Of a stretch of 58,145 nt of DNA, positions 1 through 58,145 are shown piece by piece; position 1 is the first letter of the stretch; each line of letters opens with the position of its first letter. A model generated the notes under the pieces. It did not search any database and was not told the DNA's origin. It saw nothing but the letters and a program-made list of their open reading frames with translations. A program made the position numbers and the translations under genes. Source of the stretch: Candidatus Zixiibacteriota bacterium (GTDB lineage: Bacteria; Zixibacteria; MSB-5A5; DSPP01); NCBI GenBank assembly GCA_022614805.1, contig JAKEHY010000031.1, forward strand, positions 1 to 58,145, in the 5' to 3' direction.

Positions 1-87
1 CCGCACAGCGCGCTGGGGATGAAGTCTCCCACGCAGTTCTATGCCGATTGGTTGTCAAAAATCAAGAGAATGCCTGTCCAAAATTAG
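1..87 (+). CDS. IS3-family transposase (OrfB/DDE integrase), C-terminal 28 residues
   Basis: The frame open from base 1 encodes PHSALGMKSPTQFYADWLS and ends at TAG (85-87). The PHSALG..SP.QF motif is the usual extreme C-terminus of the rve/DDE integrase core of IS3-type OrfB. The catalytic DDE residues would be upstream, beyond the contig edge. The same C-terminus occurs at the other end of the window on the minus strand. The family call is firm; the subgroup is not. Confidence 0.8.
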   Translation, partial: PHSALGMKSPTQFYADWLSKIKRMPVQN

Positions 88-100
88 GTGGGGCAGTACA
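1..100 (+). mobile_element. Right end of an IS3-family-like insertion sequence (contig edge)
   Basis: This is the terminal part of an IS: the transposase C-terminus followed 13 bp later by a terminal repeat that reads TGTACTGCCCCACC inward from position 100. Bases 2-100 are the exact reverse complement of 58047-58145, and homology stops at 100/58047, which fixes the element end. The IR style and the short gap from stop codon to IR fit the IS3 family. The rest of the element lies outside the window. Confidence 0.85.
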
Positions 101-101
101 T

Positions 102-248
102 GTAAAATCTGGGCGGGTAATTGCAATCCAAAACGGTGCTGTGTTTAAGGCCGATTCATCTATACAGAGTCCTTATGCCATTGCACTTACAATAGGGCAA
201 ATAATACCCATGCTCGATTCGTTGCAAATTCCTTTTGACCTTCGGTAG
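102..248 (+). pseudogene. Possible 3' remnant of a gene cut by the IS
   Basis: From the IS end an open frame runs to TAG at 246-248, encoding a stretch such as SGRVIAIQNGAVFKADSS and IALTIGQIIPMLDSLQIPF. It has no start of its own and I do not recognise the family. The sequence is AT-richer than the ribosomal operon that follows. It may be the tail of a gene truncated by the IS, or chance open frame. The stretch 249-336 shows nothing further. Confidence 0.25.
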
Positions 249-336
249 CAATTGCTAAAATCATTCCTCCTTCAATTCTGCAAATAAAAAGATTGAGGTT
301 GGGATTCGCTCTTACGAAAGCCCGGCGGATTTCATC

Positions 337-364
337 TTGACAATCACGGAAAAATTTCTATTTT
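337..364 (+). promoter_or_regulatory. Sigma70-type promoter of the rplM operon
   Basis: A perfect -35 TTGACA (337-342) is followed after 16 bp by TATTTT (359-364), about 23 bp before the rplM ATG. It is the only good promoter-like match in the leader and would drive rplM-rpsI. Confidence 0.55.
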
Positions 365-386
365 GAGGGGCTTTGGAATTGGAAAA

Positions 387-818
387 ATGAAGACCTATAT
401 ACCGAAGTTGTCGGAGATTGAAAAGAAGTGGTACGTCGTGGACGTCAAAGACAAAGTCTTTGGCCGGGCGGTGGCGAAGATTGCCACTATCCTGCGCGGC
501 AAGGGGAAACCGATGTTCACCCCGCACCTCGATACGGGGGACTTTGTCATCGTTTTGAACGCGGACAAAATCCGGCTGACCGGCAAGAAGGAAAAGGTGA
601 AAACCTATTTCCACTACACGGGCTACCCGAGGGGGGCGCGGTTCATAACCTTTGACAAATTCCGGGCCGAAAAGCCGGAAGAGCTCATCCGCCGGGGGGT
701 GCGGGGGATGCTACCGAAGAACCGATTGGGAAGAAAGCTTTTGATGAAGCTGCACGTCTATCGCGGCGGCGAGCACCCGCACAAGGCGCAAAAGCCGGAA
801 GTTTTGAGTTTGAGTTAG
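387..818 (+). CDS. rplM: 50S ribosomal protein L13
   Basis: The 143-residue product has the usual L13 length. It opens MKTYIPKLSEIEKKWYVVD, contains the DKVFGRAVAKIATILRGK segment, and ends with the typical HVYRGGEHPHKAQKPE motif. ATG 387 is chosen over an upstream in-frame TTG (363) because it matches the family N-terminus. It is the first gene of the rplM-rpsI pair. Its last 24 codons are duplicated just downstream (see the repeat at 747-1045), leaving an unusually long 251 bp spacer before rpsI. Confidence 0.97.
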   Translation: MKTYIPKLSEIEKKWYVVDVKDKVFGRAVAKIATILRGKGKPMFTPHLDTGDFVIVLNADKIRLTGKKEKVKTYFHYTGYPRGARFITFDKFRAEKPEELIRRGVRGMLPKNRLGRKLLMKLHVYRGGEHPHKAQKPEVLSLS

Positions 819-1045
819 AGGGATGGCGGGACGTTTGAGAGCGAGAGCAGGGCGCGAGTCGAAAATGAACCCAGGGGCGGAGGCCCCTGGGCTAATAAAG
901 CTGCACGTTTACCGCGGCGGCGAACACCCCCACAAGGCGCAGAAGCCGGAAGTTTTGAGTTTGAATTAGAGGATGGCAGGACGTTTGAGAGCGAGAGTAG
1001 GGCGCGAGTCGAAAATGAACCCAGGGGCGGAGGCCCCTGGGCTAA
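747..1045 (+). repeat. Tandem duplication of the rplM 3' end plus its hairpin (2 x ~150 bp)
   Basis: Copy 1 (747-895) is the rplM tail plus 3' flank. Copy 2 (898-1045) repeats it with scattered differences and a 1 bp indel. In the coding part the changes are synonymous third-base changes (gtc/gtt, tat/tac, gag/gaa, ccg/ccc, caa/cag), except for a final Ser-to-Asn. Each copy ends in a palindrome with arms CCCAGGGG and CCCCTGGG (870-891 and 1020-1041) followed by GCTAA. The same hairpin occurs inverted near 57085. Confidence 0.9.
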
Positions 1046-1069
1046 ACAGTAAAGAGAACATTAATTAGA

Positions 1070-1465
1070 ATGCCCGAAGTTTTAGCCTCCACCGTCGGCC
1101 GCCGCAAAACCTCCACGATGCGCATCTGGCTTTCCGCCGGCTCCGGCATCATCAAGGTAAACGGGCGGATGCTGGCGGAGTATCTGGGGAAGCGGCAATC
1201 TTTGATAATGTCGGTCTTCACCCCCCTCGAAGTGACCGGCAATATGGGGAAATACGACATCCGGGCGAAGGCCAACGGCGGGGGGGTGGCCTCGCAAGCC
1301 GAGGCTCTGCGGCTGGCTCTCTCTCGGGCCCTGGCGGTTCTCAACCCGGACGTTAGGAAAACGCTGCGGACCAATGGCCTTTTGACCCGCGACTCCCGCA
1401 AGGTGGAGCGGAAGAAATACGGGCTGGTGAAAGCCCGCAAGCGGTACCAGTATTCCAAGCGCTGA
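1070..1465 (+). CDS. rpsI: 30S ribosomal protein S9
   Basis: The 131-residue protein has the S9 hallmarks: [14 protein letters not shown] near the N-terminus, the [19 protein letters not shown] segment, and the invariant basic tail ending [17 protein letters not shown], which reaches the decoding site in 30S subunits. It follows rplM as in most bacteria but after the duplicated stub. Its TGA overlaps the ATG of the next gene (TGATG), implying translational coupling. Confidence 0.97.
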
Positions 1466-1917
1466 TGAAAGCCGCGAAGAAGTCCGCCAAGAGCACCGCC
1501 GCGGTCGGCAAGAAGTCCCAGGTATTCACGGACGAGGAACGGGGCGCGATGAAGGCGCGCGCCCAAGAACTGAAGGCGGACAAAGCGGACGGGGAAAGCG
1601 CCGTGCTCGCGGCGATCGCCGCGATGCGGGAACCGGATCGCGCCATGGGCGAGCGGCTCCATGCAATCATCAAAGCCAGCGCGCCGGCCCTCTCGCCGAG
1701 ACTCTGGTACGGGATGCCCGCGTATGCCAAGGACGACAAGGTCGTTTGCTTCTTCCAAAGTGCGCAAAAGTTCAAGACGAGATACGCGTCGCTCGGCTTC
1801 AGCGACAAGGCGAACCTCGACGAAGGCCGCCTGTGGCCAGTCGCCTTCGCGCTCGTGGAGTTGACCGCCGCCGAAGAGGCAAGGATCGGCGCGCTCGTGA
1901 AAAAAGCGGTAAGTTGA
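1465..1917 (+). CDS. DUF1801 / YdhG-like protein lodged between rpsI and rpsB
   Basis: A 150-residue soluble protein. The N-terminal ~45 residues are Ala/Lys-rich and low-complexity. The rest resembles the DUF1801 (YdhG/Fra-like) fold: [24 protein letters not shown] followed by [27 protein letters not shown]. Some family members are reported iron chaperones, but nothing here shows that function. It begins inside the rpsI stop codon, so it is probably co-translated, although it is not part of the usual ribosomal operon. The Ala/Lys-rich composition differs from its neighbours and suggests later insertion. A terminator-like hairpin follows. Confidence 0.75.
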
Positions 1918-1918
1918 G

Positions 1919-1953
1919 AACCGGGCCCCCGTACGGGGAACCGGTTGTTGTTA
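1919..1953 (+). terminator. Hairpin terminator after the rpsI-DUF1801 unit
   Basis: Nested arms AACCGG and CCGGTT enclose the self-complementary core CCCCGTACGGGG, followed by a T-biased GTTGTTGTTAT tail. It sits directly behind the DUF1801 stop codon and separates this unit from rpsB. Confidence 0.55.
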
Positions 1954-2175
1954 TAGTAAATACACACACCCGTTTTGCGCTTTCGAGTCGAAGTAAAATT
2001 GGCTTGGAAGGGTAAGATAGCGGCCGGTGGGTCCCGCAGCCGGAAGGCCCGGAGCGGGCGCGGCCCGGAAGAGGGCGTTGAAAAATGCTCCGGTGGAGGA
2101 TAAACCTGACAGCCCCCAAGATTTGGGGTCAGGCGAGCGTTTGGCCCTCCGAGCGAACGCGCGCAAAGGAGTGAA
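1954..2175 (+). promoter_or_regulatory. GC-rich structured leader of rpsB
   Basis: About 220 bp without a gene precede rpsB. The stretch has many complementary G/C blocks and one clear hairpin at 2105-2133 (CCTGA..CCCC paired with GGGG..TCAGG), then GCGTT/AACGC, then the ribosome site AAAGGAG. By analogy with other rpsB-tsf operons this could be an S2-responsive autoregulatory leader. I found no convincing -35/-10 pair, so the transcription start is unplaced. Confidence 0.4.
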
Positions 2176-2964
2176 ATGGCAGTTGATTTAAAGGAAATGC
2201 TGGAGGCCGGGGTTCACTTCGGCCACCAGACCCGCCGCTGGAACCCCAAGATGAAAAAATTCATCTTCGACGCCAAAGGGGGCATCTACCGCATCGATTT
2301 GGAAAAAACCGCCAGCGCCCTGACAAAAGCGCGCGAGGTGGTGCGCCAGACGGCGGCCTCCGGCGGGAGCCTGCTTTTCGTCGGCACCAAAAAACAAGCC
2401 AAGGAAGTCATCGAGCGAGAGGCGGCGCGCTCCGGCGCCTTTTACGTCACGGAACGCTGGCTGGGGGGGATGCTCACCAATTTCTCCACCATCAAGCAGT
2501 CCATCAAGCGGCTGAAGGACATCGAACGGATGCAGCAGGACGGAACGTTCGGAAAAATCACCAAGAAGGAAGGGCTGGAGCTGGAGCGGGAAGCCGCCAA
2601 GATGCTCAAGGTCTTGAACGGCATCCGGGAAATGAACCGAGTCCCCCATCTGGTTTACGTGGTGGACACCAAAAAGGAAAAAATAGCGGTGGCGGAGGCG
2701 AACAAACTGGGGATTCCCATCATCGCCATCGTGGACACCAACTCCGACCCGGAACTCATCACCCATCCGATTCCGGGGAACGACGATTCCCTCCGGGCCA
2801 TCGCTTTAATCACCAAAGAGCTGGCAGACGGCGCGGTGGAAGGGCGGGCGGTTTTGAAGGACAAACAGGAAGAGGAACAAACCCGCCGCCACGAAAAGGA
2901 AGCTAAGGACAAGGCGTTTCGGGACGCAAGGGAAGCGAGAGAGAAGGAAGTCAGAGCGAAATGA
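2176..2964 (+). CDS. rpsB: 30S ribosomal protein S2
   Basis: A 262-residue S2 starting [26 protein letters not shown], with the signature [15 protein letters not shown] and the P-site-proximal segment [26 protein letters not shown]. An extra charged tail of about 30 residues ([18 protein letters not shown]...) follows the core. The ribosome site AAAGGAG is well placed. The stop overlaps the tsf start (ATGA), the standard rpsB-tsf coupling. Confidence 0.97.
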
Positions 2965-3560
2965 GCACGGCAATTTCAGCCAATTTGGTGAAGGAACTGC
3001 GGGAGAAAACCGGCGCCGGGATGATGGAGTGCAAAAAGGCCCTGCAGTCTTCCGGCGGGGACATTGAGAAGGCGGTTCAGACCCTGCGGGAGCAGGGGCA
3101 GGCCCGGGCGGCCTCCAAGGCGGGGCGGACGGCGAAGGAGGGAATCGTTTTTTCCTACATTCACCCCGGCGACCGATTAGGCGTGCTTTTGGAACTGAAC
3201 TGCGAGACCGATTTCGTCGCCCGGACGGAGGATTTCCGCAATCTGGCCAAGGATCTGGCGATGCAGATTGCCGCGGCCTCGCCTTTGGTCGTCACCCGCG
3301 AGGAGCTGCCAGCCGAGCTGGTGGAAAAGGAACGGGAAATCTACCGCCATCAGGCCAAAAACGAGGGGAAGCCGGAAAAGATTCTGGACCGTATTGTCGA
3401 AGGGAAGTTGGAGAAGTATTTTCAGGAGGCGGTTCTGATGGAGCAGATTTTCGTCAAGGACCAGAACCTGACCGTGAAGGAACTCTTAAACTCGGCAGTG
3501 GCCAAGCTGGGGGAAAACATCGTTCCCCGCCGCTTCGTCCGCTTCCGGCTGGGAGAATGA
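2961..3560 (+). CDS. tsf: Elongation factor Ts (short form)
   Basis: A 199-residue guanine-nucleotide exchange factor for EF-Tu. The N-terminal UBA-like region reads [19 protein letters not shown], and the EF-Tu-contacting TDFV motif lies in [14 protein letters not shown]. The length matches the short Thermus-type EF-Ts with one dimerisation subdomain, rather than the ~280-residue E. coli form. Coupled to rpsB by a 4 bp overlap and followed 1 bp later by pyrH. Confidence 0.96.
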
Positions 3561-3561
3561 T

Positions 3562-4278
3562 ATGCCCGATTTGAAATACCGCCGGGTGCTCTTGAAGCTT
3601 TCCGGCGAAGCGCTGATGGGGGATAAAGGCTTCGGCATCGACCCGGAGGTGGTGACCGTGATCGCCCTTCAAATCAAGGAAGTGAAGGAAATGGGGGTGG
3701 AAATCGCCATCGTGGTCGGCGGCGGCAACATTTTCCGCGGACTCGCCGCGACCTCCTCCGGCATCGACCGGGCCACCGGCGACCAGATGGGGATGCTGGC
3801 GACGGTCATCAACGGCCTCGCTTTGCAAGACCGTTTGGAGAAGTTGGGGGTCTTCACCCGGGTGATGAGCGCTCTGCGGATGGAGGCGACCGCGGAGCCG
3901 TACATCCGGCGGCGGGCCATCCGCCACCTCGAAAAAGGACGGGTGGTCATCCTCGTCGCGGGCACCGGCCATCCCTTTTTCACCACCGACACGGCCGCCG
4001 CTCTGCGGGCGACCGAAATTGGCGCGGACGTCATTTTGAAAGCCACCAAGGTGGACGGGGTTTTCGACGCCGACCCGATGAAGGAGAAAAACGCCAAGAT
4101 GTACGACAAGCTTACCTATCTCGAAGTGTTGAGCCTGGGATTAAAGGTTTTGGATTCGACCGCCACCTCGCTCTCGATGGACAACGCTTTGCCCATCATC
4201 GTCTTCAATCTGAACCAGCGGGGAAATTTGAAGAAGGCGGTTTTGGGAGAGAAAATAGGAACCATCGTCCACGTTTAA
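3562..4278 (+). CDS. pyrH: UMP kinase
   Basis: A 238-residue amino-acid-kinase-fold enzyme converting UMP to UDP. It opens [15 protein letters not shown], followed by the [10 protein letters not shown] nucleotide loop, the [17 protein letters not shown] segment and [15 protein letters not shown]. Full length for bacterial PyrH. Its place between tsf and frr is the classic bacterial order. Confidence 0.97.
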
Positions 4279-4290
4279 CCGGGAGGGGAG

Positions 4291-4854
4291 ATGGACGTCG
4301 TAAAAGAGATATATCAGCGCGAAGAAGAGAAAATGAAAAAGAGCCTGGAGGCGGTCTCGCACGAGCTCGCCTCCATCCGCACGGGGAAGGCGACCACGGC
4401 GCTTCTGGACGCCATCCGGGTGGAGTATTACGGCTCGATGGTTCCGGTGAACCAGGTCGGCACCGTTTCGGCGCCGGAGCCGCGCCTTCTGACCATCCAG
4501 CCGTGGGAAAAAACGGTCCTCCCCAACATCGTCAAGGCGATTCAAAAATCGGAACTGGGGCTGAACCCCCAGTCGGACGGCAACATCATCCGGTTGCCGA
4601 TTCCGCCGTTGACCGAGGAACGCCGAAGGGACCTGGTCAAACTGGTGCACAAGCTGGCGGAGGAGGGGAAGGTGGCCATCCGGAACATCCGCCGGGATGC
4701 CGTCGAGCACGTCAAAAAAACCGAGAAGGAGAAGAAAATCTCCGAGGATGATTCCAAAAAAGCCCAGAAGCACATCCAGGAAATCACGGACAAGTTCATC
4801 GAATCGGTGGACAAGCTCATTGCCGGAAAAGAAAAAGAGATAATGGAAACTTGA
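4291..4854 (+). CDS. frr: Ribosome recycling factor
   Basis: A 187-residue L-shaped tRNA mimic that splits post-termination ribosomes with EF-G. Signatures are LASIRTGKATTALLD, VEYYGSMVPVNQVGTVSAPEPR, PPLTEERRRDLVK and VAIRNIRRDA. The ribosome site GGGAGGGGAG precedes the ATG. It is the last gene before a strong terminator at 4875. Confidence 0.97.
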   Translation: MDVVKEIYQREEEKMKKSLEAVSHELASIRTGKATTALLDAIRVEYYGSMVPVNQVGTVSAPEPRLLTIQPWEKTVLPNIVKAIQKSELGLNPQSDGNIIRLPIPPLTEERRRDLVKLVHKLAEEGKVAIRNIRRDAVEHVKKTEKEKKISEDDSKKAQKHIQEITDKFIESVDKLIAGKEKEIMET

Positions 4855-4874
4855 GCGGTTTCGACGTTTTTCCC

Positions 4875-4903
4875 AATCCCCTCCGCAAGAGGGGATTTTG
4901 TTT
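4875..4903 (+). terminator. Rho-independent terminator after frr
   Basis: Nine-base perfect arms AATCCCCTC and GAGGGGATT with a 5-base loop, then TTGTTT. It separates the rpsB-tsf-pyrH-frr unit from uppS-cdsA. Confidence 0.75.
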
Positions 4904-4930
4904 ATGGGGGATTTTGCGTAATTTGAAAAA

Positions 4931-5665
4931 ATGCTGGAGGAACTGAAAAAAGAGATAAAAGAGCGGGGGAGCCTGCCCGTTCACATTGCCGTCATTATGG
5001 ACGGCAACGGGCGCTGGGCCAAACAGAGGAACCTGCCGCGCACGGAAGGGCACAAAGCGGGGGTGGAAGCCATCCGCAAAGTGGTTCGCACCGCCGGCGA
5101 AATGGGAATCCAGTACCTCACCCTTTTCGCCTTTTCGACCGAAAACTGGCGGCGTCCGAGGGAAGAGGTTTCCGCCCTGATGCAGCTTTTGTCCGACACC
5201 GCCCGGAGGGAATTGAAGGAGATGATGGACAACAACCTGCAGCTTAAAGCCACCGGCGACATCGAAGGGCTGCCTTACGCCAAGCGGCTGGCGCTTTCGC
5301 AGGCCATCAAAAAAACCTCCAAAAACACCGGCATCGTTTTGAACCTGGCATTGAACTACTCCGGCCGGTCGGAAATTCTTTCCGCCGTTAGAAAAATTGC
5401 GCGGGAGGCGAAGGAGGGGAAACTTTCCCCCGCCCGCATCGATGAGAAAATGTTCGAGTCCCATCTTTACACCAAGGGGCTGCCGGACCCGGATTTGCTC
5501 ATCCGCACCTCCGGAGAAAAACGGCTCTCCAATTTTTTGCTCTGGCAGGCGGCCTATACGGAACTGTATATTACCGAAACTTTGTGGCCCGATTTTGGAG
5601 AGCGGGAGTTTTTGATGGCCCTGGCGGATTACCAGAGCCGCCAGCGGCGATTCGGGAGGGTGTAA
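4931..5665 (+). CDS. uppS: Isoprenyl transferase (undecaprenyl diphosphate synthase)
   Basis: A 244-residue cis-prenyltransferase that makes the C55 carrier for cell-wall synthesis from FPP and IPP. The catalytic Asp24 lies in IMDGNGRWAKQR. Other marks are FAFSTENWRRP, the LNYSGRSEI segment and the C-terminal DLLIRTSGEKRLSNFLLWQ. Its stop abuts the cdsA ATG directly, so the two lipid genes form one unit. Confidence 0.97.
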   Translation: MLEELKKEIKERGSLPVHIAVIMDGNGRWAKQRNLPRTEGHKAGVEAIRKVVRTAGEMGIQYLTLFAFSTENWRRPREEVSALMQLLSDTARRELKEMMDNNLQLKATGDIEGLPYAKRLALSQAIKKTSKNTGIVLNLALNYSGRSEILSAVRKIAREAKEGKLSPARIDEKMFESHLYTKGLPDPDLLIRTSGEKRLSNFLLWQAAYTELYITETLWPDFGEREFLMALADYQSRQRRFGRV

Positions 5666-6538
5666 ATGGCGATTGACCCGAAAAACCTGGCCGTGCGGGT
5701 GGCGGTCTCCATCGTCGGCATCCCGGCGATTCTCTTCGTCTCGTGGCAGGGGGGATGGTGGTGGAGCGCTTTTCTGATGCTTCTCGCGCTCATCGGTTTC
5801 TGGGAATACTCCCGCATGACCAAACTTCCCGACTTTTTGCTTTTTTCCGGGTGGATTTTGGGGGCCGGGTATCTTTACCGGTTGTCGACCGGCTCCGTTC
5901 AATTTTTAGACGAGTTTCTTCTGCTCTGTTTTTTTGCCGTTGCCGCCTTTCTGGTTTTTCGCCGCAGGGTGGAGGGCTCCATCGCCGAAGCGGCCCATTT
6001 CATTTTGGGGATGATTTACATTCCGGGGCTTTTGGGATTCGGAAAAAGCCTGGAATTGTGGCTGCGACAGATTCCGGCGGGGGTCAACATCACGATCGGC
6101 GGCGAAGATTTGTTCCGCGTGACCGAGGTGCAGCCGCAGCTTTTGCTTTTGGTTTTTCTCTGGGCCGTCATCTGGGCCGCCGACACGGCGGCTTACTTCG
6201 TCGGTGCCAAGCTCGGCCGAAGGCATCCATTCCCGGCCATCAGCCCGAATAAGACGGTGGAGGGGTTTTTAGGCGGGTTCGCCGGAGCCGTAATCGCGGC
6301 GGTAATTTTCTTTTTGACAAAGAAGCTCGAATTCGGCTTGGGTTTTACAATCGGGCTCGCACTTACCATCGCGCTTTTTGGCCAGTTGGGGGATTTGTTT
6401 GAATCGCTTTTGAAGCGCAGCTCCGAGGTCAAGGACGCCTCCCACCTCATCGCCGGGCACGGCGGCGTTTTGGACCGGTTCGATTCCTTGCTTTTCGCTT
6501 TGCCAGCGGCGTATTTCTTTTTGGTATTTTTTGCTTAA
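5666..6538 (+). CDS. cdsA: Phosphatidate cytidylyltransferase (CDP-diglyceride synthase)
   Basis: A 290-residue multi-pass membrane enzyme making CDP-diacylglycerol from phosphatidate and CTP. About eight hydrophobic segments are visible. The C-terminal third carries SPNKTVEGFLGGFAGA and the family signature GQLGDLFESLLKRSSEVKD...GHGGVLDRFDSLLFALP. It begins immediately at the uppS stop. Two palindromes follow its stop (6541-6610). Confidence 0.96.
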   Translation: MAIDPKNLAVRVAVSIVGIPAILFVSWQGGWWWSAFLMLLALIGFWEYSRMTKLPDFLLFSGWILGAGYLYRLSTGSVQFLDEFLLLCFFAVAAFLVFRRRVEGSIAEAAHFILGMIYIPGLLGFGKSLELWLRQIPAGVNITIGGEDLFRVTEVQPQLLLLVFLWAVIWAADTAAYFVGAKLGRRHPFPAISPNKTVEGFLGGFAGAVIAAVIFFLTKKLEFGLGFTIGLALTIALFGQLGDLFESLLKRSSEVKDASHLIAGHGGVLDRFDSLLFALPAAYFFLVFFA

Positions 6539-6540
6539 TC

Positions 6541-6610
6541 GCGGCATTGAAATGCCGCCTACGAGAGATATGTTTAACCTCCCCTTAATCCCCTCCTTCG
6601 TAAGGAGGGG
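6541..6610 (+). repeat. Two adjacent intergenic palindromes after cdsA
   Basis: The first is GCGGCATT-GA-AATGCCGC with tail CTACGAG (6541-6565). The second is a pyrimidine-first hairpin, CCCCTCCTT-cgt-AAGGAGGGG (6590-6610), preceded by an AACCTCCCCTTAATC lead. Both belong to families recurring through the window (see findings). Confidence 0.8.
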
Positions 6611-6627
6611 ACAATGAAGGACAGAGA

Positions 6628-7530
6628 ATGAGCATCCTGACCAGACTGCTGGATTATTTCTTCGCCGCCCGGCCGGTGCTTTTTATGCCGGTCTGGACCG
6701 TGACTCTTTTGGGAGCCGGACAGGCCGCCGGCCGCCGGCTTTCGAGCGAGACGGCGGGCAGCTTGCTTTTTGCAACCGCCTGTCTTTTCGGTGCGGTTTA
6801 TCTGGTGAACCAAATTTTCGACCGGGAGTCCGACCGCATCAACAACAAGGGATTTTTTCTTTCGCGCGGAATCGTTTCGGTTCCGGAAGCGGTCGTTTTG
6901 GCCGTCGGGCTCTCTTTCGCGGCTCTGGCGGTCGCTTTGCTGATTTCCGGCTACGCCTTTGTGCTTTTCGCCGGGATTGTCATTCTGGGCATCATTTACT
7001 CCGCCCCGCCGTTTCGCCTTAAAGACCGGGCCTGGCCGGCCCTTTTGGCCAATATGCTCGCCCACGGCTCCATCGTGTATCTCGTTGGAGCGGGTTGGAA
7101 CGAGGTTTTGGAAGGGAGGCAGTTGATTCGCTCGCTGCCTTACTTTTTCGCGGTCGGCGCCATCTATTTGAACGCCACCCTGCCGGACGTGGAGGGGGAT
7201 AAACAGGTCGGCAAGAAAACGGTGGCGGTAGTCTATGGGGAACGATTTGCGCAAGGGGTGGCGCTGGTTTTTGTTCTCGTGGCAATAGGGATAGCCGTTT
7301 ACACCCGTGATTTCGATTTCCTTCTCCCCGCCATCCTGTCCCTTCCGCTTTTTGCCTTGGCGGTCGACAGGAAAAGCGTGAAGTTTTCCATTTGGGCGAC
7401 CAAGGCGGCGCTCGTGTTGCTTTCGGCCGCCGCCGCCCTATATTTCTGGTGGTATGTTTTGATTCTAACGGCCGGATTTCTGGCCGTCCGGGTTTACTAT
7501 AAACGCCGTTTTGGAATGGTGTATCCCTGA
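6628..7530 (+). CDS. UbiA-family prenyltransferase
   Basis: A 300-residue integral membrane protein with about nine hydrophobic segments. Both aspartate-rich prenyl-diphosphate motifs are present: NQIFDRESD near residue 67 and LPDVEGDKQVGKKT near residue 187. These enzymes attach isoprenoid chains to quinone, chlorin or lipid acceptors. The acceptor cannot be told from sequence; the form is closest to the chlorophyll-synthase/DGGGP-synthase side of the family. A five-codon mini-ORF (ATG 6614) ends in a TGA overlapping this ATG. uvrC overlaps its end by TGATG. Confidence 0.88.
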   Translation: MSILTRLLDYFFAARPVLFMPVWTVTLLGAGQAAGRRLSSETAGSLLFATACLFGAVYLVNQIFDRESDRINNKGFFLSRGIVSVPEAVVLAVGLSFAALAVALLISGYAFVLFAGIVILGIIYSAPPFRLKDRAWPALLANMLAHGSIVYLVGAGWNEVLEGRQLIRSLPYFFAVGAIYLNATLPDVEGDKQVGKKTVAVVYGERFAQGVALVFVLVAIGIAVYTRDFDFLLPAILSLPLFALAVDRKSVKFSIWATKAALVLLSAAAALYFWWYVLILTAGFLAVRVYYKRRFGMVYP

Positions 7531-9374
7531 TGCAAACCCCCGAGCTGGAAACCAAAATTACCAACCTGCCCGACAAACCGGGGGTCTATTTGTTCAAGGA
7601 CAAAGCGGGGAGGATTCTGTACGTCGGAAAAGCGGCGGTTTTGCGCAACCGGGCGGCCTCCTACTTTCACGCCTCCCAGCCGGTCAGTCCCCGCATCGCC
7701 GCAATGACCAGACAGATTTCCGATTTGGACTATCTGGTCACGGACAACGAAGTCGAAGCTTATATTCTCGAAGCCAACCTCATCAAGGAATACAAGCCCC
7801 GCTACAACGTCAATCTGAAAGATGACAAGCGCTATCCTTACCTGAAGCTGACCAACGAGCCGTTTCCCCGTTTGCTCGTCGTCCGCCGGATGAAAAAAGA
7901 CGGGGCCCGCTATTTCGGCCCGTTCACCAACGTCGGGGCGATGCGCCAGACGCTCCGAACCCTCGTGCGCATCTTTCAAATCCGCTCCTGCAACCTGGTC
8001 ATCCCGCCCCCCAACGGGCGCAGGTATCGGGTCTGTCTCGAATACCACATCAAGCGTTGCCCCGGCCCGTGCGAGGGGCTGGTCAGTTCCGAAAAATATG
8101 GCGAGCAAATCGAATCGGCGGCCCTGTTTCTGGCCGGGCATAGAAAAGCGTTAATCGACCAACTGCGCGCCCGGATGGAGAGCTTTTCCGAGGCGGAAAA
8201 CTTCGAAGGGGCGGCCCTGGTGCGGGACCAGTTGAAAGCCATCGAGGGGATAAAGGAAAAGCAAAAAGTGGTCTCCGAAGACTTGACCGACCGGGACCTG
8301 GTCGCCATCGCCCGGCAGGGGAGGGATGTCTGCGCTGTTTGTTTTCAGGTTCGGGAAGGGGTTTTGATTGGCCGCCAGCATTATTACCTGACCGCTGATA
8401 GAGAAGAACCGGACGCCGTGGTTTTGTCCAACTTCATCCGCCAGTACTATCTGCGCCAGTCCGCCTTTCCCGCCGAGTTGCTTTTGCCTTTCGAACCGGA
8501 GGACAGCGGGCTTTTGCGCCAGTGGCTGGCGGAAAAAGCGGAAACACCGGTTAAAATCATCCTGCCGCAGAAAGGGGTGAAAGCGCAGCTTTTGGCCACC
8601 GCCGAAAAGAACGCCCGGCTGCTTTTGGAAGAACTTTTAATTCAAAAGAAGGAGTATCAAAACCGGGTGCCGGAAATCATCACCTATTTGCAGAAGGATT
8701 TGCGCCTGCCCAACCCCCCCCGCCAGATTGCGGCTTTTGACGTTTCCAATTTGGGGGAGACCGACAAGGTCGGCGCCGCCGTTTTCTTTTCCGACGGCCG
8801 GCCGTTAAAGAAGTTCTACCGGCACTTTCAAATAAAAACGGTCGAATTCCAGAACGATTTTGCGATGATGGAGGAAATCGTTTCCCGCTTTTTCGCCAGG
8901 GTTAAAGAAGGGGATATCCCCCGGCCCGATTTGGTTTTAATCGACGGCGGCAAGGGACAGGTCTCCTCGGCCTTGTCCGCACTGGATAAACTCGAAATCA
9001 AAGACCAGCCGCTGGTTGGCTTGGCCAAGCGGCTGGACGAAGTGATTCTGCCCCATTCAAGTGATACTTTAACCCTGCCCCGTTCCTCAACTTCGCTGCG
9101 CCTCCTGCAGCGGATACGGGACGAAGTTCACCGCTTCGGGTTATCCTATAACGTCAAGGTTCGGAAAAAGCGCACCATCCGCTCCGAGCTGGATGAAATT
9201 TCCGGCATCGGCCCCGGGCGAAGGCAGATTTTGCTGACCCACTTCGGCTCGGTGGAGAATATGAAGCAGGCGAGTTTGGAGGAACTTTCCGCCGTTGCCG
9301 GGATTCCGAAGGGCGTGGCGGAGAAGGTTTTCAATCATTTTCACTCTGCCCAATCGGCCCAAGCTCCCGCCTGA
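7530..9374 (+). CDS. uvrC: UvrABC excinuclease subunit C
   Basis: A 614-residue dual-incision nuclease of nucleotide excision repair. The N-terminal GIY-YIG domain reads KPGVYLFKDKAGRILYVGKA. A UVR motif lies near residues 200-235, then an RNase H-like domain (IAAFDVSNLGETDKVGAAVFF and LVLIDGGKGQVSSA). A C-terminal tandem helix-hairpin-helix ends ISGIGPGRRQILLTHFGS..VAGIPKGVAEKV. Overlaps both neighbours by one base (TGATG). Confidence 0.97.
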   Translation: MQTPELETKITNLPDKPGVYLFKDKAGRILYVGKAAVLRNRAASYFHASQPVSPRIAAMTRQISDLDYLVTDNEVEAYILEANLIKEYKPRYNVNLKDDKRYPYLKLTNEPFPRLLVVRRMKKDGARYFGPFTNVGAMRQTLRTLVRIFQIRSCNLVIPPPNGRRYRVCLEYHIKRCPGPCEGLVSSEKYGEQIESAALFLAGHRKALIDQLRARMESFSEAENFEGAALVRDQLKAIEGIKEKQKVVSEDLTDRDLVAIARQGRDVCAVCFQVREGVLIGRQHYYLTADREEPDAVVLSNFIRQYYLRQSAFPAELLLPFEPEDSGLLRQWLAEKAETPVKIILPQKGVKAQLLATAEKNARLLLEELLIQKKEYQNRVPEIITYLQKDLRLPNPPRQIAAFDVSNLGETDKVGAAVFFSDGRPLKKFYRHFQIKTVEFQNDFAMMEEIVSRFFARVKEGDIPRPDLVLIDGGKGQVSSALSALDKLEIKDQPLVGLAKRLDEVILPHSSDTLTLPRSSTSLRLLQRIRDEVHRFGLSYNVKVRKKRTIRSELDEISGIGPGRRQILLTHFGSVENMKQASLEELSAVAGIPKGVAEKVFNHFHSAQSAQAPA

Positions 9375-10000
9375 TGCTTGTTTTTACCATCACCGTTGGG
9401 CCGTTTTTTGAGAATTGCTTTTTAGTGGCCGACGAGAAAACCAAGGAGGCGTGGATTATAGACCCCGGGGCGGAGGGGAACCGGATTCGCTCTGAAATTC
9501 AGCGTTTAGGTTTGAAACCCTCCAAAATTATTCTGACCCACGCGCACGGCGACCACATCGGCGCGGTCGAGGAGCTGCGCCAATTTTACAAGATTCCGGT
9601 TTTCATCCACGAAAAAGACCATCCCTTGCTCATCAGTCCGGAAGAAAACCTTTCCGCCGCCTTTGGGATGCCGATTTCGGCGGGGAAAGCGGAGGAATTT
9701 CTGGTGGAAGGGGGTAGGTTGAATTTGGGGGAACTTAATTTTGAAGTTATCGAAACTCCCGGCCATACGCCGGGCGGGATTACCCTCTACGGCGAAAAAG
9801 CGGCCTTCACCGGCGATGCGCTCTTTGCCGGCTCCATCGGCCGGTATGATTTTCCCCATTCGGACGGGGAGTTGCTTTTTCAGTCTTTGCAGAAGCTTAT
9901 GAAGCTGCCAGATGATACGGTTGTTTATTCCGGCCACGGGCCGGCGACGACCATCGGGCGGGAAAGGAAAATGAATCCGTTTTTGCTGGATTTGGATTGA
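9374..10000 (+). CDS. MBL-fold metallo-hydrolase, glyoxalase II-like
   Basis: A 208-residue single-domain beta-lactamase-fold hydrolase with the metal motif THAHGDH (His56, His58, Asp60, His61). A further metal histidine lies in ETPGHTPGG, the bridging Asp in FTGDALFAG, and the last His in YSGHGPATTIG. This is the compact YcbL/GloB-like group; thioester hydrolysis is likely but the substrate is unknown. Translationally coupled to uvrC. Confidence 0.9.
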   Translation: MLVFTITVGPFFENCFLVADEKTKEAWIIDPGAEGNRIRSEIQRLGLKPSKIILTHAHGDHIGAVEELRQFYKIPVFIHEKDHPLLISPEENLSAAFGMPISAGKAEEFLVEGGRLNLGELNFEVIETPGHTPGGITLYGEKAAFTGDALFAGSIGRYDFPHSDGELLFQSLQKLMKLPDDTVVYSGHGPATTIGRERKMNPFLLDLD

Positions 10001-10032
10001 CTCGAATCAAATAAAATTGCTTTTTTTGTGGT

Positions 10033-10112
10033 GCAGGATAAAGTCCGCTTCTGGCGGACGTATCCTGCGTTGGGTGAGTGACGCAGGTTAGATAAGACCT
10101 AACCTGCGTCAC
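10033..10112 (+). repeat. Pair of long perfect hairpins
   Basis: The first is nested: GCAGGATA..TATCCTGC (10033-10068) enclosing GTCCGC..GCGGAC. The second has 14-base perfect arms GTGACGCAGGTTAG (10078-10091) and CTAACCTGCGTCAC (10099-10112) around a 7-base loop. They fill the gap between the MBL gene and the GAF gene. There is no T tract, so they are not ordinary terminators. Confidence 0.8.
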
Positions 10113-10152
10113 AGTTCGATTTGGGCCGGCTTAGGCAACACGGAGGAATAGA

Positions 10153-10596
10153 ATGACAAAGGATGTCGTCGCGGAGATACGAACCAAGGCGAAAACTCTC
10201 CCTAAAGAGAAATTATTCGAAGTAGCGGTTGCGGTGCTGAAAAACAATTTCCCCAAATATACTTGGGTGGGGATTTATTTGATGGATGGGGAGAAGGAGC
10301 TGGTTCTGGGGCCGTTTTTGGGAAAGCCTTCCCCGCACACGCGGATTAAGATTGATTCCGGCATTTGCGGGGCGGCGGCAAGGGAGAAGGAGACCGTCAT
10401 CGTGCCGGACGTTTCCGCCGATTCCCGCTATCTAGCCTGCTCGATGGAAACCAAATCAGAAATCGTGGTTCCGATTATGCGCAACGGAAAGGTTTTTGGC
10501 GAAATCGACATCGATTCCGATTTGCGGGGCGCTTTTGACGCCGGCGACCGGAAGCTTTTAGAGGAAATTGCCGGGATTTTGGCTGAAAAGTTTTAA
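10153..10596 (+). CDS. GAF-domain protein, free methionine-(R)-sulfoxide reductase-like
   Basis: A 147-residue single GAF domain. The segment GICGAAAREKETVIVPDVSADSRYLACSMETKSEIVVPI aligns by eye with the fRMsr (YebR/MsrC) active-site region, keeping the Cys in GICG and the Cys in YLACS. The middle cysteine of the E. coli enzyme is not obvious. It may therefore reduce free methionine sulfoxide or be a small-molecule sensor. It has its own ribosome site (GGAGGAATAG). Confidence 0.75.
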   Translation: MTKDVVAEIRTKAKTLPKEKLFEVAVAVLKNNFPKYTWVGIYLMDGEKELVLGPFLGKPSPHTRIKIDSGICGAAAREKETVIVPDVSADSRYLACSMETKSEIVVPIMRNGKVFGEIDIDSDLRGAFDAGDRKLLEEIAGILAEKF

Positions 10597-10657
10597 CTTC
10601 CAAGCTTTAAATTTGTTCCGAGACTTGATTGGTGATTCCGGCCGGCCGGAAAGTATT

Positions 10658-11167
10658 TTATTTTTTGGCTATGGCGAGACGGGGTAAATTTATGCACGCT
10701 TGCTGAAAGCTGCCTTCGTCGGCCGAGCCGGGAGCCGGCGTTTTCCACTCCTCTTTGACCGCCTCGATTACCGGGGCCCTTTTTTGAGCAAGAGGCGGGC
10801 CGTCGTCGTGAAACAGCGTGAGGCTGACGGTTTTGAAACCGAGCGGCTCGCAGCGAACCAGCGCGCAAATCAGTTCGCGGTTAAACGGCTGGGATTCTAC
10901 TTTTCGGGGCGTGACCCACATTTTTTGAAACCACAAGAGATAGGAGCCGTCCGACATCGGCTCGATGCGGGTCGTGTCCAGCGCCACGGTGAGGTCCGCG
11001 TGAAAAAAAACGGTCGCCCAGTTTTCGGGGGCTCCGAAGGTCGGCTCGGATTCGGACGAAGCGTGCGTGGCCGGGGAAGGCTCATTCTTGCCGCATCCAA
11101 AGCTTACGGCAAGCGGCAATATCACACAGGGCAAAATCGCCCGAAAGTGTTTGCATAAACGAAACAT
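10658..11167 (-). CDS. Small secreted lipoprotein
   Basis: A 169-residue protein counted from ATG 11167. The signal peptide ends in a lipobox-like LAVSFGC followed by GKNEPS, so it is probably lipid-anchored. The mature part has PENWATVFFHADLTVALDTTRIE and SYLLWFQKMWV, a pattern recalling surface-adhesin/CpcT-like small lipoproteins, but I cannot name the family with confidence. An upstream in-frame GTG (11188) overlaps the stop of the preceding gene (GTGA). I prefer the ATG because AGAGGTG lies about 10 bp before it. Confidence 0.65.
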   Translation of the reverse strand: MFRLCKHFRAILPCVILPLAVSFGCGKNEPSPATHASSESEPTFGAPENWATVFFHADLTVALDTTRIEPMSDGSYLLWFQKMWVTPRKVESQPFNRELICALVRCEPLGFKTVSLTLFHDDGPPLAQKRAPVIEAVKEEWKTPAPGSADEGSFQQACINLPRLAIAKK

Positions 11168-11184
11168 ATAGTGGATAGCACCTC

Positions 11185-12027
11185 TCACTTTATCGTTATC
11201 GGCAAATTTAAATTGAAATAATAGAAATCCAGAACCTCGAAATAGCGGGCGGCGTTGGGGGCGAAGCTGCGCACCAAGTCAGGGATGGTGGTTCCAACGC
11301 CAAGGCGAAATTCACGGAGCGGGGAAAGGCCGTCGGTATCCCGGCGGGTACTATAGCCCAAGCCCAATGAAACCGGCTGGCGCTCCCCCCATTTCCAATC
11401 GGGGCGGTAGGTGCACCAGAAGATGAAATTGTCGAATTGTTGGGCGGTTTGAGCAAACAGATGCTCTTGCGAAGAAAAGGGATTGGACTTGGCACTGACT
11501 TTCACGTCCCAGTTTCCGGGACGGGAGAGCTGCAAAAGCCCGAGCCCCACCCCGGCGTAGTCGAAAACTAAGTCGGCCACCCCGAATCCCTGGGTGGGGT
11601 TGAAGGCATCCATCGGGAATTCCACGAGGGTCAAAAGCAGAGCGGCCTCCAGAGCGCCGTAGGTTCGGGATTTTTTGGGTGAAAATCCGGCCCAGCGGTA
11701 GGCCCGGTGGAATTGCTTGGTCAAAACGTAACCGACGGCCAAGTGGCTCACCTCGTCGTTCTGGGCCAGCCCCTCCCCCGACCAGTCGTTTTTCAAATGG
11801 AATTTTCCGGTGGAGCCGCCCCAGCTTTTCTGGGTCTGGTCGTAGGTCAACACCAAGCCGACCAGATGGCCGCCCCCCAGAACAATTAGACGGGGGGTTT
11901 TGGGTTTGTAGAGGGGGTGGTGAATCATCGCTACAGTTTCGTTTACAAGCGTATCGCGAACGGAGGATGGTTCGGCAAAAAGAGGGGAAAATGAGAGGAC
12001 GAAAAGGCCCGCTAAAATTTTTTTCAA
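11185..12027 (-). CDS. DUF2279-like exported protein
   Basis: A 280-residue protein beginning at TTG 12027, which overlaps the stop of the ABC gene (TTGA). It has an N-terminal signal peptide (MKKILAGLFVLSFSPLFAEP). The pattern FHLKNDWSGEGLAQNDEVSHLAVGYVL, then EFPMDAFNPTQGFGVADLVFDYAGVGLG, matches the DUF2279/YfiM style, where a hydrophobic core carries a conserved D..H and GFG..D...N/D..G. Function unknown; likely periplasmic or membrane-associated. Confidence 0.65.
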   Translation of the reverse strand: MKKILAGLFVLSFSPLFAEPSSVRDTLVNETVAMIHHPLYKPKTPRLIVLGGGHLVGLVLTYDQTQKSWGGSTGKFHLKNDWSGEGLAQNDEVSHLAVGYVLTKQFHRAYRWAGFSPKKSRTYGALEAALLLTLVEFPMDAFNPTQGFGVADLVFDYAGVGLGLLQLSRPGNWDVKVSAKSNPFSSQEHLFAQTAQQFDNFIFWCTYRPDWKWGERQPVSLGLGYSTRRDTDGLSPLREFRLGVGTTIPDLVRSFAPNAARYFEVLDFYYFNLNLPITIK

Positions 12028-13097
12028 ATTCTTTTTCCCGTCTCGGAATCGAAAAAGTACAAATCGGCGGGGTCGAGATACAACGCTTCGGATGGGGGCT
12101 CGATTTTCCCGGCGGCGCGGACGGAGAGCTTTTGCCCGTCGGGGGTTTGCAGATAATAAAAGAATACGTGGCCTAAATTTTCCCGGGCCAGAAATTTAAC
12201 CGGAAGCTTGAGCGCTTGGATTGCGGAGGGGGAAGAAAACCTCCCTTTTTCCGGGCGAAAGCCGAGGGTGGGCCTGACAGATTGGCCGGCTTTGTCGAGA
12301 AAGGAGCGGGGTAGCGGGAGACTCCAGCCCTGGAAATTCAGGCTACCGTCTGAAATCCCCATACTCGCGAGCGCATTCATCCCCGGATGGCCGAAAAACT
12401 GGGCGACGAAGAGATTTACCGGGGCGTTGTAAATTTTCTCCGGCGTGCCGGTCTGCAACAACTCGCCGGACTTCATAATGCCGATTTTATCCCCCAGGCT
12501 CATTGCCTCGGTCTGGTCGTGGGTCACATAGACGGTGGCGGCGTTCAATTCCTTTTTCAGTCCCAACAACTCTTGCCGGACGCGCTGGCGCAGGGCGGCG
12601 TCGAGGTTGGAAAGGGGTTCGTCCAGAAGCAGAACCTTAGGCTCCCGCACCAAAGCCCGCCCGAGCGCCACGCGTTGACGTTCACCCCCCGAAAGGGCCT
12701 TGGGTTTGCGTTGGAGCAGGTTTGAAAGCCCTAGAAACTCGGCGGTTTTTTTCACTTTGGTTTCGATTTCGTTCTTAGGGGTTTTTTTCAGCTTCAGCCC
12801 GAAGGCGACGTTTTCAAAAACGGTCATATGGGGGTAGAGGGCGTAGTTTTGAAACACCATCGCCACCTCCCGCTCCTTGGGGGGAAGATTGTTCACCTTT
12901 TTTTCGGCAATGAAAATTTCCCCCTCGGCCGGCTCCGCCAGACCGGAAACCAGACGGAGGGTGGTGGATTTGCCGCAGCCGGAAGGGCCGACCAGAACGA
13001 GAAAGGTTTTTTCGGTCACGTCGAAGGAAATATGCCGGGGAATTTCGACGCCGTTTTCAAAACGGTAGGTGACATCCTTGAGAACGAGGGAAGCCAT
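12024..13097 (-). CDS. ABC transporter ATP-binding protein, MalK/UgpC type
   Basis: A 357-residue ATPase from ATG 13097 (MASLVLKDVTYRF). It has Walker A GPSGCGKST, the Q-loop region VFQNYALYPHMTVFENV, signature LSGGERQRVALGRAL, Walker B VLLLDEPLSNLD, and the H-loop VTHDQTEAM. The C-terminal ~120 residues are the OB/TOBE-like regulatory domain of sugar importers. No permease or binding protein lies nearby, so it probably serves transporters encoded elsewhere, as MsmK-type shared ATPases do. It leads an operon with the DUF2279-like protein and the lipoprotein. Confidence 0.9.
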   Translation of the reverse strand: MASLVLKDVTYRFENGVEIPRHISFDVTEKTFLVLVGPSGCGKSTTLRLVSGLAEPAEGEIFIAEKKVNNLPPKEREVAMVFQNYALYPHMTVFENVAFGLKLKKTPKNEIETKVKKTAEFLGLSNLLQRKPKALSGGERQRVALGRALVREPKVLLLDEPLSNLDAALRQRVRQELLGLKKELNAATVYVTHDQTEAMSLGDKIGIMKSGELLQTGTPEKIYNAPVNLFVAQFFGHPGMNALASMGISDGSLNFQGWSLPLPRSFLDKAGQSVRPTLGFRPEKGRFSSPSAIQALKLPVKFLARENLGHVFFYYLQTPDGQKLSVRAAGKIEPPSEALYLDPADLYFFDSETGKRI

Positions 13098-13105
13098 CGG
13101 AGAGG

Positions 13106-13133
13106 AAAATAGGAATTTATAGGAAAATGTCAA
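13106..13133 (-). promoter_or_regulatory. Promoter of the ABC ATPase operon
   Basis: On the minus strand a perfect TTGACA (13128-13133) and TATTTT (13106-13111) are separated by 16 bp. Transcription would start at or just before ATG 13097, implying a leaderless or very short-leader mRNA. This agrees with the absence of a Shine-Dalgarno sequence there. Confidence 0.5.
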
Positions 13134-13227
13134 AAAATGCCGAAAAATTTGTCGGCAATTGTTACCGGGTTTCTTAAATAACAAGAATCCCTTGAATTGA
13201 CAAGGACTTAAGCCGATGAAAAAGGTA

Positions 13228-13257
13228 TTGACAAAAAGGCCCTTAAGTTCGTATAAT
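13228..13257 (+). promoter_or_regulatory. Consensus sigma70 promoter of the Fe-S operon
   Basis: Perfect -35 TTGACA (13228-13233) and perfect -10 TATAAT (13252-13257) with an 18 bp spacer. It lies 30 bp before the Rrf2-family regulator ATG. This is the best promoter match in the window. Confidence 0.85.
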
Positions 13258-13259
13258 TA

Positions 13260-13284
13260 AATGCCGACCTATAAAGTCGGGAAT
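13260..13284 (+). promoter_or_regulatory. IscR type-1-like operator at the start site
   Basis: An inverted repeat CCGAC-(7)-GTCGG (13264-13280) sits between the -10 box and the regulator ATG. The 7 bp between GAC and GTC, the flanking pyrimidines/purines and the AT outer bases follow the IscR type-1 pattern ATASYYGACT..AGTCRRSTAT. Its position over the transcription start suggests autorepression by the gene just downstream. Confidence 0.6.
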
Positions 13285-13286
13285 AT

Positions 13287-13751
13287 ATGTTTACTTTGAG
13301 CAAGAAGACGGATTACGGCTTGATGGCCATCGAGTACTTGCGCACGGCCGGAAAGGAGCGGCGGGTTTCGGCGCGGGAGATTTCCGAGCGCTATGAAATC
13401 CCGACCGAGCTTTTGGCCAAAATTCTGCAAAGGCTGGCCCGGTACGGAATGGTGGAGGCGGTGCCCGGCCCTTCCGGTGGATACCGGCTGGCAAAAGAAG
13501 TGCGGGATATCCGGCTGACGGACGTCATCGGCGCGGTAGGGGATGAGGTCGCTTTGATTGCTTGTTTGAAGCACGACCACGCCGCTTGCGAACAAATCGG
13601 CTGCTGCACGGTGCGGACCCCGCTCGTGCGGGTGCAGGAAAAACTGGTGGATTATCTCGGAAAAATTACTTTGGAAGAGCTGTATTTAACGGAGGCGATT
13701 TTTCCGGTCCCTCGAGTTCCCTCGGGACAAATCGGCGAAATTAAATTGTAA
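13287..13751 (+). CDS. Rrf2-family Fe-S-sensing regulator (IscR-like)
   Basis: A 154-residue winged-helix repressor opening MFTLSKKTDYGLMAIEYLR, with recognition helix region SAREISERYEIPTELLAKILQRLA and the wing GPSGGYRLAKEV. Three candidate cluster ligands, Cys93, Cys101 and Cys106 or 107 (ACLKHDHAACEQIGCC), resemble the IscR/SufR [2Fe-2S] site. It heads an Fe-S operon and probably controls it through the operator at 13260. Whether it acts like IscR, SufR or RsrR cannot be read from sequence. Confidence 0.85.
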   Translation: MFTLSKKTDYGLMAIEYLRTAGKERRVSAREISERYEIPTELLAKILQRLARYGMVEAVPGPSGGYRLAKEVRDIRLTDVIGAVGDEVALIACLKHDHAACEQIGCCTVRTPLVRVQEKLVDYLGKITLEELYLTEAIFPVPRVPSGQIGEIKL

Positions 13752-13760
13752 GGAGAAAAA

Positions 13761-14123
13761 ATGGTAGAGACACTTCAAAACACCGGCGTGGAGCCGGAAG
13801 GGAAAATTCTGGTGACCGACACGGCGGTGCGGGAAATCAAAAAAATCCTGGGGCAACAGGCCCCTGGCACTTTTTTGCGCATCGGCGTCAAAGGCGGCGG
13901 CTGTTCCGGGCTTTCCTATATGATGAATCTGGACACGCAGACGGGAGAGCTGGACCGGGCGTTCGAGTTCGGCGGCGTCAAAGTCGTCGTGGACGCCAAA
14001 GCGCTGGTCTATTTGAACGGGCTTACGCTCGATTACACCGGCGATTTGCTGAACGGGGCCTTCCGCTTCAACAACCCCCAGGCCAAGCGGAGCTGCGGCT
14101 GCGGCAGTTCGTTCAGCGTATAG
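13761..14123 (+). CDS. A-type Fe-S carrier (HesB/IscA/ErpA family)
   Basis: A 120-residue Fe-S carrier with the three family cysteines: Cys48 in KGGGCSGLSY, and Cys112 and Cys114 in SCGCGSSF. It takes clusters from a scaffold and passes them to apo-targets. The first ~15 residues are an extra tail before the conserved ILVTDTAVREIKKIL. No scaffold or desulfurase gene is in the window, so sufBC/iscSU must lie elsewhere. Confidence 0.92.
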   Translation: MVETLQNTGVEPEGKILVTDTAVREIKKILGQQAPGTFLRIGVKGGGCSGLSYMMNLDTQTGELDRAFEFGGVKVVVDAKALVYLNGLTLDYTGDLLNGAFRFNNPQAKRSCGCGSSFSV

Positions 14124-14127
14124 CGAA

Positions 14128-14373
14128 ATGGAAGTCATCGATTTTGCCGACCTCACCTCCGGCGGGATGGTGCAGGAAGAGGCGTTTTCCAAAACGCTCG
14201 CCGACTTAGCCTGGGAAAAATATCGGGGGAAAGACGTTCTCATCCGGGGGTGCGCCTCCTTTCCGGTGCCGACCTGGGCCTATATGATGCTGGCGGCCCG
14301 GCTGGCCGGGGTGGCGAAAACCATCGCCTACGGCGAAGAGAAAAGCCCGCTCCCCATCTATCAAAAATCGTGA
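14128..14373 (+). CDS. Half-length DUF2480-like protein in the Fe-S operon
   Basis: An 81-residue protein starting 4 bp after the iscA-like gene. The part KYRGKDVLIRGCASFPVPTW followed by AYMMLAARLAGVAKTIAYGE matches, from memory, the C-terminal half of Bacteroidetes DUF2480 proteins (KGC...VP..AY..L...L..VAK.I.YGE), which are about twice as long and often sit beside SUF genes. One conserved-looking Cys lies in RGCAS. The role is unknown; the context points to Fe-S maturation. Confidence 0.6.
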   Translation: MEVIDFADLTSGGMVQEEAFSKTLADLAWEKYRGKDVLIRGCASFPVPTWAYMMLAARLAGVAKTIAYGEEKSPLPIYQKS

Positions 14374-14464
14374 GTGGAAGGTTGGGCGCCTTTCACCCTT
14401 GTCCGTCCAATTACAAAAGATTTAATTCTCGTCTCCTTTCGGATTTGCGTATTGGAGTTAAATA

Positions 14465-14812
14465 ATGCCGAAAGTAAATTTCAAAAATCTGGATAAAATG
14501 GTCGAGGCTCTGGAGGGGCAGTCGATTTTGGATGCCGCGCTGGACAACGACATTGCGCTCACCCACGACTGCGGGGGAAACTGCACCTGTTCCACCTGCC
14601 ATGTGGTCATTCTCGAAGGGATGGAGAATCTTTCCCCCAAGGACGAGGCGGAGCAGGACCAGCTCGAAATGGCGGAGGGGCTGACCCCGACTTCAAGGCT
14701 AAGCTGCCAGTCACGGGTCTTCGGGGACGTGGCGTTGGTGATACCTTCCAATGGTTCCTCGCAGGGACTTGCTTCCGACCCGGTGTTCAAAATCGGGACA
14801 CCGAATGGGTAG
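14465..14812 (+). CDS. fdx: [2Fe-2S] ferredoxin, adrenodoxin/Isc type
   Basis: A 115-residue ferredoxin. The ligands are Cys36, Cys42, Cys45 (C-x5-C-x2-C in CGGNCTCSTC) and Cys81 in SRLSCQSRV, with an extra Cys40. The pattern is that of Isc-type ferredoxins, which supply electrons for cluster synthesis. A C-terminal ~18-residue tail is unconserved. It is paired with the reductase gene that follows. Confidence 0.92.
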   Translation: MPKVNFKNLDKMVEALEGQSILDAALDNDIALTHDCGGNCTCSTCHVVILEGMENLSPKDEAEQDQLEMAEGLTPTSRLSCQSRVFGDVALVIPSNGSSQGLASDPVFKIGTPNG

Positions 14813-14846
14813 CATTAAGATCGGATAATGTTATTTTAAGGCGGCT

Positions 14847-15908
14847 ATGACAGAATCATCGGCGGATAAAAGAGTTTACGACGTAACCGTAATCGGGGCG
14901 GGGCCGGTGGGGCTTTTCGCCGCCTATTATGCCGGACTGCGGGACCTTCCGGTCAAAATCGTCGATTCGCTGCCGTACATCGGCGGTCAGGTGAACACCC
15001 TCTATCCCAAAAAACCGGTATACGACGTGGCAGGCTGCCCCGCCGTAGTCGGGGAGGATTTGGTCAAGAATTTAGTCGAGCAAGTTCAGCAATACAATCC
15101 GGCAATCGTTTTGGGGGAAAGGATTGTCGAGTTGCATCGTCAGGAAGGCGGCCACTATCTGCTCAAGGGTGACCACGGCAGCGAGCATTTCACCAAAACC
15201 ATCATCATCACGGCCGGCATCGGGGTTTTTGCCCCCCGCAAGCTGGAAAAACCGGAGGTGGAGGCCTGGCTGGGGCGGGGTTTTTACTACGGAGTTTTGG
15301 ACCCGGAGGAATTTCGGGGCAAAAAAGTGATGCTCATTGGGGGCGGGGATACCGCTTTGGACTGGGTTTTGGCTCTCAAAGGAATTGCCAAAAGTTTGGT
15401 TTTGGTTCACCGTTCGGCCAAGTTCACCGCCCACGAGGATTCCGTAAAAAAACTTATGGCCTCCGGCATTCCGGTTTTTATGACCACGGAAGTGGAGAAA
15501 GTGGCGGGAAATTCGAGAATCGAACGGGCTTCAACCCTGAACAAGCTGACGCAGGAAAAGAAAGAGTTTGACGTGGATGCGGTGGTCTGCTGCATCGGCT
15601 ACGCCGCTAATTTAGGACCACTGCGGAACTGGGGGCTGGAATTTGGCCCTGGGCACACCATCAAGGTGAACCACCATATGGAGACCAATCTTCCCGGAGT
15701 CTATGCCGCCGGGGATATTGCCGGTTTCGAAGGAAAGCTCAAGCTCATCGCCACCGGCTTCGGCGAGGCCGCCACCGCCGCCAACTACGCCGCTCACCAC
15801 ATCAATCCCTCCGCTAAAATTTTCCCCGGCTATTCCACCAATTTTGTGGAGGAGAAAAAGGCGAAAGAGGCGGAAAGGCAGCCTTCAACGAGAAACCTAA
15901 CCCCCTAA
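14847..15908 (+). CDS. Ferredoxin--NADP+ reductase, thioredoxin-reductase-like (YumC type)
   Basis: A 353-residue FAD/NAD(P)H enzyme. The FAD-binding Rossmann motif VIGAGPVGLFAAYYAG is followed by PYIGGQVNTLYPKKPVYDVAG, typical of the YumC-type FNR. The NADPH Rossmann is LIGGGDTALDW and the FAD closing motif GVYAAGDIAGFEGK. The redox CxxC of thioredoxin reductase is absent, which supports FNR over TrxR. Directly behind the ferredoxin, it probably reduces it from NADPH for Fe-S assembly. Confidence 0.9.
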   Translation: MTESSADKRVYDVTVIGAGPVGLFAAYYAGLRDLPVKIVDSLPYIGGQVNTLYPKKPVYDVAGCPAVVGEDLVKNLVEQVQQYNPAIVLGERIVELHRQEGGHYLLKGDHGSEHFTKTIIITAGIGVFAPRKLEKPEVEAWLGRGFYYGVLDPEEFRGKKVMLIGGGDTALDWVLALKGIAKSLVLVHRSAKFTAHEDSVKKLMASGIPVFMTTEVEKVAGNSRIERASTLNKLTQEKKEFDVDAVVCCIGYAANLGPLRNWGLEFGPGHTIKVNHHMETNLPGVYAAGDIAGFEGKLKLIATGFGEAATAANYAAHHINPSAKIFPGYSTNFVEEKKAKEAERQPSTRNLTP

Positions 15909-15909
15909 T

Positions 15910-15945
15910 CCCCTTCCCGGAACGGGAAGGGGGAAGGTTTCCCTC
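15910..15945 (+). terminator. Palindrome/terminator between convergent genes
   Basis: Ten-base arms CCCCTTCCCG and CGGGAAGGGG with loop GAA, preceded by CTAACCCCCTAAT. A second small stem GGGAA/TTCCC follows. It lies just after the FNR stop and before the convergent adhesin stop. It is the same family as 50195-50219. Confidence 0.6.
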
Positions 15946-15960
15946 AAGTCAATTTATTGT

Positions 15961-18408
15961 TTATCGATTCAAACTTGCCGAATTGCCGCTTTCCCTTCCC
16001 TCTGTTAAAAGCTTCTGCACCAATTCTCTCAATTCACTAATCTGCGCTTTCAATTCCTTATTCTCCGCTTTCTGCTCTTGCAGCATTTTGTACAGTCCCT
16101 GTATCGCCGCCAACGCTATGCCCGAGGGGTCGATGGTGGAGATGGTTTTTTCGTTATCGCCAACCTGGAACAAAGGATAAAAATCCTGCGCCATTGGGCC
16201 GATGTGTTCAATGCTCGGGTCTTGCGCCTTGTAGCTCCAGCGCTTGATGGGAAGCTGCAACACTTTTTCCAGCATTTCTTTACCATCCAGCGTCCGAATG
16301 TTCCGTTTCAAATTGCTGTCCGAAACAGCCACCCAAGCGGAGGCGCCGGCGGCCAACGTTACGCCAGCAGTGAGGCCTACGTTCGAGTATATCCGGGTAC
16401 CGCCCGCGGCGCGGGCGCTGAACTGGTTTGCCACGGTAGAAGCAAAATCGGCTCCAGAACCATCCGCCCAGACAAAAGCGCCGTCATGGATGGCTTTGGC
16501 CCGACTTCCAGCGGCCAGCGAATTACTACCGGAAGCTTTGTTGCCGGAACCGCCCGGCACGGTGGAGCTAAACCCGCTGGCCGTATCTCCTGCCCCGCCT
16601 CCGACCGTTGCTCTTTCCGCGCTGGCAATGTTAAAAAAACCGCCGCCGACCGTGGAAAGCAGTCCGCTCGATAGGTTCCCTCGGCCACCGGCGATGGTAG
16701 AGCTGTTTCCGATTGCGGAGTTGGTGTCACCGGCACCGGCACCGCCGCCGCCACCGACCACCGCGAAACGGCCGCGGGCTTTGTTGCCGACTCCCCCTCC
16801 AACGGTGGAGGAATCTCCGGTGGCAACGTTGTCAGCACCTCCACCTACTGTAGCGGCATCACCACTGACGAAGTTGGTGTTACCGCCACTGACCGCAGAG
16901 CCATAGCCCTCCGCTAAGTTGGAGGTTCCACCACCAACCGTGGCAGCAGAACCGCTTGCAGTGTTGTCAGAGCCGCCGCCAACCGTGGCGCGATTGCCGC
17001 TTGCGATGTTGTTAATACCGCCACCAACTGTGGTAACCCCATTGCTTGCGGTGTTGTTAAGGCCGCCGCCGACTGTAGCATTAATGCCACCGGCGGTATT
17101 GATCCGGCCGCCACCGACCGTGGCCTCTTGACCCGCGCTGTTAAGAGTGCCGCCGCTGACCGTGCCGGAAAGAACGCTCGTAGTGTTGCCGAAGCCGCCG
17201 CTAACTGTTGAGTAATTTCCGCTGGCGGTGTTTTGCGAACCGCCCCCAATCGTGGCGAAAAAACTGTTGGTGACATTGCGCTGGCCGCCGCTCACCGCGG
17301 ACCAATCTCCCAGAGCCGAGTTGGAATCGGCAGGGGTCGCTCCCCCGCCTCCACTGACAACCGAGTACCGACCATGGGCTCTGTTGTTGAGCCCCCCTGC
17401 CACTATTGCCGCCGTGTCATCGGCGAAATTTCCAGAACCGCCGCTGACCGTTGCAAAATCACCGCTTGCAATGTTGACGAAACCCCCGCCAATGGTCGTG
17501 GAAAACCCGCTGGCAAAGTTACCATTGCCACCGCCGATGGTGGCAGTGGAGCTGCTGGCAGTATTGCCGTCACCACCACTAATCGTGGCGAAGTAATTGC
17601 TGGCGATATTGCGTCTGCCCCCGCTCACGGTGGACCAATCCCCCAAAGCGGCATTGGAATCGGCGGAATTGCTTCCACCACCGCCGCCAATAAAACTAAG
17701 CTGGCCGCGAGCTTTGTTGAATGACCCTCCCCCAACCGTGGCGAAATCAGCCGTTGCACGGTTGGCGTTGCCACCGGCTATGGTTGTCAGTTGTGCGCTG
17801 GCGACATTGAGTGCGCCGCCGCCGACTGTGGAAGAGTTCCCGCTGGCCGTGTCGCCAAAGCCGGCGACAAAAGCATCGAAACTGCTGGCGACATTGAACC
17901 GGCCGCCGCAGACTGTGGCGTGGTCGCCGCTCGCCGTGTTGTTCTCCCCCACTACAAAGGCGTGTGGGCCAGTATTCGTATGCCCCGGGCCGATGGAGAC
18001 CTTGCTGGTGATAGTCCCGCCGGAAGCTCCGTCCACCGAACCAACCCGATAAGAAAACCCTACTGAAACCACCCGGGTACGGGGAGAAAGTTCGGTAACA
18101 TCCGGCGCCACCGTAATTCCCAGCCAGCGCAAGTCGCCGTTGAAGACCGCTTCGGGCGCTGTCAAAAGGGTGTTGAAAAGCCCCTGGGTGACATTTACGG
18201 CCTGCACACCGCTACTCCAGAGTTCTGTCCCGGCTACCGCAGCGTCCCAAATGCGGAAAGTTACGTTGTAACTGCCGGGGGCCACCGTATCCCCGGAAGG
18301 GGTGGTCAGTTTTCCCTGAAAGTTGACGAGTTGAGGGACGGCAGCCCAGAGCGTTGAAGGAAAGGACAGGAACAGCCCTAAACTGAAAAGAATGGTTAAC
18401 CGTTTCAT
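15961..18408 (-). CDS. Secreted repeat adhesin with C-terminal S74 intramolecular chaperone
   Basis: An 815-residue protein. A signal peptide (1-22) precedes a ~110-residue N-terminal domain (VNFQGKLTTPSGDTVAPGSY...), as seen in other FCB surface proteins. About 500 residues of degenerate 14-16-residue repeats follow (TVGGG..N.ASG..A), resembling YadA/Hep_Hag trimeric adhesin heads. The C-terminus is a Peptidase_S74 chaperone beginning VSDSNLKRNIRTL (Ser/Lys dyad for self-cleavage) and closing in a coiled coil. Such proteins fold as trimers and shed the chaperone. Good ribosome site AAAGGAG. Confidence 0.85.
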   Translation of the reverse strand: MKRLTILFSLGLFLSFPSTLWAAVPQLVNFQGKLTTPSGDTVAPGSYNVTFRIWDAAVAGTELWSSGVQAVNVTQGLFNTLLTAPEAVFNGDLRWLGITVAPDVTELSPRTRVVSVGFSYRVGSVDGASGGTITSKVSIGPGHTNTGPHAFVVGENNTASGDHATVCGGRFNVASSFDAFVAGFGDTASGNSSTVGGGALNVASAQLTTIAGGNANRATADFATVGGGSFNKARGQLSFIGGGGGSNSADSNAALGDWSTVSGGRRNIASNYFATISGGDGNTASSSTATIGGGNGNFASGFSTTIGGGFVNIASGDFATVSGGSGNFADDTAAIVAGGLNNRAHGRYSVVSGGGGATPADSNSALGDWSAVSGGQRNVTNSFFATIGGGSQNTASGNYSTVSGGFGNTTSVLSGTVSGGTLNSAGQEATVGGGRINTAGGINATVGGGLNNTASNGVTTVGGGINNIASGNRATVGGGSDNTASGSAATVGGGTSNLAEGYGSAVSGGNTNFVSGDAATVGGGADNVATGDSSTVGGGVGNKARGRFAVVGGGGGAGAGDTNSAIGNSSTIAGGRGNLSSGLLSTVGGGFFNIASAERATVGGGAGDTASGFSSTVPGGSGNKASGSNSLAAGSRAKAIHDGAFVWADGSGADFASTVANQFSARAAGGTRIYSNVGLTAGVTLAAGASAWVAVSDSNLKRNIRTLDGKEMLEKVLQLPIKRWSYKAQDPSIEHIGPMAQDFYPLFQVGDNEKTISTIDPSGIALAAIQGLYKMLQEQKAENKELKAQISELRELVQKLLTEGRESGNSASLNR

Positions 18409-18426
18409 TTTGTTACTCCTTTCTTT

Positions 18427-18451
18427 GGGCGAATGCCATTCGCCCCTACGG
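18427..18451 (+). repeat. Intergenic palindrome with CTACGG tail
   Basis: Arms GGGCGAAT (18427-18434) and ATTCGCCC (18438-18445) around GCC, then CTACGG. Upstream of the adhesin and a member of the variable-stem family. Confidence 0.75.
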
Positions 18452-18761
18452 TTTTTCCTGATGGGAGCCGAATTTTAGCGAGGTTGTCGGGAGGGATTGG
18501 AAGTTCGGCTTCCAAACAAAAGTTTGAAGCGTTTACCCACGACTGAAGTCCCTGGCCGAACACGAGCTCGGCTCGGGCAGGCGTGGCTACCAACGAAAGG
18601 GAAAGCCACGACCTAAATCTTTAAAAGCTTTAGACCTTACAGCCCATAACCTGCCTCCTTGTTTAAGGGCCAGCTTGTCTATGTTTCCTTGGTGGTAAGG
18701 TTGATTTTTGAATCGAGCTTGTCAAGGGGTAAACGGGGCAGATGGCGTTGGATACAGGCGC
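18452..18761. other. 310 bp intergenic stretch without a recognised gene
   Basis: This divergent spacer between the adhesin and selD holds several short inverted repeats (for example GGAAGTTCGGCTTCC near 18499 and CGAGCTCG near 18560) and no open frame with coding character. I see no riboswitch that I can name. Confidence 0.5.
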
Positions 18762-18789
18762 TTGACGGGGTTGGAGACAAAGCTTATCT
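18762..18789 (+). promoter_or_regulatory. Putative selD promoter
   Basis: TTGACG (18762-18767) and TTATCT (18784-18789) with a 16 bp spacer, just before the GAGGAG ribosome site and ATG 18808. Confidence 0.45.
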
Positions 18790-18807
18790 AAACATTGAGG
18801 AGATGGA

Positions 18808-19866
18808 ATGACACCAGCGGAAAAGGCCTGCCGGATTACCGCATTTGCCCGTTCGGGCGGTTGAGCGGGAAAGGTAAGTCCGGTGGACTTGCATGACATA
18901 ATAGAAAGCTTGGAGATACCGAAAAACGAGGCGGTTCTGGTCGGGCTGGAGACCGCCGACGACGCCGGGGTGTATCATCTTTCCGACGACATCAACCTGG
19001 TGCAGACGGCGGATTTCATCACGCCGCCTCTGGATGACCCGTTTTTGTTCGGGAAAATTGCGGCGGCCAATTCCCTTTCGGACGTCTATGCGATGGGGGG
19101 AAAACCAATAACGGCTTTGAATCTGTGCTGTTTCCCCCCTGCCGGCATAGAGAAGGAATTTTTGACAGAAATTTTACGCGGCGGGCTGGAGGCGCTGAAA
19201 GAGGCGGGGGCGGCGCTGGTGGGCGGGCATACGGTCAAAGACGAAGAGCTTAAATACGGCCTTTCGGTGACCGGCATCGTCCGGAAGGCGGACATCAAGC
19301 GGAATTCCACCGCGAAGGTCGGCGACAAACTGATTTTGACCAAGCCGATTGGAACGGGCGTTATTGTAGGCGGCACAAGAAGAGGGCTTTTGCCTCCCGA
19401 CGGGGTCATCCGCCGCGCCGCCGAGCATATGGTCAAGTTAAACGCCGCCGCATCCAAACGAATGGTGGAGTTCGGCGCTTCCGCCTGCACGGACGTTACC
19501 GGCTTTGGGCTGGCGGGGCATGCTTTCGAAATGGCCAAAGGTTCGGGCGTGGGGATTCGCTTTTGGGCCAACCAAGTTCCGCATTACCCGGAAAGTCTGG
19601 AAATGATTCGGCAGGGAGTGCGCACTGGCTTGACCCAGCCAAACTTCCATTCGGTGGAGGGGCACTTCAAACCGGACGCCTCGCTGCCGCAAGAAATGGT
19701 CTGGCTTTTCTTCGACCCGCAAACCTCCGGCGGGCTTTTGATTTCCATTGCCGCCCAAAAGGCTCCGAAGCTTCTGGACGCCCTGCACCAGGACGGCATC
19801 AAAGAAGCGGAAATTATCGGAGAAGTTTTCGCCGCCGATTCGCCGCAAATCGTCATCGAAAGGTGA
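18808..19866 (+). CDS. selD: Selenide, water dikinase, a selenoprotein (UGA = Sec19)
   Basis: SelD makes selenophosphate from selenide and ATP. The real start is ATG 18808, 5 bp after GAGGAG. The frame passes an in-frame TGA at 18862-18864, giving RITAFARSGG-U-AGKVSP, which aligns with the E. coli RLTQYSHGAGCGCKISP segment. U19 falls on catalytic Cys17 and Lys22 on Lys20. Downstream come NETRDDA-like LETADDAGVY, TADFITPPLDDPFLFGKIAA and AMGGKPITALN. With Sec the product is 352 residues, full SelD length; from the later GTG 18883 it would lack its active site. A bSECIS hairpin follows the UGA. Confidence 0.93.
18862..18892 (+). promoter_or_regulatory. Sec codon UGA and bacterial SECIS hairpin of selD
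   Basis: TGA (18862-18864) is followed 10 nt later by a perfect 8 bp stem, GTAAGTCC (18874-18881) with GGACTTGC (18885-18892, one G-U pair). The loop is GGT, about 18 nt from the UGA. The distance and the guanines in the apical loop are as expected for SelB recognition. Confidence 0.85.
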
Positions 19867-19870
19867 TTAA

Positions 19871-21127
19871 ATCGAAATAAAGCCATTTTTCGGTTTTCGC
19901 TACAACCCGCAAAAAGCAGGGGAGTGGGAGGAGGTCGTTTCCTCTCCCTACGACCAATATAATCCCGAAATGGAGCGGGAGTTCCGCGCTAAAAGCCCCT
20001 ACAACGCCGTTCATCTGATTTTGCCCAAGCTAAAAGGAAAATCCTGGGTTCCTTACGAGCAGATTCAGGAGCGTTTGAAAGAATGGCTGGACGGCCGCAT
20101 CATCCAGCCGGATTTGAAACCGGCGATATACGTTTATTGCATTACCTATCGGGAAGACGGCAAAGAAAAGCAGAATCTTGGCTTCTTCGCTCTCGGGAGA
20201 TTAGAGGAGTATTTGAGCCGTGGCGTGGCGCCGCACGAAAATATTCTGGCCCCGCCGCGGGAGGACCGGTTGAGACTGCGACTTTCCACGCAGGCGGACT
20301 TCGGGCCGGTGTATATGATTTATTCCGATAAGGAGAAAGTTTTTGAGCGGCTGGCGGCGCCGATTCTGAACTCGTCTCCTTTGGCAGCTGCCCGTGATAT
20401 GGCCGGAGAAATGCACCAGCTTTGGGCGTTGATGGATGAGGCCGCGATTGGACGGGTCGTCCGCTTGCTGGCGTCAAAGCCGGTGTTGATTGCCGACGGG
20501 CATCACCGCTACGATGCGGCGCTTGAGTCTTGGCGGTTGAATCCTTACAGACCGTGGTTTGAGCACCGACTGATGGCTTTTTTTAATGCGGAAGGAGGCG
20601 GGTTTTCCATCCGGCCGATTCACCGGATGTTGTACGATTTGAAACTTTCAAAAGGGGAGTGTCTGGGGCGGCTGGCCGAAAACTTCGAGGTCTCCATCCT
20701 CTATGCCGGCGGGTCGGAGGAGGATTTTTCAAACGCTCAAAAAGTAGTCAGGGAGAATTCGGAGAAAGAGCATCGCTTCGGGCTTTTGCGGGAAGACAGC
20801 TTTTACCTGCTTGCTTGTCCAAGAACCGAAAACTTGGACGTTGCTGTATTGAATCAGGAAATTTTCAAGAATATTTTCGGATTTTCAGAAGAAGAGCTTA
20901 AACAGGTTTTGGATTATTCCAAGGATGCAAAGGAAGTGGCAGACAAAGTCGGAATGGGGAAGGCCAAAGCCGGATTTATCTTAAACCCTGTGCGTATGGA
21001 GGAAATCTGGAAAGTCGTGCAGTCCGGGCAAAAATTGCCGCCCAAGTCCACCTTCTTTTACCCCAAACTTTTGACGGGGCTGGTGATGAACATTAATTCT
21101 GAATTTTACAAAAAGAGTAATGGCTGA
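19871..21127 (+). CDS. DUF1015 family protein with probable AUC start
   Basis: A 418-residue protein of the DUF1015 family, often linked to serine or amino-acid metabolism but of unproven function. The family N-terminus (E-I-K-P-F..RYNP) lies upstream of the first ATG (19970): EIKPFFGFRYNPQKAGEWEEVVSSPYDQY. No ATG, GTG or TTG is available in frame after the preceding stop. ATC at 19871, 4 nt after AGGTGA and 5 nt after the selD stop, restores the expected start and length. Later marks are IADGHHRYDAALESW and FFDPQ-free C-terminal LLTGLVMNINSEFYKKSNG. It overlaps the next gene by 8 bp. Confidence 0.82.
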   Translation: MEIKPFFGFRYNPQKAGEWEEVVSSPYDQYNPEMEREFRAKSPYNAVHLILPKLKGKSWVPYEQIQERLKEWLDGRIIQPDLKPAIYVYCITYREDGKEKQNLGFFALGRLEEYLSRGVAPHENILAPPREDRLRLRLSTQADFGPVYMIYSDKEKVFERLAAPILNSSPLAAARDMAGEMHQLWALMDEAAIGRVVRLLASKPVLIADGHHRYDAALESWRLNPYRPWFEHRLMAFFNAEGGGFSIRPIHRMLYDLKLSKGECLGRLAENFEVSILYAGGSEEDFSNAQKVVRENSEKEHRFGLLREDSFYLLACPRTENLDVAVLNQEIFKNIFGFSEEELKQVLDYSKDAKEVADKVGMGKAKAGFILNPVRMEEIWKVVQSGQKLPPKSTFFYPKLLTGLVMNINSEFYKKSNG

Positions 21128-22028
21128 TATCAAGGAAAACATACTCGAAACCATAGGCAAAACGCCAATGGTCAAAATCAACCGGTTGTGTCCAAATCCG
21201 GCGGTGACGATTTGGGCCAAGCTGGAATGGTGCAATCCGCTCGGAAGCGTCAAGGAACGTGTCGCCCTGGCGATGGTCGAAGCCGCGGTTCGGGACGGGC
21301 GGCTGACCAAGAATAAAATCATCCTCGAATCCTCCTCCGGCAACACCGGCATCGGGCTGGCGATGGTGGGGGCGCAGAAGGGTTACCAAGTTTTAATCAC
21401 GATGTCGGAAGGAGTTTCCATCGAGCGCCGCCGAATCATCGAAGCCCTCGGCGCCGAGATTCTTTTGACCCCGGCCCGTACGGGCTCGGACGGGGCCTGG
21501 GACAAAGCGGATGAGCTCTACCATTCCAATCCGAGAAAATACTGCCGGTTATCACAATACCGTGAGCTGTCGAATGTCGAAGCCCATTACTACGGCACGG
21601 CGGAGGAAATCTGGGAGCAGACGGGGGAGAAAATAGACGTTTTGGTCGTCACATTGGGCACCACCGGCACGGCGGTCGGCTGCGGTCGGCGGTTGAAAGA
21701 ACTGAATCCCAAAATCAGAATCATCTCGGTTGAGCCCCAAGCGGGGAAACATAAACAGCAGGGAATACGCAATATCAGCCATTCCCGCATCCCGGAAATC
21801 TGGGATGCTTCGGTTGTGGATGAACGATTGGTCTGCAAAGACGAGGATGCTTTTCTCTGGGCGCGGCGGCTGGCGAAGGAGGAGGGACTTTTTGGCGGAA
21901 TTTCCACCGGCTCGGCTTTCTGGGGGGCATACGTAACGGCAGAGAAGATGGCCTCCGGCCACCTCGTCGTCATTTTCCCGGACAACGGGCTGAAATATTT
22001 GTCGACGGAACTGTATCGGCAGATATAA
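21120..22028 (+). CDS. PLP-dependent cysteine synthase family protein
   Basis: A 302-residue beta-family PLP enzyme. The PLP lysine is Lys45 in NPLGSVKERVA, the substrate loop is SSSGNTGIGLAMVGA, and the phosphate loop is TLGTTGTAVGCGR. It joins sulfide to an activated serine (O-acetyl- or O-phosphoserine); the donor is not decided by sequence alone. The GSVKER variant and the downstream ISTGSAFWGA follow CysK/CysM. Co-transcription with selD and DUF1015 suggests a sulfur/selenium amino-acid unit. Confidence 0.88.
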   Translation: MADIKENILETIGKTPMVKINRLCPNPAVTIWAKLEWCNPLGSVKERVALAMVEAAVRDGRLTKNKIILESSSGNTGIGLAMVGAQKGYQVLITMSEGVSIERRRIIEALGAEILLTPARTGSDGAWDKADELYHSNPRKYCRLSQYRELSNVEAHYYGTAEEIWEQTGEKIDVLVVTLGTTGTAVGCGRRLKELNPKIRIISVEPQAGKHKQQGIRNISHSRIPEIWDASVVDERLVCKDEDAFLWARRLAKEEGLFGGISTGSAFWGAYVTAEKMASGHLVVIFPDNGLKYLSTELYRQI

Positions 22029-22090
22029 AAACAGAAATTTGATGTTCGCGCAGCCGGGGCTCCGGGCTACCCAAAGTATATGGCGCTGGA

Positions 22091-22168
22091 GCCGGGTTGC
22101 CTGCCCGGCCTGGGAAACCCGGCCTACGAGTGAAGGAAGAATGGAAGGCTGAAGCCTCCCGCTACGAG
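22091..22168 (+). repeat. Two intergenic palindromes with CTACGAG tails
   Basis: GCCGGGTT..AACCCGGC (22091-22123) ends in CTACGAG, and GGAAGGCT-GA-AGCCTCCC (22143-22160, one mismatch) ends in GCTACGAG. They lie in the 253 bp gap before the M16 gene. The tails are identical although the stems are unrelated. Confidence 0.75.
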
Positions 22169-22192
22169 AAAAGAGCGTGGAAGCGGCAGCGG

Positions 22193-22221
22193 TTGACAGG
22201 CTGAAACTTCTGTTCTATACT
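22193..22221 (+). promoter_or_regulatory. Sigma70 promoter of the M16 peptidase gene
   Basis: Perfect TTGACA (22193-22198), 17 bp spacer, TATACT (22216-22221). The ribosome site AAGGAG precedes ATG 22282. Confidence 0.75.
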
Positions 22222-22281
22222 CGGCGTATTATAGTGAGTGCATAATGACCCCTCAAACCTAAAATTCCAAGGAGCAAGGAA

Positions 22282-25098
22282 ATGAAAACAAAGGAGCTTG
22301 TGCCGATGCTTATGGCCGGTTTTTTGGCGTTGCCCGCAGCCGCAACGGCGGAGAAATCCAAGACTGCCGCCGCCGACATACCCAAACTGAAATTTGAGAA
22401 GTACCAACTTTCCAACGGGCTGGAGGTGATTCTTTCCGAAGACCACCGGCTCCCCCTCGTGGCGGTCAATTTGTGGTACCACGTCGGGCCGGCCAACGAG
22501 GAGCCGGGGCGGACCGGCTTTGCCCATCTTTTCGAGCATATGATGTTTCAAGGATCCAAGCACGTAGAGGGAGACAGCCATATCAAACTTTTGGAGGCGG
22601 CGGGGGCCTCCGAGCTCAACGGCACCACCGGTTTCGACCGGACTAACTATTTTCAGACGCTTCCTTCCAACCAGCTGGAACTGGCTTTATGGCTTGAGTC
22701 GGACCGGATGGGGTTTTTGCTGGACGCGCTGAACCAAGCCAAGCTGGCCAACCAGCAGGATGTGGTGCGGAACGAGCGCCGCGAAGGCGTGGAAAATCAG
22801 CCGTACGGAATTGTGGAAGAAGAGATGTTTCACCAGTTGTATCCCTCCAGCCATCCGTACTACGCCTCGGTCATCGGTTCCCACGCCGACATTCAGGCCG
22901 CCCAGCTGGAGGACGTGAAGAAGTTTTTCAAATTGTACTACGCCCCCAACAACGCCAGTCTGGCCATCGTGGGGGACATCGACTTTGTGAAAACGAAGAA
23001 GCTGGTGGAGAAGTATTTCGGCTCCTTCAAGCGGGGGGCGGACGTTCCCAAGCCCAACGTCACCACCCCTCCGATTACCTCCGAGCGGCGGGCAACCGTT
23101 CAGGACCGGATTGAGCTGCCGCGAGTCTATCTGGCCTGGATTACCCCTTCGATTTTCAAGGAGGGGGATGCCGAGGGGGGAGTGGCGGCGCAAATTTTGG
23201 GAAGCGGCAAGTCGAGCCGGCTCTTCAAAAAACTGGTTTACGAAAAGCAGATTGCCCAGGACGTTCTGGCGGAGCAGTATGCGCTCATTTTGGGTTCTAT
23301 TTTTTACTTGCAGGTAACCGCCCGGCCGGGGCATTCGGCAGAGGAGATTGAAACGGCCATCAACGAGGAACTGGAGACCCTGCGCACCAAGGGGCCGACG
23401 GAGGCGGAAGTGGAGCGGGCGAAAAACGTAATCGAATCCGGCATCATTCGGGGGCTTGAGACTTTGGGGGGTTTTGGCGGGGTGGCAGACCGGCTGAATA
23501 TGTACAACCACTATTTGGGCAGTCCGGATTATCTGACCCAAGACATCACCCGCTACCGGAGGACGACTCCGGCTTCGGTGCAAAAATTCGCGCAGCGGTA
23601 CTTGAAAAACGAAGCCCGCGTGGTCGTCCACGGTGTGGCGGGGACCCCCAATTTGGGGCCGGAGGTGCCGACTCCCCAACTGGACAGCGCCCAGCTTTTG
23701 TCCGGCGCAGAGTCGGTCAATCTGGCCGAGCCGTGGCGCAGCGAAATTCCCAAACCGGCCTCCGAGCGGGCGCTCAAATTGCCCGTGCCGGAAAGCTTCA
23801 AATTGTCCAACGGGCTTACGGTCATCTACAATCATCGTCCCTGGCTGCCGATTACCTCGGCGCGTCTGGTCATCAAAACCGGCAGCGACGCCAATCCGAA
23901 GGACTTGCCGGGGCTGGCGAATTTTACAGTAGGAATGCTGGATGAAGGAACGAAAACCCGCAATGCCTTGCAAATCGCCGATGAAGTGGCGGGCTTGGGG
24001 GCCTCCTTGAGCACCAGCTCCACGATGGATGCCTCGCAAGTCGCCGTCCAGTCCCTGACCAAAAATTTTTCAAAAGCATTGGAGCTGCTTTCCGACGTGG
24101 TTTTGCACCCGAGCTTTCCGGAGGAGGAAATCGAGCGCCAGCGGGCCAGCCGGCTGGCAGGCCTGGTGCAGGAGCGGGAAAATCCCTCCGCGGTCGCCAG
24201 CCGGGTGATGGCGCGGGTTTTGTACGGCTCCAACCATCCCTACGGCTATCCGGAAATCGGCACGGAGGCGGCCATAAAGGCCACCAATCAAGCGGATATG
24301 CGGGCTTTATGGGAAAAAAACTTCGTTCCCAACAACGCCGCTTTGGTGGTGGCGGGGAGCATCGGCAAGAGTGAATTGAAAAGTTTGGCGGAAAACGCAT
24401 TTGCCGGCTGGAAAGCGGGGACGCCGGCTCTCTCCCAACTGGGAAATCCGGCCACCACGCCAGCCCGGGTGGTCATTGTGGACAAACCGGGGGCGCCGCA
24501 GACGCAGCTGCGAGTCACCACCATCGGCACGCCTCGCTCGACGCCCGATTACGCCGCGATGCAGGTGACCAACGGCGTTTTGGGCGGGCTTTTTTCCAGC
24601 CGCATCAATCTTAATTTGCGGGAGCAGCACGGCTACACCTACGGCGCTTTTTCGGCCTTTGTTTTCCGACGCTCGGCCGGGCCTTTTTTGGTGGCGACCG
24701 GCGTGCGCACGGACGTGACCGGGCCCTCCGTTTCGGAAATTTTCAAGGAGATCAAGCGGATGTCGGGGGAGACGGTCAGCGCCGACGAGCTGGCTCTGTC
24801 CCGCCAGTCGCTTGTGCGCTCGCTTCCCGGCGATTTTGAAACGAGCTCCAGCGCCGCCGGCAGTTTCAGCAACCTGTATGTCTATGACCTCGGTCTGGAT
24901 TGGTATTCCAAATTTCCGGCCTCCGTTTCCGCCGTCGATGCCGCCACCGTTCAGGCGACGGCCAAAAAGTATCTCGTTCCGGAAAAGATGGTGGTCGTCG
25001 CGGTGGGGGATAAAACGACGATTCGGCCGGAGTTGGAGAAGCTGAACCTCGGCGCCGTCGAGGTGCGGGACACGGAAGGGACTCTGGCCCAGCAGTAG
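22282..25098 (+). CDS. Secreted M16 family zinc peptidase, double domain
   Basis: A 938-residue exported peptidase with a signal peptide (MKTKELVPMLMAGFLALPAAATA). The N-terminal M16 module has the inverted zinc motif HLFEH (82-86) in GFAHLFEHMMFQGS. The C-terminal module (from about residue 505, LKLPVPESFKLSNGLTVIYNHR) repeats the fold without the zinc motif, the usual catalytic/non-catalytic arrangement. It probably degrades peptides in the periplasm. Single-gene unit between its own promoter and terminator. Confidence 0.92.
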   Translation: MKTKELVPMLMAGFLALPAAATAEKSKTAAADIPKLKFEKYQLSNGLEVILSEDHRLPLVAVNLWYHVGPANEEPGRTGFAHLFEHMMFQGSKHVEGDSHIKLLEAAGASELNGTTGFDRTNYFQTLPSNQLELALWLESDRMGFLLDALNQAKLANQQDVVRNERREGVENQPYGIVEEEMFHQLYPSSHPYYASVIGSHADIQAAQLEDVKKFFKLYYAPNNASLAIVGDIDFVKTKKLVEKYFGSFKRGADVPKPNVTTPPITSERRATVQDRIELPRVYLAWITPSIFKEGDAEGGVAAQILGSGKSSRLFKKLVYEKQIAQDVLAEQYALILGSIFYLQVTARPGHSAEEIETAINEELETLRTKGPTEAEVERAKNVIESGIIRGLETLGGFGGVADRLNMYNHYLGSPDYLTQDITRYRRTTPASVQKFAQRYLKNEARVVVHGVAGTPNLGPEVPTPQLDSAQLLSGAESVNLAEPWRSEIPKPASERALKLPVPESFKLSNGLTVIYNHRPWLPITSARLVIKTGSDANPKDLPGLANFTVGMLDEGTKTRNALQIADEVAGLGASLSTSSTMDASQVAVQSLTKNFSKALELLSDVVLHPSFPEEEIERQRASRLAGLVQERENPSAVASRVMARVLYGSNHPYGYPEIGTEAAIKATNQADMRALWEKNFVPNNAALVVAGSIGKSELKSLAENAFAGWKAGTPALSQLGNPATTPARVVIVDKPGAPQTQLRVTTIGTPRSTPDYAAMQVTNGVLGGLFSSRINLNLREQHGYTYGAFSAFVFRRSAGPFLVATGVRTDVTGPSVSEIFKEIKRMSGETVSADELALSRQSLVRSLPGDFETSSSAAGSFSNLYVYDLGLDWYSKFPASVSAVDAATVQATAKKYLVPEKMVVVAVGDKTTIRPELEKLNLGAVEVRDTEGTLAQQ

Positions 25099-25112
25099 AT
25101 TTGATTCAGATT

Positions 25113-25147
25113 AAAAAAACCCGAAGGGAATACCCTTCGGGTTTTTT
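25113..25147. terminator. Bidirectional terminator
   Basis: Perfect 9 bp stem CCCGAAGGG/CCCTTCGGG with loop AATA, flanked by an A run and a T run. It therefore serves both the M16 gene and the convergent gene ending at 25146. Confidence 0.9.
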
Positions 25148-25751
25148 ATTCGAGAACTTTGAAGGATTCGAAAATGCGCTTGATATCGTTAGCCATCACG
25201 GTGGAATCCTTCCCTTGACTGTAAGCCCCATAAAGATGGGCATATTTGTCTTCTTTGTAGTCGATGAACCAGCTTGTCGTTGGGTATCCATCCACAATCA
25301 TTTCCAGCTTGATGACTTTTGGGACACCGTATTCATCTCGATTCGATTTTTCTAAGCTATACCTCCAGATTTCTTCATAAAGAGTGCTTCGATGTGCAAT
25401 CTCAAACAAGCTCAATGAATCTTTTTGCCGTATGCTAACGCTTACACTCGCCGAGTTCGCACACATCGCACAGGTTTCATTCCTACAAGGGTTGCAATCA
25501 TGCTTCCTGAGCTTTATTAGTTCAGAAGCAATGACTTTCCTGTGGGCAGGTTTCACTTCTCTTGTTTCAAGTTTCCAGTAGGAAGGGTATTGGATGGAAA
25601 ACTCGTGGGGTTTTACGTAGGTGAGCCAAGTAGTGTCCTTCGCCGATCCCGTAGCCTTTTCTTCGGATGATACGTCAATTTGGAGTAAAAATCCGAGGCA
25701 AATGAAAATTAATGTTAAAACAATCCTTGCATAAAGGCACCGATTCATCAT
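25146..25751 (-). CDS. Exported PsbP-like protein of unknown function
   Basis: A 201-residue protein with an N-terminal hydrophobic export signal. The mature segment EFSIQYPSYWKLETREV is the YP..W motif seen in PsbP/DUF1795-like secreted proteins. A cysteine cluster, CNPCRNETCAMCANS (C-x2-C-x4-C-x2-C), might bind metal or form disulfides. It is AT-richer than flanking genes, suggesting recent acquisition. Function unknown. Confidence 0.55.
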   Translation of the reverse strand: MMNRCLYARIVLTLIFICLGFLLQIDVSSEEKATGSAKDTTWLTYVKPHEFSIQYPSYWKLETREVKPAHRKVIASELIKLRKHDCNPCRNETCAMCANSASVSVSIRQKDSLSLFEIAHRSTLYEEIWRYSLEKSNRDEYGVPKVIKLEMIVDGYPTTSWFIDYKEDKYAHLYGAYSQGKDSTVMANDIKRIFESFKVLE

Positions 25752-25755
25752 CTCT

Positions 25756-26433
25756 TTATACCATCGAGGCGAGCGTTTTCAAATCCGGCACTTCCAAATC
25801 GGGTTTACCCTCCGCCGGGAGCGTGGCGCCGGCGCCGCGGCGGCGCACCAAAACCGTGGCGAGTCCCAGATTCTTGGCCGGAATGATGTCATGATAGACG
25901 CTCTGGGCGACGTGCAGGATTTTCTCCGGGGGGATTCCGATTTTCTTTAGTGCCTGCTGGAAATTATTCAGCGAGGGCTTGTAGGATTTGACCTGCTCGG
26001 CGGTAATCACCCAGTCGAATTTGACTTGGATGTGTTTGGCGGTTTGAGCGAAAAGGGCGTCGTCCGTGTTGGAAATAATCGCCAGTTTGAATTTCGTCTT
26101 CAGTTTTCCGAGGGCTTCAATCGTGTCAGGGAAGGGGCTCCAGAATTTGAGCGATTTGGGGAGGGCCTTCCTTTCAAAGGCGCTGGGGACAAATCCGAGT
26201 TTTTGGCCGAAACCTTTGACCACGTTTTGCAGGATTTGCCGATAGGGGAGATATTTCCCTTTTTCCTCTTCGGCTTCCAATTGGCCGTAGAGTTCCAAAA
26301 TTCGTTCATCCGGAAGGTCTTTGCGATGGACAAAAAGAATCGGTTTAAGAACGGAGAGAATTCCCGTCTCCCAGTCAATCAGGGTGCCGTAGCAGTCGAA
26401 GGTTAGAACTTCGAATCGGCCAAAATCAACCAT
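25756..26433 (-). CDS. HAD-superfamily hydrolase, haloacid dehalogenase type II-like
   Basis: A 225-residue phosphatase-fold protein. The nucleophile Asp13 is in FDCYGTLIDWE, motif II in LAIISNTDD, motif III Lys in SYKPSLNNFQ, and the C-terminal metal motif in HVAQSVYHDIIPAKNLGLATVLV. The last part (HVAQS.YHD) is typical of L-2-haloacid dehalogenase-like enzymes. The physiological substrate is unknown. Confidence 0.85.
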   Translation of the reverse strand: MVDFGRFEVLTFDCYGTLIDWETGILSVLKPILFVHRKDLPDERILELYGQLEAEEEKGKYLPYRQILQNVVKGFGQKLGFVPSAFERKALPKSLKFWSPFPDTIEALGKLKTKFKLAIISNTDDALFAQTAKHIQVKFDWVITAEQVKSYKPSLNNFQQALKKIGIPPEKILHVAQSVYHDIIPAKNLGLATVLVRRRGAGATLPAEGKPDLEVPDLKTLASMV

Positions 26434-26445
26434 CCGTCTGCCGAC

Positions 26446-26835
26446 TCAATTTTGGTTTGCCGGGATTTCCTTCCTCCGCAGAAAGGCGGGCCGTTTGGCG
26501 TAGGCGACGACCGCCAGTAAAATCAAAAGCGCAGCCGGTAAGGGCAATCTTTGCGCCTCACCGTGCGTCAGGTGGGTGATAATCGCCCCAATCATATTCC
26601 CGAGCAGGAGAATGGCGGCATAGGCGGTCCATTTCGGAATCAAGAGGCCGATGCCTCCCAGGGTTTCCACCCCTCCGATGAAGTAGTAAAACTTGTCCGG
26701 AAATCCCCAATGCTGAAACATTTCCATCACCCCCGCTCCTCCCATCAGTTTGCGCGACCCCGCGACGATAAATACTAGCGCCGCCAGCACGCGGATAGTC
26801 CACAGGATAACGGTCGTGACTTTTTCCCTGTTCAT
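26446..26835 (-). CDS. DoxX-family membrane protein
   Basis: A 129-residue protein with four hydrophobic helices. The family pattern RVLAALVFIVAGSRKLMG, then HWGFPDKFYYFIGGVETLGGIGLLIPKWTAYAA, is characteristic of DoxX/YphA-like proteins. Function is undefined, though links to oxidative stress are reported in some species. Ends 12 bp before the HAD gene, so probably co-transcribed. Confidence 0.82.
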   Translation of the reverse strand: MNREKVTTVILWTIRVLAALVFIVAGSRKLMGGAGVMEMFQHWGFPDKFYYFIGGVETLGGIGLLIPKWTAYAAILLLGNMIGAIITHLTHGEAQRLPLPAALLILLAVVAYAKRPAFLRRKEIPANQN

Positions 26836-26887
26836 ATTCCTTATTCTCCTTTCTTTCGTTTTGTGCTAAAATGAGTTCCGCCGCCCT

Positions 26888-27430
26888 TTAGTTCCTGTTG
26901 CGGAGAAAATGTTTTCCGACCAGCCATCCCAACCCGTAGCCGACCGGCATCAAGGCCAAAGCATAGAAGGGGAGAAAGACAAAGGCGATGACGGCGGTGG
27001 AAGAACCGCCTGCGGGGTTGAAAACGTCCATCCAGACGACCAACTGGATGAAAAGGGATAAACCGAAAACGGCCAGTCCGGCAAAGAGGATGCCCCATTT
27101 GTGCGGCAAAAAGGAGTTCGGCTCTTCGGCGGCGCTGATTCGGTAGCGCCAGCGGGTCATAAAGGCGAATACAACAAAGGGGATGGCGTTTATCAAACCG
27201 AGGAGGAAGAGATTGTGGCCGGAGGCAAAGAGCAAAGTCGGGAAGCGGGTCAGAATCGGGCCGATTTGGTCTGGCTTGTAAAACGACTCGACGGCGATTC
27301 GGACGAGCCAGGGGAAGACAAGACCAAGAAGGATTATCCCCCAAAAGTTTTTTCTCGAAAATTGCGGCGGCGCGGCGGTTGCGGCGGCTGGGATGGCGAC
27401 GATTATCTCTTTTTCCGTTTGGTTTTGGAT
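26888..27430 (-). CDS. Four-helix membrane protein with probable AUC start, overlapping the Lon-like gene
   Basis: The first in-frame conventional start codon (TTG 27235) would cut off a convincing N-terminal part that includes the helix NFWGIILLGLVFPWLVRIAV. Extending upstream, the frame stays open into the 3' end of the Lon-like gene with no ATG, GTG or TTG. ATC at 27428-27430 sits 5 nt after GAGGAGG and would give a 180-residue protein (QNQTEKEIIVAIPAAATA...). AUC initiation is an inference; a frameshift or the later TTG are alternatives. Function unknown. Confidence 0.55.
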   Translation of the reverse strand: MQNQTEKEIIVAIPAAATAAPPQFSRKNFWGIILLGLVFPWLVRIAVESFYKPDQIGPILTRFPTLLFASGHNLFLLGLINAIPFVVFAFMTRWRYRISAAEEPNSFLPHKWGILFAGLAVFGLSLFIQLVVWMDVFNPAGGSSTAVIAFVFLPFYALALMPVGYGLGWLVGKHFLRNRN

Positions 27431-29922
27431 AGTTTCCTCCTCTGTTTGGTTTTGTTTGGAGTTTTTCCCGGTTTGGGGGGTACTTTTTTGGGCTCTTTGG
27501 CGGCCGGTTTTTTCTCCTCCTCTTCTTTCGGCGGCGAGGTTTCCTTCAGGTATTCGCCGAACTCCTTCAGCCGTTTTTCGACCAGAAAATTGACCGTCCC
27601 TGCCGGATACTTTCCATCCTTTCCCCGTTTCCCGGCGGGGACGCCGGTCAAGACCTCAATCCCCTCCTCCACCGTTTTCACCCCCCAGGCGCGGAATTTT
27701 TTGGCCTTCACCGCCTGCAGCACTTCCTCCTTCAGCATCAAATGCTCCACGTTGCTCGCGGGAATCATCGCTCCCTGACTGCCGTTTAGCCCCTTGGCCT
27801 TGCACAGTTCATAATGCCCTTCGATTTTTTCATTCACCCCGCCGATGGCCTGCACTTCCCCCTTTTGGTTGACCGAGCCGGTGACGGCAATTCCCTGCTT
27901 GATGGGCAAACCGGACAGGGCCGAGAGAATGGCGTACAGCTCGGTCGAAGAGGCGCTGTCCCCTTCCACCCCTTCGTAGCTCTGCTCGAAAACCAGCCGG
28001 GCGGAAAGGGTCAAGGGCTTGTCCTGCGCATATTTTTGGGCCAGGTAGCCGCTCAAAATCATAACCCCCTTGCTGTGAATCGGACCGCCCAATTGAACCT
28101 CCCGCTCGATGTCCAGAATCGCTCCGCGGCCGGGGGCGACCGAGGCGGTTATGCGGGAAGGCTTGCCGAACTCGTAATCCCCCAACTGGAGAACGGAAAG
28201 GCCGTTCACCTGCCCCGCCGTCTCTCCAGCCGTGTCGATGAGGAACGTCCCGCGCAAAGTCATCTCCTGCAGCTTTTCCTGAATCAGATTGGAGCGGTAC
28301 ACCTTTTCCTCCAGCGCCTTTTGCACGTGCGCGGCGGTGATGTGGGAATTTTTTCCCTGCTGCGCCCAGAAGTTTGCTTCCCGAATCAAATCGGTCAGCC
28401 GGCCGAAGTTGGTGGAAAGCTTTTTCTGGTCTTCCGCCATCCGGGCGGATTGCTCCAAAAGTTTGGCCGCCGCCTCCGCATCCGGATGCTTCAGCTTCTC
28501 CTTCTCGCAGAGAGTGCAGAAAAAGGAGAGGAATTCCTGCACGGTCTCTTTGCTCGCTTCGATTTTGGTGTCGAAATCGGCCCGGACTTTGAACAGTTCC
28601 GCAAATTCCTCCTCGTTGGCGTGCAAGAGGTAATACCAGAGGGGCTGGCCGACGAAAACGACTTTGAGGTCCGTCGGAATGGGCTCGGGTCGCATACTTT
28701 TGGCGGCGGCGAAGCCCATCCGCTCGCCGATTTCCTCGATTTCAATTTCCCGCCCGCGCAAGGCGCGCTTGATGCCGTCCCAGCTGAAGGCATTGCGCAA
28801 AACGTCCTCCGCCGGCAAGACCAAATACCCGCCGTTGGCGCGATGGAAGGAGCCGGATTTTATCAGGGTGAAATCGGTGTAGAGGGTGCCGAAGCGGCTT
28901 TCCTTTTCCACCCGCCCGAACAAATTGGCGAAGTTGGGATTGAATTCCAACACCACCGGCGCCCCTTTTTGGCGGGAATTGTCCACCAGCAAATTCACCT
29001 CATATTTGCGGAATGGAAGGTCGTCCATAAAACCGGGGGGGAGGCCCAGCTGTTCCGGCCCCGGCCGCTGGGGAGGCGGGGGCTTGAAGGTGTCGATATT
29101 TTCCAGAACGTCCTTTTGCACCGCTTTCAGGTAATTCACCACCTCCGGCGAGGTGGCGTAGCGTTCGATGATGTCTGTGACGAACCCGCCGACGATGAAA
29201 AGGGCGACCTCCTGGTCGACCTGCGAAAGTTTTTCCTGGGCGGCGCGCTCCAGGTCGCGGATTTTTTTCATCACCCCTTTCAGTTCTTCCTGCAGCCCTT
29301 CCTGTTTTTTCAAAAGGGCCTCCCGTTCGGGGGGCGGGAGGGCGGCGAAATCCTCGTCTTTCATCGGCTTCCCCTGCGCCATCGGGATGATGAGAAAGCC
29401 GGCCGGGTTGGGCTGGATGCCGAAGCCGGCTTTGAAAACCTTCTGGTCCAGCTCCTGCAGAAAGGCGCCCCGCTCGGCGTCCACTTTTTTGACGATTTCC
29501 TCCCGCCGGGCGGCGTATTTTTCCCCTTCGAACGCTTTGGGGATTTCCCGGCGCAGATGGTCGATTAAATTCCTCATATCCAGAAAAAATTTCCGCCCCC
29601 GGCCGGGGGGCAATTGAATCGCTTTGGGCTTGCCGGGCTCGTCGAAGTTGTTGACGTAGCACCAGTCGGGCGGCACCGGGCGGGTGGCTGCCAGCTCTTC
29701 CAAAAACGATTTCACCGCAGACATCTTGCCAATGCCCGGCGGCCCGGCCACGTAGATGTTGAACCCCTGCCCCTTGATTCCCAGCCCGAACTGCAGGGCG
29801 GAGACGGCCCGCTTTTGCCCGATGATTCCCTTGAGCGGCTTCAACTCGCCCGTATGGGCAATCCCCAGCGCCTTGGGGTCGTAGGTGCGGCGGAGTTTTT
29901 CGGGAGGAAGTTCGGGTATCAT
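27403..29922 (-). CDS. Lon-like ATP-dependent protease (AAA_32/LonC type)
   Basis: An 839-residue protease without the Lon N-terminal substrate domain. The P-loop is GPPGIGK (60-66), but the usual following Ser/Thr is Met67. A helical insertion follows (about 105-300). The C-terminal Lon protease domain has catalytic Ser656 in GVEGDSASS and Lys699 in GGVNEKIEG, the same 43-residue spacing as E. coli Ser679/Lys722. A basic low-complexity tail (PPKPGKTPNKTKQRRK...) closes the protein and overlaps the start of the downstream gene. Confidence 0.9.
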   Translation of the reverse strand: MIPELPPEKLRRTYDPKALGIAHTGELKPLKGIIGQKRAVSALQFGLGIKGQGFNIYVAGPPGIGKMSAVKSFLEELAATRPVPPDWCYVNNFDEPGKPKAIQLPPGRGRKFFLDMRNLIDHLRREIPKAFEGEKYAARREEIVKKVDAERGAFLQELDQKVFKAGFGIQPNPAGFLIIPMAQGKPMKDEDFAALPPPEREALLKKQEGLQEELKGVMKKIRDLERAAQEKLSQVDQEVALFIVGGFVTDIIERYATSPEVVNYLKAVQKDVLENIDTFKPPPPQRPGPEQLGLPPGFMDDLPFRKYEVNLLVDNSRQKGAPVVLEFNPNFANLFGRVEKESRFGTLYTDFTLIKSGSFHRANGGYLVLPAEDVLRNAFSWDGIKRALRGREIEIEEIGERMGFAAAKSMRPEPIPTDLKVVFVGQPLWYYLLHANEEEFAELFKVRADFDTKIEASKETVQEFLSFFCTLCEKEKLKHPDAEAAAKLLEQSARMAEDQKKLSTNFGRLTDLIREANFWAQQGKNSHITAAHVQKALEEKVYRSNLIQEKLQEMTLRGTFLIDTAGETAGQVNGLSVLQLGDYEFGKPSRITASVAPGRGAILDIEREVQLGGPIHSKGVMILSGYLAQKYAQDKPLTLSARLVFEQSYEGVEGDSASSTELYAILSALSGLPIKQGIAVTGSVNQKGEVQAIGGVNEKIEGHYELCKAKGLNGSQGAMIPASNVEHLMLKEEVLQAVKAKKFRAWGVKTVEEGIEVLTGVPAGKRGKDGKYPAGTVNFLVEKRLKEFGEYLKETSPPKEEEEKKPAAKEPKKVPPKPGKTPNKTKQRRKLSKTKRKKR

Positions 29923-30005
29923 ATTTTGATTATATCAAATCAGGGGATTTGGGGCAACGGTTTTGGGTTGTGTTGGATGTAACTTCTGGTGCAACAAAAA
30001 TGGTG

Positions 30006-30740
30006 CTACTCGGTTTTCTTTTTCTTTGTTTCTTTTAGTTTTCGAGAGGCACGTTCAGCAGGATTGATATAAACATAGCGAATAATTTCTCGAAGAAAAT
30101 TAACAGCATAGTCGGCTTCTTCAGGAGTCACTTCCTCCCATTCTGGATGTGCACCGGACCGTCCGATTACCCGTAATTCCTCTGCCCACTCCCATAAATC
30201 AGGGGTAATGAGATGATTTTCTTTAAGAAATTTCAATTGTTCATATAGATCCTTTCCCGTGGCACCCTTATTTTGACAAAGCGAATGGATTGCTCTTCTG
30301 GTCATTACGCCACAGGCGTTGAAAGCCCTGACCGACAAACATTTTTCTGCTTCTATGGCCGCCTTCTTTATTTCATCCGGGACAGAATCGTGAATAATTG
30401 GCGTGGCAATAGGATACTGGTGGATGATTTTCGCATTTTCTTCTGCGATGGGCGGTTGACCTAAGGAGGTGGGTCCTGGCGACCAATCACCCGGCTTTCG
30501 ATGAATAGCTACATAATTTTGAAAGAGAATGTATGTATGTTTCTTGCAATTGACACACTCAAAAATAAAATGTTGCAATTGTACGTCGGTTGGATACTCT
30601 TGACCGTCTTTAGCTTTGATGACAATTTCCTCTTTGTATTGTGGGAGGGCTTTAGTCGGTTCGAGCTGAATGTGCAAGCTGTGGATTCCACAATGAGGGC
30701 ATAGAAAGTTTGGCTTGTCGTTCATCCAAGTGAATGGCAT
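30006..30740 (-). CDS. DUF4145 domain protein with zinc-ribbon-like N-terminus
   Basis: A 244-residue soluble protein. Two CxxC pairs (CPHCG near 14-18 and CVNCK near 62-66) suggest a zinc ribbon. The C-terminal half, AAIEAEKCLSVRAFNACGVMTRRAIHSLCQ to RSGAHPEWEEVTPEEADYAVNFL, is DUF4145-like, a helical domain frequent in restriction and other defence loci. AT-richer than the core genes. It is the third gene of a minus-strand cassette with the pYEATS-like and membrane genes; the gap to the pYEATS gene is 31 bp. Confidence 0.7.
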   Translation of the reverse strand: MPFTWMNDKPNFLCPHCGIHSLHIQLEPTKALPQYKEEIVIKAKDGQEYPTDVQLQHFIFECVNCKKHTYILFQNYVAIHRKPGDWSPGPTSLGQPPIAEENAKIIHQYPIATPIIHDSVPDEIKKAAIEAEKCLSVRAFNACGVMTRRAIHSLCQNKGATGKDLYEQLKFLKENHLITPDLWEWAEELRVIGRSGAHPEWEEVTPEEADYAVNFLREIIRYVYINPAERASRKLKETKKKKTE

Positions 30741-30771
30741 TTTAATTTTGCATTAGATTTTTTTATTATTC

Positions 30772-31449
30772 TCAAAACTTGAGTTGATGTTTTAACTTTT
30801 GAATTCGTCCGTTTTTGAATATCAGACGAATTCCGATCTCAAAGGTTCCCCATCCCTTGGTGGTAAATGGGAACGCTTGAACCCCTGATCCTCTTTTGCA
30901 TACCGTTCGGATGGGATTCGGAAAGGTAGGATGAAGGGTGTATTCAACACAACGAACCTGGGCGAGAGCTTGCTCAGACCCTTGTACGTACACCGTCCAT
31001 TCCCACCAGCCCCTGCTTATTTTTCTTGCTATGTTGCTGGCGGTGATGGGAAGGGTGTCACTGGATGGCTGGTCAAAGGTCAGCCGGTGTTTCAACTTCC
31101 GAGACGTTTTGTTTTTAAGAAAAACTTTAATGGAAATATCGAAAACTCCCCAGCCTTTGCTGCTCAACGCGAAGGGGTATCGGAGGTTGCCAATCTGGCG
31201 CACCGTTCGAACCGGGTTGGGAAATGTAGGGTGAAGGGTGTATTCCACACTGTCAATGTCGTTGAGATTCCGGAAGGATGGATTGATGAATACCGTCCAA
31301 TCCCAGCGACCATTGCCGATATATTGTGAAGTGTTGCGGGCCGAAAGTTCCTGAGCTTGGCTGTGGGGTGTGAGTGTGCTGGCAACCAACGCCGTCGCTA
31401 CGAATCGGAAAAACCAAGAATTAATGCTGGTTTTTACCTTCTTTGGCAT
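30772..31449 (-). CDS. Exported protein with two tandem pYEATS-like domains
   Basis: A 225-residue protein. A signal peptide (cleavage near SQA-QE, ~32) precedes two copies of a ~95-residue beta domain. Each copy has W.WTV, then VEYTLHPTFPNP (68-79 and 168-179), then KGWG.F.I (98-106 and again near the C-terminus) and KLKH.L.F. This is the YEATS fold pattern in its prokaryotic form (pYEATS), a domain noted in predicted bacterial conflict systems. An exported double version is odd because eukaryotic YEATS domains read acyl-lysine inside cells. The second copy has a Cys (RCVEY). Confidence 0.7.
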   Translation of the reverse strand: MPKKVKTSINSWFFRFVATALVASTLTPHSQAQELSARNTSQYIGNGRWDWTVFINPSFRNLNDIDSVEYTLHPTFPNPVRTVRQIGNLRYPFALSSKGWGVFDISIKVFLKNKTSRKLKHRLTFDQPSSDTLPITASNIARKISRGWWEWTVYVQGSEQALAQVRCVEYTLHPTFPNPIRTVCKRGSGVQAFPFTTKGWGTFEIGIRLIFKNGRIQKLKHQLKF

Positions 31450-31450
31450 G

Positions 31451-31942
31451 TTATGGAACCCTTGACAACTCTACCTGAGTTGCAGGGACCTCTTTTTCAC
31501 CGCTCACCCATTGGATACTCGAGTCAGTTGAGTCAGTGGCCTCGATTCGGTAACGATACCCTTGTTTTAGATTTGGAAGGATTATTGAAATTCTCCCTAC
31601 CTCAACGGTTATTTTTGACAGGGTAACAGGTTCCGGAATATCGGTGATATTTTCTCTTACCCACGCGACATAGTGAAGTCTTCGGGGATCTACGTTGCTC
31701 GTGTCAGAAAAAATAGGGGTGATAGGCAGCTCGTAGGACTTTGTATCGGTTTTGTATTCAAGAAAAATTCCTGCACCAATAGCCCCTGCACCTATGAGGA
31801 GGACGAAGGCCAGCATATTGCCTTTGAATCCGAGGCCCTTTTGGCTGATGTCGAGCATTACGCGCCCTTTTCCCAGAAGCTTGCCCCATACAAGGCCAAC
31901 TACAATTATGATTATTCCGAGGATAATTAGAAAAATTGGCAT
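31451..31942 (-). CDS. Membrane protein heading the pYEATS cassette
   Basis: A 163-residue protein with two hydrophobic helices (residues ~3-24 and ~44-62, MLAFVLLIGAGAIGAGIFL). A ~100-residue extracytoplasmic region follows, with a fibronectin-III-like ending (NLKQGYRYRIEATDSTDSSI, SGEKEV). It ends 1 bp before the pYEATS-like gene starts, so the two are surely one unit. I do not recognise a family. It may anchor or receive the exported pYEATS protein. Confidence 0.6.
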   Translation of the reverse strand: MPIFLIILGIIIIVVGLVWGKLLGKGRVMLDISQKGLGFKGNMLAFVLLIGAGAIGAGIFLEYKTDTKSYELPITPIFSDTSNVDPRRLHYVAWVRENITDIPEPVTLSKITVEVGRISIILPNLKQGYRYRIEATDSTDSSIQWVSGEKEVPATQVELSRVP

Positions 31943-32111
31943 ACAGTACCATTGACCTGATGTTCAGATTGACGCACATTTTGGAAGTTATACGAATGGC
32001 CTAATTCTGTCAACCAAGCATTTGAATTCGGGGAATCATTTCTATTTTCTTGCCTGCACCCCAAAAATTCTTACCTTATATGCTTTCGTTTTTGCGGTAA
32101 CGGGAGGATAG

Positions 32112-35100
32112 ATGCGCAAACTTGGGTTGGTTCTGACAATATTTTTTGCTTCGGGCGCTTCTGCTGAATATTGGCAGCAGAGGGTGGATTATAAGATTAA
32201 GGCGACGCTGAACGATTCCACCCGGGTCATCAGCGGAGTGGAGAAGCTGGTGTATTGGAATAATTCGCCGGATACGCTCAACTTCGTCTATTTCCACGCC
32301 TACCCCAACGCCCACCGGAAGGGCTCCCGGATGGAAAAACGCCAGCGGAGCTTTTATCTCTTTGGGCTGGCGGATTCCAAGCCGGACGAATGGGGGGAGA
32401 TGAAGATTGAATACGTAAGAGGCGCTACGTCAAGCTGGAACCTCCCGATTGAAATGGACGAAACAATCTTCAAGGTTCACCTGCCTTCCCCTCTGGCGCC
32501 GGGGGATTCGACAGTCTTCGACTTCGGCTTCCAGACCAAAATCCCCTCCGGCGATGCGGCGGGACGGACGGAATACAAAGACGGGCAGTTCAAGGCGGTC
32601 TATTGGTATCCTTCGATATGCGTTTATGACTGGAAAATGGGATGGGTCAACAACCAATATCTCGGCTCCGGGGAGCATTACGGCGAGTTCGGCGCCTACG
32701 AAGTTTACATAACGCTGCCGGCGCACTACGTCGTCGCCGCCACGGGAGTTCTGCAAAACCGGAAAGAGGTGCTGCCGGATTCGCTGCGGGAAAAGCTGGA
32801 CATTCAGCTTTTCAAAGACAAGAAATGGAATTCGGATGCCGGCGTCATCATTCCGAAAGTTCCGGGCGCAACGAAAACCTGGCGTTTCAAAGGGGAAAAC
32901 ATAACCGATTTCACCTGGGTGGCGGACCCGACTTTTCGCATCGGCGAAGCGGAATGGGAGGGAATCAAAATTTACAGCTTTGCGCAGGAAAAGCACGCCG
33001 CCCGCTGGCAGACGGCGGCGGAAGTTGGCCGGCAGGGAATCGAATACTTCTCCAAAAATTACGGCCGCTATCCCTACCCGCAGATGAGCATCACCGACAG
33101 CGATGACGGGATGGAATACCCGATGATTGTGCTCTGCGGCGGGGAATCGCCGTCCTATCGCTTACTCATCTGGCACGAAATGGCCCACAACTGGTATATG
33201 GGGGCGGTCGGCTCCAACCCGGTGGACCGGGCCTTTTTAGACGAGGGGTTCACAACATTTTTGGAAATCAACGTCATCGAAGCCCTGCACGGGAGGAAGG
33301 GAAACGTTTCCTTCTGGGATACGAAGTGGAAGAAGAAGTTCTACCCGGTGGATGAAGACCGGGCGGCGCGGGGCTACCGGGATTATCTCCATTTGCACAA
33401 GACCGGGTTCGCCCAGCGGATGATTATCGAAGCCGACCGGGCGCCGGAGCGGATGGTGTACCGCGTTTCCTCCTACTACAAAACGGTGGTTCTGCTTTTC
33501 AATCTGCAATACGCGCTCGGGGATTCGGTTTTCGCCCGGGGGATGAAAAACTACTTCGAACGCTGGCATTTCAAACATCCGTACGAGGAGAATTTCCAGG
33601 CGGCAATGGAGGAGGCCGCCGGAGCCAAGCTGGAGTGGTTTTTTGACCAATGGATTAACACCAACCGGACGGCGGACTACGGCATCGGCTCCATCCTTCG
33701 CAGCAAGCCAACCGGCAAAACGGGGGATTCAGCTTTCCTCGTGACGGGGAAAATCTACCGCTCCGGCGAATTGGTGATACCTGTCGACTTGGGGTTCAAG
33801 TTGAAAGACGGCTCGGCCCGTTATTTTACGATTCCCGTCAACGATTATCGCAAACCTGTTTATCCCGAGCAGGGTCGAGGGAACCCCACATGGAAATTTC
33901 TCCCCATCTGGGACCAGGTGCGCTTGCCGGAAAAAGAATATCAGTTTCAAGTTTATCTGCCGGCGAAACCGAAGGAGGTGGAAATCGACCCCTCCGGGCG
34001 GCTGGCGGACGTCAATCCCTTGAACAACCGCTGGAGGGGTTTTCCGAATTTCCCCAAAGCGGATTTGCAGTTGAACAATTTGCGGACGGACGTTCTGCCG
34101 GTGGACCGCTACCACTTCATCTGGCGGCCGTCGCTTTGGTATAACCGGGTCGATGGAGTGATGTTGGGGGCCAATCTGCAGGGGAGCTATCTCGGTCTGG
34201 ACCATGCTTTCACCCTCGACGGGCTGAAGGCGACGAAGGAGTTGGAGCGAGGGAATGTCGATTTTTCCTACTCAACTCCGGTCGGTTTTTTGGGAAGAGG
34301 TGGAAGGTTTTTCGGCAAAACGCGGTTTCTCGAAGGGAGAGGATACTACGAATATGGTTTTGTTAAAGAGCATAGACCCCGCCAGCTTTTTCCTCCTCTA
34401 CATCGCTTGAGTGTATCTTGGGTTAGTGAAAAATTAGTCCAGCCAGAATATCTATCCGCCTTCGGTGCTTGGTCGGTCAAAAACGAAAGAGCCTCGTTTG
34501 TGCGCTTGAGGTGGGATACGGAATTCCGGATGGGCAAAGCCAAGTTGAATTTTGGTGTAGGTGAAGAAGACGCTGTTTTTGGCAGTGACTTTGATATCCG
34601 TCGGGGATGGGGCTATTTGGAAGTAAGGACGCCAATCGGGAAAAAATTTGACTTATATTTGCGCACTTTCGGCGGTTTGGGGAAACGAAATGCTCCGTCG
34701 CAAAAGCGATTTTATCTCGCCTCGGGAACCCCCGAAGATGCGTTGGATGTGCCCATCGTCCGCAGCCGGGGGGTGGTCCCGACCCGGTTTTTAGATAATG
34801 TTCGATTGACAGGCGGGGGCAACGTGCGGGGGTTTTACGCTCAAAATTTATCCGGCGATGGGGTTGCCTCCGCCACCCTGGAGCTGACCTTTCCCCGGTT
34901 CGTATCGTTCAAATTTATGCCCAAAATTCCGCTTTTGACCGCTTTTTTGCAGAATTATTCCAACTACGTCTTTGCCGACTTCGGGGCCCTCGGGCACTAT
35001 CGGGGGGTGTCTCCCAACGAGTTGGATGATGAACTTGACATAAAGGGGTATTTTGACTTGGGAGCCGGGCTGCTTTTTCCGCACGTCTGGCCCAAGCACC

Positions 35101-35195
35101 GGTTTCGGTTGGACTTCCCCTTTTACCGCTACCCGAAGTTGGGAGAGGATAATTTTCGGTTCCGGTGGGTAATCGGTTGGGAGGTGGAGGTTTGA
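32112..35195 (+). CDS. M1-family metallopeptidase fused to an outer-membrane barrel-like domain
   Basis: A 1027-residue exported protein. A signal peptide (1-18) leads an M1 N-terminal beta domain and a gluzincin catalytic domain with HEMAH (355-359) and the third ligand Glu378 in FLDEGFTT. The GGMEN-type exopeptidase motif is replaced by DDGMEYPMIV. From ~residue 640 the sequence becomes alternating aromatic/polar strands ending in RLTGGGNVRGF, FADFGALGHYRG and GAGLLFPHVWPKHRFRLDFPFY, like the Omp85/surface-antigen barrel C-terminus. It may be a peptidase tethered by its own barrel. Confidence 0.82.
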   Translation: MRKLGLVLTIFFASGASAEYWQQRVDYKIKATLNDSTRVISGVEKLVYWNNSPDTLNFVYFHAYPNAHRKGSRMEKRQRSFYLFGLADSKPDEWGEMKIEYVRGATSSWNLPIEMDETIFKVHLPSPLAPGDSTVFDFGFQTKIPSGDAAGRTEYKDGQFKAVYWYPSICVYDWKMGWVNNQYLGSGEHYGEFGAYEVYITLPAHYVVAATGVLQNRKEVLPDSLREKLDIQLFKDKKWNSDAGVIIPKVPGATKTWRFKGENITDFTWVADPTFRIGEAEWEGIKIYSFAQEKHAARWQTAAEVGRQGIEYFSKNYGRYPYPQMSITDSDDGMEYPMIVLCGGESPSYRLLIWHEMAHNWYMGAVGSNPVDRAFLDEGFTTFLEINVIEALHGRKGNVSFWDTKWKKKFYPVDEDRAARGYRDYLHLHKTGFAQRMIIEADRAPERMVYRVSSYYKTVVLLFNLQYALGDSVFARGMKNYFERWHFKHPYEENFQAAMEEAAGAKLEWFFDQWINTNRTADYGIGSILRSKPTGKTGDSAFLVTGKIYRSGELVIPVDLGFKLKDGSARYFTIPVNDYRKPVYPEQGRGNPTWKFLPIWDQVRLPEKEYQFQVYLPAKPKEVEIDPSGRLADVNPLNNRWRGFPNFPKADLQLNNLRTDVLPVDRYHFIWRPSLWYNRVDGVMLGANLQGSYLGLDHAFTLDGLKATKELERGNVDFSYSTPVGFLGRGGRFFGKTRFLEGRGYYEYGFVKEHRPRQLFPPLHRLSVSWVSEKLVQPEYLSAFGAWSVKNERASFVRLRWDTEFRMGKAKLNFGVGEEDAVFGSDFDIRRGWGYLEVRTPIGKKFDLYLRTFGGLGKRNAPSQKRFYLASGTPEDALDVPIVRSRGVVPTRFLDNVRLTGGGNVRGFYAQNLSGDGVASATLELTFPRFVSFKFMPKIPLLTAFLQNYSNYVFADFGALGHYRGVSPNELDDELDIKGYFDLGAGLLFPHVWPKHRFRLDFPFYRYPKLGEDNFRFRWVIGWEVEV

Positions 35196-35207
35196 CCCTT
35201 CCCTTTG

Positions 35208-35286
35208 TTCCCTCTCCGCATCGGAGAGGGAAAATGGAAACCTGAAGGTTTCCGCTACCTTTTACGAGGAGAGGTCAAAAGACCTC
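35208..35286 (+). repeat. Three hairpins after the M1 gene
   Basis: TTCCCTCTCCG-cat-CGGAGAGGGAA (35208-35232, 11 bp, pyrimidine arm first); GGAAACC-TGAA-GGTTTCC with tail GCTACC (35236-35259); GAGGTC-AAAA-GACCTC (35271-35286). The first two are members of the two recurrent families. The rest of the 192 bp spacer shows no clear promoter. Confidence 0.8.
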
Positions 35287-35387
35287 CGATTTCATTTTTT
35301 TCTAAAATCCGCCCCTTCGATTGCCGATAAAGAAATAGATGCGGCAATATCCATCCTCTTATCATCCTTTTCCCAAAAGGGAGGCCA

Positions 35388-36668
35388 ATGGCTGATATCC
35401 AGAATTCCTTTTTAGAGCGGGCCCAAAGGCTTTTTGACGCCCGCCAGTTTTCCCAACTGACCGAACTTTACGAACACCGCCAGCCCGCCGTATTGCGCCA
35501 GACTTCAAAGATAGAAAAATCCCGGCTCTACTTTTTGGTCGCCTGCGCCTACGCCCTATCCGAACGGTTTCCACAGGCCTGGCGGCTTTTGGAAACGCTG
35601 TTGAAGGAATATCCCAACGAGCTGGGGGTCCTGCACCTGGCGGCTTTGGTCAGCTGCCGGATGGGGGAGTACGACCGGACCGTGATATACGCCGGGCGCT
35701 ATTTTGAAGCGCTGGATTCCGACGGCTTTTCCCAGAAGTTGGGGATGGGTGAGCGCAAGCAGGCCGAGACGTGGCATTATTGGGGGGTGGCTTTGAAGGA
35801 AACCGACCGGCCGGAAGAGGCGGCGGTAAAATTCAGGAAGGCGCTCGAAGCCAAAGGGGACGATTTGGTGGCCTACCTCGATTTGGCCCACCTCTTTTTC
35901 CAGACAAAAAAATACGCCGAAGCCGGCTCGATTCTTACGGAAGCCTTGAAAAAGCTATCAGAAACGGAGGATTTGCTCCGGCTGGCGGAGGTTTTTTGCG
36001 CCCAGCCGGAAGGGGCGGCGGTCTGTTTGAAGGCCTTGTCCGGGGCCGGGAAATGGGTGAAAATGCTGACCGTTTTGGAGCGGCATCCCCAGTTGAGGTC
36101 TTTTGACTGGGCCAAAAAGTACAAGGCCCAAGCCCTCGCGGGTCTGGGGCAGTGGCAGGAGGCCCGGTTTCTGTACGAGGAGTACCTGACGGCCTTTCCG
36201 GAGGACTGGGAGGGCTTGAACGAGCTGGGAAACGTCTCCTTTCAGTTGGGGGAATTCGAGCGGGCCGAGGAATGCTACCGGCTGGCTCTGGAGTGCAACC
36301 CGGCCTGGGAAGAGGGGTGGCGCAACCTTTCGGTCAGTCTTTCCCGTCTGGGGAAGCACCAGGAGGCGAAAACGAGTTTGGAACAGTACATCAGCCTGGT
36401 GCCGGAGGACAAAAGCGTGTACGGTTTTTTTGCCGACCTTTTGTACCGGGAAAACGAGTTCGGCCGGGCGGTCAATTTTTACGAGGATTTTTTGCGCTTC
36501 CATCCGGCCGAAAAGGAGGCCTGGGTAAAGCTGGCGGACTGTTATTCCAACCTCGGCCACTCCCAGTCGGCCCTTTCGAGCTACCGCCAGGCCCACAACC
36601 TGGCTCCGGACTCGGATGAAATCCGGGCCAAAATCGACGAAATTCGCCGCCGGCTGCCGGAAATTTAA
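35388..36668 (+). CDS. Tetratricopeptide-repeat protein
   Basis: A 426-residue soluble helical-repeat protein. Recognisable TPR units include AETWHYWGVALKETDRPEEAAVKFRKALEAKG, GLNELGNVSFQLGEFERAEECYRLALECNP and AWVKLADCYSNLGHSQSALSSYRQAHNLAP. No signal peptide or enzymatic domain is visible. It precedes FlgN/FlgM-like genes on the same strand, so a role in flagellar assembly is possible but not shown. Confidence 0.85.
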   Translation: MADIQNSFLERAQRLFDARQFSQLTELYEHRQPAVLRQTSKIEKSRLYFLVACAYALSERFPQAWRLLETLLKEYPNELGVLHLAALVSCRMGEYDRTVIYAGRYFEALDSDGFSQKLGMGERKQAETWHYWGVALKETDRPEEAAVKFRKALEAKGDDLVAYLDLAHLFFQTKKYAEAGSILTEALKKLSETEDLLRLAEVFCAQPEGAAVCLKALSGAGKWVKMLTVLERHPQLRSFDWAKKYKAQALAGLGQWQEARFLYEEYLTAFPEDWEGLNELGNVSFQLGEFERAEECYRLALECNPAWEEGWRNLSVSLSRLGKHQEAKTSLEQYISLVPEDKSVYGFFADLLYRENEFGRAVNFYEDFLRFHPAEKEAWVKLADCYSNLGHSQSALSSYRQAHNLAPDSDEIRAKIDEIRRRLPEI

Positions 36669-36728
36669 AGCTTGCGCGTTTTCTGCCGAAACATTGAAGG
36701 AGAGCGGGATTGCCGCTCTCCGGAGTGG

Positions 36729-37064
36729 ATGTTGAAGATGGCGGAAACGAGAAAAAAAACTTCCCGACAGGCCGAACTCGCTTTTAGTCCGCCGGTTTTG
36801 GGAAAGCCGGGATCTCCACAAAAAGAGGCGCACGTACTTCCGGTGTACCATCCCCCGACGGGGGAAGGGCTGAAAGCCTTATTTTTCCGGCTGGCTCCGA
36901 TTCTGGCGAAAACCGGCTGGGGGGTGCGGGTCGTCCGGGATGAAAACGGGCAGGAAGCCCTCGAGTTGCAAAGGGGGGGAACGACCCGCCGGCTCACTCC
37001 CGACGAACTTACCGCCTGGCAGGCGCTCTTGCCGGAGCTGGCCGGCGGGGAAACTCTTTTTTAG
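36729..37064 (+). CDS. Small hypothetical protein before the FlgN-like gene
   Basis: A 111-residue protein from ATG 36729. An upstream frame opening (36672) is rejected because it crosses a 9 bp hairpin (GGAGAGCGG/CCGCTCTCC, 36699-36721) whose 3' arm supplies the GGAG ribosome site. The C-terminal half (GLKALFFRLAPILAKTGWGVRVVRDENGQEALEL...LTPDELTAWQALLPEL) looks globular; the N-terminus is basic and Pro/Lys-rich. Family not recognised. The context is flagellar. Confidence 0.55.
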   Translation: MLKMAETRKKTSRQAELAFSPPVLGKPGSPQKEAHVLPVYHPPTGEGLKALFFRLAPILAKTGWGVRVVRDENGQEALELQRGGTTRRLTPDELTAWQALLPELAGGETLF

Positions 37065-37100
37065 TTTTTTAGCAGGGCCTCTGGACAGAAAGGAGTGAGG

Positions 37101-37574
37101 ATGGACTTCCGGCCCACCGCAAGCCTGGAAAAGGAAATCATTTCTTTGCTTAAAGACGAGCTTTCGTTTTACCAGTCGATGTTCATACTGGCGGACAAGC
37201 AGAAAGACTGCATCAAGCTGGGGCGGGAAACCGAGCTGGCCCAGGTGTACGCCGACATCACCCGCTTTTCCCGCCGGATTGCCGAAAGCGAGGCCCGGCT
37301 TTCCAACATTATGGAGAAGGACCGAAAAAGCTTCGTTCTGGCCAGTTCCCATCTCGAAGTGCGCCGGCTGGTGGATTCCCTCTCCGCCATCGTGGAGAAA
37401 AACATTTCCCTTTTGAACGAGAACCGGTCGGCCGCTTCCAGCCGGGAGGCGTTCATACAGTCGGAATTGCAAGAGCTCACCAAAAGCCGCCAGTTGTTGA
37501 AACTGTTCGCCGGCCGCACGGGGGGGCCCGGCGGGCCGGGGGAAAAAAACAACTTGTTAAAACCGGGGCTGTGA
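37101..37574 (+). CDS. FlgN-like flagellar export chaperone
   Basis: A 157-residue, almost entirely helical protein from ATG 37101, 5 bp after AAGGAG. Heptad-rich segments (LEKEIISLLKDELSFYQSMFILADKQKDCIKLG, LVDSLSAIVEKNISLLNENR) follow the FlgN family layout, where the chaperone binds hook-filament junction proteins before export. The C-terminal ~20 residues are Gly/Pro-rich. The FlgM-like gene that follows supports the call, because flgM and flgN are commonly paired. Confidence 0.65.
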   Translation: MDFRPTASLEKEIISLLKDELSFYQSMFILADKQKDCIKLGRETELAQVYADITRFSRRIAESEARLSNIMEKDRKSFVLASSHLEVRRLVDSLSAIVEKNISLLNENRSAASSREAFIQSELQELTKSRQLLKLFAGRTGGPGGPGEKNNLLKPGL

Positions 37575-37620
37575 CGATACATTGAATAGACTTCCGGTGA
37601 AACCGGAGGATGAAAAGAAG

Positions 37621-37863
37621 ATGACAATCGGCAGGAAGAAAAAGGGAAACGGGGTATTGAACAACGGCGCGGCCGGTTTTGCCGCGGCGCAAAAGGACTC
37701 GTTCTTCCTTTCTACGGCGAAGGCGCGGTTGTCCTCTTTGTCCGAGGTCCGGCCGGAGCGGGTCCGAAAGGCCTTCGAACGGGTATCCAAGGGATTTTAC
37801 GACCGCCCCGCCGTGGTTTCCAAAATTGCCGACCGGTTTTTGGAAGAGATGGGGATTGACTAA
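37621..37863 (+). CDS. FlgM-like anti-sigma factor candidate
   Basis: An 80-residue protein from ATG 37621, with a possible in-frame TTG at 37582. The N-terminal half is basic and probably disordered. The C-terminal half, EVRPERVRKAFERVSKGFYDRPAVVSKIADRFLEEMGI, matches the FlgM pattern (R..KV......G.YD....V...A...L) that clamps sigma-28. Small size and pairing with the FlgN-like gene agree. No sigma-28 gene is in the window. Confidence 0.55.
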   Translation: MTIGRKKKGNGVLNNGAAGFAAAQKDSFFLSTAKARLSSLSEVRPERVRKAFERVSKGFYDRPAVVSKIADRFLEEMGID

Positions 37864-37948
37864 GGCGGTCCTGGCGAACGATTCAGCCCCTTCCGCTTTG
37901 CTTCCAGTTCGAAATGTTTTTCCCCGATTCATTTCCCTGCGGCTCGGC

Positions 37949-37976
37949 TTGACACCCCCATCGGCGGGTCTATATT
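37949..37976 (+). promoter_or_regulatory. Promoter of tRNA-Val
   Basis: Perfect TTGACA (37949-37954), 16 bp GC-rich spacer, TATATT (37971-37976). The tRNA begins 14 bp further on. Confidence 0.8.
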
Positions 37977-37989
37977 GCCTGTGTGTTTC

Positions 37990-38063
37990 GGGCGATTAGC
38001 TCAGATGGTTAGAGTACTTGCTTGACATGCAAGGGGTCGATGGTTCGAGTCCATCATCGCCCA
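37990..38063 (+). tRNA. tRNA-Val (GAC anticodon)
   Basis: The acceptor arms GGGCGAT (37990-37996) and ATCGCCC (38056-38062) pair perfectly with discriminator A38063. The anticodon stem CTTGC/GCAAG encloses loop TTGACAT with anticodon GAC (38024-38026). The T arm is GATGG-TTCGAGT-CCATC. The 3' CCA is not encoded. It is the only tRNA I found. Confidence 0.95.
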
Positions 38064-38192
38064 TTTTTGGATGATGGCGGAAAACCGCAGCGGTTCGGTC
38101 CGGACGTTTTCTTTTTCCGAGCGGCCGGATGCGCCGGATTTTTGGGAGCGTGTCATTTTTCCGTCGAGATTCGAATTTAAATGAACGGATGA

Positions 38193-40142
38193 ATGGATAA
38201 AGTCGTTTTAACCATCAACGGCAGCCGGGACGAGTTTCCGCAAGGCACCACTCCGCAGCAAATCCTGGAGAAGAAAAACTCCGACTTAAAGTTTTCGGCC
38301 CTGGGGGCTTTGCTGAACGGGCGGGGAATAGACCTTTTCCGGCCCATCGAGGAAAGCGGCGAGCTCAAGTTTTTGACCTGGGAGGACCCGCAGGGAAAGG
38401 AGATGTTCTGGCACTCCACCGCCCACCTTATGGCCCAGGCGGTGCAGGAGCTTTTCCCCGGTACTAAAATCGCCATCGGCCCTCCCATCGAGGAGGGATT
38501 TTACTATGACTTCGAGCGGGAGCGCTCGTTTACCCCGGAGGAACTGGCCGCCATCGAGCAGCGGATGGCGGAAATCGCCGCCGGCAACCATTTCTATTCC
38601 CGCCGGGAGATTTCCACCAAGGAAGCGTTCGAGCTTTTCAAGAAACGCAGGGAGAATTACAAGCTGGAAATCCTGGAGGGAATCGCCGACCCGACCGTCT
38701 CCCTTTACTCGCAGGACAAATTCACCGATTTGTGCCGCGGGCCGCACATCCCCTCCACCGGAAAGATAAAGGCCATCAAACTGCTCGCTTCTTCCGGGGC
38801 ATACTGGCGGGGGAGCGAGAAAAACCGGATGCTCTGGCGCATCTACGGCGTCTCCTATCCCGAGCCGAAGATGCTGGAGGCCTATCTGGCGCGGGTGGAG
38901 GAGGCGAAGCGGCGGGACCACCGAAAGTTGGGGAAGGAGCTGGATTTGTTCTCCATCAAGGATGAAATCGGCGCCGGTTTGGTGCTCTGGCATCCCAAGG
39001 GGGCCCTGGTGCGCTACCTGGTCGAGGAGTTCTGGCGCCAGCGCCATCTCGCGTACGGGTACGACATCCTCTTCACGCCCCACATCGCCCGGCTGCACCT
39101 CTGGCAGACCTCCGGGCATACGGAATTTTACCGGGAGAATATGTATTCCCCGGTGGAGGTGGAGAAGGATTTGTACCAGCTGAAACCGATGAACTGCCCC
39201 TTTCACATCGAAATTTACAAAACCCGGCTGCGCAGCTACCGGGATTTGCCCCTGCGCTGGGCCGAGCTGGGGACGGTGTACCGCTACGAGCGCTCGGGAG
39301 TCCTGCACGGGCTTTTGCGGGTGCGCGGCTTTACCCAGGACGACGCCCACATCTTCTGCCGCCCCGACCAGGTGGAAGCGGAGGTTTTGAAAGTTCTGGA
39401 TTTGACCTTCGAGTTTTTTTCCGCCTTCGGCTTCGAGGAATACGAGGTGATGCTTTCCACCCGTCCCGCGGATGCCACCGGCTCGTTGGAGGATTGGGAG
39501 CGGGCCACCGGAGCCCTGCGCCGGGCGCTGGAAAAAAAGGGGCTTTTGTATTCGGTGGATGAGGGGGCGGGGGTGTTTTACGGCCCGAAGATAGACTTGA
39601 AAATCAAAGACGTGATGGGGCGGGCCTGGCAGTGCACCACCGTGCAGTTCGACTTCAACCTCCCCACCCGTTTCGACCTCTACTTCGTAGCCCCGGACGG
39701 AACCTACCAGCGGCCGGTGATGATTCACCGCGCGCTTTTGGGCTCGATGGAGCGCTTCTTCGGCGTGCTCGTGGAGCAGTACGGCGGCGTTTTTCCCCTC
39801 TGGCTGGCGCCGGTTCAGGCGGCGCTTTTGCCCATCACGGACGAGCAGCTTCCCTACATCGAAAACCTGGCGGGGCGTTTGAAAAGCAAAAGCATCCGCG
39901 TTTGGGTGGACTCCGGCAAGGAAAAAATCGGTTACAAAATCCGGGGGGCGGAGTCGCAGAAAATTCCGTATATGGCCGTGGTCGGAAAAAAAGAGGTGGC
40001 CGCCGGCACGGTGGCCCTGCGGCGGCACGGGCGGGGAGACCTGGGGGTAAAAACCATCGAGGAACTGGAAAAGTTGTTGCTGGAAGAGATAGAAACCAAA
40101 AAAACCGGGCTGGCCCCCAAGGGGCGGGAAGTCGGTTACTGA
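38193..40142 (+). CDS. thrS: Threonyl-tRNA synthetase
   Basis: A 649-residue class II synthetase with the TGS domain (1-63), an editing domain with HSTAHLMAQAVQ and the zinc/His pair in LCRGPHIPSTGKIKA, catalytic motifs (KPMNCPFHIEIYKT, RYERSGVLHGLLRVRGFTQDDAHIFC, IHRALLGSMERFFGVL) and an anticodon-binding C-terminus. No Shine-Dalgarno is obvious before the ATG. The 130 bp spacer from the tRNA holds G/C-rich inverted segments but nothing assignable. It precedes infC as in many bacteria. Confidence 0.96.
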   Translation: MDKVVLTINGSRDEFPQGTTPQQILEKKNSDLKFSALGALLNGRGIDLFRPIEESGELKFLTWEDPQGKEMFWHSTAHLMAQAVQELFPGTKIAIGPPIEEGFYYDFERERSFTPEELAAIEQRMAEIAAGNHFYSRREISTKEAFELFKKRRENYKLEILEGIADPTVSLYSQDKFTDLCRGPHIPSTGKIKAIKLLASSGAYWRGSEKNRMLWRIYGVSYPEPKMLEAYLARVEEAKRRDHRKLGKELDLFSIKDEIGAGLVLWHPKGALVRYLVEEFWRQRHLAYGYDILFTPHIARLHLWQTSGHTEFYRENMYSPVEVEKDLYQLKPMNCPFHIEIYKTRLRSYRDLPLRWAELGTVYRYERSGVLHGLLRVRGFTQDDAHIFCRPDQVEAEVLKVLDLTFEFFSAFGFEEYEVMLSTRPADATGSLEDWERATGALRRALEKKGLLYSVDEGAGVFYGPKIDLKIKDVMGRAWQCTTVQFDFNLPTRFDLYFVAPDGTYQRPVMIHRALLGSMERFFGVLVEQYGGVFPLWLAPVQAALLPITDEQLPYIENLAGRLKSKSIRVWVDSGKEKIGYKIRGAESQKIPYMAVVGKKEVAAGTVALRRHGRGDLGVKTIEELEKLLLEEIETKKTGLAPKGREVGY

Positions 40143-40154
40143 AAAGGAGGAACC

Positions 40155-40733
40155 ATAAGAGAAAAAGAGCTGCGTATAAACGACCGCATCCGCATTCCCC
40201 AAGTGCGGGTCATCGACGCCGACGGGGGGCAACTGGGAGTTTTGAACACGCGCGAGGCCCAGCGCATCGCCGTCGAAAAGGGGCTGGACTTGGTGGAGAT
40301 TTCCCCCAACGCCCGCCCGCCGGTCTGCCGCATTATGGACTACGGCAAGTACAAGTACGAACAGGCCAAAAAAGCCCGCTCGGCCCGCAAAAAGCAGCAC
40401 ACCGTCGAAATGAAGGAAATCCAGCTGCGTCCCAACACGGACGACCATGACTACAACTTCAAGCTGCGCCACGCCCGGGATTTTCTGGGCGAAGGGGACC
40501 GGGTGAAGGTGGCCATCAATTTCCGCGGCCGAGAAGTGGTGCACCAGGAGTTCGGCTTCGATATGGCCAAGCGTGTGGAGCAGGATTTGGCCGACATCGC
40601 CTACCCGGAGCAGAAGGCCAAATTGGAAGGAAAAACCATCACGCTCATCTTTTTGCCCAAGCCGGTCTCTGCCGGGGCCCGCCCCAGGGAAGCCCGGGCG
40701 GCCGAGCCCTCTTCTCCGGCCAAACCGATGTAA
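40155..40733 (+). CDS. infC: Translation initiation factor IF-3, AUA start
   Basis: A 192-residue IF3 with N-domain (REKELRINDRIRIPQVRVIDADGGQLGVL), linker and C-domain (VEMKEIQLRPNTDDHDYNFKLRHARDFL). The family N-terminus lies upstream of the first GTG (40203). ATA at 40155, 4 nt after AAAGGAGGAACC, is the only sensible start. infC genes classically use AUU/AUC/AUA so that IF3 can repress its own initiation, and this case fits. Confidence 0.93.
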   Translation: MREKELRINDRIRIPQVRVIDADGGQLGVLNTREAQRIAVEKGLDLVEISPNARPPVCRIMDYGKYKYEQAKKARSARKKQHTVEMKEIQLRPNTDDHDYNFKLRHARDFLGEGDRVKVAINFRGREVVHQEFGFDMAKRVEQDLADIAYPEQKAKLEGKTITLIFLPKPVSAGARPREARAAEPSSPAKPM

Positions 40734-40780
40734 GTTTATTTTCTCGCAAGCGTTGACCAATCTTTGCCCCCTACCTTTAT

Positions 40781-40801
40781 CCCTCCCCTAAAAGGGGAGG
40801 G
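40781..40801 (+). repeat. Pyrimidine-first palindrome after infC
   Basis: CCCTCCCCT-aaa-AGGGGAGGG preceded by GCCCCCTACCTTTAT. A member of the 3'-flank hairpin family. The rest of the 212 bp gap holds the rpmI leader. Confidence 0.7.
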
Positions 40802-40891
40802 GAAGTTCAAGGCGTTCAATTTTTTTTTCAGATGGGCGGGTGTGATTTTTCTGTAGCCAAATCAAAAAAAATTTCTTACATTATTGGCTTA

Positions 40892-40928
40892 GCTAAAACC
40901 GGCCTGCGGCATCGTTCAACGGTTTAGC
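40892..40928 (+). promoter_or_regulatory. Leader hairpin of rpmI-rplT
   Basis: GCTAAAACCG (40892-40901) pairs with CGGTTTAGC (40920-40928), with one bulged A, around an 18-base loop. It ends 8 bp before the AAGAGGAG ribosome site of rpmI. An L20-responsive autoregulatory structure is plausible by analogy with other infC-rpmI-rplT operons. Confidence 0.45.
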
Positions 40929-40945
40929 CAAGAAGAGGAGTAAGA

Positions 40946-41146
40946 ATGCCTAAGATGAAAACCAACCGTTCGGCGGCCAAGCGTTTCCGCAAAACCGCCT
41001 CCGGCAAGCTCAAGCACAAGCGGGCCTTTTTGCGCCACATTTTGACCAGCAAGACCTCCAAGCGGAAGCGCCAGTTGCGCCGGGCCGGTTTCGTCGGCCC
41101 GGCCGACCGGAAACGGCTCGAAGTGCTTCTGCCGTACGGAGCTTAG
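40946..41146 (+). CDS. rpmI: 50S ribosomal protein L35
   Basis: A 66-residue basic protein: [33 protein letters not shown]... with the late [13 protein letters not shown]. Standard length. Followed 12 bp later by rplT. Confidence 0.97.
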
Positions 41147-41158
41147 AGAGGAAAAATT

Positions 41159-41506
41159 ATGCCACGCGCCACCAACAACGTCGCCGCTCGGGCCCGGAGG
41201 AAAAAATACTTCAAGGCCGCCAAGGGTAACTACGGCGGCCGCCGCAAGCTTTACCGCACCGTCAAGGAAACGGTTATGCGGGGCTGGAAGTACGCCTACC
41301 GGGACCGGAAAAACAGAAAGCGGGAGTTCCGGGCCCTCTGGATAAACCGCATCAACGCCGCCGCCCGTCTCCACGGGCTTTCCTACTCCCGCTTCATCTC
41401 CGGGCTGAAAAAAGCGGGGGTGGCCTTGGACCGTAAGGTTCTGGCCGATTTGGCCGTGCGGGACTCTGCCGCTTTCGGCGAGCTCGCCCGTCTGGCCCAG
41501 GCGTAG
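41159..41506 (+). CDS. rplT: 50S ribosomal protein L20
   Basis: A 115-residue protein. The long basic N-terminal helix region is [41 protein letters not shown]. The C-domain is [43 protein letters not shown]. In other bacteria L20 also represses its own operon. Followed 3 bp later by pheS. Confidence 0.97.
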
Positions 41507-41509
41507 CGT

Positions 41510-42535
41510 ATGGCTCTTCTGTCCGAAGGGGAGATCGGGCAGCTGGTTTTGGCGGCTGAAAAAGAAATAGAGTCCGCTTCCACTCCGGAGGAACTTTCCA
41601 CCCTCAAGATAAAATACGTGGGGCGAAGCGGGATTTTGACTCTGGCATTGCGGGGCCTCAAAGACATTTCCCCCGAAGACCGCCCCAAAGTGGGCCAGGC
41701 TTTGAATTCGGCCAAAGTTTCACTCGAAGAAAAAATCGACGCCCGCACCTCCGAGCTCGAAGCGGCGGCGCGAAAAACCGCGCGGGGTTTTTTTGACCAT
41801 ACCCTGCCCGGAACGCCTTATTTTTTGGGACACCCTCATCCCCTCGTGCAGGTGAATCGGGAAATCGTGCGGATTTTCAATTTTATGGGGTTCGAGACGG
41901 CCACCGGGCCGGAGATAGAGACCGATTATTACAATTTTGAGGCGTTGAATTTTCCCAAAGACCATCCCGCACGGGATATGTGGGATACTTTTTATCTCCA
42001 AGATTCCGAACTGCTTTTGCGCACGCACACCTCCCCGGTGCAGGCGCGGGTTTTCGAGAAACGGAAGCCGCCGATAAAGATTCTGGCCCCCGGCCGGGTC
42101 TACCGCCACGAGGCGATAAACGCCAGAAGCTATTACACCTTCCTGCAAATCGAGGGTTTCTACGTCGATGCCGACGTCAGTTTCGCCGACTTGAAGGGAG
42201 TCCTGCACGCCTTCGTTTCCGCCTTCTATGGCGACGTTAAGACCCGTTTCCGGCCCTCCTTTTTTCCGTTCACCGAGCCTTCGGCGGAGATGGACATCTC
42301 CTGCACGATTTGCGGGGGGAAGGGGTGCTCGGTCTGCAAGTACGAGGGGTGGCTGGAGATTCTGGGATGCGGGATGATACATCCCCAAGTCTTCCGCAAC
42401 GTCGGCTACGACCCGGAGGTCTGGCGGGGCTACGCCTTCGGCTTGGGAGTGGACCGGATTGCGATGCAAAAATACCGGATTGACGACATCCGCCTCTTTT
42501 ACGAAAACGACTTGCGCTTTTTAGAGCAGTTTTAG
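41510..42535 (+). CDS. pheS: Phenylalanyl-tRNA synthetase alpha subunit
   Basis: A 341-residue catalytic subunit with an N-terminal coiled-coil arm, then class II motifs: GHPHPLVQVNREIVRIFNFMGFE, TETD-type ETDYYNFEALNFPKDHPARDMWDTFY, LLRTHTSPVQAR, and motif 3 GLGVDRIAMQKYRIDDIR. A CxxC..CxxC pair (CTICGGKGCSVC) lies in the C-terminal third. Directly behind rplT. Confidence 0.97.
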   Translation: MALLSEGEIGQLVLAAEKEIESASTPEELSTLKIKYVGRSGILTLALRGLKDISPEDRPKVGQALNSAKVSLEEKIDARTSELEAAARKTARGFFDHTLPGTPYFLGHPHPLVQVNREIVRIFNFMGFETATGPEIETDYYNFEALNFPKDHPARDMWDTFYLQDSELLLRTHTSPVQARVFEKRKPPIKILAPGRVYRHEAINARSYYTFLQIEGFYVDADVSFADLKGVLHAFVSAFYGDVKTRFRPSFFPFTEPSAEMDISCTICGGKGCSVCKYEGWLEILGCGMIHPQVFRNVGYDPEVWRGYAFGLGVDRIAMQKYRIDDIRLFYENDLRFLEQF

Positions 42536-42553
42536 TCCCCGGGGGCCGGCCAG

Positions 42554-44926
42554 ATGCAAACCTCCTATAAATGGCTTTTGGAATGGGTGGACTTCTCCTT
42601 TCCGCCACAGGAACTGGCGGAAAGACTCCTCGGCATCGGGCTGGCGGTGGAGACGGTGGAGCCGCTTTTCCCGAAGTTAGACGGGGTTTTGGTCGGCCGG
42701 GTGGAGCTGGTGGAAAAGCATCCCGAAGCGGACCGCCTCTCGGTCTGCACGGTTTCGCTCGGCCTTGAGAAGAAGCGGGTGGTCTGCGGCGCCCCCAACG
42801 TGGAAAGCGGGCAGAAGGTGGCCTACGCACCGGCCGGCTCCAAACTGCCGAACGGGGCGCAAATCGGTTTTGCGAACATCCGGGGAGTGGAATCGGCCGG
42901 AATGATTTGTTCCGAGTTTGAACTCGGTTTGGGGGCCGACAAAGAGGGGATAATGGTTTTGGACTCCGGCGTGGTGGGGAAGCGGCTGGCCGACGAACTG
43001 GGTCTGGAGGATTGGAAAATTTCCGTCGAGCTGACCCCCAACCGCCCGGACTGTCTTTCCGTCGCCGGCATCGCCCGGGAAATCGCCGCTCTGGTGGGGG
43101 GAAAGCTCAAGCGGCCGAAAATTTCCTTGAAGGAAGCGGAAGAGCCGGCCTCCCGTTTTGTTTCGGTGGAAACCGCCGAGCGGGAGCTTTGCCCGCGCTA
43201 TGCCGCGCGGCTGGTGCGCAAACTCAAAATCGGCCCTTCGCCCTTCTGGCTGAAGAAAAAGCTTATCGCCGCCGGAATGCGCCCCATCAACAACGTGGTG
43301 GACGTCACCAACTTGGTGATGCTGGAGTTCGGGCATCCTTTGCACGCTTTCGACTTCCAGCGCTTCGGTTCCCAAAAAGTCCGGGTGCGCCGCGCCAAGG
43401 AGGGGGAAAAGCTGGTCACCTTGGACGGGGTTGAACGCAGTTTGACTTCCGAGGATTTGCTCATAACCAACGGCCAGGCCGGCACGGCTTTGGCCGGGGT
43501 GATGGGGGGACGCGACAGTGAGATTTCTGACGGCACCTCGCAGGTTCTCTTGGAAGCGGCTTATTTCGACCCGCGCACCATCCGGAGAACCCGCAAGCGG
43601 CTGGGGCTTGCGACCGAATCGGCCATCCGATTCGAAAAAGGGACCGACATAAACGTTCCACCTTTGGCTCTGGACCGTTCCGCCCAGCTTCTGTCCGAAT
43701 TGGCCGGAGGAGAGGTATTAAGCGGCATCGTGGACGCCTATCCCAAGCCGAAAGAGCCGACGAAGCTCACGCTGCGCCCCCTCTTGGTCTCCCAGATTCT
43801 GGGGGCGGAAATCTCCTCGCCGGAGGTGAGTGATTATCTTTCCCGCCTCGAAATGAGCGTGACTCCCGGCAAGGAACTGTCCGTCATTGTTCCCACCTTC
43901 CGGGTGGACATCAAGGAGGAGGCGGATTTAGTCGAGGAGGTGGCCCGGCTCTACGGCTACGACAGGATTCCCTCCCTCCAGCGGGGAAGCGGGCCTTTGG
44001 CGCCTCGATTTTCCTTCTTTGAGGCCGCCGCCGACCGGCTGCGGGAGCTTTTGGTCGGTTCCGGCTTCTCGGAGGCGGTGACGAGTCCTTTGGGAAATCC
44101 AAAGGTTTTTGCGAAAGCCGGTTTTGCCGGGCCGTATGCGGCTTTGGCCAATCCCCTTTCGGAGGAGCTTTCGGTTTTGCGCCCCACCCTTCTGGTTTCG
44201 CTGGCGGACGTGGCGGGACGTAACCAGGCGGGGGGCAACCCTTCCGTCCGTATGTTCGAGCTTTCCAAAACTTTCCGCCCGGGCTCTCCGCCGGAGGAAG
44301 GCTGGCGGCTGGGGCTGGTTTTTTCTTCAGCCGCCGCGCTCCACTGGCGGGAAAAGGGGAGAAGCGCCGATTTCTACGATTTGGCCGGGATTTTGGAAAA
44401 ACTTTTCGCCCGCTTCCTGCACCAGCCCGTCCGACTAACTCCCAGGGAAAGTTTGCCCGGTTTCTTTGAGCGGGAATTTGAACTCATCGCAGGGGGGCAG
44501 GTGCTCGGCTTGTCAGGGGAGTTAAGCCCGGAGTGGACGAAAGAGCTGCATTTCAAAAAACCCTGCTTTCTTGCGGAAATCGACTGGGAGCTTTTCTTAA
44601 AACTGGCCGGCCCGGAGAAAGCGTACCATCCCTTCTCCCGTTTCCCGGCGGTAGAGCGGGACGCCGCCTTGGTTGCCCCCCTGGAACTTTTGGTCAGCGA
44701 CATTCTGGATGAAATCCGGAACGCAAAAGAGTCGCTTCTGGAATCGTTCGAGCTGTTTGACCTGTACACCGGGCCGCAGGCGGGGGAGGGGAAGAAGAGT
44801 CTGGCCCTCTCCTTCCGCTACCGTTCGGCCGAAAAAACGTTGACCGACGCCGAAGCGGATGCCGCCCACGAGAGGCTGGTCGGCCGGCTGGTTTCCCGCT
44901 TCGGTCTGGTCTGGAGGAGGCAATGA
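42554..44926 (+). CDS. pheT: Phenylalanyl-tRNA synthetase beta subunit
   Basis: A 790-residue subunit carrying, in order, the tRNA-binding OB domain (VGRVELVEKHPEADRLSVCTV), the B3/B4 editing domain (RPINNVVDVTNLVMLEFGHPLHAFD), B5, a catalytic-like core, and the ferredoxin-fold anticodon-binding domain at the C-terminus (FSRFPAVERDAALV...). Forms the heterotetramer with PheS. Confidence 0.97.
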   Translation: MQTSYKWLLEWVDFSFPPQELAERLLGIGLAVETVEPLFPKLDGVLVGRVELVEKHPEADRLSVCTVSLGLEKKRVVCGAPNVESGQKVAYAPAGSKLPNGAQIGFANIRGVESAGMICSEFELGLGADKEGIMVLDSGVVGKRLADELGLEDWKISVELTPNRPDCLSVAGIAREIAALVGGKLKRPKISLKEAEEPASRFVSVETAERELCPRYAARLVRKLKIGPSPFWLKKKLIAAGMRPINNVVDVTNLVMLEFGHPLHAFDFQRFGSQKVRVRRAKEGEKLVTLDGVERSLTSEDLLITNGQAGTALAGVMGGRDSEISDGTSQVLLEAAYFDPRTIRRTRKRLGLATESAIRFEKGTDINVPPLALDRSAQLLSELAGGEVLSGIVDAYPKPKEPTKLTLRPLLVSQILGAEISSPEVSDYLSRLEMSVTPGKELSVIVPTFRVDIKEEADLVEEVARLYGYDRIPSLQRGSGPLAPRFSFFEAAADRLRELLVGSGFSEAVTSPLGNPKVFAKAGFAGPYAALANPLSEELSVLRPTLLVSLADVAGRNQAGGNPSVRMFELSKTFRPGSPPEEGWRLGLVFSSAAALHWREKGRSADFYDLAGILEKLFARFLHQPVRLTPRESLPGFFEREFELIAGGQVLGLSGELSPEWTKELHFKKPCFLAEIDWELFLKLAGPEKAYHPFSRFPAVERDAALVAPLELLVSDILDEIRNAKESLLESFELFDLYTGPQAGEGKKSLALSFRYRSAEKTLTDAEADAAHERLVGRLVSRFGLVWRRQ

Positions 44927-45044
44927 GAAGCACACGCACAATCCAGACGAAACTCAAAACCCTTTCTCGGGATGGTTTGCCAAACCGCTTGTCCCGACTT
45001 GTTCCGAGCGCAGCCGAGGAAGCTAAGTCGAGGGAGAGGAAAAA

Positions 45045-45332
45045 ATGACCGACGCGTTGAAACGGTTGGAAGAAAAAGTCACGAAAACCTTTGAAGCCCT
45101 CGAAAAAGCCAAGGAGGAGCTGAAGGTGCTGGAACGGGCCAGGGGGGAGCTGGAAACGAGGCTGGCGGAAAAGGAAAAGGAGATTTCCGCCATCAAATCC
45201 TCCTCCCGCCGGCTGGAGGACGAAAAGAGCTACGCTTTGCGGGCGGCGAAAGACCGAAGCGAAAAGTTCAAATCCCGCCTGGAGGGGATTTTGACCAAGC
45301 TTTCCCATCTCGAAACGGAGCTGAAGGCTTAG
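45045..45332 (+). CDS. ZapB-like coiled-coil protein
   Basis: A 95-residue protein that is almost wholly heptad-patterned coiled coil (LKRLEEKVTKTFEALEKAKEELKVLERARGEL...). In related genomes a short coiled-coil gene lies between pheT and zapA and is taken as ZapB-like. Here zapA comes only 7.8 kb later. The role in Z-ring or nucleoid contact is inferred from synteny. Ribosome site GGGAGAGGA. Confidence 0.6.
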   Translation: MTDALKRLEEKVTKTFEALEKAKEELKVLERARGELETRLAEKEKEISAIKSSSRRLEDEKSYALRAAKDRSEKFKSRLEGILTKLSHLETELKA

Positions 45333-45340
45333 CTTTTTAA

Positions 45341-45365
45341 GGGTTGAATCTGTTCAACCCTACGG
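45341..45365 (+). repeat. Palindrome GGGTTGAA/TTCAACCC with TACGG tail
   Basis: Eight-base perfect arms around TCTG, followed by TACGG. It lies between the convergent ZapB-like and ferredoxin-like genes, exactly at the left border of the accessory block. Confidence 0.75.
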
Positions 45366-45602
45366 TTTTTGGGGATTGTTTTCCTCTTTATTCAAATAAT
45401 ACGACAGCGCGCCGAAGGGGCAGCGCTTGACCTGGTTGACTATTTTCTGGGTGTCGGCCCCCTGTGGGTTTATCCAGGGGCGTTTGGTCGGGTCGAAAAC
45501 AGAAGGGAGCCCTAAAAAGCATTTGGCGGAGTGAACGCACAAGGCCGGCTGCCAGACGATGGTTACCTCGCCGTTCGTGTATTTTTTGGTGATGTTTTTC
45601 AT
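45360..45602 (-). CDS. Fer4_19-type single [4Fe-4S] cluster protein
   Basis: An 80-residue protein. NGEVTIVWQPALCVHSAKCFLGLPSVFDPTKRPWINPQGA and VKRCPFGALSYYL match the divergent mono-cluster family (PF06902): three visible cysteines (C-x5-C and C-P) with the conserved RPWI segment. Small redox or Fe-S-storage role; partner unknown. Confidence 0.82.
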   Translation of the reverse strand: MKNITKKYTNGEVTIVWQPALCVHSAKCFLGLPSVFDPTKRPWINPQGADTQKIVNQVKRCPFGALSYYLNKEENNPQKP

Positions 45603-45615
45603 CGAGGGTTCTTTT

Positions 45616-45936
45616 TTAGTTGACCGAAGTCAGCTTCAACCCGACAATTCCGGCCACAATTAAACCGATGCATAAAAGGCGGGCAAGGGAGGCGGATTCG
45701 GAAAAAAGGAGGATTCCCAGAAGGGCCGTTCCGGCCGCGCCGATGCCGGTCCAGATGGCGTAGCCGGTCCCGACCGGAATCGTTTTCACCGCCTGCGCCA
45801 GAAAAAAGAAGCTTGCCAGCATCGCAACGATGGTGACGGTGCTGGCGGCCGGGCGGGTGAACCCCTGCGCATATTTCAGCCCGACGGCCCAGACGATTTC
45901 AAAGACTCCGGCTACGATTAAATAGACCCAAGGCAT
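45616..45936 (-). CDS. gdx: Guanidinium exporter Gdx/SugE (SMR family)
   Basis: A 106-residue four-helix SMR transporter. The essential Glu13 is in [20 protein letters not shown], and the Gdx-specific G-F-(S/T)-R and [14 protein letters not shown] segments are present, pointing to the Gdx (guanidinium/proton antiport) branch rather than the multidrug EmrE branch. No guanidine riboswitch fits in the 32 bp upstream gap. Confidence 0.87.
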
Positions 45937-45968
45937 ACCTCCGCCTCCGTTTCTCCATTTTATGAACG

Positions 45969-46808
45969 TTATTCCACTTCGCTCGGTTGCACCCGAGCTG
46001 GATACAACCCCTTCTCACAGCGGGGCTCTTTTCTTTTCATAACCTCCGTCAACCGCCGCCGGCTTTCCGCATCCGTCTTCGTGCGGGAATGATATACGTG
46101 AAACTGTATCGCCAGGTTGCGCAGCGACTTTCCGGTCACCCCGACGAGCGATAGCCGGTACTGCAGGTCAGAGTCTTCGCCACTGCCCGGCCCGGAGTAG
46201 TCTTCGTCGAAGCCGTTGATTTCTTCGAGATGTTTTTTGGCGACGGAGAAGTTGCTGCCGAGAATGCGGTGGGCGTCCCTTTTCAGGAGTTTCCGCCCCA
46301 GCCGGTTCTGGATGCGAATGCCGTCCTCGAGGCGGCGGCCGCATCCCATCAAACCGTCGGCCCACTCCCGGAAGCCAAGGCGCTCGAAGCGGCCGCTTTC
46401 AATCTTTTCCAGCGTGAGCGACTTTGACCAGCGCTCGCTCGTCTCCACCCGCCGGCCTAATAAAATTTTTCCTTCTCCCCGCTCGCGGGCGTGGTCTGAA
46501 AGGAAGTGGCGGGAGGGAAGACAATCCCCGTCCGTGAAAACGAGATAATCGGAGCGGGAGGCGCGGATGGCGGCATTCAGTATCGCATTCTTGCACCAGC
46601 CCTTGTCCTCCTGCCACAGATGCGTCAAAGGGTAGGGATACTGCCCTTGCGCTTCCGCCACGACTTCCCGAACGGCCGGGCCGGAACCGTCGTCGGCAAC
46701 AATCACTTCGAAATCGGTAAAGGACTGCCGGGCGCAGGCGGCCAGCACCAAGCGGAGGATGTCCGGTTTGTTGTAAACGGCAATTATGAAGGAAAGGGAG
46801 AACTTCAC
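45969..46808 (-). CDS. Family 2 glycosyltransferase
   Basis: A 279-residue GT-A protein from GTG 46808. The nucleotide-sugar region is [33 protein letters not shown], the metal motif is FTDGDCLP, and the acceptor side is [32 protein letters not shown]. It lacks membrane helices. The donor and acceptor are unknown, and no polysaccharide cluster surrounds it. Confidence 0.85.
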
Positions 46809-46905
46809 AGCCTTTCACCCCTGTCTGGCTCCATACCGGAGGCAATATATCAAACCGGGATGGATTGATAAACGGTTTTAACCGGAAGATTGCAGGAGGT
46901 AGTTG

Positions 46906-47730
46906 TTACTTTCTTTTTTGAGCGAAGAGCCAGGATAGAAATTCCGGCTCCTTGAAGGCCGGTTCCCAGACCTCGTGGCCGACCCCTTTGTATTCCGTGT
47001 ACTTCACCTGCGCGCCGGATTTTTTGGCGGCCTCCACCATTTCCCGCGAACGCTTGGGAGAAACGGCTTTATCCGATTTTCCGTGAAAGGCCCAGATGGC
47101 GACGTTTTGGAGCCGAGATGCCCGGACGGGATACCCGCCGCCGCACATCGGCATCGCCGCAGCGAAGGTTTTTGGATAGCGGCCGATGATGTCCCACGTC
47201 CCGAACCCCCCCATTGAGACGCCAACAACATACTGGCGCTTGGAATCTATTTTGTAGCGGGAACGGAGGTCCTTCAGCATTTTGACAATCAGCTTTTGCT
47301 GGCGGGAGGCGGGCTGGCCCCAGGGGCCGGCCCAGAGCTCGTTGGGCGGGCACTGCGGGGCGACGATGAAGCAGGGGTAATTTTTTTGATTTTCCGGGCG
47401 GGCGAAAAACAGCGGGCCGTGTTCATCCCCCCAAGAGAGCAGGGTGTTCAAGTCCTTACCGCGCGCGCCGCGGCCGTGCAGCCAGAGCACCACGGGATAG
47501 TGCTTCTTCGGGTTGTAATCTTCCGGGACGAACAGCAAATAGCGGAGACTGTCGCCGTTTGGGGCTTTGTAGGTTCTTTGCCGGAAACCGCCGGGGAAGG
47601 AGATTGCAACCTGCTCTGAAACGGTCGGGATGGCCGTCTCTTTTGAGACCGCTTTCCCTTCCGCCTTTTGGGACAGCCCAAAGGCGAAGGCCAAAAAAAG
47701 CCAGGGAAGCAGCAAGGAAATGTGCGCCAT
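46906..47730 (-). CDS. Exported alpha/beta hydrolase (esterase)
   Basis: A 274-residue protein with a signal peptide (MAHISLLLPWLFLAFAFGLSQ). The serine nucleophile is in GVSMGGFGTWD, the oxyanion region is VVLWLHGRGARGKD, and the catalytic Asp and His are near FHGKSDKAVS and KGVGHEVWEPAF. Resembles the phospholipase/carboxylesterase-type predicted peptidases (PHB-depolymerase-like). Substrate unknown. Confidence 0.85.
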   Translation of the reverse strand: MAHISLLLPWLFLAFAFGLSQKAEGKAVSKETAIPTVSEQVAISFPGGFRQRTYKAPNGDSLRYLLFVPEDYNPKKHYPVVLWLHGRGARGKDLNTLLSWGDEHGPLFFARPENQKNYPCFIVAPQCPPNELWAGPWGQPASRQQKLIVKMLKDLRSRYKIDSKRQYVVGVSMGGFGTWDIIGRYPKTFAAAMPMCGGGYPVRASRLQNVAIWAFHGKSDKAVSPKRSREMVEAAKKSGAQVKYTEYKGVGHEVWEPAFKEPEFLSWLFAQKRK

Positions 47731-47764
47731 ATATATTCATATTTTCGACAGAAATTGGCGATTT

Positions 47765-47793
47765 GTAGAGGGTTAAATGAATTAAACCCCTAC
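47765..47793 (+). repeat. Palindrome bounded by GTAG and CTAC
   Basis: GTAG-A-GGGTT...AACCC-C-CTAC: the outer GTAG (47765-47768) pairs with CTAC (47790-47793) around a near-perfect inner stem. It is the most complete copy of the variable-stem family. Confidence 0.65.
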
Positions 47794-47852
47794 ACCGGTT
47801 TTTTAATGCAGGGTTTGCCTGCCCGGCCGGGGATTTATCAAACCCATTGTAT

Positions 47853-48275
47853 TTAAATGACCCCCAACTGTTGCAGGATGTCAATCCCGTCCCATTCCCC
47901 CCAGCGCTCGGTGATTTTTCCATTTTTGATGGTGATAATCTCGATACCTTTGAAGTGGATTTTTTTGTTTGTCGGCGGGATGTTCATAAAGCCCCCTTTA
48001 TGCGTGCCGGTGGCGCTCCAGAGGATGGCCACTTTTCCTGTTTCAATCTCAACTACGAGTTCTTCGACTTTGGCGTTAAAATCGGGAAAAGCGGCGTAGA
48101 GTTCTTTGATTCCCTTCCTGAAGCCTTCGTTGGTCGGCTCCCGGCCGGAGGGGTCCCGGTCCACAAAATCCGGGGCGTGAAGCTCATCGACAATGCGCAC
48201 GTTCCCCTTGCTCCACCCCTCTTCAATCCAGCGGCGGGCGATTTGCCTTAATTCTTTTGCGGAAGTTTTTGTCAC
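47853..48275 (-). CDS. SnoaL-like ester cyclase family protein
   Basis: A 140-residue protein from GTG 48275, which overlaps the upstream stop (GTGA). An in-frame ATG at 48332 would overlap the neighbour by 60 bp and is less likely. SnoaL-type polyketide-cyclase fold: RRWIEEGWSKGNVRIVDELHAPDFVDRDPSG, YAAFPDFNAKVEELVVE, TGTHKGGFMNIPPTNKKIHFKGIEI, ERWGEWDGIDILQQLG. Generally a small-molecule binder or hydrolase; substrate unknown. Confidence 0.8.
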   Translation of the reverse strand: MTKTSAKELRQIARRWIEEGWSKGNVRIVDELHAPDFVDRDPSGREPTNEGFRKGIKELYAAFPDFNAKVEELVVEIETGKVAILWSATGTHKGGFMNIPPTNKKIHFKGIEIITIKNGKITERWGEWDGIDILQQLGVI

Positions 48276-48904
48276 CGGCTTGTTTTTTTCATTTGGGAGC
48301 GTTTGACGGGTGTCCTTCCAAAAGTCGTCCAAGCGGCCAAAGCTGCCACTTTCTCATCGGCGCGCCAGGGGCCCTCCAGCGGCCGGCCAATGTCGGCCAG
48401 CAGATTTTTCAACTCTCCTTCCGTTTTCCCCAAAGCGGCCTCTCCGCGCGGATAGATGTCCCGTTCCAAAATGACAAAAGAAGGCAGCTTTTGCCGGCGC
48501 AGGGCCTTTTCCAGAACGGTGCGGAAAAGCCGTCCCTCCAGGGCGTGGGCGCGGACGTGCGGGTTGCCGATGATGGCGGGGTCGATGAGACTGCCGACGA
48601 CCAGTCCGGCGGTTTGAATTTTATATCCCTTCGACCGGTATTCCTTCAGCAGGTCGGTTACCGATTTCTGCGCAGCCCGCTCGACGATTCCGGTTCGACG
48701 TTTAATCGTTGCCCGGTTTTCCTCCAACTTTCCCATACGGGCGTGGTAGGGTTGAATCGTTTCCGGCCGGGCCGGGTCGGAAAGCTGCACGACTCGATGG
48801 TCGAGCACCTGCGGCAGGCTTTTCGAACCGCTTACCAAAACGGCGATGGCCCGGCCCGATTTTACGCGGAATCCAAGCGCCACCGGTTGCGACTTCATTT
48901 TCAT
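48272..48904 (-). CDS. Conserved hypothetical protein, 210 residues
   Basis: Starts at ATG 48904, which overlaps the preceding stop (TAATG). The sequence (VALGFRVKSGRAIAVLVSG, IVERAAQKSVTDLLKEYRSKGYKIQTAGLVVGSLIDP) looks like a soluble alpha/beta protein. I recognise no family or catalytic motif. Both ends overlap neighbours, so it belongs to the PPOX-SnoaL run. Confidence 0.6.
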   Translation of the reverse strand: MKMKSQPVALGFRVKSGRAIAVLVSGSKSLPQVLDHRVVQLSDPARPETIQPYHARMGKLEENRATIKRRTGIVERAAQKSVTDLLKEYRSKGYKIQTAGLVVGSLIDPAIIGNPHVRAHALEGRLFRTVLEKALRRQKLPSFVILERDIYPRGEAALGKTEGELKNLLADIGRPLEGPWRADEKVAALAAWTTFGRTPVKRSQMKKTSR

Positions 48905-49455
48905 TACCACGCTTTTTTGACGGCGGCCGTTACAAAAGTGTCGCCGAATTCGTTTTCATCCAGAATTTTGATTTGACCCGGGACAAAGCGGTAAAACTGT
49001 AATTGCTCGGCTCTGCGCTTATCATTCTTTCTAAGACTTTCCATCCACTTCTGGTAGGGACGAAACCGGGCACCGTATAACTGTTCCGCTTTCATTGCTT
49101 GATTTCCCTTTGCTTCCCGGCAGATTCCATAAAGATGCATTCCCCGGTTGGGGCGGCCCCATTTCTGGGAGGAGTCAAATATAGTGACGGCCATCGAGCT
49201 GTTTGTCTTCAGGTTTCGGGCGTGAGTTGAATGGCGATAGGAGAGGAAGTACAGCTCGAGGTTTTCCGAATAACAGAAATAGACGTGGCTGATGTGGGCC
49301 CGGTTCAACCCGCGAACCGTGGCCATTGAGCAGAGCTCATTTTTCCGAAGAAGTCGAAGGATGCTTTTTTGCACCCGTTTTTCGGAGACCGTCCGGCCTG
49401 TCAGCTTTCTCCCCTCGATGTCGAGCACTTGGATTCTCCGTAACAGGGTTTTCAC
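48904..49455 (-). CDS. Pyridoxamine 5'-phosphate oxidase-like flavin protein
   Basis: A 183-residue protein from GTG 49455. Split-barrel FMN-binding pattern: LRKNELCSMATVRGLNRAHISHVYF, LYFLSYRHSTHARNLKTNSSMAVTIFDSSQKWG, then GICREAKGNQAMKAEQLYGARFRPYQKW. Members bind FMN, F420 or heme. The cofactor and reaction are not decided here. Confidence 0.75.
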   Translation of the reverse strand: MKTLLRRIQVLDIEGRKLTGRTVSEKRVQKSILRLLRKNELCSMATVRGLNRAHISHVYFCYSENLELYFLSYRHSTHARNLKTNSSMAVTIFDSSQKWGRPNRGMHLYGICREAKGNQAMKAEQLYGARFRPYQKWMESLRKNDKRRAEQLQFYRFVPGQIKILDENEFGDTFVTAAVKKAW

Positions 49456-49467
49456 CGTTCATTTTCC

Positions 49468-49947
49468 CTAAAACCAGCGCGCCCACAACCCATCGAGGGC
49501 AACCTTGTCCGGCATACGCATTCCGTTCTGCTTCAAGGCCAGCATAATTTGTCCCCGGTGATGCGATTCGTGGGAGATGAGGTAGCTCATCCAGCGGACG
49601 GGGTTTCTCTTGAACCACCGGGGCGCGGTTTTCCCGGCGAGCGATTGGGCGATAAAATTCGCAACCTGTTCGCCCGACTGGGTAAAGGCCTTTTTTAACT
49701 GGGCCCGCGTTTGATTCGAGCCCTTCACCTTGGGCAAGTCGGGCCTTTTGCCAGTGGTGTGATGGGCCAGCCAGCCCAGCCGCACCCGGTTCATATGCGC
49801 CAGTTGCTCCGCCACCGTCCGGCCTTTGGAAAGGGAGGGGACCGCCTGAAAGCCCTTTGTCGGAACTTGCCCGATGAGATACAAGTTAATCTCGTTGTGG
49901 ACTTTCCAGGAGTTGAGAATCTGGTCCGTCAATTTCCCGTCAGCCAC
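49468..49947 (-). CDS. DinB-family metalloprotein
   Basis: A 159-residue four-helix-bundle protein from GTG 49947. The metal-binding histidines fit the DinB/YfiT triad: His in EQLAHMNRVRLGWLAHH and two in ISHESHHRGQIMLAL. Some family members are thiol transferases. Its start overlaps the small basic gene by 8 bp. Confidence 0.82.
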   Translation of the reverse strand: MADGKLTDQILNSWKVHNEINLYLIGQVPTKGFQAVPSLSKGRTVAEQLAHMNRVRLGWLAHHTTGKRPDLPKVKGSNQTRAQLKKAFTQSGEQVANFIAQSLAGKTAPRWFKRNPVRWMSYLISHESHHRGQIMLALKQNGMRMPDKVALDGLWARWF

Positions 49948-50161
49948 GCGCCGCCCCTTTGGACTGCCCCGTTGGGCTTTTCTCCACCCACTTTTCCACC
50001 CCCACGAAGGGGGCCAGGCGGGCGAGCTTTTCCAAAATTTTTTTCCGTTCCTCGTCCGTTTTTGCGGCTGCGTATTTGGCTTTAAGCTTTTGGTATTTTT
50101 CCCTCCGTCGCCTGTTTTGTTTTAAGACAAATTTTCTCTTGGTTGCCCGTTTCTTTCCCAT
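49940..50161 (-). CDS. Small highly basic protein, 73 residues
   Basis: Starts behind an excellent AGGAGGTGAATCT ribosome site. MGKKRATKRKFVLKQNRRRREKYQKLKAKYAAAKTDEERKKILEKLARLAPFV is strongly basic and helical, like a ribosome- or RNA-associated peptide. A similar short family occurs in environmental genomes, but I know no function. Confidence 0.65.
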   Translation of the reverse strand: MGKKRATKRKFVLKQNRRRREKYQKLKAKYAAAKTDEERKKILEKLARLAPFVGVEKWVEKSPTGQSKGAARG

Positions 50162-50194
50162 AGATTCACCTCCTTATCAGACCTAACCCCCTAA

Positions 50195-50219
50195 CCCCCT
50201 TCCCGAAACGGGAAGGGGG
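50195..50219 (+). repeat. Palindrome CCCCCTTCCCG/CGGGAAGGGGG
   Basis: Eleven-base perfect arms around AAA, preceded by ACCTAACCCCCTAA. The same flank and near-identical stem as the element at 15910. Confidence 0.8.
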
Positions 50220-50250
50220 AATATGTATCATTTCCATAATAGCAACCATT

Positions 50251-50679
50251 CTAAGCCGATGCGCTTTGCTTTTTCCGCAAAAGCCCCACCCCCAACGTGA
50301 CCAGGCCGGTCGCGAGGACTATTGCGCCGACGAAGGCCAAATATATAAAACCGTCCGGCTCGGTGGCGGTTGGTGATAATACGGAAAGGAAGAAGGCCAA
50401 AGGCAGGAAAATCGCCGCCGAGGGGACGGCCGCGCGCACCAGCCATTTCAGTTTGCTGGATAGTTGGGCCTCGTCTATGTAGCGCAGGCAAATCAAAGAC
50501 AAAACCAGCATCACCCCTGCGTGGGCGTGGCCGGCCCGCCACAAATTCTGGCGCAGGGGGTTTTCCATATAGCCGGAGGCGGGGTCTATCAGAAACCTTA
50601 ACAGACTCACTCCGCCAATTATCACGGTGGGGAATATCACCAAAAGAACACCGGCCAACTTTTTTGATTCTGGGGTCAT
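50251..50679 (-). CDS. Four-helix membrane protein with GHAHAG motif
   Basis: A 142-residue protein. ATG 50679 is chosen for its AAGGAGGGAAA ribosome site over an upstream in-frame ATG. It has four hydrophobic helices. The second carries LWRAGHAHAGVMLVLSLICL, whose two histidines recall heme- or metal-binding membrane proteins. Family not named. A second copy of its first ~28 bp lies at 50763-50790. Confidence 0.65.
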   Translation of the reverse strand: MTPESKKLAGVLLVIFPTVIIGGVSLLRFLIDPASGYMENPLRQNLWRAGHAHAGVMLVLSLICLRYIDEAQLSSKLKWLVRAAVPSAAIFLPLAFFLSVLSPTATEPDGFIYLAFVGAIVLATGLVTLGVGLLRKKQSASA

Positions 50680-50762
50680 TTTCCCTCCTTGTCTGGCGTT
50701 TTTCGTCAAAGAATGCTGGTAACCCGCCGCTCAAAGCTCGGCGCCTTCAACTGTTGGGTCAT

Positions 50763-50790
50763 CCGGCTACTTTTCGGATTCTGGGGTCAT
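50763..50790 (-). pseudogene. Broken duplicate of the 5' end of the membrane-protein gene
   Basis: Reads ATGACCCCAGAATC then stops at TAG after seven codons (M T P E S E K). It matches the start at 50679 with few changes. Its ATG overlaps the stop of the HEPN gene (ATGA). It marks a duplication of the gene start around the HEPN insertion. Confidence 0.6.
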
Positions 50791-51563
50791 CGGGTTTTCC
50801 ATCTCTTTTTATTTCTATCCTCAACAAACTCACGAATTTTATCAAGATTTCTCATGTTCTCAGCTTGAAATCCCCCCGGATAAAGAATGATGGCTTGTAG
50901 AATACACCATTCGGGGAGGGACATCCCAACCAAATTTGCAAGGGCAATGTGAGTATTATCAACTTTTAAATCCGGATCTTCGTGCAAGATTTTGTTCCTA
51001 GTATCGACTATTGTTTCAAATAAGGAAACAATTGAGCCTTCGAACCAATCAAGGTTTAGTTTTTCATCAAAGTATATGTATTTCTCTTTAACCGTTTTTC
51101 GATCCAACGATTGCACTTCTCTTTCTATTTCATCTTCTATGATTCGATCTGGACCTAAAGCCACCAGCTTACCTAGAGGAATCTGCCGATCTTCTCTGAG
51201 GAGAGTCGGTTTTTGACGAAGCACTTCTCGATGGATATCTTTTAGTGCCGATTCAATTAGTGCAACTTGGAGTATAAGTCTATTCTGATACAATCGGTTC
51301 TTGAGGTCGTGACTGAAAACCTCCTCATAGACGCTTTTGAAAGTTTCCTTTGCCTCCTTTGATAGCGCCCAATTTTTAAACGTTTCTAATTCTGATTCTT
51401 TTGCAAATTTAGAGACGATATCAGTAAATCTCTTTAGTTCTTGTTGTCCCATCCGGTGAAGGTTTTTCTCTTTTGACTGGAAATCGTCAAATACTTTTTC
51501 CGCTAAGCCAAACTGAAAGCAGGTTATCGCAAAACGATCTATATACTGATTTTCTTTAATCAT
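50787..51563 (-). CDS. HEPN-like protein, possible RNase
   Basis: A 258-residue, mostly helical protein, clearly AT-richer than its neighbours. Arg189-x4-His194 (DTRNKILHED) fits the HEPN R-x4-6-H active site. The preceding helix VALIESALKDIHREVL, with acidic residues, is usual for HEPN domains of abortive-infection or toxin type. No MNT nucleotidyltransferase antitoxin is adjacent. A stand-alone stress or defence nuclease is possible. Confidence 0.55.
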   Translation of the reverse strand: MIKENQYIDRFAITCFQFGLAEKVFDDFQSKEKNLHRMGQQELKRFTDIVSKFAKESELETFKNWALSKEAKETFKSVYEEVFSHDLKNRLYQNRLILQVALIESALKDIHREVLRQKPTLLREDRQIPLGKLVALGPDRIIEDEIEREVQSLDRKTVKEKYIYFDEKLNLDWFEGSIVSLFETIVDTRNKILHEDPDLKVDNTHIALANLVGMSLPEWCILQAIILYPGGFQAENMRNLDKIREFVEDRNKKRWKTR

Positions 51564-51692
51564 AGTGGCTTTCTAAATAAGGTAGACATATTTGCCTTGG
51601 AATTCAACCCTTCACTCCCCTGCTTGACTTTCCCTCCGGCTTGGCTCCCACTTAGGGGAGCGGAAACCCCGGACGGGCGGGGAGGCTTTTGT

Positions 51693-52130
51693 TTATCTGT
51701 CCAATTTCTTTCTCTTAAGCTTTCTTACGAGAATGCTTTTTCCCTTCCTTTCCAAAAGCAGTTTGTCCCCCGGATTCAGATTCAGCTGTCGACAAAAGTT
51801 GCGCGGGAGGGAAACGCCCTGGCCCCGGTAGCCGAACTGCAAGAGGCTGCGGATGGCCCAGGCGTCGCCGCTGGGATACTTTTTTTCCACGGGCAAGCGG
51901 TGCCGGGCGGCAAATCGCCGCACCCATTCGTAAGATTTTCCAAAGAACTTCTCCAGCTCGCTGACGGTTTTGCCGTCGGGCCAAACCTTTTTTATTTTTT
52001 TTATTTCATCCGGCTGAAAACGATGTTTCGGAGAGAGCTTTCTCATCCAATTCCTTACCGCGAAAGCCTCGCGGTCGTGTTGTTTTTTCACCATAAGGGA
52101 AATATTAAGCGTCGGATGGTTAAAGAGCAA
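51693..52130 (-). CDS. DNA-binding protein: helix-turn-helix plus AbrB-like domain
   Basis: A 145-residue basic protein; the start may instead be ATG 52094. The central part PDGKTVSELEKFFGKSYEWVRRFAARHRLP looks like a helix-turn-helix. The C-terminus GVSLPRNFCRQLNLNPGDKLLLERKGKSILVRKLKRKK follows the swapped-hairpin AbrB/MazE pattern. Probably a transcription factor. No toxin gene lies immediately beside it; the HEPN gene is the nearest (130 bp downstream). Confidence 0.65.
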   Translation of the reverse strand: MLFNHPTLNISLMVKKQHDREAFAVRNWMRKLSPKHRFQPDEIKKIKKVWPDGKTVSELEKFFGKSYEWVRRFAARHRLPVEKKYPSGDAWAIRSLLQFGYRGQGVSLPRNFCRQLNLNPGDKLLLERKGKSILVRKLKRKKLDR

Positions 52131-52195
52131 CCCCTTTTAACGCGGGTTTTGTTCAGGGTAGCGGGAATCCGGGTGGGCGTTTAGGTTTCCAAAGT

Positions 52196-52332
52196 GGAGG
52201 TCTAAAGACCTCCGCTACGCCAAAAACTATCGGAGATAAATTCAAAAACACCCCCCGCACCCGGGCAGGTTTGCCGGCCTCTGGCCGGTTGAACCTGCCT
52301 TTACAATTCGTTGAACCTGCCTTTACGATTCA
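52196..52332 (+). repeat. Hairpins and a 22 bp tandem repeat
   Basis: GGAGGTC-TAAA-GACCTCC with tail GCTACG (52196-52219). Then GCAGGTT..CCGGCC-tct-GGCCGG..AACCTGC (52265-52298). Overlapping that, two 22 bp direct copies of TTGAACCTGCCTTTAC(A/G)ATTC (52289-52310 and 52311-52332). No gene lies in 52131-52340. Confidence 0.75.
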
Positions 52333-52340
52333 AGACAGTT

Positions 52341-52898
52341 TTAATGCCCGTCGTGGCCGTGGTGCAGCTTTTGGGAACCTTCTTCGTGCGAGCCGTAGCC
52401 GCGCAACTCGTCGTATTTTTTGACCTGCTCGGATGAAAGCAGCCGTTTCATTTCTATGTGCGCCCGGAGGTGGGTCATTCGCAAAGCCCCTTGAAGCCCG
52501 GAAATCTCCCCGACCACAGTTTGCAGGCTGCCGCCGTTTGCTTCATTGCGGACGAACAGGCGGTCCAATTCCGCCTCTTTTTCAACAATCGATTGGCCGA
52601 GCCGGACGGCCTCGCTTTTCATTTGTTCAAAAATCTTTTGCGTTTCCGCCTTTTGCTCTTCGGTAAGTTCGAGCTCGCCGGACAATTCGAGCACGTGCAT
52701 CGGCCCCGGATAGCTGTTCAACTCCGCCGCTTTGGCAAATCCCATTCCCCGCCCGTTCAGATAGGCCTCCACTTCGCCCGTTGAAAGGGCTTTGATTTCC
52801 CGTTTTTCCTGACCAGAATAAGGAGAAGGGGGCGTTTGGGCTAAAGCCGCCGCCACTATGACAACCACCAATGTTAATGAACGGGCCAGTCTTTTCAT
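52341..52898 (-). CDS. Spy/CpxP-like periplasmic protein
   Basis: A 185-residue protein with a signal peptide (MKRLARSLTLVVVIVAAALA). Its helical core is ELELTEEQKAETQKIFEQMKSEAVRLGQ...LRAHIEMKRLLSSEQVKKYDEL, the LTxxQ-type motif repeated as in Spy/CpxP chaperones and zinc-resistance proteins. The His-rich tail (HHGHDGH) may bind metal. Right edge of the accessory block. Confidence 0.75.
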   Translation of the reverse strand: MKRLARSLTLVVVIVAAALAQTPPSPYSGQEKREIKALSTGEVEAYLNGRGMGFAKAAELNSYPGPMHVLELSGELELTEEQKAETQKIFEQMKSEAVRLGQSIVEKEAELDRLFVRNEANGGSLQTVVGEISGLQGALRMTHLRAHIEMKRLLSSEQVKKYDELRGYGSHEEGSQKLHHGHDGH

Positions 52899-53023
52899 CT
52901 TTTTTCTCCTTTTTCAAGTTTTGTATTCTTGCGTAGCTCTCCGTTGCCTTTTATACAAGGGCTTAACAGATTGGTTCGCTCTTCCTCTTTGGCCGGGATA
53001 TGCCGGAAATATGACAGCCCTGC

Positions 53024-53051
53024 TTGACTTCCAATTTCTGCCGATATATCT
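53024..53051 (+). promoter_or_regulatory. Putative zapA promoter
   Basis: TTGACT (53024-53029) and ATATCT (53046-53051), 16 bp apart. A short stem GTGGC/GCCAC follows at about 53059. The remainder of the 230 bp gap holds no gene. Confidence 0.5.
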
Positions 53052-53161
53052 TAACAGGTGTGGCTTTGGTAAATGCCACAAGCAGTACCGGTAGTTGAGC
53101 AGTGCAATGTAAGTGGTTGTAAGCAAACGAAGTGCAGGAATGGGAAGGGTTTAACTTTAGC

Positions 53162-53482
53162 GTGGACGAAAAAAGACAAGCCGTAAGGGTTACCATTTTC
53201 GGAGAGGAATATCCGGTAACGGCCCCCGCCAAGGCCGACTATATCCATCATCTGGCCGATTACGTGGACAAAATAATGCGGGAAGTTACCGCCCGAACGC
53301 ATTCCAGACAGCCGGCCCGAATCGCCGTTCTGGCCGCCTTGAACATAGCCCACGAACTTTTTTCGGAACGCCGGGAAAGGGAGTTTCAACTTTCCTCGGT
53401 GGAAGGCAAGGCCGAAGAGCTTCTGGTCTGGATGGACCAAAAGCTAGCCGAAGACTTAGAGACGCCGCAGCCAAAAAGCTGA
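53162..53482 (+). CDS. zapA: Cell division protein ZapA
   Basis: A 106-residue protein from GTG 53162 (MDEKRQAVRVTIFGEEYPV). An in-frame GTG at 53132 would add ten unconserved residues. The ZapA pattern is the N-terminal ...VTIFG.EY.V......YI..LA.YVD..M, then the coiled coil RIAVLAALNIAHELF. It stabilises FtsZ bundles. Followed by rny as in related genomes. Confidence 0.85.
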   Translation: MDEKRQAVRVTIFGEEYPVTAPAKADYIHHLADYVDKIMREVTARTHSRQPARIAVLAALNIAHELFSERREREFQLSSVEGKAEELLVWMDQKLAEDLETPQPKS

Positions 53483-53600
53483 CGGCCTCGAACCCCGGCC
53501 GCCCTTAGGCCGGGCCCGCGCTTTCAACTCTTTTCTTCCTGCTTAAAATAGCTCTTCTCTCCCTTCGAGTTCTCGGAGGGAAGAAGCCAACGGAGGTTGT

Positions 53601-55163
53601 ATGCCGGAACTAATATGGGTTATTATCGCCGGCCTTCTGATACTCACCGCCTTTTTCACCGGCGGAATCCTCTTCCGCCGTTTTGCATCCCAAAAAGTAG
53701 CCCGGGCCGAGGAATTCGCCAAAAAAATCGTGGCGGAAGCCGAAAAAGAAGCGGAAATCAAGAAAAAAGAGGCGATTCTCGAAGCCAAGGATGAATGGTT
53801 CAAGGCCAAAACCAACTTCGAGCGGGAAATCGCCAACCGCCGCTCCGAACAGGCCAAAGCGGAAAAGAAGGTGGAGGAGCGGGAGCAGACCGTCGAGCGG
53901 AAGGCGGATTTGGTCGGCAAAAAAGAGCGGGAGCTTTTCAACAAGGAAAAAGTCATCCTCGCCCGCGACAAAGCGCTCGAAACGCGGGAGCAGGAATTGG
54001 AGCGGCTGGTCGCCGACCAGAACCGCCAGCTGGAGCGCATCTCCGGAATGTCGTCGGAAGAAGCCAAACGACAACTGATGGACAATTTGGTGAACCAGGC
54101 CCGGGCAGATGCGGCCGCAGCCATCAAGCAAATCAAGGAAGAGGCGGAGGCGACCGCCGACCGGGAAGCGAAAAACATCGTCATCTCCGCCATCCAGCGC
54201 ACCGCGGCCGACCACGCCGCGGAAACCACCGTCTCGGTGGTGCACATCCCCTCGGACGATATGAAGGGTCGCATCATCGGCCGGGAAGGGCGCAACATCC
54301 GCACCTTTGAAACTTTGACCGGCGTGGATATCATCGTGGACGACACCCCGGAGGCGGTGATACTCTCCGGCTTCGACCCGGTGCGCCGGGAGGTCGCCAA
54401 AATGGCTTTGGAAAAACTTGTCGCCGATGGCCGGATTCACCCCGCCCGCATCGAAGAGGTGGTGGCGAAATCGGAAAAGGAGATGGAGGTCATCATCCGC
54501 GAAGCGGGGGAGCAGGCCTGCTTTGACGTCGGCGTGCACGGAATCCATTCCGAAATTTTGAAGCTGGTGGGAAAATTGAAATTCCGCACCAGCTACGGAC
54601 AGAACGTCTTGGAGCATTCCAAGGAGGTCGCGTGGCTGTGCGGCTTGATGGCGGCGCAGCTCGGTCTGGACGGAAATCTGGCCAAGCGGGCTGGGCTTTT
54701 GCACGACATCGGCAAGGCGATTGACCGGGAAACGGAAGGGACCCATACCCAAATCGGCGCCACCATCGCCGCCAAGCACAACGAGCCGCCGGCGGTGATT
54801 AACGCCATCGCCTCGCACCATCAGGACGTGCTGCAGGAAACGCCCTATTCCGTTCTGGTGCAGGCGGCGGATTCCATCTCCGGCGCGCGGCCGGGGGCCA
54901 GGCGGGAGTCGTTGGAAAACTACATCAAGCGGCTGGAGAAGCTGGAAGAGGTGGCGGACTCGTTCAAGGGGGTCGCCAAGGCCTACGCCATCCAAGCCGG
55001 GCGGGAAATCCGGATTATGGTGGAAAACGAGCAGGTGGACGATTCCGGCGCGGTCGCGTTGGCCGCCGACATCGCCAAAAAAATCCAGCAGGAGTTGGAA
55101 TATCCGGGACAGATTAAAGTAACGGTTATCCGCGAAACCCGGGCGATAGATTACGCCAAGTAG
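53601..55163 (+). CDS. rny: Ribonuclease Y
   Basis: A 520-residue membrane-anchored endoribonuclease. It has an N-terminal membrane helix ([21 protein letters not shown]), a long coiled coil (~30-190), the KH domain ([21 protein letters not shown], GxxG near 223) and the HD domain with H368-D369 in [10 protein letters not shown]. It initiates mRNA decay at the membrane. A GC-rich stem (CCCGGCC/GGCCGGG) and a 9 bp stem (CCCTTCGAG/CTCGGAGGG) lie in the leader before the CGGAGG site. Confidence 0.96.
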
Positions 55164-55180
55164 GGCGGCCTCACCCCCGG

Positions 55181-55304
55181 CCCCTCTCCATAAATGGAGA
55201 GGGGAAGGGCGCATTGCAATGCGCCTCTACAAACGCCCGTCAATGTGGTCGTAGGGGCAGGCTTCCGTGCCTGCCCGTTCGGGGCGATGCAAAATTCGCC
55301 CCTT
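55181..55304 (+). repeat. Cluster of four palindromes between rny and ymdB
   Basis: CCCCTCTCCAT-aa-ATGGAGAGGGG (55181-55204); GGCGCATT-GC-AATGCGCC then TCTAC (55208-55230); GTAG-GGGCAGGC-TTCCGT-GCCTGCCC (55251-55276, GTAG on the 5' side); GGGGCGA..TCGCCCC (55280-55302). They fill most of the 214 bp gap. Confidence 0.8.
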
Positions 55305-55377
55305 TGTTTTTTTGTTGCATTTTCGGAAAAAAAACCTTTTTTGAACCCCGGCCGTACGGCCTTGGAAGGGAAAAGTC

Positions 55378-56189
55378 TGAACATATTGTTTGTCGGCGAC
55401 ATAATGGGAAAGCCGGGCCGCTGGGCCCTTTCCCAGCTTTTGCCCGGTTTGAAAAAGAAATATGCCGTCGACTTTGCCATCGTCAACATCGAAAACGCCG
55501 CCGGCGGCTATGGCTGCACGCCGCAAATCGCCCAGAAAATCAAAAGCTACGGGGCGGATTTGCAGACCTCCGGCAACCACATCTGGGACCGCAAGGAGAT
55601 TTTTCCCTATATGGAAACCGACCCGAATTTTTTGCGCCCGGCCAACCATCCCCCCGGAACGCCCGGCTTCGGCGCGCGGGTCAAACCCCTGATCACCGGC
55701 CAGAAAGTGGCGGTTTTGAACCTCGAAGGCCGGGTCTATATGCGGGACTTGGAGGACCCCTTCCGCTATGCCGACCGGGAAGTGGAGGAGCTGAAAAAGG
55801 AAACGCCCGTCATCATCGTTGATTTCCACGCCGAGGCGACTTCCGAAAAGCAGGCGATGGGGTGGTATCTGGACGGCAAAGTCACGGCCGTCATCGGCAC
55901 CCACACCCATGTGCAATCGGCGGACGAGCAGATTCTGCCGGGCGGCACGGCTTTCATCACCGACGTCGGGATGACCGGCCCCCACAAAGGGGTCATCGGC
56001 ATCAATGCGCAGGATGCCCTGGCCCGCTTTTTGACCCAGCTGCCGCACCGCTTCACGGTCGCCACCGAGGACATCAAGCTTTGCGCCGTGGTGGTTTCGG
56101 TCGATGAACAAACCGGCAAGGCGAGCAAAATTGAACGGCTGAAAATCGATTTCAAACCGGAGGGACAGACGTTTGAGGATGGGGAATAG
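55378..56189 (+). CDS. ymdB: YmdB/TIGR00282 metallophosphodiesterase, probable CUG start
   Basis: A 270-residue dinuclear-metal phosphodiesterase. The family N-terminus NILFVGDIMGKPGR requires a start right before it. CTG 55378, 7 nt after GGAAGG, is the best placed; TTG 55363 has no ribosome site. Metal ligands are visible in GDIMG, VNIENAAGG, TSGNHIWD, VDFHAEATSEK and GTHTHV. Some members hydrolyse cyclic nucleotides and interact with RNase Y, whose gene is next door. Confidence 0.9.
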
Positions 56190-56201
56190 GATTTCCAGAC
56201 A

Positions 56202-57077
56202 ATGGCCATCCTATTAGACGGTAAAGCGTTAGCGTTCGAGATTAAAGCCGAACTTAAAACAAGAGTTGACAAGCTGAAGGCTGCGGGACGGAAGGTCGGC
56301 CTGGCCGCTGTTCTGGTCGGCAACAACCCCGCTTCGGAAGTGTACGTCCGCAACAAAGCGAAATTCTCGGAAGAAATCGGGGTCCATTCCGAAATCGTCC
56401 GGCCGCCGGCGAATATCACCACCATCGGGTTGATTACCGTGGTTCTGGCCTTGAACGACCGGGCGGACATCACCGGCATCATCGTTCAGTCCCCTCTGCC
56501 GAAAAAAATCGACGAGCGGGAAGTTTCGGAGGCGGTTCTGCCCTACAAGGACGTGGACGGCTTTCATCCCCAGAATCTGGGGCGGCTTTTTTTGGGGCGG
56601 CCGAACTTCATCCCCTGCACGCCGGCGGCAATACTCGAACTCTTAAACCGTTACGGCCATTCCCCGGCGGGAAAACATTGCGTCATCGTCGGGCGCGGCA
56701 AAATCGTCGGCAAACCGCTTGCCATAATGCTTCTGGAAAAAGCTTTTGGGAACGCCACCGTCACCATCTGCCATTCCGCCACGCGCGACCTGTCCCACCA
56801 CACCCGGCAGGCGGATATTCTCATCGCCGCCACCGGCGCTCCGCATTTAATCAAGGGGGATATGGTGCGGGAGGGGGCGGTGGTCATCGACGTCGGCATC
56901 AATCGCATCGAAGATAAATCCAATCCCAAGGGTTACCGTCTGGTCGGGGACGTCGATTTCGATTCCGTTTCCAAAAAAGCGGCCGCCATCACGCCGGTGC
57001 CGGGCGGGGTCGGCCCGATGACCGTGGCGGTGCTGCTCTCCAACACCGTCCGGGCGGCGGAGAAATCAAGAAAATAA
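56202..57077 (+). CDS. folD: Methylenetetrahydrofolate dehydrogenase/cyclohydrolase
   Basis: A 291-residue bifunctional enzyme of one-carbon metabolism. The active site is EVYVRNKAKFSEEIG (the usual Y.....K spacing). The IVQSPLPKKID loop, CTPAAILELLNRYG, the NADP-binding VIVGRGKIVGKPLAIML and TPVPGGVGPMTVAVLL follow. 12 bp after ymdB. Confidence 0.96.
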   Translation: MAILLDGKALAFEIKAELKTRVDKLKAAGRKVGLAAVLVGNNPASEVYVRNKAKFSEEIGVHSEIVRPPANITTIGLITVVLALNDRADITGIIVQSPLPKKIDEREVSEAVLPYKDVDGFHPQNLGRLFLGRPNFIPCTPAAILELLNRYGHSPAGKHCVIVGRGKIVGKPLAIMLLEKAFGNATVTICHSATRDLSHHTRQADILIAATGAPHLIKGDMVREGAVVIDVGINRIEDKSNPKGYRLVGDVDFDSVSKKAAAITPVPGGVGPMTVAVLLSNTVRAAEKSRK

Positions 57078-57084
57078 GTTTTTA

Positions 57085-57135
57085 GCCCAGGGGCTTCCGC
57101 CCCTGGGATTCCCCCGGCAGAGGCCGGGGGGCTAA
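57085..57135 (+). repeat. Palindrome shared with the rplM duplication, inverted
   Basis: TTTAGCCCAGGGGC..GCCCCTGGG is the reverse complement of the hairpins at 870 and 1020, apart from one loop base. A second stem CCCCCGGC-AGAG-GCCGGGGG then GGCTAAA follows. Confidence 0.8.
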
Positions 57136-57173
57136 ACGACAAAGGGCAGCTAAAATTTGCGTGAAGGAATAAG

Positions 57174-57923
57174 GTGGAACTGACCGTCTGGCACGTTTTC
57201 ACAGTCGCGGTGATTACCGATTTGGCGACCGGACTCGGCGCCTTGCCCTTTGCCTTCGTGCGGACGATGTCGGCCCGCTGGGAGGGGATTGCCGCCGGCG
57301 TGGCCGGGGGGATGATGATTTCCGCCTCCGTTTTTGCCCTGGCCGACCAAGCCCTGCGTCGCGGCAGCGTCTGGGGGGTCGTCGCGGGGATGCTGGCGGG
57401 GGCCGCCTTTTTCGTTTTGACCGCCCGTTGGGTGGAAAAAAAACATTGGACCATCGCCAACTTGAGCGAAGCGGATTCCCGTCTGGCGACGCTTATGGTG
57501 GTGACGCTCTTCGTTCACAGCATCCCGGAGGGAATCGCCATCGGTGTGGGATATGCCACGGGGGAGCTGGAGTTCGGGCTGCTTTTGGCCGCCGCGATCG
57601 CCATACACAACATTCCGGAGGGGCTGGCGCTTTCGCTGCCTTTGCGGGCCAAGGGAGTTCCGGTGTGGACCTGCGCCGGGTATGCGATTTTGACCAGCGT
57701 GCCGCAGCCGATTTTTGCGGTTCCCTCGTTTCTTTTGGTTTCCGCCTTTCAAGTTCTTCTGCCGGCGGGGCTGGGGTTTGCCGGGGGGGCGATGATATAT
57801 CTTGTGTTTTCGGAGTTGATTCCGGACAGCTTGGCCCGCTGTTCGAAGTGGGAAACCGCGTGGAGCGTGGTGGTGGGGCTGGTGGTGATGCTGCTTTTAA
57901 CTTCGGGATTGGGATTGTCCTAA
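57174..57923 (+). CDS. ZIP-family metal transporter
   Basis: A 249-residue membrane protein from GTG 57174 behind AAGGA. About eight helices are present. The paired metal-site helices carry FVHSIPEGIAIGVGY and AIHNIPEGLALSLPL, the H-N/S-x-P-E-G signatures of ZIP helices IV and V. It imports zinc or another divalent ion. The last core gene before the IS. Confidence 0.9.
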   Translation: MELTVWHVFTVAVITDLATGLGALPFAFVRTMSARWEGIAAGVAGGMMISASVFALADQALRRGSVWGVVAGMLAGAAFFVLTARWVEKKHWTIANLSEADSRLATLMVVTLFVHSIPEGIAIGVGYATGELEFGLLLAAAIAIHNIPEGLALSLPLRAKGVPVWTCAGYAILTSVPQPIFAVPSFLLVSAFQVLLPAGLGFAGGAMIYLVFSELIPDSLARCSKWETAWSVVVGLVVMLLLTSGLGLS

Positions 57924-58046
57924 GACAGTGAAGCGGGGAACGGCAGGCTTACGACCGTCGAGTCACTGCCAATTCAGCAGTCAAGCATAACAAATTATCC
58001 GATTCCGGGCAACGGTGCAGCGTGAATCATTGACGATTGCAGATTG

Positions 58047-58145
58047 TGTACTGCCCCACCTAATTTTGGACAGGCATTCTCTTGATTTTTGACAACCAAT
58101 CGGCATAGAACTGCGTGGGAGACTTCATCCCCAGCGCGCTGTGCG
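58047..58145 (-). mobile_element. Inverted copy of the IS3-like element end (contig edge)
   Basis: Exact reverse complement of bases 2-100. The terminal repeat starts TGTACTGCCCCACC at 58047. The ~120 bp between the ZIP gene and this IS end (57924-58046) contain no gene. Confidence 0.85.
58060..58145 (-). CDS. IS3-family transposase C-terminal fragment
   Basis: The same HSALGMKSPTQFYADWLS... C-terminus as at bases 1-87, ending at the complement of 58060-58062. The remainder is beyond the window. Confidence 0.8.
   Translation of the reverse strand, partial: HSALGMKSPTQFYADWLSKIKRMPVQN

Follow-up and report, generated by a model that had tools for sequence, protein, structure and literature searches.

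A predicted exported tandem YEATS protein and its two-helix membrane partner: a recurrent gene pair in distant bacterial lineages

Introduction

In the nucleus, YEATS domains read histone acylation; their bacterial counterparts are predicted to act as intracellular sensors. The prokaryotic family (pYEATS, PF20305), as treated by Burroughs and Aravind in 2020, reportedly supplies the sensor parts of predicted intracellular immune systems. A gene that appears to encode an exported protein with two such domains lies in the window, by which we mean the whole 58,145-nucleotide stretch of Zixibacteria DNA analyzed here (contig C32 of genome G000). Two questions follow from this locus: what a YEATS domain might do outside the cytoplasm, and whether the genes on either side, one for a membrane protein and one for a DUF4145 protein, belong with it to a single system. 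The class of G000 also includes genome G117, the locus of which matches the Candidatus Zixiibacteriota record CP070766.1.

Results and Discussion

Three minus-strand genes of low GC content

The three open reading frames are all located on the minus strand. The first (31451-31942) encodes a membrane protein of 163 residues with two transmembrane (TM) segments, the second (30772-31449) the 225-residue tandem pYEATS protein, identified by Pfam and by AlphaFold2 modelling, and the third (30006-30740) a protein of 244 residues assigned by Pfam, which combines a zinc ribbon with a DUF4145 domain of the HEPN clan. The intergenic gaps measure 1 bp (membrane/pYEATS) and 31 bp (pYEATS/DUF4145), as expected from the tight arrangement reported in a preliminary description of this DNA. 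The low GC content noted there was also borne out: the values are 0.455, 0.484 and 0.430 for the membrane, pYEATS and DUF4145 genes, respectively, versus 0.555 for the whole window, and their GC3 values (0.45, 0.54 and 0.40) fall below those of the genes on either side (0.67-0.75), a composition that appears foreign.

A tandem YEATS protein with the eukaryotic fold

Within the 225-residue protein, Pfam detected PF20305 in two stretches (E 8.7e-43; 144.5 bits against a cut-off of 26.9), together with PF03366 (E 4.7e-35; 119.8 bits against a cut-off of 22). Profile and model place domain 1 at about residues 37-125 and domain 2 at about residues 137-225, and the two copies of VEYTLHPTFPNP, described earlier as lying 100 residues apart, start at residues 68 and 168. 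A phmmer search against PDB sequences retrieved Yaf9 (6.4e-9) and GAS41 (about 1e-7, aligned to domain 2), as well as Taf14, AF9 and YEATS2.

An AlphaFold2 model built from seven relatives (pLDDT 83.7, pTM 0.61) contains two beta-sandwich domains with pLDDT values mostly about 90. The absence of a YEATS fold, which would have overturned the initial assignment, was not observed: among the structural matches listed, all 50 PDB entries are YEATS domains (Z 10.5-12.4), headed by YEATS2 (Z 12.4, rmsd 2.3 over 97 residues) and including GAS41 (Z 12.3). An old tandem duplication was considered as the origin of the two domains and was set aside, the tree grouping first and second domains loosely and with low support.

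Conservation of the acyl-lysine cage

In GAS41, acetyl-lysine is held by H71, S73, Y74, W93 and F96. G92 and G94 lie at this pocket as well, and binding is lost in the mutants W93A and G94A (PMC5995911). According to the phmmer alignment, H71, S73, Y74, G92, W93, G94 and F96 of GAS41 correspond to H173, T175, F176, G199, W200, G201 and F203 of domain 2 (cage segment at residues 173-203, positions 30841..30933, minus strand). Domain 1 carries the same set, namely H73, T75, F76, G99, W100, G101 and F103 (residues 73-103, positions 31141..31233, minus strand), and in both domains the S and Y of GAS41 are replaced by T and F, respectively. Among 19 domains, the cage positions are conserved as H in 18, T/S in 19, F/Y in 18, G in 18, W in 17, G in 17 and F in 19. 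Partial loss was seen in domain 2 of locus L019 and domain 1 of locus L022, and in each case the sister domain keeps its cage. Because these residues are kept, recognition of an acyl-amide would be the most economical function for the pYEATS protein of the pair.

The exported YEATS protein might instead be a structural or protein-binding beta-sandwich, serving at the surface, in adhesion or in envelope assembly, with no reading of acyl groups. Exported pYEATS domains are also appended to caspase-PEGA proteins, to a papain-like peptidase and to other envelope proteins, as would be expected of a general binding module, and the cage can be lost from one domain of a tandem. Yet the most conserved columns include those of the cage loops as well as the core positions, and we regard a purely structural role as unlikely.

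Signal-like N-termini and a cysteine pair

The tandem pYEATS protein begins with a signal-peptide-like stretch, with likely cleavage between SQA and QE after residue 32. In all pYEATS members of the pair, as well as in the caspase proteins, a hydrophobic N-terminal stretch follows at least one positive residue, and most of these N-termini carry an AXA-type cleavage site; signal-like N-termini are absent from the cytosolic pYEATS proteins examined in the epimerase and TIR settings. The suggestion of an exported double YEATS protein thus holds in both its parts, the two domains being recognized by Pfam and the signal-like N-terminus being kept in distant relatives.

A cysteine pair shows a related pattern. 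C167 and C184 of domain 2 face each other across predicted hairpin strands (residues 165-171 and 180-183), and domain 1 has neither cysteine, with S67 and R84 at those positions. In all 35 pYEATS domains collected, the two cysteines are either both present or both missing. They occur in 17 of 22 domains taken to be exported or anchored versus 0 of 11 taken to be cytosolic (Fisher p 2e-5, ignoring relatedness), where the cytosolic group consists of ten domains plus that of L008, added by eye, the exported group includes the L074 domain by assumption, its N-terminus being unread, and three domains of unclear location were set aside. C167 and C184 may form a disulfide, which would imply an oxidizing compartment. 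Export of the tandem protein is well supported by the signal-like N-termini and the cysteine pattern taken together. Acyl-lysine readers are intracellular, and since the sequence indicates export, the protein is classed here as a YEATS-domain protein rather than as an intracellular reader.

The two-helix membrane partner

No family in Pfam, NCBIfam, PADLOC or PHROG matched the 163-residue membrane protein. It comprises TM1 (about residues 3-19), a positively charged loop (20-43), TM2 (about 44-60) and a C-terminal Ig-like beta-sandwich (67-163) predicted to lie outside the cytoplasm, in agreement with the first description of two helices and an extracytoplasmic domain. The loop between the helices contains four to five K/R residues in every relative, and K/R residues before TM1 are lacking in all relatives but one; by the positive-inside rule, the loop would be cytoplasmic and the C-terminal domain would face outward. 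The window and L019 show this charge bias clearly, the other relatives more weakly. The model (pLDDT 83.8) resolves the Ig-like domain, which matches only generic Ig-like folds (best Z 7.1) and is for this reason given no family name. Most relatives have a longer, coiled-coil-like stretch before it. No homology was detected between this ectodomain and the C-terminal domain of the TIR proteins that adjoin pYEATS genes elsewhere.

These features bear on a further reading, in which the signal-like N-terminus of the YEATS protein is a membrane-tethering helix and both the YEATS domains and the C-terminal domain of the partner remain in the cytoplasm. The topology is itself a prediction, and the weak charge bias in several relatives leaves it some room; the AXA-type cleavage sites in most relatives and the paired cysteines, which cytosolic pYEATS domains lack, nevertheless make a cytoplasmic location very improbable.

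Recurrence of the membrane/pYEATS pair

A contig scan with a profile of two tandem pYEATS proteins yielded 15 relatives. At loci L018, L019, L020, L021, L023 and L028, a gene encoding a two-TM protein lies immediately upstream of the pYEATS gene, and sampling of the phylum of L028 added the pair of L071. Counting the window, this brings the pair to eight loci, which span five lineages: Zixibacteria (the window and L019), Acidobacteria (L018 and L023), a Syntrophaceae bacterium (L020), Thiomargarita of the Gammaproteobacteria (L021) and Myxococcota (L028 in Corallococcus, and the sampled L071). Coupling of the two genes is tight or translational: they overlap by 4 bases in L019, L021, L028 and L071, and are separated by 1-7 bp at the remaining pair loci. 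The membrane proteins align as one divergent family, with 17-28% identity to that of the window, and a profile of this family yielded a single gene from every pair-bearing genome that was searched. In a sample of 791 genomes from the phyla to which L018 and L020 belong, the same profile found no convincing copy beyond the known pairs; its weak matches in L062-L065 were rejected as PilO-type and other proteins with apparently chance similarity.

Regardless of partner, PF20305 was detected in 9 of 132 genomes from the phylum of the window, 3 of 395 from that of L020 and 5 of 195 from that of L028. Five of these 17 genomes (G000, G117, G133, G139 and G1042) bear the pair. The linkage is partly ascertained, since the eight loci came mostly from pYEATS-led searches. 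At L022, an exported double pYEATS protein was observed with no membrane partner found. In G581 (L068), another of the 17 genomes, one polypeptide joins a pair of TM segments to a beta domain and a pYEATS domain; its N-terminal half was compared with the membrane family and no homology was detected, so this single chain offers only an analogy to the pair. The two-gene module is real and recurrent, and places a familiar domain where it was not expected.

The neighbors of the pair in other genomes are mostly ordinary genes, and it lies mostly outside evident defense islands. A phage or plasmid origin was rejected, with no match to the pair in phages or IMG/VR; one plasmid match to pYEATS, in Stanieria, represents an anchored single pYEATS outside any pair. 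In the L023 locus (Acidobacteria gp13 genome), two small genes (5460-6199) lie upstream of the pair, one of them encoding a DUF4257 protein.

The DUF4145 gene and its variable slot

Identification of the third protein as a zinc-ribbon/DUF4145 protein was sustained by PF13643 (E 3.4e-18; 65.9 bits against a cut-off of 23.1) and by the ribbon motifs CPHC (residues 14-17) and CVNC (62-65). DUF4145 is one of the HEPN families, and its Rx4-6H motif is mostly conserved (80%) (PMC3710099). The corresponding segment in the window protein reads RVIGRSGAH, with G193 at the canonical Rx4H arginine position, which renders RNase activity doubtful; its nearest relative has RIIGRHGAH. The protein resembles PD-T7-4 of PADLOC over residues 9-200 (E 8.5e-9, 33 bits, for a profile given no curated cut-off) and the phage protein family phrog_1305 over nearly its full length (8.8e-33). 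PD-T7-4 is an anti-phage protein (PMC9519451), named once in the main text of that paper, where DUF4145 does not appear; the likeness to it and to phrog_1305 concerns the third gene only. DUF4145 homologues were absent from viral contigs, and distant matches comprised two phage and six plasmid sequences. The closest relative among 58 genomes searched (G030, 58% identity) has a DUF3800 gene nearby and is not accompanied by the pair.

The block occupies an AT-rich slot (29960..32101) between genes for a Lon-like protease (27403-29922) and an M1 peptidase (32112-35195). In the congener G001, the same flanking proteins (87% and 84% identity, respectively) are separated by about 2 kb of DNA unrelated to that of the window, with about 43% GC. 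The G001 slot (L047, G001:C42:62000-69800, at 2538-4373) holds small helix-turn-helix genes and a gene for a protein matching PDC-M34B of PADLOC (7.6e-26), with an RNIVGH motif of the Rx4H type. Judged from these two genomes, the slot is a site that takes up accessory, partly defense-like DNA. This speaks for past mobility of the block and makes chance adjacency of the pair and the DUF4145 gene explicable. Elsewhere in the window, a 258-residue open reading frame (50787-51563, minus strand) lies in an AT-rich stretch (44% GC) and has no Pfam or PADLOC match.

The question of a single three-gene system can thus be addressed. Such a system would be directed against phage: the membrane/YEATS pair would sense infection at the envelope and the DUF4145 HEPN protein would act as cytoplasmic effector. 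The genes are co-directional, share low GC and are only 31 bp apart at this junction, with no terminator-like minus-strand site between the pair and the DUF4145 gene; moreover, the latter resembles PD-T7-4, the slot carries a defense candidate in the congener, and TIR-like genes adjoin cytosolic pYEATS genes in Nitrospira and Acidobacteria-type genomes. Against this, no DUF4145 gene adjoins the pair at any of the seven other loci, the closest relative of the DUF4145 protein occurs without the pair, the catalytic arginine of the HEPN motif is replaced by glycine, and the pair's other neighborhoods are mostly ordinary. An anti-phage trio is accordingly improbable, and on the eight loci compared the trio is rejected as a conserved unit. 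Of the gene order expected to recur, only the membrane/pYEATS part does so, in five lineages without DUF4145, and the proposal that the three genes form one system is not supported. Its suggested role in conflict fares unevenly, with some support for the slot and the DUF4145 gene and little for the YEATS pair. By comparison of these loci, the DUF4145 gene is a neighbor in a variable slot and not a conserved part of the pair, probably a separate accessory gene of mobile, anti-phage character.

Proposed role of the pair

The pair itself is, in our assessment, probably a two-gene extracytoplasmic module that forms a membrane-anchored binding complex, although this is favored by a modest degree only. 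The membrane protein would be anchored by its two helices in the inner membrane, and the exported two-YEATS protein would dock on its outward Ig-like domain. The complex might then sense or tether an acylated amine outside the cytoplasm, be it an acyl-lysine carried by a protein of the envelope or of foreign origin, or some other N-acyl group; this is the most likely activity because the aromatic, hydroxyl-lined cage of eukaryotic acyl-lysine binding is kept. The fuller proposal, that the tandem YEATS protein reads such a group and signals to, or tethers via, its two-TM partner in a rare but phylogenetically wide system, is put forward tentatively.

The window protein shares with the eukaryotic readers (GAS41/YEATS4, Yaf9, YEATS2, Taf14 and AF9) the fold, detectable sequence similarity and the cage H T F G W G F. 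It differs from them in its predicted export, its tandem domains, its membrane partner and the lack of a histone context, and many pYEATS domains further possess the conserved cysteine pair. It belongs to the same PF20305 family as the pYEATS of immune systems, far above the curated cut-off; unlike those, it is predicted to lie outside the cytoplasm and has no consistently adjacent enzyme effector. The literature searched, which did not take in the main pYEATS paper, contained no prior description of the membrane/pYEATS pair and neither of the terms pYEATS and "prokaryotic YEATS", and the novelty of the pair is for that reason provisional. Its recurrence in distant phyla with an intact pocket points to an undescribed extracytoplasmic sensor. 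If so, acyl-amide recognition would extend to the bacterial envelope, where the pair would parallel the histone-acyl readers outside the cytoplasm, and it would offer a small, testable system for finding ligands of prokaryotic YEATS domains.

Other settings of pYEATS domains

Several other arrangements were encountered. The exported caspase-like peptidases of L024 (5699-7327) and L025 (5654-7303) each carry a fused pYEATS, and PEGA domains were recognized in that of L024. They share the signal-like N-terminus, cysteine pair and intact cage with the window protein; unlike the pair, each is a single polypeptide with its peptidase and has no two-TM partner. In L073 (G937:C51), an exported papain-like peptidase combines two pYEATS domains with a C-terminal stretch that resembles an outer-membrane beta-barrel. 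Six genomes of Zixibacteria family f9 (L010-L015) encode a cytosolic single pYEATS beside an NAD-dependent epimerase-like gene, a stable arrangement without the look of a defense locus. In L029-L032 (Nitrospira, Solibacteraceae, Bryobacterales and Bryobacteraceae), a cytosolic pYEATS gene directly follows a TIR-like gene, which in L029 matches TIR_2 (2.8e-9) and, weakly, ThsB; these two genes together constitute a candidate conflict system.
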